Shown here: positions 1 through 20,166 of the stretch, in pieces | Layout of the letters: each line of letters starts with the position of its first letter | Position numbering within the stretch: position 1 is the stretch's first letter | Position numbers and translations under genes: made by a program | From: a virus | Strand: one strand, 5' to 3' | DNA length: 20,166 nucleotides | Virus record (IMG/VR): IMGVR_UViG_3300023184_000628 | Location: 1-20,166 of that record | The notes under the pieces: generated by a model | What the model was told of the DNA's origin: nothing | Databases searched by the model: none | Seen by the model: the letters and a program-made list of their open reading frames with translations, nothing else

Positions 1-600
1 AAAACCAATTCCATGCAGCAGAAGCGTATTTTGCTATAGCATCACCAATACCAGTAAAGAATGGAACTATTGTATTATTCCAGTAGCCAGTAACTTTGTC
101 CCATGCTTTTGATATACCGTCACTTAACCAGTTCCAAATCTTTTCCCCAAGGCCGATGATTGTTTCAATTGCAGCTTTGATAATAGCTTTATTAGTATCC
201 CATAGCGTAACAACAAAATTCCATGCTTTTTCGAGAGGGCCAGACAACCAGCCCCAGATAGTTTTGCCAATTTTTACTATACCAGCTATGTACAGCTTTA
301 TACCGGTCTTAATAAGCTTCCAGACAAGCTTTACAGCGTTCCATGCAGTAGAAAGACCCTTACTTAACCATCCCCAGATAGTTTTGCCAATCTTAGTAAT
401 AGTTGCAATGTACACTTTGATACCCGTGACAATGAGCTTCCAGATAATCTTTATTGCGTTCCATGCAGTGCTAAGCGCACCTCCAATAAAACCCCACACC
501 TTAGCAAAAATGTTCTTAAGAAAGTTGTATACTTTGAGTGCCGCGTCTTTAATAGCATTCCACATTTTGATAACAAAATCATGAAACTTCTTATTCTTCT
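1..600 (-). repeat. Tandem 40-residue (120-bp) repeats in the tape measure gene
   Basis: Related blocks recur at an exact 120-bp step. On the plus strand, CCCCAGATAGTTTTGCCAAT starts at 252 and again at 372, with diverged versions near 132 and 492. TTCCATGCAGT or similar recurs near 459, 339, 219 and 99. On the protein the unit reads roughly AWNxxKxxWKLI...GIKxYIA...KIGKTIWGWLS. Two central copies are near-identical and the flanking copies are diverged, giving four to five copies. Conserved Trp spacing in tape measure repeats is thought to reflect packing in the tail tube. Repeat number should relate to tail length. The pattern may continue beyond base 1. Confidence 0.85.
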
Positions 601-2821
601 TAAAAAGAAGAACAAATATTGCAACAAGAGCAACTATAGCAGTTACTAGTAGACCAACAGGGTTAGTTACAAACAGGACTCTCATAATAAAAATAAGAGA
701 TCTACCGTACTTCTGAAGAACCATAAACACTTTAACTATTTTTCTAATAGACCCGATAAGTACTCTAGCGCCTGCTCCTGTAGCTAGCCATAGTGTTCCA
801 ACTGCTAGAAAGAAACCGTGAAGCTTACTAGTGAATCCAATTATTTTTTTCACGTCTGGGTCTCGGAGAATCTTAAGCAGTATTTTTGCAGCAGAGTTTA
901 ACGTGTCAAAAAATACGTTAACGCCACCAGTCTCTGAAAGCACTGCGACAATATCAGCCACAGTAACAAGAAGATCGGCAAACGCTGGTCCACCTTTATT
1001 AAGATTAGTAAGAATCTGGCCAAACGCTGGAGCAGCAGTGCCTATTGTCTCCCAGAATTTTTTAGTATTAGGGTCGCCACCAAGTTTTATAAACTCTTTA
1101 CTAAACGCACCCACAGCTTCAAGAATAGCTTTAGCGTTTTCTCCTACGTCAGAAAAGAATTTTTTAGCATTTTGAGCGTTCTTTCCACCGGTAGCTTCTT
1201 TCCAGCCAGCAGTAATACCTTTTAAGTAATCAAGAAGAATTTGACCACCGCTACCTGGACCAGTGTTAGCTTTAATAATGTTACCTATTGTGCCAAAAGT
1301 ATTAGAAAATATCGTGCCAATTTCCGCAGCAATATCTCCTGCAGTGTTAAAGAAATCTGTCAAAGAACCATCAGCTTCTTTAGTACTAAGCATTGCTGCA
1401 AACTTACCTGTTTTTGCTTCAATAAAGTCAAAGAATTTTCTAGTTATAGGATCTGCTGCAACAAGAATAGATAGCGCACTGTCCCATACGTTACCAACAG
1501 TGCCACCTAATGAGTTAATAACATCCGCTGAGGTTTTAAAGACTTCTTTTAGCTTAACAAGATTCTCTGACTTTGTTATAGAATCCGCTATCTGTTGCGA
1601 GGCAGTGCCAAGCGCGGTCCCAACGTTACGTAAGCCATCTTTAAATGTAGGAAAAGCGTTATCAACAATACTTTGTATAGAAGTCTGTAGAATAGGTAGA
1701 AAACCACTAGCTGCAGCTTCTTTTAAGCTATCAAGCTGGGGCTTAAGTCCTGATAGGAATTTTGCAAACGTTTTCTGTGAATCAGTAAGACCAGCAAGAG
1801 GATCTGCAACTGATACTCCAGGAGTCTTAGAGTTTTTAACTTTTGCCTCTGCGGCTAGAGCATCCGCTTGCGCCCTGGTTCTTTCATCTGTAAGATCAAG
1901 AAGCGCTTGCTCTGCGTCAGTCTTTTTAGCCAGAGCGCTAACATACACCTGCGTACCAGCGACACCTTCTTTAGAAAGCCTGTCTTGCTCTTTTCTAAGA
2001 TCGCTATTACGATCCTTAGCTTGACGCAAATTCAGATCAGCTTCTTGATAAGCAAGCATAGCTTCGCGACGTGCCCTAGAATTAGGAGGAAGATCTTGGA
2101 CACGAGCTAAAGCTTCTTTAGCTTTCTCTAGCTCAATAGCAGCTTTCTTTTCACCAATAGCGGCGTCCTCAACATCAAAGTTAAGTTGCTGTATCTCTTC
2201 TTGTGCTTGATTGATTGCTTTGTTGTACTCTGTTTGAGCTAATGTTAGCTCTTTCTTTAATCCTAATTCTTTTTTATCTAGATCCTGATTCTTTCTTTGC
2301 AGATCTTGTGTTATTTTTAGAAGCTGTTGCGCCTTAGTATTAGCAGCAACGTTCGAGGCTTGGCTTTTTTTATTAAGAGCAGATACTGCTGCTCCTACGC
2401 CACCAAGAGCAAGTTTAGCTGTGATACCGCCAATAGCAACAGCGGCAAAGCCGCCACCAAGCGCTGCAAGCGCTGGGGCGGCTGAGCCGACTGCTCCGAC
2501 AAGTGAAACAAGACCGCCTACAAGAGAACTAAGACTACTTGCGAGTACTCCTACAGAAGTACCTAGAACGTACCCTGCCCTTGTTAAATCATTAAACCTT
2601 TCTAAAGTCTTATCAGACTGTTTACCAATATCAGCAAAGCTTTTTCTCTGTTGTGGAGTAAAAAGATCGCGCAATGAGCCACGGCTTTTGTTAAAGCCAC
2701 TAGAAAAGCTCTTACCAGCCATGGATCCAGCTCTTGACTGATTACCAAGCTCGTTAATACTTCTCTGTGCACCTGCCGTTAACGCTTTTACAACAACAAA
2801 CGCTTCACCTACTACTGCCAC
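1..2821 (-). CDS. Tape measure protein, N-terminal 940 residues (runs off the window)
   Basis: The tape measure protein sets tail length and lies inside the tail tube. Reading the minus strand from the GTG at 2821-2819 I find no stop down to base 1, so at least 940 residues are present and the C-terminus is missing. GTG is chosen because an AGGCGGTGA stretch lies just upstream and the frame closes with TAG at 2839-2837. Residues about 95-135 are a hydrophobic Gly/Ala-rich stretch, about 165-330 a charged Lys/Glu/Ala/Gln coiled-coil region, and about 720-742 a membrane-like helix containing NPVGLLVTAIVALVA, a common tape measure signature. From about residue 745 on there are 40-residue repeats rich in Trp. 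The position directly after the frameshifted chaperone pair is the usual one. Identity is firm from context and composition; no lysozyme or peptidase domain is visible in this part. Confidence 0.93.
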   Translation of the reverse strand, partial: MAVVGEAFVVVKALTAGAQRSINELGNQSRAGSMAGKSFSSGFNKSRGSLRDLFTPQQRKSFADIGKQSDKTLERFNDLTRAGYVLGTSVGVLASSLSSLVGGLVSLVGAVGSAAPALAALGGGFAAVAIGGITAKLALGGVGAAVSALNKKSQASNVAANTKAQQLLKITQDLQRKNQDLDKKELGLKKELTLAQTEYNKAINQAQEEIQQLNFDVEDAAIGEKKAAIELEKAKEALARVQDLPPNSRARREAMLAYQEADLNLRQAKDRNSDLRKEQDRLSKEGVAGTQVYVSALAKKTDAEQALLDLTDERTRAQADALAAEAKVKNSKTPGVSVADPLAGLTDSQKTFAKFLSGLKPQLDSLKEAAASGFLPILQTSIQSIVDNAFPTFKDGLRNVGTALGTASQQIADSITKSENLVKLKEVFKTSADVINSLGGTVGNVWDSALSILVAADPITRKFFDFIEAKTGKFAAMLSTKEADGSLTDFFNTAGDIAAEIGTIFSNTFGTIGNIIKANTGPGSGGQILLDYLKGITAGWKEATGGKNAQNAKKFFSDVGENAKAILEAVGAFSKEFIKLGGDPNTKKFWETIGTAAPAFGQILTNLNKGGPAFADLLVTVADIVAVLSETGGVNVFFDTLNSAAKILLKILRDPDVKKIIGFTSKLHGFFLAVGTLWLATGAGARVLIGSIRKIVKVFMVLQKYGRSLIFIMRVLFVTNPVGLLVTAIVALVAIFVLLFKKNKKFHDFVIKMWNAIKDAALKVYNFLKNIFAKVWGFIGGALSTAWNAIKIIWKLIVTGIKVYIATITKIGKTIWGWLSKGLSTAWNAVKLVWKLIKTGIKLYIAGIVKIGKTIWGWLSGPLEKAWNFVVTLWDTNKAIIKAAIETIIGLGEKIWNWLSDGISKAWDKVTGYWNNTIVPFFTGIGDAIAKYASAAWNWF

Positions 2822-2842
2822 AATGTCACCGCCTATCTATTT

Positions 2843-3289
2843 CTAGTGTCCTGCAGGAGCGTCTAGCACTCCTTGAAAAGGATTAACTGCCGCTGGATTA
2901 AACTGAGTAGGGGGAACGTAGCCCTTTGTCGGTTTTTTCAACGGATCGAATGGAACTACTTCTGTATCGCTAGACTCTTCTTCAATGTTGTAGTTTTGGT
3001 GCCCTTCGGCATCGTAAGAAGATCCATTGTTTATACCATACTTATACTTAACATCGTATAAGTCTCTATAAACAGCTTCGCGTACTTTTGAACGAGCCTC
3101 AGTCTGCTCCGATGAGCTAGTAGCTAAGTCGTCCTCGAAGAAATAGTGAAGAACGTCTAACATGTCGGATGCCGGCATGCTTGCAAGTCGTAGTCCATTC
3201 ACTATTGCTCTTCCATTCAAATATGGCCAGAGGTCAATCCCCCACTCTAGGAGACTTCTGGCCCCTGTGTAGGGCGGTCTGTGTATTCC
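2843..3289 (-). CDS. Tail assembly chaperone, -1 frame part (T-like extension)
   Basis: This frame is open from just after a TGA at 3292-3290 to the stop at 2843, and is most likely made only as the C-terminal part of a frameshift product with the preceding chaperone. The first possible separate start in the conserved part is a TTG at 3220 with no ribosome site. However, the residues before it (SLLEWGIDLWPYLNGRAIVN) read as continuous conserved protein, which shows the true coding region begins upstream. The family signature is WPYLNG...NGLRL...MPASDMLDVLHYFFEDD. The C-terminus is acidic, then Pro-rich. In the siphophage chaperone pair the longer fusion binds the tape measure protein during tail assembly. 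With slippage near 3262 the fusion would be about 247 residues. The tape measure gene follows after 21 bases. Confidence 0.85.
   Translation of the reverse strand, partial: GIHRPPYTGARSLLEWGIDLWPYLNGRAIVNGLRLASMPASDMLDVLHYFFEDDLATSSSEQTEARSKVREAVYRDLYDVKYKYGINNGSSYDAEGHQNYNIEEESSDTEVVPFDPLKKPTKGYVPPTQFNPAAVNPFQGVLDAPAGH
3225..3268 (-). promoter_or_regulatory. Predicted -1 ribosomal frameshift site and stem-loop
   Basis: The only overlap where both frames are open is 3247-3289. It holds A-CAG-GGG-CCA (bases 3268-3259 on the minus strand), where a GGG tRNA can re-pair one base back on the GGGG run at 3265-3262. Immediately after it, GGCCAGAAGTC (3263-3253) can pair with GACCTCTGGCC (3235-3225), 11 pairs with one mismatch, around a 17-base loop that contains the zero-frame stop. 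This is not the classic lambda GGGAAAG heptamer, so the exact slip codon is uncertain. The stem also starts closer to the slip site than usual. Confidence 0.7.
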
Positions 3290-3585
3290 TCAACTAGCCA
3301 ACTAGTGATATTGGCAAGAGTGTCCATAGAGACAATCTTTTCTTTATCAGTAAGAAGAGCTTGAAAACGCTCGTGACTTTCGTCTGTAAGAACGTTCATA
3401 AAGAACTTTTCAACAATAGCTGCGTTTTTAACTGGATCTTCCGTGCTAGAGTCTGCGACAAGATCAAGAAGAAGCTTTCCTTGTATAGCCGTCACGCAGA
3501 TAAACTCTTCATCATAGAGCTTAAACGAAAGCGGCTGCTTCTCCCCAGCATCGCCAGATCCAAAGTCTCTGAATCTAGTAGTCAT
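3247..3585 (-). CDS. Tail assembly chaperone, zero-frame part (G-like)
   Basis: This 112-residue protein starts at an ATG preceded by a strong GGAGGAAGA ribosome site. It is acidic and mostly helical, with the phrase PLSFKLYDEEFICVTAIQGK near residues 18-37, which matches the start of many actinophage chaperones. It has no transmembrane segment or enzyme motif. The short form ends at TAG 3249-3247; a minority of ribosomes are predicted to slip back one base at about 3262-3268 and continue to 2843. In lambda the equivalent gpG and gpGT coat the tape measure protein and recruit tail tube subunits. Its place between the neck genes and the tape measure gene fits this role. Confidence 0.85.
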   Translation of the reverse strand: MTTRFRDFGSGDAGEKQPLSFKLYDEEFICVTAIQGKLLLDLVADSSTEDPVKNAAIVEKFFMNVLTDESHERFQALLTDKEKIVSMDTLANITSWLVEEYTDRPTQGPEVS

Positions 3586-3617
3586 TATTTCTTCCTCCGT
3601 AGTGTGTTACTGTCGTT

Positions 3618-3672
3618 ACTAAGACCCTGTGTCTTAGTATTTATTCTATACTACGTCTCAGAATATGAGACG
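3618..3672 (-). terminator. Two hairpins between the gp10-like gene and the chaperone gene
   Basis: Two perfect inverted repeats occupy this 72-base gap: CGTCTCA/TGAGACG (3654-3660 with 3666-3672, loop of 5), which overlaps the stop codon of the upstream gene, and ACTAAGAC/GTCTTAGT (3618-3625 with 3631-3638, loop of 5). A/T-rich sequence lies between them but no long U tract follows. They could be weak terminators, RNA processing sites or mRNA-stabilising structures placed ahead of the chaperone ribosome site. Confidence 0.45.
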
Positions 3673-4047
3673 AAGATTATCTTTTAGATATTTATTTGGT
3701 CTTGTTCCAGGGTGCATAACTTGTCTTGCGTATACTACACGAGAACCAGAAGTAAAACGCAAAACTTGACTAGACTTGGGCGTAATAAGATGCGGTTTAG
3801 TACCCTCGTGGTGCGCTTTAGCGTAATTTAGAGAAGAGCCAATGCGAAGCTCTTGGTGTCTGACACTTCTCGTGTGCCTCATATGTATAGAGGCTCTTAA
3901 AGCTCCAGTGTTAACTCCAACTTGAGCTTTTGCTGCTCTTTCTACTTGTCTACCTCGCCCAGCTAGCCATCTTCCAACTTGCCCATTTGGGTCGTTTAGA
4001 AAATTATCAATTACTATTTTATTAGGTACGAAATAGTACTCAGCCAT
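3658..4047 (-). CDS. HK97 gp10-like neck/tail-completion protein
   Basis: This is a 129-residue basic protein. The series VGVNTGALRASIHMRH, LRIGSSLNYAKAHHEGTKPH and MHPGTRPNKYL is the hallmark of the HK97 gp10-like family. Members are small virion or neck-associated proteins acting at the head-tail joint or tail completion step. The ATG overlaps the TAA of the upstream gene by one base (TAATG), so the two are translationally coupled. It lacks transmembrane segments, and its length is normal for the family. In phage genomes this family usually sits between the connector genes and the chaperones, as here. The family call is firm; the precise role in the particle is inferred. Confidence 0.85.
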   Translation of the reverse strand: MAEYYFVPNKIVIDNFLNDPNGQVGRWLAGRGRQVERAAKAQVGVNTGALRASIHMRHTRSVRHQELRIGSSLNYAKAHHEGTKPHLITPKSSQVLRFTSGSRVVYARQVMHPGTRPNKYLKDNLRLIF

Positions 4048-4550
4048 TATGGAACCGACATCGTTACTTGCATAGTGGTAGTTACGAATCCACCTTCAAA
4101 GTCTGAAACTTCAGCGGTAGCTATAACTCCTAGACCAAATTCATCTGGCTCCCACTGATCAAGATGCTTAATAAGTAGCATAAACACCCAAGCGTCTACT
4201 GCCGCGATTTCTGAGCCTGCTTGTATTCTGTCTCCTGTAGGCGCTTTGCCATTCGCTCCAACTACTGGTATTTCTCTTGATAAAGATATCTTTAAAACAG
4301 CGCTTCTTGGGACCGAGCATCTCTGAGGTTGACTAGCCTGATCCCCAGGTAGACCAAGATAGACTTGAGTAAACGACACAGCAAGCTGCGCACAATCAAT
4401 AGCTACGTTTCCCATAGTCCAAAATTGGCGACTAGGGAGAGGAACGTTATACTCTTCAAAAAAGCTAACAGTCTTATCAAGAACTCCGTCAAGAAGATTT
4501 TTTAAGCTTAACGCATCTGGGTTTACAGTTGATACGTCAATAATATTCAC
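4047..4550 (-). CDS. Tail terminator/head-tail connector-like protein
   Basis: A 167-residue protein starting at GTG 4550-4548. This start is preferred over the TTG at 4562 because GGAG lies six bases before the GTG and the TGA of a 30-codon upstream ORF overlaps it as GTGA, while the TTG has no ribosome site. Visible conserved stretches are CAQLAVSFTQVYLGLPG, PQRCSVPRSAVLKISLSREIPVVG and GVIATAEVSDFEGGFVTTTMQVT. This pattern (Cys-containing helix, long beta strands, final GGF strand) resembles actinophage proteins found between the adaptor and the major tail gene and usually called tail terminator or connector proteins. Placement before the gp10-like gene supports this. The family name is an inference from memory of such patterns. 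Confidence 0.6.
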   Translation of the reverse strand: MNIIDVSTVNPDALSLKNLLDGVLDKTVSFFEEYNVPLPSRQFWTMGNVAIDCAQLAVSFTQVYLGLPGDQASQPQRCSVPRSAVLKISLSREIPVVGANGKAPTGDRIQAGSEIAAVDAWVFMLLIKHLDQWEPDEFGLGVIATAEVSDFEGGFVTTTMQVTMSVP

Positions 4551-4639
4551 GATAGGCTCCAATTTCTAGGCATATAACTACCCTGGACAGCCAAAGAAAG
4601 TGTCTTAGAAGTCAACTGAGCGGCCTCTATATTCGTCAT
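4547..4639 (-). CDS. Possible 30-residue small protein (MTNIEAAQLTSK...)
   Basis: In the 98-base gap after the adaptor gene, an ATG at 4639-4637 opens a 30-codon frame whose TGA overlaps the GTG start of the next gene (GTGA). An AGGA lies about ten bases before the ATG. The tight stop/start overlap is the arrangement expected of translational coupling and favours real translation. The product has no recognisable domain or membrane segment and could act only as a coupling leader. It is too short for composition tests to decide. Confidence 0.4.
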   Translation of the reverse strand: MTNIEAAQLTSKTLSLAVQGSYMPRNWSLS

Positions 4640-4661
4640 TCTGTACACATCCTATCGTAAA

Positions 4662-6050
4662 CTAGCTTCCAAGGTTATATGTAGCTACTGGAGACCTTCC
4701 AAGTTGTAAACTTAGATTACCAGAGCCAATATACACGGTTTCTGTACTTGAAGGGTTTCCAACTGCTGGTCGACTTGCGTATAGATCCCATGTCCCTGGA
4801 TCAAGAAAACCAACATACGCGTAAGCATCGTCGTACGTAACACTAAGCGTGAGTGTATCGCGCGTTTCATTAGTAACTGTGGCAGTTCCAGCACTTGCTC
4901 CGTACACAACATTACTAGCTACTTTGTAGTAACTAAATTTCGTTGTACTATCAATTTCTGTTATATAATAAGAACCGTTAAATGTAGAGTTTATACCAGT
5001 GATAGTTACTAGATCATCTACAACAAAACCATGAGCAACAGACGTAGTAATAGTGACGATGTTATCTGTCAACTCCTTATGTGTAACAGACCTGACCAAG
5101 TCTGCTGTAATAGAGTTAATTGAAACTGCGCCAGAACCAATTACTTTAGTATTTGTTCCATCATAATTAGAAATTTGTAACGATGGTATCCACGCTGGAT
5201 TTGAGACTAAGAAGCCGGCCCCAAGATAATCTATGTTTACGTCGCGTGTTCCACCCTCGCTACCAGTTATCACCATGTCAAGATTTGAGTTACTGTTAAG
5301 CTTTAAAGGTTTAGCAATAAGACGACGAGCACGAGAAATATCAGGAGAGAATACTCTAGCTTTTGCACGAGCCTTATCTGGATTAGTAGACTTTAAGAAA
5401 AGATCAACAATATACAAACCAGTACGCATATCATCAATGAAATCTTGATTATCAAGAATAGTGTAAGAAACACCTTGTCGAGATATTGATGTTACGCGAG
5501 AAGGTAGATCACAATCATCGCCATTCCAAAGTTTAACAAACTCTGTAGCAAGAACGCGCGCAGCAGCCTTACCAGATGCTGGCGGAGGAGAACCATAACT
5601 ATAGGTTACTTCAATATTACAAGGAGACCATGCAAAACCTGCTCTAGCTTGCAAAGTAGAATGATCTACAAGATAATAGTGAGAAGGCGCAACAATGCTG
5701 CCACTTCTGTTTCTTACGGAGTGAATCGCGACTACTGGTGTGCCACGAAGACGGAGACGAGTAGAAGGTGACATACCGTCTGTTGTAAGTTCAGCGTAAT
5801 CGTCAAACTCGTCAAAAGGAATGTTATACATTTCTCCGCCGACAAGCTCTGGTGAATAATTACGAGTAGACCCACCAAGACGATACGCTCTAGAAGCGCA
5901 TATGTAGCGCTCAGTAACTGTAACAACTCCACCATACTTGCGACCAGAGAGCGCCCATAGAATCTGAGAAGCTACCTTTACTGCGTCATAGGCATATTCA
6001 TTGTCGGCATATGAGTCAAGTTCTTCTGTGTTTACCCATAGATTCGACAT
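4662..6050 (-). CDS. Head-to-tail adaptor (gp6-like) with C-terminal beta domains
   Basis: 462 residues, ATG start preceded by an AAGGATAAG site. The N-terminal part (about 1-240) carries the actinophage adaptor pattern: YAYDAVKVASQILWALSGRKY, a beta region, YSYGSPPPASGKAAARVLATEF, then LPSRVTSISRQGVSYTILDNQDF and GLYIVDLFLKSTNPDKARA followed by RVFSPD. Adaptors form the ring below the portal that joins the tail. Typical adaptors of this type end near here; the remaining 220 residues are additional. They include a Ser/Thr-rich beta region (about 250-320), an FCCH-like module (about 321-394: AHGFVVDDLVTITGI, FNGSYYITEID) and a final beta sandwich-like strand set. These additions may be surface decorations. 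The gene lies after the probable major tail gene, an unusual order. Confidence 0.7.
   Translation of the reverse strand: MSNLWVNTEELDSYADNEYAYDAVKVASQILWALSGRKYGGVVTVTERYICASRAYRLGGSTRNYSPELVGGEMYNIPFDEFDDYAELTTDGMSPSTRLRLRGTPVVAIHSVRNRSGSIVAPSHYYLVDHSTLQARAGFAWSPCNIEVTYSYGSPPPASGKAAARVLATEFVKLWNGDDCDLPSRVTSISRQGVSYTILDNQDFIDDMRTGLYIVDLFLKSTNPDKARAKARVFSPDISRARRLIAKPLKLNSNSNLDMVITGSEGGTRDVNIDYLGAGFLVSNPAWIPSLQISNYDGTNTKVIGSGAVSINSITADLVRSVTHKELTDNIVTITTSVAHGFVVDDLVTITGINSTFNGSYYITEIDSTTKFSYYKVASNVVYGASAGTATVTNETRDTLTLSVTYDDAYAYVGFLDPGTWDLYASRPAVGNPSSTETVYIGSGNLSLQLGRSPVATYNLGS
4870..5090 (-). repeat. FCCH-like beta module, copy in the adaptor gene
   Basis: This encodes residues about 321-394 of the adaptor. 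Motifs are TTSVAHGFVVDDLVTITGI, FNGSYYITEID, TTKFSYY and SAGTATVTN. It is the most diverged of the three copies in this window but keeps the AH-x-F-x-x-x-D-x-V core and the NGSY strand. Confidence 0.65.
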
Positions 6051-6095
6051 TCTACTTATCCTTGTCTATACTCGTCGTTAAAAACTATTCTAATA

Positions 6096-6145
6096 AACGA
6101 GCGGCATGCCTGTGTATACATTTACACGTTGGCATGCCGCTCGTT
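6096..6145 (-). terminator. Strong 15-bp hairpin after the major tail gene
   Basis: AACGAGCGGCATGCC (6096-6110) and GGCATGCCGCTCGTT (6131-6145) are a perfect 15-bp inverted repeat around a 20-base loop. The loop itself has a GTGTA/TACAC pair. On the transcribed strand the stem is followed by TTATTAGAATAGTTTTTAA, rich in T though not an immediate run. It lies 10 bases past the stop of the major tail gene. A partial terminator or 3'-end stabiliser separating high-level tail tube expression from the adaptor gene is likely. Confidence 0.7.
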
Positions 6146-6155
6146 ATCTAGTAAG

Positions 6156-7202
6156 TTACGAAGATGGATCGTCTACAGACGCGATAATAAAGTCTGTAGC
6201 AACGTCAGCGTTGTAAGATGCATTACCAGGTACGTTGTACGCGGTGGTAGATCCTTGAGAAGTGAAGTCAGTAACTGCACGGCTGTTTACAGCAACTACT
6301 GCTGTTCCGGAGTCCGCGCTAGACGCAATAGTTCCACTCGTTGTAGTTGCATAAGTAAACGTTGTTGCTGTTGGCACTGTAACAATAGTGTATGAACCAT
6401 TAAGAGCAGTGTTAGTTAAACTTGCAACGACTACTGCATCGCCAACTGCAAATGTATGAGCTGTTGACGTAGTAAGTGTCGCAGTTGTACCCGTGCGAGC
6501 AACGTTTGAAACAGACTTTGAGATATCTGGGTGCCAGGTGTAGAAACCCTTGCGGCCTGTTGGAGCCCAGCTAGCACGCGCGTAAGAGTACGGGCGCTCT
6601 GTAGCTGTTGGGAATTCCCATCGATCATCAAGACCGGTGTTGAACTCATCATTACCAAGACCATAACCTTCGAATGTTGTAGCAAGCATACCGTTTTCAA
6701 TTACGCGATCTCCTGAAAGACGAAGCTTTGCATATGGGAACACCCAGTGGAAGTAAGGAAGAGTTGCTGCCTTCTTTCCTTCAATAACTGCGTTCGACCA
6801 TGTCTCAATAGCAACACCGTAACCAGCTGGGTCATCGCCAACTCCTGAAGAAGACCAACCGATTGACTTACGATTTGGTGAAGCATAAGTTCCGAGGTTC
6901 TTGCGAAGCAGTAAACCACCGGAGATGAGCTGAGTAAGCTCTGGGTCTGGCTCACAAATAGCCAATTCCATAGTAATGCGCTTTAGAGTGTCAGGAGACT
7001 TGTATGTAACACACACAATTCCACTAGCGCTCTTCTCTGTAATTTCATCGCCTTCTTCGTACTCTGGTGTGAACGAAAGACGCATGAAGCCAGATGTGGT
7101 GTAGCTATCGCCGGATCCATTTAGGAGTGTTCCCGACGCGTCAAGACGAGTAACTCGAATTGACACACCCTGAATGCTAGCTGCGTATTCTTGAGTTGCC
7201 AT
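6156..7202 (-). CDS. Probable major tail (tube) protein with an inserted FCCH-like module
   Basis: 348 residues, ATG with a clear AAGGAG site eight bases upstream. The beginning (EYAASIQGVSIRVTRLDASG), then SFTPEYEEGDEITEKSASG and later strands match the style of actinophage major tail proteins, the ring-forming subunits of the tail tube. Residues about 229-305 form a separate Ser/Thr/Ala/Val-rich beta module (TSTAHTFAVGDAVVVAS, NGSYTIVTV, ATTFTYATTTSG) also found in the second capsid protein and the adaptor. After it only some 40 residues remain. A strong hairpin follows the stop, fitting a highly expressed structural gene. A second possibility is a capsid-associated protein; the tail assignment rests on sequence resemblance and on no other tail tube candidate being visible. 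Confidence 0.6.
   Translation of the reverse strand: MATQEYAASIQGVSIRVTRLDASGTLLNGSGDSYTTSGFMRLSFTPEYEEGDEITEKSASGIVCVTYKSPDTLKRITMELAICEPDPELTQLISGGLLLRKNLGTYASPNRKSIGWSSSGVGDDPAGYGVAIETWSNAVIEGKKAATLPYFHWVFPYAKLRLSGDRVIENGMLATTFEGYGLGNDEFNTGLDDRWEFPTATERPYSYARASWAPTGRKGFYTWHPDISKSVSNVARTGTTATLTTSTAHTFAVGDAVVVASLTNTALNGSYTIVTVPTATTFTYATTTSGTIASSADSGTAVVAVNSRAVTDFTSQGSTTAYNVPGNASYNADVATDFIIASVDDPSS
6287..6518 (-). repeat. FCCH-like beta module, copy in the major tail gene
   Basis: This encodes residues about 229-305 of the probable tail protein. It has the same order of motifs as the other two copies: TSTAHTFAVGDAVVVAS, LNGSYTIVTV and ATTFTYATTTSG, closing with SGTAVVAV. Of the three copies it is closest to the capsid copy (shared TSTAH). 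Confidence 0.7.
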
Positions 7203-7259
7203 TGTTTTTATTCTCCTTATATTAGAAGCGACTACTTAAGTGCTTTTATGTTTTCTATT

Positions 7260-8351
7260 CTATGCCGTTAGATCGATCTTGATTCCGATATGTATTGAAG
7301 GATCAAAGTAAGCTACGGCTGAACGAGTTGCTTTAATCTTCATGTCGTTTGCGTTGCCAGATACGTTGTATCCCTGAGCTAGATTGTCATTTACTACTTC
7401 TGACTTGCCTAAGTGCGCGAACACCTTGCCAGTAGCGTAGATCCATTTTGTATTGTCATCACCTAGCATCTGAGCGTTAGCCACTCCTGTGGGGGCTGTT
7501 GCCGAGATATTACCGGTAGTCTTTGCAAAGGTAAATGTTGTAGAGTTAGTTACCGTTACGGTATACGTGCCAGAGAAGCTTGTAGCCCCAACCAATGCCA
7601 CGATCTGAACTGACTCCCCTGTTGCAAAATAGTGAGCAGTAGAAGTTACAACAGTAGCAACGTTACTTGATACAGCAATTGTTGCTATCGCAGCGTGAGG
7701 ACTATCTCCTGGGTAACCTGAGCCAATAATGACCTGGGCGCCAGATGCAGTTTGCATGTGTTGCGTATCTTTATTGTCCATAAATAATTGATTATTGCCA
7801 GTCAATAGCACAAAAGCATCGCGAGTAAGGTGAATAACACCGTGCTCTCCAGCAGGCGACATCTCTCCAGCGTACTGCTCTAGAAGAGCAAGGCCGCGGC
7901 GAGGGCTAAACTTTGCACCACTAGAAATGACTGTTACGCTAGATTTTGATAGAAAAATATTTGGAAGCCCCTGTGCTAGCGCAATTTCGCCATTCCATAA
8001 TTCAGATTCAAGTGCTTTTTGAGAAACACCCTCAAGTTGCTTAATAACACGCGCAAAACGATCTTCACCTAAGATGTCAAACGTAGAACGCTGATCTTCA
8101 ACTTCAATAAAAATTGGTCTAACTTCTTTGTAAAGAGCAGAGCTAGGATTGGAAGATACTACGAATGACGTACTAGAAGTTTCGTCCCAGGTGCGAACAT
8201 AGTTCGGCAAAGTATCGTACATTTGTGAAAAACCGCGAGTCCATTTGTCTTCGTCACTATGATCTGCAGGAAAAGCAGGTTTGGCTACAGCAAACAGGCC
8301 GAACTCTGTTGGTTCAATGCCTGGCGCTGGAAATATTCCATTAAAAGCCAT
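7260..8351 (-). CDS. Second HK97-type capsid protein, putative pentamer subunit
   Basis: 363 residues from an ATG at 8351 with a weak upstream AGGA/GAGA. Visible blocks are DQRSTFDILGEDRFARVIKQ, SELWNGEIA (near residue 118), GEHGVIHLTRDAF, GAQVIIGSGYPGDSP and KWIYATGKVFAHLG. This succession is the pattern I associate with actinophage capsid proteins annotated as pentamer subunits, with an HK97-like fold. Some large actinophages use separate hexamer and pentamer proteins, and the 682-residue protein just upstream would be the hexamer one. Residues about 222-294 are an inserted FCCH-like beta module (TSTAHYFATGESVQIVA, SGTYTVTVTNSTTFTFAK), probably exposed on the capsid surface. A minor capsid or decoration role is an alternative. 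Confidence 0.55.
   Translation of the reverse strand: MAFNGIFPAPGIEPTEFGLFAVAKPAFPADHSDEDKWTRGFSQMYDTLPNYVRTWDETSSTSFVVSSNPSSALYKEVRPIFIEVEDQRSTFDILGEDRFARVIKQLEGVSQKALESELWNGEIALAQGLPNIFLSKSSVTVISSGAKFSPRRGLALLEQYAGEMSPAGEHGVIHLTRDAFVLLTGNNQLFMDNKDTQHMQTASGAQVIIGSGYPGDSPHAAIATIAVSSNVATVVTSTAHYFATGESVQIVALVGATSFSGTYTVTVTNSTTFTFAKTTGNISATAPTGVANAQMLGDDNTKWIYATGKVFAHLGKSEVVNDNLAQGYNVSGNANDMKIKATRSAVAYFDPSIHIGIKIDLTA
7470..7691 (-). repeat. FCCH-like beta module, copy in the second capsid gene
   Basis: This encodes residues about 222-294 of the second capsid protein. Its pattern is V-x-T-x-T-S-T-A-H-x-F-x-x-G-E-x-V, then SGTYTVTV, then TTFTFAK. The module lies between GYPGDSP and KWIYATG, which belong together in relatives, so it reads as an insertion. 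Equivalent copies lie at about 6287-6518 in the tail gene and 4870-5090 in the adaptor gene. Confidence 0.7.
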
Positions 8352-8398
8352 ATTAGTCTCTGTTTCCTAACTTAAGATTTTGGACGTACTTACCGTTT

Positions 8399-8426
8399 CG
8401 GGGGTACCTGTTTCCAGGCACCCCCG
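8399..8426 (-). terminator. GC-rich hairpin after the major capsid gene
   Basis: CGGGGGTACCTG (8399-8410) and CAGGCACCCCCG (8415-8426) form a 12-bp stem with one mismatch and a 4-base loop. It sits 28 bases past the capsid stop codon. On the transcribed strand no T run follows, so complete termination is unlikely. A partial terminator or a barrier that protects the abundant capsid mRNA from 3' decay fits better. Confidence 0.6.
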
Positions 8427-8454
8427 TCACGATATTTATTTCTGTTGTCTTAGC

Positions 8455-10503
8455 TTAGTATTCAATCGCTGCAGCAGAAGCTCCACCAGTAGTATCACGG
8501 AGGGCAGCAGCCACACCGTTAACGCTAATGGTAGAAGTAATCTTAAGCGATTCAACTCCAGCGAATGCAAGACCTTCGAAGGTTTCAACGAACATCTTGT
8601 AATCGTTGGTTCCAACGAGAGTCGAGTCACGGATGATACCAAGATCAAGAGTACCGCCATCAAGGAACAAGAATGAACCTTCAGCGAATAAGTACCAGAT
8701 AAATGTATCTGGGAACTCGTTCATTGCGCCAGCTGATTGAGCAGCGAATGCGGAAGTGCCTCCAGCGATATCAAGCGTGTACGTCACGTTAACATTACGT
8801 GAAGCAATGTACCCTTCGATCTCTGCATAGGCGCTCATTGATGAATCACCAGGCATTGCCAGAGTAAGGTCTGCTACCATTGCGTCTCTGATCCATGCTG
8901 GGATGATAGCGCGAAGTGGCGCATCAGCCTCAAGACGGTGACGCGCACGGTAAGCTGCAGAAGCGCGACCAAGTTGAACAAGGAAGTCGCGACCGAGACC
9001 AACAAGGGAAGTCGAAGTGACTGCCGTTGAAAGAGCACCCATACGAGTAAGAAGCTGACCTTCTGCTTCACGAGCATGTTGAATAAGGCCAAGCTCGTTG
9101 TGACGAGCGACCAATTCAGGATACGCGCGAGTAAGAAGGTTACCGAACTGGAGCTGCAAGGTGACGGCGTCAGTAGCAACGGTCGTCTCTGAAGCTGCAG
9201 TAACAGTAAGGCTTAGCTTAGATGCTGGAGACGGGGTCTCTGCTGAATCGTTTGCTGCTGTCCAGATTCCTACAGAAGCTGCATAGTCAGCCAGCACTGG
9301 AGGAGTGATGTAGCGAATACCACCACGATCTGCTTGAAAACGAGGAAGTGCATCACGAACGGGACGGGCAGTAGTGCCAATTCCGAAGATGTCGTACTTA
9401 ACCTCGAAAGGTGTTTGATGTCCACCAGAAGCAACAAGTGCTTCAGGTCCGACAACTGCTTGGATCTTTGACCAGTTAGACTCTGCATCTTGTGTAAGAG
9501 TGCGTGCCTCTGGGAATTTGGTGGTAAGAGAAGCAACAATATGTTGTTCTCCGTCTCCACCATTTACACGACGAAGAGTATGAAGGCGCTTTGCCATTGC
9601 CTCTGCTACTCCACTCATGTCTGAAATTGCACTGCCTGCAGTTGTTCCAGGAATATCAGCGCCTGCCGTGATTGCCACGGTGGCCGCTGTACTCATGGAA
9701 GTTGGGCGGCGGTCTGCTGGAGCTTCAAAAGTCTCCGGCTCATTAACGGCGGCGGTCACTGGTGCCTCCTGATCTTCCTGCGCTGCTTGCGCGTTGGTGT
9801 TTTCTTGAGTTTGTGCTTCTTCTGCGGATGCTGCAATTGCCTCATCAGCAACAGCAACGACTTCTTCTACAACAACTTCTGCTTCAACTGCCGAAACGAC
9901 AGCCTCAACAGCTTCTGGTGCAGCTACTTCTTGTGGTTCTTCGATTGAAAGTTCTGACGCTGTTTTCGCAGCAGTTGACGCTTCAGCCATAAGTTTTGCC
10001 TCTTCTTCTTTCTTTTTCTCTTCTTCCTCATCAAAAGGAGTTTCAGTAACTTCTTCGATAGGGTTTTCTTGAGATTCATCCACTGGGGTTTTTTCTACAG
10101 GAGCTTCAGTTGCATCTGCTGGAGAAACTTCTTCTTCAACAGGAACATCAACTGCGGGAGCTACTGCCATTGCCTCTTCAGGCTTTTCTTCGCCAGGGGC
10201 TGCTTCTTCAGGAGCGGCTTCACCTTCTGGTGTATCTTTTTTCATAGCGTCTTCACCTTTAACACGCATAGCAGCTTCTGCTGCACGAGTAGTAAGCTCT
10301 TGTGTAGCGGCCTGACGGCGCGTTACTTCACCGCGAACGGTGTCAAGCATATCGGCTAAAGACGTCATGGCGTCTACTGTTTGCGGAGTAGGATCTTCCT
10401 TTTCAACCGTCTCAAACTGGCTAATGATCTCACTCTGAAGCTCAGCGACTTGATCGTCACTTAGCTCAGTCAGTGTATCTAGCATTCCTGTAATACGGTC
10501 CAC
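8455..10503 (-). CDS. Major capsid protein with fused acidic scaffold-like N-terminus
   Basis: 682 residues. GTG start at 10503 preceded by GAGGAGGG seven bases away, the best ribosome site in the window. Residues 1-80 are helical; about 85-262 are Glu/Ala/Pro-rich low complexity, strongly acidic, with a Lys/Glu run near 155-170. From about 303 the actinophage HK97-type capsid pattern begins: AKRLHTLRRV, FPEARTLTQDAESNWSKIQAVV, EALVASGGHQTPFEV, RPVRDALPRFQADRGGIRYI, SVGIWTAAND. Then come the helices and strands through ITSTISVNGVAA near the C-terminus. The mature domain is about 380 residues, the family's usual size. In HK97-type phages lacking a scaffold gene, such an N-terminal region acts as internal scaffold and is removed by the maturation protease. 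No separate scaffold gene is present here, so the fusion fits. Confidence 0.88.
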   Translation of the reverse strand: MDRITGMLDTLTELSDDQVAELQSEIISQFETVEKEDPTPQTVDAMTSLADMLDTVRGEVTRRQAATQELTTRAAEAAMRVKGEDAMKKDTPEGEAAPEEAAPGEEKPEEAMAVAPAVDVPVEEEVSPADATEAPVEKTPVDESQENPIEEVTETPFDEEEEKKKEEEAKLMAEASTAAKTASELSIEEPQEVAAPEAVEAVVSAVEAEVVVEEVVAVADEAIAASAEEAQTQENTNAQAAQEDQEAPVTAAVNEPETFEAPADRRPTSMSTAATVAITAGADIPGTTAGSAISDMSGVAEAMAKRLHTLRRVNGGDGEQHIVASLTTKFPEARTLTQDAESNWSKIQAVVGPEALVASGGHQTPFEVKYDIFGIGTTARPVRDALPRFQADRGGIRYITPPVLADYAASVGIWTAANDSAETPSPASKLSLTVTAASETTVATDAVTLQLQFGNLLTRAYPELVARHNELGLIQHAREAEGQLLTRMGALSTAVTSTSLVGLGRDFLVQLGRASAAYRARHRLEADAPLRAIIPAWIRDAMVADLTLAMPGDSSMSAYAEIEGYIASRNVNVTYTLDIAGGTSAFAAQSAGAMNEFPDTFIWYLFAEGSFLFLDGGTLDLGIIRDSTLVGTNDYKMFVETFEGLAFAGVESLKITSTISVNGVAAALRDTTGGASAAAIEY

Positions 10504-10543
10504 TGCTGTCCCTCCTCTGGGCCAGTCATGATGAACAAGATTA

Positions 10544-10630
10544 TTAGTTCATCTCGCTAATCAGTCCAAGGCCGAGGGACTCATCACGCAGGGTTGCGTA
10601 GAGGCACTCCACCTGAATTGAATAATACAT
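10544..10630 (-). CDS. Possible 28-residue small protein upstream of the capsid gene
   Basis: The 135-base gap before the capsid gene contains an ATG at 10630-10628 and a 28-codon frame ending with TAA at 10546-10544 (MYYSIQVECLYATLRDESLG... to MN). No good Shine-Dalgarno precedes it. The second half is visibly richer in G/C than its surroundings and contains AGTCC/GGACT, a short stem. The region could instead be a structured leader that sets capsid expression. No tandem terminator or clear promoter is visible in the gap. Confidence 0.35.
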   Translation of the reverse strand: MYYSIQVECLYATLRDESLGLGLISEMN

Positions 10631-10638
10631 TACTTTTA

Positions 10639-13600
10639 TTAAGTTAATAGTCGAAGAAGTTTACTTAACTGAGAAGAAATCTCTTGTTGAGTAAAATAGT
10701 CTCCGCCTCTCATGAAAGACTTTAGATCAACTGTTGCCTGATCTGCGTCTTTCTTGCCTATCTTGTCTTCTACACGTGTAATCATATCGTCTAGAAGATT
10801 TTTTAACGCTGGAGGAAGATCGCTATAGCGCATCTTCTCGTTTTCATTACCAAAAGAAAATGGAAGATTAGCAACAACCTTTCCAAGTTCCCTAGCAGAA
10901 GACCGAATATTCTCTATAGAATCAGGATTTAATGCATTAGCGTCTAGTCGATCAATGATTGAAATAAGTTTAGCTCCAGACGCGGCAGCTTCAACGTAGT
11001 TACCCGCGTTGTTGAGCTTCTCTGTTTTTGCTATCTGATCCATTACATCTTGAGAACCAGAAGTACCAAGATCTTGCTTAATACGCGCTAAAACTTCACG
11101 AAACTTGCCTTTTTCATCGCGCGGTTGAGTCTTAGGGGTGTATATTCCCTTATCTTGTGCCTCAACCGCTAATGCTTTTCCCAGATCATCACCGATTTCT
11201 AATGAAATAGAAGCTACACGTGAACGAAGATCTTTAATATCTTCATCTATAATTTCAGTTGATAGCGTTTTCCATTCCTCTGGAACAACATCAGATACCC
11301 CGTGCTTACGTGCCATTTTAATAATATGACGACGAACTGCAGCACGCTTGCCAGGCTTAGCTCTCCCATACGCTTGGATTGCGTCTTTAACGCCTTCAGC
11401 ACTAGTAATAGGGAATGAACCATCTGGTAGAGCTTTACCTTCTCTAGCAAGTTTTTCTCGACGTGGACGTGACAGAGATGCAAACGCATCGTCGTAGCGT
11501 GGCTCGCCGTGGATTCGCTCGTACAGCGCATCAGCTTGAATTGAAAGTTCAATAGCTTTATTCTCAATAACTTCACTAAATCTAGCGCGTGCAGCGTCAG
11601 CTTTAGCTGATAATTGAGCGTTTTCTAACTGCTCAAGTTTTTCTATACGAGCAGCCAATTCTGTAACTGGATCTGACTTCATCCGCGCAAGAACGTTAGC
11701 GCCAGCTGCAACAAGTGCCATAACAGCACCAGACGCAACACGGGCACGAGCAATCGGAAATCCTGGAACGTTTACTTGACAGACTGCTACAAGTTCAAGA
11801 TTACCCTTAATTGGGCGCCAGTCACCAGAAGGTGCAGACGCGCGAAGAGCACGGATTTGCTCTGGACTAGTCCCTGGACGAAGAGCGCCAGAAACCCAGA
11901 TACCGTAGGAGTCTTCCCCAGCGTGTACATCAGCTATTGCGGATGCTGTATCATCGTAGTGACGAACTGCTTCGGACGCGCTAGCTTCAAGTGAAGCATG
12001 CCCACCTGCGAGAGTGAGCTGACCGACTGGGACATCGGTTCCAGCGTCTGTACGAACAACTCCCGTGTGGAAGAACGCGTACTTGCTCTTGCTACGCGGA
12101 GGCTTAGTGCCATACGACATTCCAATATGATCAACGTGCCAAGCAGCAATGTGCCCATACACGCGACCAGAATCATCAACTGTTAAAGGTGTAGCTTTCT
12201 TTAGTTCTGGGTTACTGAACCAGTCACTCGGTGGAACGACAGGAATAGATCCAGCAACCAGGCCACACGCAACGAGTGCAGAAGCCTCTACTGGATCCAT
12301 TTCGTCGACGTACGTTCCGTCTGGAATCACAGTGTCCTCCTTATTCTCGTCATTGACGAGGTAGATTTGGCACTCTTGAAAAGCAGGTTTTGGTACAAGA
12401 GTAACCGCCATAACTCGTGCGTGTGATATCACGAGCTTTTCATTTTCTATTTTACCAGAGTCTTGTTCTAGTTCATTGTCCTTTTTGTTATCTTCTTCAT
12501 TTGCTTCGAACTGATCAAGGTCTGCAGAGACTCCACGAATAAAACCTTCTCGTACAAGTCTTTCAGCTTCTTTACCATACGCTCCAGAATCAAAAACGCC
12601 TCTAGCGTTTCCAATTCCTTTTTCAGTGCGCTCCATTGAGTCTATTCTTCCAACAACAACTGAGCCATTGTGCCCTTCATCTGTTTTTATCTGCCACATA
12701 AGAGGCAAAGGAAGCTCACGAATTTCTATAGAACCCTTATCGAATTGTCTACCATCACCGGATTCAACACCTTCTGGTAGAACTAATGGAATAGAGAACT
12801 GGTATCCGGAGACTAAAGTGTCTTCTTCACCTGATGCTGTAAGAACTCTTCGCCTTGCACTTTGGGCCTTAGCAGAAAGAATAGAAGCATCTAAAGTCTC
12901 TCTATAAGACAGAATCCCATCAACTGCAAAAGCACTGTTATTCTTCATACCAGGATTACGACTGTCTCCTGGCCACATTCCAGTTGTTTCCTTATGTCGT
13001 AGTGAGCAGTAGCCCTTAGCGCGTGGACCCATGTATTTCTTAAGATGACGATAGCATCTTGTCCAGTCTCCTGGAGTATTCCAACGAATCTTAAGTCCGC
13101 CTTTACCTACTGTCCAGTATTTACGTAAAGTTTCAGCATTCCCGCGATTCTTGTCAGCTCCACCAGCAGCTGTCATTCCATGATCGCATTCCTGAGCCAT
13201 CAGTTCATCGTCTTCTAACAGTCTAACAATGTGCTCTTCTGGTTCCCACTCATGATCATACAAATCATCATAGGTAATATAAATAGCATCTATTGGCATA
13301 TCCATATCTTCTTTAGTAACCTCAGTAAATGGTTTCATTGTAAGAGGATCAAAAGGAGTCTCCATAATAAATTCTTCTACAGAGTTATTACGGGCTCTGT
13401 CACGCTTAGCATGAGTTGAAGTATAGAAACCTAGAGCGTCTTTGTGACGAAGCTGGCAGTAGCCTTTAGCTCTAGGTCCTAGATACTTAGCAAGATGGCG
13501 TACGCAACGAGACCAATCTCCCTTTGTCCCCCAACGAATCTTTGCAGCGCCTTTACCACGCGTCCAATAACGGCGTAAAGTTTCAGCATTCCCGCGATTC

Positions 13601-15762
13601 TTGTCAGCTCCACCAGCAGCTGTCATAACCATAACGTTTCCATTAGGTCCCCAGAGAAGCGTAAAGAACTCGCTATCTGCTTCAACAGATGCTGTAACTG
13701 GGACAATTCCATCGATTTGTTCAATTACTGATTTAAGAGTTGGTCCATCAAGAGGTATAACAGGAGGAGGAGTAGGGGAACCTAGATCACTAATAACTGT
13801 CTCATTACGAACCCAGCTTTTGTCTATTCTGCTATACGCCATAGGATCAGTAGATGTTGAACTTGCAGGCACGAGAGCAATAAGGTCAAGAACAGCGCCT
13901 GGGTCATCATTAGCTACTATCGCAAAAAATATTGGCTGAACATCGCTATTAGTAGGAGTCATTTCACGCGACTCTCCAGCTACATCAGGAACTTTATCTG
14001 CTATTTCTTCTGAAGCGTCTACAGCTGCTATTAAGCCGCTTGCACGAAGTAATGGTTGAAAGTAGACTTTGTTAGGGTAGTAGTACTGGCCATTAGAGCC
14101 TTTAACTTTCTTGTTTAAGAATTTCGACAAGAGAGGATCCTTATAAGGATCAGTTATTAGTTTAGTTCCAGTTAATTTCTCAAGTTCTTTAAGTGCGTCT
14201 GTTTTCTTAATTTCCGGCACTTGATCTTTGCCAGTAACAACTTTTAGTTTCCTGGCTTCAGGCATCTTGCCAACTTCAACCTTTTGCGGCACGGGGAGAC
14301 TTTCAGTAAAACCATCGCGCATACTTTTTACGTGACCAGGAAAATCATAGAGAACTTGTGCAAGATCTTCAGGACCAAGTCTTGGCAAAGTACCAGGTAT
14401 CTTAGCGTCAGGACGGTCAATAGGAGCGCGAGGCTCACCAAGAATACCTGAAACGTCTAAAGGAGTAACATTTTTTACGTCGTTAAGAGACGGAGTGTAC
14501 GCGTCAGCTGGCTCAACTGCAGAACCTGGGACGCTAACTTCTGTACCAGTATTAAGACGTACACGAATAGTACCATCAACAGGATTAGTTCCAACAATCT
14601 TTCCACTACCTCTTGAAGCATCTCCACCAACAACAACGCTAGAGCCAGACTTAGCGAATCTTCCAGTCTTGTCACGAACTTGAACTTGAGCATTCTTTGC
14701 GCGTTCTTCAGGCGTATAGTTGCCATCACCTGGAGCTGCTGGAGCAGGAGAAGGCGCAGCGCCAGCTGCTGTAACAATTCTGTCAATAAATTCCATGTCA
14801 ATACCAGCAGCAGCATTAAGCATCATCATAGCTTCGTCGTAATTTACATCAAACAATGATACGCGCGCATTGGGATCTTCTTGGAAACAAGCAGAAAGAA
14901 ATAACGCAGACTCTGTATCGATTTCAACGTGAGTCACATCTGCAGAACCAAAATTATTATCAAGTTCTGCATCGTAGCTAGCAAGATCGTTATATACTCC
15001 TGGAAGATTATTCCAGAAACCAGCATCCCAAACAGAAACTGTAAGGTTCTCGTCTATTTTATAAAGACGATCAATGCCAGAGCCATCCATGTGCATGCGC
15101 GCAATGAACTCTGAAGAAGTATCATTAGAAAAACTATCTACGTCTGCGTCATATTTATTAGTAGCGTACACAGAATTATCTTCTATGTATGAGTTATCAG
15201 CGTACCCGTCAGCTTTTATTGCTTTATTCTTTTCACGCTCTACTATTTGTTGCGCCCATTTCCATGCGGTGTCGCCACCCCAGAGAGCCCACGCAATACG
15301 CCCATTTGACGGAAAGTTGTCCTCACCTGGGCGGTAGCCTTTCGCCTTCTTATCGACTTCATGACGAGGAAAATACTTCGCAATATGCCTAACTTTTTCG
15401 ATACCAATTTGACCACCCTTAGCTAACCTGCGTGCAGTGTTGATTCCAACAGAAGTTCCACCACGGTTATGCTCATTGTGCCAAGCAAGACCGCGTTCAG
15501 CCTCACTCTGGGCACCTTTAGGTATAGTGTACATACGACCAGCAGAGGCAACAATGCTTACATCAAGAGTAGTCAACGCTGCGCGTGCTAGGTCAGTAAC
15601 AGTTTCATCAACAGTAACACTAGAAAAGTCCCACGCTGCGGAAGCTAGTAATGACGACAAGCTACCCTGAGAAATAGTGACGTTACTTTCAACGTCTACA
15701 ATGACCGCATCATTCTCATGAGAAAAAAGAATATGTGAACCATTCTTTCCAACTATTTCCAT
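10639..15762 (-). CDS. Giant capsid maturation protease polyprotein (1707 residues)
   Basis: The ATG at 15762 directly follows the previous stop (TAAATG). Domains in order: residues about 75-170, a small conserved module (RGGTSVGINTARRLAKGG, RHEVDKKAKGYRPGE, GRIAWALWGGDTAWKWA); about 382-417, a KOW/SH3-like patch; 713-800 and 863-940, two copies of a Trp/Cys module (KIRW, DW-x-RC-x-RHL, GPRAKGYC, LRHK). Then about 985-1150 is the prohead protease domain with likely catalytic His1031 (KTDEGHNGS) and Ser1079 (RGVSADLD). About 1175-1340 is the actinophage region PPSDWF, YGHIAAWHVDHIGMSYG, GEDSYGIWVSGALRPGTSPEQ, LELVAVCQVNVPGFP. About 1449-1497 is a helical module (GRAKPGKRAAVRRHIIKMARKHG), and the C-terminus is helical. 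Related proteases are usually several hundred residues, so this chain is unusually long. It should cleave capsid precursors inside the prohead, and probably itself. Confidence 0.85.
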   Translation of the reverse strand: MEIVGKNGSHILFSHENDAVIVDVESNVTISQGSLSSLLASAAWDFSSVTVDETVTDLARAALTTLDVSIVASAGRMYTIPKGAQSEAERGLAWHNEHNRGGTSVGINTARRLAKGGQIGIEKVRHIAKYFPRHEVDKKAKGYRPGEDNFPSNGRIAWALWGGDTAWKWAQQIVEREKNKAIKADGYADNSYIEDNSVYATNKYDADVDSFSNDTSSEFIARMHMDGSGIDRLYKIDENLTVSVWDAGFWNNLPGVYNDLASYDAELDNNFGSADVTHVEIDTESALFLSACFQEDPNARVSLFDVNYDEAMMMLNAAAGIDMEFIDRIVTAAGAAPSPAPAAPGDGNYTPEERAKNAQVQVRDKTGRFAKSGSSVVVGGDASRGSGKIVGTNPVDGTIRVRLNTGTEVSVPGSAVEPADAYTPSLNDVKNVTPLDVSGILGEPRAPIDRPDAKIPGTLPRLGPEDLAQVLYDFPGHVKSMRDGFTESLPVPQKVEVGKMPEARKLKVVTGKDQVPEIKKTDALKELEKLTGTKLITDPYKDPLLSKFLNKKVKGSNGQYYYPNKVYFQPLLRASGLIAAVDASEEIADKVPDVAGESREMTPTNSDVQPIFFAIVANDDPGAVLDLIALVPASSTSTDPMAYSRIDKSWVRNETVISDLGSPTPPPVIPLDGPTLKSVIEQIDGIVPVTASVEADSEFFTLLWGPNGNVMVMTAAGGADKNRGNAETLRRYWTRGKGAAKIRWGTKGDWSRCVRHLAKYLGPRAKGYCQLRHKDALGFYTSTHAKRDRARNNSVEEFIMETPFDPLTMKPFTEVTKEDMDMPIDAIYITYDDLYDHEWEPEEHIVRLLEDDELMAQECDHGMTAAGGADKNRGNAETLRKYWTVGKGGLKIRWNTPGDWTRCYRHLKKYMGPRAKGYCSLRHKETTGMWPGDSRNPGMKNNSAFAVDGILSYRETLDASILSAKAQSARRRVLTASGEEDTLVSGYQFSIPLVLPEGVESGDGRQFDKGSIEIRELPLPLMWQIKTDEGHNGSVVVGRIDSMERTEKGIGNARGVFDSGAYGKEAERLVREGFIRGVSADLDQFEANEEDNKKDNELEQDSGKIENEKLVISHARVMAVTLVPKPAFQECQIYLVNDENKEDTVIPDGTYVDEMDPVEASALVACGLVAGSIPVVPPSDWFSNPELKKATPLTVDDSGRVYGHIAAWHVDHIGMSYGTKPPRSKSKYAFFHTGVVRTDAGTDVPVGQLTLAGGHASLEASASEAVRHYDDTASAIADVHAGEDSYGIWVSGALRPGTSPEQIRALRASAPSGDWRPIKGNLELVAVCQVNVPGFPIARARVASGAVMALVAAGANVLARMKSDPVTELAARIEKLEQLENAQLSAKADAARARFSEVIENKAIELSIQADALYERIHGEPRYDDAFASLSRPRREKLAREGKALPDGSFPITSAEGVKDAIQAYGRAKPGKRAAVRRHIIKMARKHGVSDVVPEEWKTLSTEIIDEDIKDLRSRVASISLEIGDDLGKALAVEAQDKGIYTPKTQPRDEKGKFREVLARIKQDLGTSGSQDVMDQIAKTEKLNNAGNYVEAAASGAKLISIIDRLDANALNPDSIENIRSSARELGKVVANLPFSFGNENEKMRYSDLPPALKNLLDDMITRVEDKIGKKDADQATVDLKSFMRGGDYFTQQEISSQLSKLLRLLT
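12290..12815 (-). other. Prohead protease catalytic domain within the polyprotein
   Basis: Residues about 985-1158 of the 1707-residue chain. Order of motifs: QFSIPLVLPEG, RELPLPLMWQIKTDEGHNGS with the likely catalytic His1031, VVVGRIDSMERTEKG, GVFDSGAYGKEAERLVREGF, RGVSADLDQFEA with the likely nucleophile Ser1079, ISHARVMAVTLVPKPAFQECQI. This is the herpesvirus-assemblin-like fold of phage maturation proteases (HK97 gp4 type, MEROPS family U35/S78). Between the serine and the final strands is an Asp/Lys/Glu-rich insertion. Confidence 0.85.
12930..13630 (-). repeat. Duplicated Trp/Cys module with 53-bp identical ends
   Basis: Bases 13124-13176 and 13574-13626 are identical over 53 positions, 450 bases (150 codons) apart and in the same frame. 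They encode the start of each module copy (MTAAGGADKNRGNAETLR). The remainder of the two copies (residues 731-800 and 881-940) is similar in protein (KIRW, PGDW or KGDW, RC-x-RHL-x-KY, GPRAKGYC, LRHK) but clearly diverged in DNA. Identity limited to one end suggests local gene conversion or strong selection on that segment. Confidence 0.85.
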
Positions 15763-16374
15763 TTACTTATTCCCCGTCTTATCATTCGCTGGCGCTCCAG
15801 CGCTTTCTTGCGTTCCAAAAACTATAGGTCCAACGTACCCTTCTGATTCTTTACCATCAATGTAATCAACTAACCATCCATTTGGACCATTAGGATCAAC
15901 GCTGCCAAGCGCAGCAAAAATAAGTTCAGTCATTCCAGGAGCATCTACTTCTGCGTCAGGGTCACCATTTGAAAGCTGGTCTGCTAGATCAGGATAGTCA
16001 ATAAGTACTTGATACATATCATCGTACCGTGAAGCAACAACAGCACTCATAGCAGCGCCATTGCTTTCTTGCATAGATCTTTCCATTGCAAGCTTTTCAC
16101 TTTTTATTGCTATCTTTTTACTGCTTTCTTCTATTGACTTAGAAAACATAAAGTAACCTAAACCAAACGTAGCAATGCGTAGATAATCGTCAACAGTCAG
16201 ACTACTTTTATCTGAGGTAACACGCGAAAGAATCTCTTCTACTCTACGAGAAGAATCAAACATTGGCTTCTTGTCATCAAGGAAAACATAGCTAAAACCA
16301 GAATCATCTGCCATGACAGAAAACACATGCATATCGTTATTGCTAGTGTCGTAAGCTCTTATAACCTTTATCAT
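15763..16374 (-). CDS. Hypothetical 203-residue protein
   Basis: I do not recognise this protein. It starts at ATG 16374 with AAGGAG about ten bases upstream, 14 bases after the stop of the large preceding gene, and ends immediately before the start of the protease polyprotein, so it belongs to the same operon. Residues 1-50 look like beta strands (MIKVIRAYDT, MHVFSVMADD, FSYVFLDD). About 75-125 is helical with a Ser/Lys/Glu-rich coiled-coil-like segment, and about 140-175 is another helical region rich in Asp and Pro. The C-terminus is Gly/Pro/Ala-rich and looks disordered. No signal peptide is present; the short hydrophobic FGLGYFMF near residue 90 is too short for a membrane span. Its position suggests a head-assembly role. 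Confidence 0.75.
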   Translation of the reverse strand: MIKVIRAYDTSNNDMHVFSVMADDSGFSYVFLDDKKPMFDSSRRVEEILSRVTSDKSSLTVDDYLRIATFGLGYFMFSKSIEESSKKIAIKSEKLAMERSMQESNGAAMSAVVASRYDDMYQVLIDYPDLADQLSNGDPDAEVDAPGMTELIFAALGSVDPNGPNGWLVDYIDGKESEGYVGPIVFGTQESAGAPANDKTGNK

Positions 16375-16388
16375 TGCGTATTGTCTCC

Positions 16389-19300
16389 TTAGCGCCAGAA
16401 TCGATTATTTAACATTGAGAGAAACTCTTCATGGTAACTGCCATTTACTTTAAGCATTTCATCTAGACGATTGTTAATTACGTCTCTAAAAGCGTTAATA
16501 CTTCCCCATTTAGCGATAATTCTATCAAGCTCTGGTCCTGTAGGGAACTTCTCTTCTTTCATTAAACTTTCTCTTAGACTATCAGCTTCATTTCTAAACA
16601 TAGCTAGAAGCTCATCTTCTTTTAATCTACGAGTAAGCGCTGGCATTGTCATTGTATAAATGGTTTCTCCTTGACCTGTAAGAAGACGTGTTATGTGAAT
16701 AGTGTCTGCATTCATCGTATTTAACATAGCAATAGCGTGATCAATAGGAAGAATATGGACCTTACTTGGATCAGTACCATCTAGAGCTAAAAGAACGTTA
16801 CCATTATGGCGATCTGCATTTGATAGAAGAAGATCTAACAAAACCATTCTAATGGCTTCTTCAGGAGAACTAAGCTTATCAATAAGAGTATCACTATTTA
16901 CGCTAACTACGCTTCCGTCTGAAGCAACTAGATCATTTAGTTCCTCAAAAACTGAAGAAGCTAGCACTGGCTTCTCAATCAAAGGACCAACACTTCCTGC
17001 CATTTGCATAATTACAATGTCGCTATTATTACTATTTTGGCGAGTCTCGTACGCTCCAATCATGCCAAGACCATTAACTAAAACACCAGCGGATGCTTCT
17101 ATAGCAACTGCGTCTAATCCGTAATGACTTGCTCCCTCATCAAATTTTACGTAAAAAATCTGTCCAGAAGCATCATGCACTGCCTTGTACGTCATGTTCT
17201 GACCCGACTCCGCGTAGCTTAATGGCCTAATAGTAAAGCCACTAACAGCGTCATCTTGAATATCCTCAGGAGAAGCTTCTGACAAAACGTTTCCAACTCC
17301 GAAGTCATTAGAGCCAAGACTAGGATTATCAGCGCGGTACTCTTCTCTTAACACGTTTCGTAATTTAATAACATCTTCAAAAGGCATAACTCTACTACTA
17401 TCGAGTAACTGTTTAGCAGTATAGTTATTAAGAGCATTCTTAGCTGCTGGAGACAAAGCTGCTAGGGATCTATTATTTTGAAGTACGTCACGTATTTCTG
17501 CAAGATAAGGACGAAGAGCTTCATTGTTATCAAAGAAGTCGTTACTATTCATTTTCATAACAAGTTCTCTGCTTACATTTGCCTTATTTACTTTATTTTC
17601 TACTCTGTCACGAGCACGACGCATTTGATCATAGTTAGCGGCCTGCACTTGCTCTACAGCAGCCGGGTCTAAGCGCTTTACACCGTTCCAACTGTTGTCT
17701 GTCATGAACTTTTTACCTACCCATGACTTAGCGTCAGGGTACCAGCCAACAAGAGCAAATTCCATAGGAGTAGGAACCTTATTAGCATCTAGAGTACCAT
17801 CAGGTCTTTCAGCTTCTTTAATTCGCGAGATTAGATTATCAAGGTGCGCAAGAACTTGAGGATTTGATTCCATATTGCGCATACGACCTATTTTACGTAA
17901 TAAACTAGTACTAAATAGTTCAGATGAGTCCCAGTTAAATCCGTTAAGAGCCCAGACAAACGCTCCCTCAAAGTTACTCCCGCCAGCAGCCATAACGTGA
18001 ATCTCTTTCACGCCATTAGCGATATACCAGTCTTCCATGTACCTGTTGTACGAGAATGCAAAGCCAGACTTCTTGTTTGCTGTGTTCATTCTCATGTAAG
18101 AGTTCTTAACTTGCCACTCGAAAGAAGTAGTACCATCGAGGTTATACACTTTTTTCCCAACAATATTTCTTTCTACTGTTCCTGCCTTGACTCCGTTTTT
18201 ATCATTAATATCTATTGAAATTGAAATGAGTACCTTAGCAGTACCGTTTTCTATTTCTTCAGGAGTGCCATTAACATGAGTGCTAAGAGCAGTCTTCTTT
18301 AAAGTGTAGCCCTTTCCAAATGAAACACCATCACGTACGCCAAAAGCGTCTGCAATAAGCGTATCGACAAGCTCTTTAGTTTTTTTATTGTTATCAACAA
18401 GATCTTGTAATTGCTCTGGAGAAAGACTATCGTTTCTTCTACCATTTGCGTACTCTTCGTTAGCAGTGTACTGATCTAGAATTGCTTTCTTTACACTAGC
18501 AAGTGTAGCTCTGTCAGTTCCAGCTCGTGCAATTTCAGATGCTCTGGCGCCCCATGCTTGGAAATCTTTTTGCACAGCATCAGCATTTACGTAAGGGAGC
18601 ACGTCTTGTGGTGTATCTCCAAGACTAGCTACGCCAGGGACGTTTCCTTCACTAGCGACAGGCGCAGGATTGACAATAGGAGCATTCACTCTTTGAGCAA
18701 TATCTGGTATGAAGCGTGGAGTTGCTGCAGGGGCAGGCATGGCTGGCACAACAGGAGCAGCGTTATCAGTAACGCGTACTTTCACTGCTGATCTAACAGC
18801 TACTTTTCCATCGTCAAAACGAATTCTTACATATGGTATTCTTTGCCCAGTTCGACTATCAATGTTTTGCACGCTTATAACTGTCCCAAGCTTACCATCA
18901 GAATTAGCTCGTACACGAGTTCCGGCTCCCATAACTCTTCCGTCTAAAGAAAGAACAGTATTATTTGGTGAGTAGCCTGGTATTTCTGGTCCAGGGTACG
19001 TTAATGCAGGAGCCGCAGGAGCCGCAGGAGCCACGACAACGTTAGGCTCAGGTTTAAGTTCAGGAGTTGGTGCAGGTTCAATGGTAGGAACTTCAGGTAC
19101 AGCAGTGTCTACTGGTTTATCTGACTCTGAAAAGTCATTTGACTCTTTATTAAGCATATCAATAATATTGTTAGTGTTAACTCCTAGATACTGAAGAGCA
19201 TCGCGGACAGCCTCTACAGGGACTTCGTATGTATTGAGATCATTAAACGCTAGATACGCAGCACCAGAACCATCAGTAACACTTATAAGAACTTGTTCTA

Positions 19301-20166
19301 TAAGATCAGCTTCATTAAACATATGAGCAAGATACTCTGGATTATCAGTATAGCCATCAGCATCTAGTTTCAACTGAGAAGGTACATAGTGATTAGAATC
19401 AATAACATAGTAGTCTGGATTATTAAAATCAACTGGTATATTTTCAATTAAAGAACCAGGAAGCTTATCGTCCAAGTTGTACGCTTTGTTATCGCGCGAA
19501 ACAGATACTGAAGTATCTCCGATAGGAGTAGCATCAATTATTTGACGAATCTCCGCTGTAATATCATCAACAAGTTTAGCTTCCTCTGGTGAAGGAACTC
19601 CACCTTGTGCCTCAATAAGACGATCAAGGTTGTTGTTATTACCATTTACAGAGTCGTAAATGTTCGCAATAACACGATTAGGATCCATGCCAGCTTCCCA
19701 TATAGCGTTATACAACGCTCCAGCAGGTACATACTCTTCTCCAGCATTAAATTCTAAACGACCAGCGCCTGAAGGCGTACCAATACTTACTTGCGGTATA
19801 TCAACGTTGTTACCGAGATCTTCAGCAGAAGGAATATCTCCAGAGTCATCTACGTTAGCGTTTAGAATTTCACTAATAGCTGAGTCAGACGAATTACCAA
19901 TAAGAGCTTCACTAAACGCTGCTACTAGATCTTGAGGAGTAAACTTTGTTGCAAGACGCTTAGGGTCATCAGTGAAGTCAGTGCTTGTCTCGTCAACACG
20001 CCCGTCTGGTTCATATTCAGCAGTGCGGAGTTGAAACGCGGTTGTTGGCGCATCAAAGTTATTGAACAAGGCTGGCGCTTCTGGATTAGAAGGGCTAGGT
20101 GTCTTAGGTGGAGTTCCACCTGATGGAGGAGTTGGTGGCTCGCCTGGGGCGTCGCCGGTGACAGGA
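16389..20166 (-). CDS. Multidomain head-proximal protein with GNAT-like and PI3/4-kinase-like domains (5' end missing)
   Basis: The frame is open to the window edge. The TTG at 20069 has no ribosome site and is preceded in frame by a Pro-rich linker (PSGGTPPKTPSPSNPEAPA), so the real start is outside. Numbering from that TTG: about 15-150 and 225-315 are two diverged repeats; 316-372 is a Pro/Ala linker; 379-433 is a KOW/SH3-like patch; about 590-720 is GNAT-like (SGFAFSYNRYMEDWYIANGVKEIHVM, split here for length, then FVWALNGFNWD). About 945-1150 is kinase-like with Lys975 (YVKF), Glu991, hinge DIVIMQMAG, catalytic loop NADRHNGN (Asp1086, Asn1091) and metal-site Asp1110 in PIDHA. The DRH-x-x-N loop is the PI3/4-kinase and HipA signature. 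It lies where portal or MuF-type minor head genes usually sit. An injected effector or head protein is inferred. Confidence 0.75.
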   Translation of the reverse strand, partial: PVTGDAPGEPPTPPSGGTPPKTPSPSNPEAPALFNNFDAPTTAFQLRTAEYEPDGRVDETSTDFTDDPKRLATKFTPQDLVAAFSEALIGNSSDSAISEILNANVDDSGDIPSAEDLGNNVDIPQVSIGTPSGAGRLEFNAGEEYVPAGALYNAIWEAGMDPNRVIANIYDSVNGNNNNLDRLIEAQGGVPSPEEAKLVDDITAEIRQIIDATPIGDTSVSVSRDNKAYNLDDKLPGSLIENIPVDFNNPDYYVIDSNHYVPSQLKLDADGYTDNPEYLAHMFNEADLIEQVLISVTDGSGAAYLAFNDLNTYEVPVEAVRDALQYLGVNTNNIIDMLNKESNDFSESDKPVDTAVPEVPTIEPAPTPELKPEPNVVVAPAAPAAPALTYPGPEIPGYSPNNTVLSLDGRVMGAGTRVRANSDGKLGTVISVQNIDSRTGQRIPYVRIRFDDGKVAVRSAVKVRVTDNAAPVVPAMPAPAATPRFIPDIAQRVNAPIVNPAPVASEGNVPGVASLGDTPQDVLPYVNADAVQKDFQAWGARASEIARAGTDRATLASVKKAILDQYTANEEYANGRRNDSLSPEQLQDLVDNNKKTKELVDTLIADAFGVRDGVSFGKGYTLKKTALSTHVNGTPEEIENGTAKVLISISIDINDKNGVKAGTVERNIVGKKVYNLDGTTSFEWQVKNSYMRMNTANKKSGFAFSYNRYMEDWYIANGVKEIHVMAAGGSNFEGAFVWALNGFNWDSSELFSTSLLRKIGRMRNMESNPQVLAHLDNLISRIKEAERPDGTLDANKVPTPMEFALVGWYPDAKSWVGKKFMTDNSWNGVKRLDPAAVEQVQAANYDQMRRARDRVENKVNKANVSRELVMKMNSNDFFDNNEALRPYLAEIRDVLQNNRSLAALSPAAKNALNNYTAKQLLDSSRVMPFEDVIKLRNVLREEYRADNPSLGSNDFGVGNVLSEASPEDIQDDAVSGFTIRPLSYAESGQNMTYKAVHDASGQIFYVKFDEGASHYGLDAVAIEASAGVLVNGLGMIGAYETRQNSNNSDIVIMQMAGSVGPLIEKPVLASSVFEELNDLVASDGSVVSVNSDTLIDKLSSPEEAIRMVLLDLLLSNADRHNGNVLLALDGTDPSKVHILPIDHAIAMLNTMNADTIHITRLLTGQGETIYTMTMPALTRRLKEDELLAMFRNEADSLRESLMKEEKFPTGPELDRIIAKWGSINAFRDVINNRLDEMLKVNGSYHEEFLSMLNNRFWR
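16620..17235 (-). other. PI3/4-kinase/HipA-like phosphotransferase domain
   Basis: This is the C-terminal domain of the partial multidomain protein, roughly residues 945-1150. The order fits a kinase-like fold: a Gly/Tyr-containing first strand pair (SGQNMTYKAVHDASGQ), Lys975 on the third strand, Glu991 on the following helix, a hydrophobic hinge (DIVIMQMAG), helix MVLLDLLLSNADRHNGN carrying Asp1086 and Asn1091, then ILPIDHA with Asp1110. All residues expected for ATP and metal binding appear to be present, so activity is plausible. The substrate cannot be deduced. Confidence 0.65.
17880..18310 (-). other. GNAT-like acyltransferase region
   Basis: Roughly residues 590-730 of the partial multidomain protein. 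Beta strands (AKVLISISIDIND, GTVERNIVG, SFEWQVKNSYMRM) lead to KKSGFAFSYNRYMEDWY, resembling the acetyl-CoA-binding loop and helix of GNAT proteins, then VKEIHVMAAGG and FVWALNGFNW as the later strand and helix. The strict Q/R-x-x-G-x-G/A loop is degenerate here. The fold call is therefore tentative and activity uncertain. Confidence 0.45.

What the first reader, a model, noticed from the sequence alone, without database searches (positions are those of the whole stretch)
16389..20166. Kinase-like and GNAT-like domains in one head-module protein
The sequence shows an intact-looking PI3/4-kinase/HipA-like domain (Lys975, Glu991, DRHNGN loop, Asp1110) in the same chain as a GNAT-like region, KOW-like patch and Pro-rich linkers. 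The gene sits directly upstream of the maturation protease, where portal or MuF-type minor head genes are found. MuF proteins of temperate phages are known to carry variable enzymatic or toxin C-termini. I infer a virion-carried modifying enzyme, either injected to act on the host or acting on virion proteins. This is the best candidate here for an undescribed system.
Basis: partly seen in the sequence, partly recalled or inferred. Interest (0 to 1): 0.78.

Follow-up and report, generated by a model that had tools for sequence, protein, structure and literature searches.

The report
Kinase–acetyltransferase protein in phage head genes
An uncultured phage encodes, among its capsid genes, one very large protein that ends in an acetyltransferase-type domain and an intact-looking kinase domain, which may travel with the virus and chemically tag proteins of the infected bacterium.

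Summary
Window 16389-20166 (-) is the C-terminal 1258 residues of a 2021-residue protein, complete in L004. It ends with a GNAT-type domain and a kinase of the HipA/PI3-4K/CotH superfamily. The kinase fold was predicted and matched; Lys, Glu, DRH..N and Asp are invariant in 29 of 29 distinct full-length relatives; dN/dS is 0.02-0.15. The GNAT fold rests on weak structural matches and on homology to a domain fused to a minor-capsid protein in phage Jera and inside giant actinobacterial proteins. The gene lies between portal and protease/capsid genes. No portal or MuF domain was found in it. Unlike MuF toxins its C-terminus is fixed (39 of 39 complete ends); a central cassette zone varies. Gordonia phages and DSL-LC01 carry another kinase subtype at the same place. 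Best reading: a head-module, probably injected, protein-modifying effector; virion delivery, catalysis and targets are inferred. A HipA-like kinase between portal and capsid genes has a precedent (Gratiaviridae), so this is a new variant of a known kind.

The parts
16389..20166 (-). C-terminal 1258 aa of a 2021-aa head-module protein; the start codon is outside the window (L004:7712)
   Evidence: 13,775 nt compared with L004, 1 mismatch
20115..20147 (-). proline linker PGEPPTPPSGG, second of two near-identical copies in the gene (L004); the contig ends here
19161..20075 (-). conserved 'mid' domain (profile A3), 52-69% identical in the 19 aligned relatives; no Pfam match
18777..18935 (-). KOW/SH3-like patch, conserved in relatives, no Pfam match
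17658..18356 (-). GNAT-type acetyltransferase domain core (residues ~604-836)
   Evidence: AlphaFold model plus Foldseek/VIA; homology to Jera gp5; to actinobacterial proteins
16392..17333 (-). HipA/PI3-4K/CotH-superfamily kinase domain (residues ~945-1258)
17145..17147 (-). catalytic Lys1007
   Evidence: invariant 29 of 29
17097..17099 (-). Glu1023 of the Lys-Glu pair
   Evidence: invariant 29 of 29
16797..16820 (-). catalytic loop N-A-D-R-H-N-G-N (D1118, N1123)
   Evidence: D, R, H and the last N invariant 29 of 29
16740..16742 (-). metal-binding Asp1142
   Evidence: invariant 29 of 29
15763..16374 (-). 203-aa gene that follows the giant gene in relatives; no Pfam or PHROG match
10639..15762 (-). 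1707-aa protein with portal/head-maturation-protease profile matches (residues 948-1402)
   Evidence: PHROG phrog_859 E 2e-96, phrog_18402 E 5.9e-56
8455..10503 (-). major head protein (phrog_777)
   Evidence: E 4.4e-75

Best explanation
The gene encodes a polyvalent-type head-module effector. Shown: a large protein of the head-gene cluster with a conserved N-terminal part, a variable cassette zone, a conserved mid domain, then a fixed GNAT domain and a fixed kinase domain with intact catalytic residues, between portal and capsid genes. Inferred: the protein is packed in or on the head, is ejected with the DNA, and the kinase phosphorylates and the GNAT acetylates host proteins to favour infection, in the manner of the injected ADP-ribosyltransferase Alt of T4. 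The kinase is more likely a protein kinase than a lipid kinase, because its nearest bacterial folds (CotH, HipA, CtkA) are protein kinases (recalled). The substrate is unknown.
For: Kinase fold: top PDB match HipA 4pu4 (E 2.2e-4, prob 1.00); VIA Z 11.7 CotH, 11.0 PI4KIIa, 10.2 CtkA, 10.1 HipA. Catalytic residues invariant 29 of 29; dN/dS 0.02-0.15 in 6 pairs. GNAT: most Foldseek and VIA rows shown are acetyltransferases. The same GNAT subfamily is the C-terminus of a minor-capsid protein in phage Jera (Phage_min_cap2 E 4.5e-40; hhalign P 98, pairwise E 6e-14; profile E 6.9e-16), which ties it physically to a head protein. It also lies in very long actinobacterial ORFs, one with a papain-fold glutamine-deamidase toxin (E 2.5e-25), one with GT4-conflict, which suggests an effector. 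The order portal / ferritin-DUF5824 gene / giant / g203 / protease / capsid is kept in the viral-contig rows shown, as far as the contigs reach. Positional equivalents carry related machinery: GodonK gp67 and Sixama gp73 right after the portal; Sixama gp75, between gp73 and the protease, with ADP-ribosyltransferase (PF03496 E 1.7e-16). The giant of DSL-LC01 carries a GodonK-type kinase.
Against: No virion proteomics and no activity data. The C-terminus is invariant within the clade, which an assembly role would also give. Structural alignments of the kinase are remote (Foldseek TM-score by query length 0.25-0.40 in the rows shown; VIA rmsd ~4.4-5.8, 7-14% identity). GNAT matches are weak (best E 0.013, none at E <= 0.001; VIA Z at most 6.8, within the range of common arrangements), and the CoA loop has Lys for the usual Gln/Arg. 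The kinase itself found no relative in the phage collection or in bacterial/archaeal genomes by one pattern scan. GodonK-type kinases in Pseudomonas and Morganella phages do not sit beside annotated portal or capsid genes in the stretches read, although the Morganella gene lies six genes before the terminase. A late, non-packaged role (Benler et al.) also fits the position.
Confidence: 0.5

Rival explanations
1. Assembly enzyme: the kinase and GNAT modify the phage's own head proteins (or each other) during morphogenesis, as the spore-coat kinase CotH modifies coat proteins (recalled).
For: CotH is the best structural match by VIA, though within 1 Z of PI4KIIa; fixed C-terminus in 39 of 39 complete relatives; constant synteny with portal, protease and capsid genes in the rows shown.
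Against: The GNAT subfamily recurs in bacterial conflict-type giants and in a Jera protein in a genome without this kinase; the DSL-LC01 giant has a different kinase and no GNAT match, though its portal is 77% identical. A conserved assembly step would not be expected to swap enzymes.
Confidence: 0.2
2. Late-expressed, unpackaged host modifier that blocks superinfection, as proposed for the HipA-like kinase of Gratiaviridae.
For: Same gene position (between portal and MCP) and Dps-like genes in both groups (PMC8008677, passages).
Against: Here the kinase is fused into a 2021-aa protein with GNAT and linker cassettes; the related GNAT is fused to a capsid protein in Jera. No AAA ATPase or glycosyltransferase match among the four upstream L004 proteins scanned.
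Confidence: 0.15
3. Mainly a structural/scaffold giant whose kinase and GNAT folds are now binding modules without catalysis.
For: Lys instead of Gln/Arg in the GNAT CoA loop; long Pro-rich linkers.
Against: All seven kinase catalytic positions are invariant down to ~33% identity while most flanking positions drift.
Confidence: 0.1

Closest known systems
HipA-like kinase of Gratiaviridae (Benler et al. 2021, PMC8008677, passages read)
   Same: HipA-family kinase between portal and major capsid genes (five phages); Dps-like proteins in the same phage group
   Different: Bacteroidetes phages; reported with an upstream ATPase and glycosyltransferase; GNAT fusion and cassette giant not mentioned in the passages I read; sequences not compared here
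Polyvalent proteins (Iyer et al. 2017, PMC5512222, passages read)
   Same: Multidomain phage proteins with GNATs, kinases and ARTs, often encoded with virion genes and proposed to be injected
   Different: Their kinases are a Ser/Thr/Tyr clade said to lack the C-terminal subdomain; our model has a helical C-terminal half and resembles HipA/PI3-4K/CotH. They describe two GNAT families; whether ours belongs to either was not tested
GodonK gp67 / Sixama gp73 and gp75 (Gordonia phages)
   Same: Large proteins just after the portal with structural matches to our kinase (gp67, gp73); Sixama gp73 weakly matches the same PHROG (phrog_3162, E 0.0026); gp75 adds an ADP-ribosyltransferase
   Different: Another kinase subtype (GodonK has no DRH; N-W-D...DN...D), GodonK not matched by profile A1; no GNAT match in GodonK
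Microbacterium phage Jera gp5
   Same: Same GNAT subfamily at the C-terminus of a head protein
   Different: Fused to Phage_min_cap2; no kinase match in the genome
HSTV-2 gp16 and HHTV-1 gp13 (haloarchaeal tailed viruses); uncultured Caudovirales protein A0A6J5MJB0
   Same: Foldseek matches to our kinase model (A0A6J5MJB0, named PI3/4-kinase, is the best, E 6.4e-7); the two haloviral genes lie in the head module, HHTV-1 gp13 two genes before a MuF gene
   Different: No GNAT match in the two haloviruses; sequence similarity is weak and mostly around the catalytic loop; context of A0A6J5MJB0 not examined
MuF polymorphic toxins (Jamet et al. 2017, PMC5576092; search listing only, features recalled)
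   Same: Head-gene location, enzymatic C-terminus
   Different: No MuF domain detected; C-terminus fixed, not variable

Membership tests
PI3/PI4 kinase family (PF00454) | Lys, D-R-H-x-x-N loop and metal Asp | tested here: met
   K1007, DRHNGN 1118-1123, D1142; invariant 29 of 29
PI3/PI4 kinase family (PF00454) | score above Pfam gathering threshold | tested here: not met
   24.4 of 27.1 bits, E 3.3e-5
HipA toxin (HipBA) | HipA-like kinase fold | tested here: met
   Foldseek top hit 4pu4 E 2.2e-4, prob 1.00, TM 0.37; VIA Z ~10
HipA toxin (HipBA) | recognised HipA Pfam domains and an adjacent HipB antitoxin | tested here: not met
   no HipA model at E<=0.5 on the full protein; neighbours are a ferritin-DUF5824 protein and a 203-aa protein without Pfam or PHROG match at E<=1
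CotH kinase | CotH fold | tested here: inconclusive
   best VIA match Z 11.7, but within 1 Z of PI4KIIa 11.0; no CotH Pfam hit
GNAT superfamily | GNAT fold | tested here: met
   most Foldseek rows shown and nearly all of the 50 VIA rows name acetyltransferases (p300/CBP included; a few titles name no function), but weak: best E 0.013, Z at most 6.8; homologous to the Jera gp5 C-terminus, itself Acetyltransf_1 E 0.014, below its cut-off
GNAT superfamily | Q/R-x-x-G-x-G/A acetyl-CoA loop (motif recalled) | tested here: inconclusive
   window K-x-x-G-F-A; Q-G-R-G-F-A or Q-G-G-G-F-A in 3 of 4 bacterial relatives; Jera R-G-Q-G-F-S
MuF polymorphic toxin | MuF domain | tested here: not met
   no Pfam/PHROG MuF match in the full 2021-aa protein or (Pfam) its N-terminal 763 aa
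MuF polymorphic toxin | variable C-terminal toxin domain | tested here: not met
   39 of 39 complete C-termini are GNAT-kinase
Polyvalent protein | two or more effector-type domains in one chain encoded with virion genes | tested here: met
Polyvalent protein | packed in the virion and injected | not testable with these tools
   needs virion proteomics

The most novel reading that the evidence does not exclude
Head-module kinases of the HipA/PI3-4K/CotH superfamily are a general, unrecognised class of virion-delivered effectors of tailed viruses of bacteria and archaea. In this clade the kinase is welded to an acetyltransferase, giving two protein modifications from one injected chain, while a central array of small cassettes is reshuffled by recombination at repeated proline-linker DNA.
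Probability: 0.3. Interest if true: 0.72.

Novelty: new variant of a known kind. Interest (0 to 1): 0.52.

Why it matters
Phages are known to inject ADP-ribosyltransferases, but I know of no shown case of an injected kinase-acetyltransferase pair (recalled; my ten literature searches covered an open-access library only). The family was found on 53 IMG/VR contigs by one scan, its kinase active site is under strong purifying selection, and cultured phages with equivalents (GodonK, Sixama, Jera) make it testable. A domain shared between phage head genes and bacterial conflict-type giants also suggests exchange of effectors between the two.

Tried and rejected
MuF or portal domain in the missing 5' part: looked for, not found. 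Sequence match of the kinase profile A1 to solved structures: only chance-level hits (best E 0.16, none a HipA/PI3K/CotH kinase), so fold comparison was used. Kinase relatives in the phage collection: none by tblastn; in bacterial genomes: 134 pattern stretches, none confirmed. ADP-ribosyltransferase domains that I read by eye in DSL-LC01 and GodonK gp67 were not confirmed by Pfam or PHROGs, so they are not claimed; only Sixama gp75 is supported. The GodonK-type kinase segments of GodonK and DSL-LC01 have no Pfam or PHROG match when scanned alone; their kinase nature rests on the structural match and on sequence reading. A shared R[DG]xxG[RK][FWY] motif looked specific for proteins between portal and capsid genes in the parts of DSL-LC01, GodonK, HHTV-1 and L004 scanned, but I chose the motif after seeing those sequences, HSTV-2 and Jera have none, and in two phages fetched as a check its hits are not in that place (phiC31 2, Patience 1). 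It is not used as evidence.

Cassette exchange: the 12 pairs compared were hand-picked from the BLAST list. In 10 of 12 the cassette identity exceeds that of the mid, GNAT and kinase domains; in 2 it does not. Slower evolution of cassettes could also give this. In two relatives with long variable zones scanned with Pfam (L046, L006) that zone gave only sub-threshold matches.

Literature: 10 searches in an open-access library only. Passages were read from PMC5512222, PMC6293099, PMC8008677 and PMC10611076; other papers were seen as listings. No claim of absence from print is made.
Full report
What is there. The frame 16392-20165 on the minus strand is open to the end of the window. The window is a 20,166-base virus record. 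A longer contig, IMGVR_UViG_3300023179_000179 (L004), holds the same DNA: 13,775 bases compared, 1 mismatch. There the gene is complete: 7712-13777, 2021 aa from an ATG. The single mismatch falls in a proline-linker repeat, 18 bases into the window's coding end; the gene has two copies of this repeat (38 nt, 95% identical), so the missing 5' end is most simply an assembly break at that repeat (inference).

Gene context. In L004 the order is portal (phrog_776, E 1.4e-106), a 680-aa protein with a ferritin/Dps domain and DUF5824 (Pfam E 1.8e-14 and 8.7e-7), the giant, a 203-aa gene, the 1707-aa protein with portal/protease profile matches, and the major head protein. The viral-contig rows shown keep this order as far as each contig reaches; the middle of that output was cut, and in some loci (for example L033, L038) a further stretch matching the 680-aa protein lies near or before the protease gene. 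In several relatives the 680-aa gene is matched only from about residue 164-175 on, that is, without the ferritin part.

Kinase. An AlphaFold model of residues 909-1258 from 12 sequences has mean pLDDT 79.9 and pTM 0.85. Foldseek against the PDB gives HipA first (E 2.2e-4), then Vps34 and other kinases; TM-scores by query length are low, 0.25-0.40. VIA gives CotH Z 11.7 (rmsd 4.6, 254 aligned), PI4KIIa 11.0, CtkA 10.2, HipA 10.1. Full-length relatives: 32 ORFs with both ends, 29 distinct proteins. In 29 of 29 Lys1007, Glu1023, Asp1118, Arg1119, His1120, Asn1123 and Asp1142 are invariant, while most neighbouring positions vary. dN/dS of the kinase region is 0.02-0.15 in six pairs. The kinase is therefore intact in its known catalytic positions and under selection. 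Its substrate, protein or lipid, is not shown.

GNAT. The model of residues 501-905 (pLDDT 81.2) matches acetyltransferases, weakly: best Foldseek E 0.013 and none at E <= 0.001, VIA Z at most 6.8. Homology is stronger evidence. Phage Jera gp5, a Phage_min_cap2 minor capsid protein (annotated capsid maturation protease), ends in the same domain (tblastn 7e-8; hhalign P 98; profile E 6.9e-16). A pattern scan of 84,980 genomes gave four confirmed actinobacterial loci (26-29% identity), each in an open frame of 1500 codons or more. Of these four proteins scanned with Pfam, one has a papain-fold glutamine-deamidase toxin domain and one a GT4-conflict domain; two had no match at E <= 0.01. The shared signature is roughly NR[FYH]ME[DN]WY ... 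WA..G[FY].W ... P[TS]P ... W.GK ... W.G.K. In the window the CoA-binding loop has Lys where GNATs usually have Gln or Arg (recalled motif).

What varies. A scan with the mid domain alone found 53 loci. In 39 the ORF reaches its stop, and in 39 of 39 it ends GNAT then kinase; the other 14 are cut by the contig end, 4 of them with GNAT sequence, one of those also with part of the kinase. So the C-terminus is not polymorphic in this clade. The zone between the N-terminal part and the mid domain ranges from about none to 1347 aa. In 14 of 29 proteins EPPTPPSG-type linkers occur, one to five per protein. L074 has six related 40-nt copies (68-100% identical to the reference copy) and a perfect tandem duplication of at least 300 nt. 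In eight hand-picked pairs cassettes are 71-85% identical between proteins whose kinases are only 33-47% identical; some of these cassettes are only about 40 residues long. One small cassette looks like a helix-turn-helix by eye. Shuffling at linker DNA is an inference.

The same place in other phages. DSL-LC01, a predicted actinobacterial phage (PMC10611076, passages), has a 3289-aa protein at this place with related N-terminal and mid parts. Its genome has no match to kinase A1 or GNAT A2, but the giant carries a GodonK-type kinase stretch (31% identity, blastp 2e-24). GodonK gp67 lies directly after the portal, as does Sixama gp73; both are Foldseek matches of our kinase model (E 2.7e-3 and 6.6e-3, prob 1.00). 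Sixama gp75, before the protease, is an ADP-ribosyltransferase (PF03496 E 1.7e-16, Alt-like PHROG E 1.5e-5). The haloarchaeal viruses HSTV-2 (gp16, after the capsid gene) and HHTV-1 (gp13, two genes before the MuF gene) also match. The assignment of UniProt entries to these four genes is by protein length and organism. Against the pattern, GodonK-type kinases in Pseudomonas phage Dolphis and Morganella phage Mecenats66 are not next to annotated portal or capsid genes in the stretches read, though the latter lies six genes before the terminase.

Mechanism. The pattern (large multidomain protein, head-gene position, interchangeable protein-modifying enzymes, a domain shared with bacterial conflict proteins, a cousin physically fused to a minor capsid protein) fits best with a virion-delivered effector in the sense of polyvalent proteins and T4 Alt (PMC5512222, passages). 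Delivery, catalysis and targets are inferred. The main rivals are modification of the phage's own capsid and late superinfection exclusion as proposed for Gratiaviridae (PMC8008677, passages).

Verdict. The system is not without precedent, but the fixed GNAT-kinase pair in a cassette-bearing head-module giant is a distinct variant.

Noticed in passing
L004:5670-7712 (upstream of the window's gene): 680-aa protein with an N-terminal Dps/ferritin domain (E 1.8e-14) and a C-terminal DUF5824 region, between portal and the giant; in several relatives the ferritin part is not matched, and in some a further match lies near the protease gene.
   Followed up: partly
window 20115-20166: The contig ends at a proline-linker repeat that occurs twice in the gene; the only mismatch to L004 lies in this repeat, suggesting an assembly break.
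   Followed up: yes
L074:4609-5476: Perfect tandem duplication (at least 300 nt) of a cassette bounded by 40-nt linker repeats inside the giant gene.
   Followed up: partly
L133, L134, L135, L136: The phage GNAT subfamily occurs inside very long actinobacterial ORFs, in L134 with a glutamine-deamidase toxin domain and in L136 with a conflict-system glycosyltransferase; L136 appears by eye to hold two copies.
   Followed up: partly
window 10639-15762: The 1707-aa protein carries two similar copies of a ~68-residue block (GGADKNRGNAETLR.YWT...); phrog_6439 matches it in two stretches.
   Followed up: no
L003, L004, L052, L122, L123: A short R[DG]xxG[RK][FWY] motif is found only in proteins between portal and capsid genes in the parts of four phages scanned, but elsewhere in phiC31 and Patience; the motif was chosen after seeing the sequences.
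   Followed up: partly
L028, L054, L055, L060, L074, L080 (between mid and GNAT domains): A second linker type (RRFPPTT...) occurs in 6 of 29 distinct relatives.
   Followed up: no
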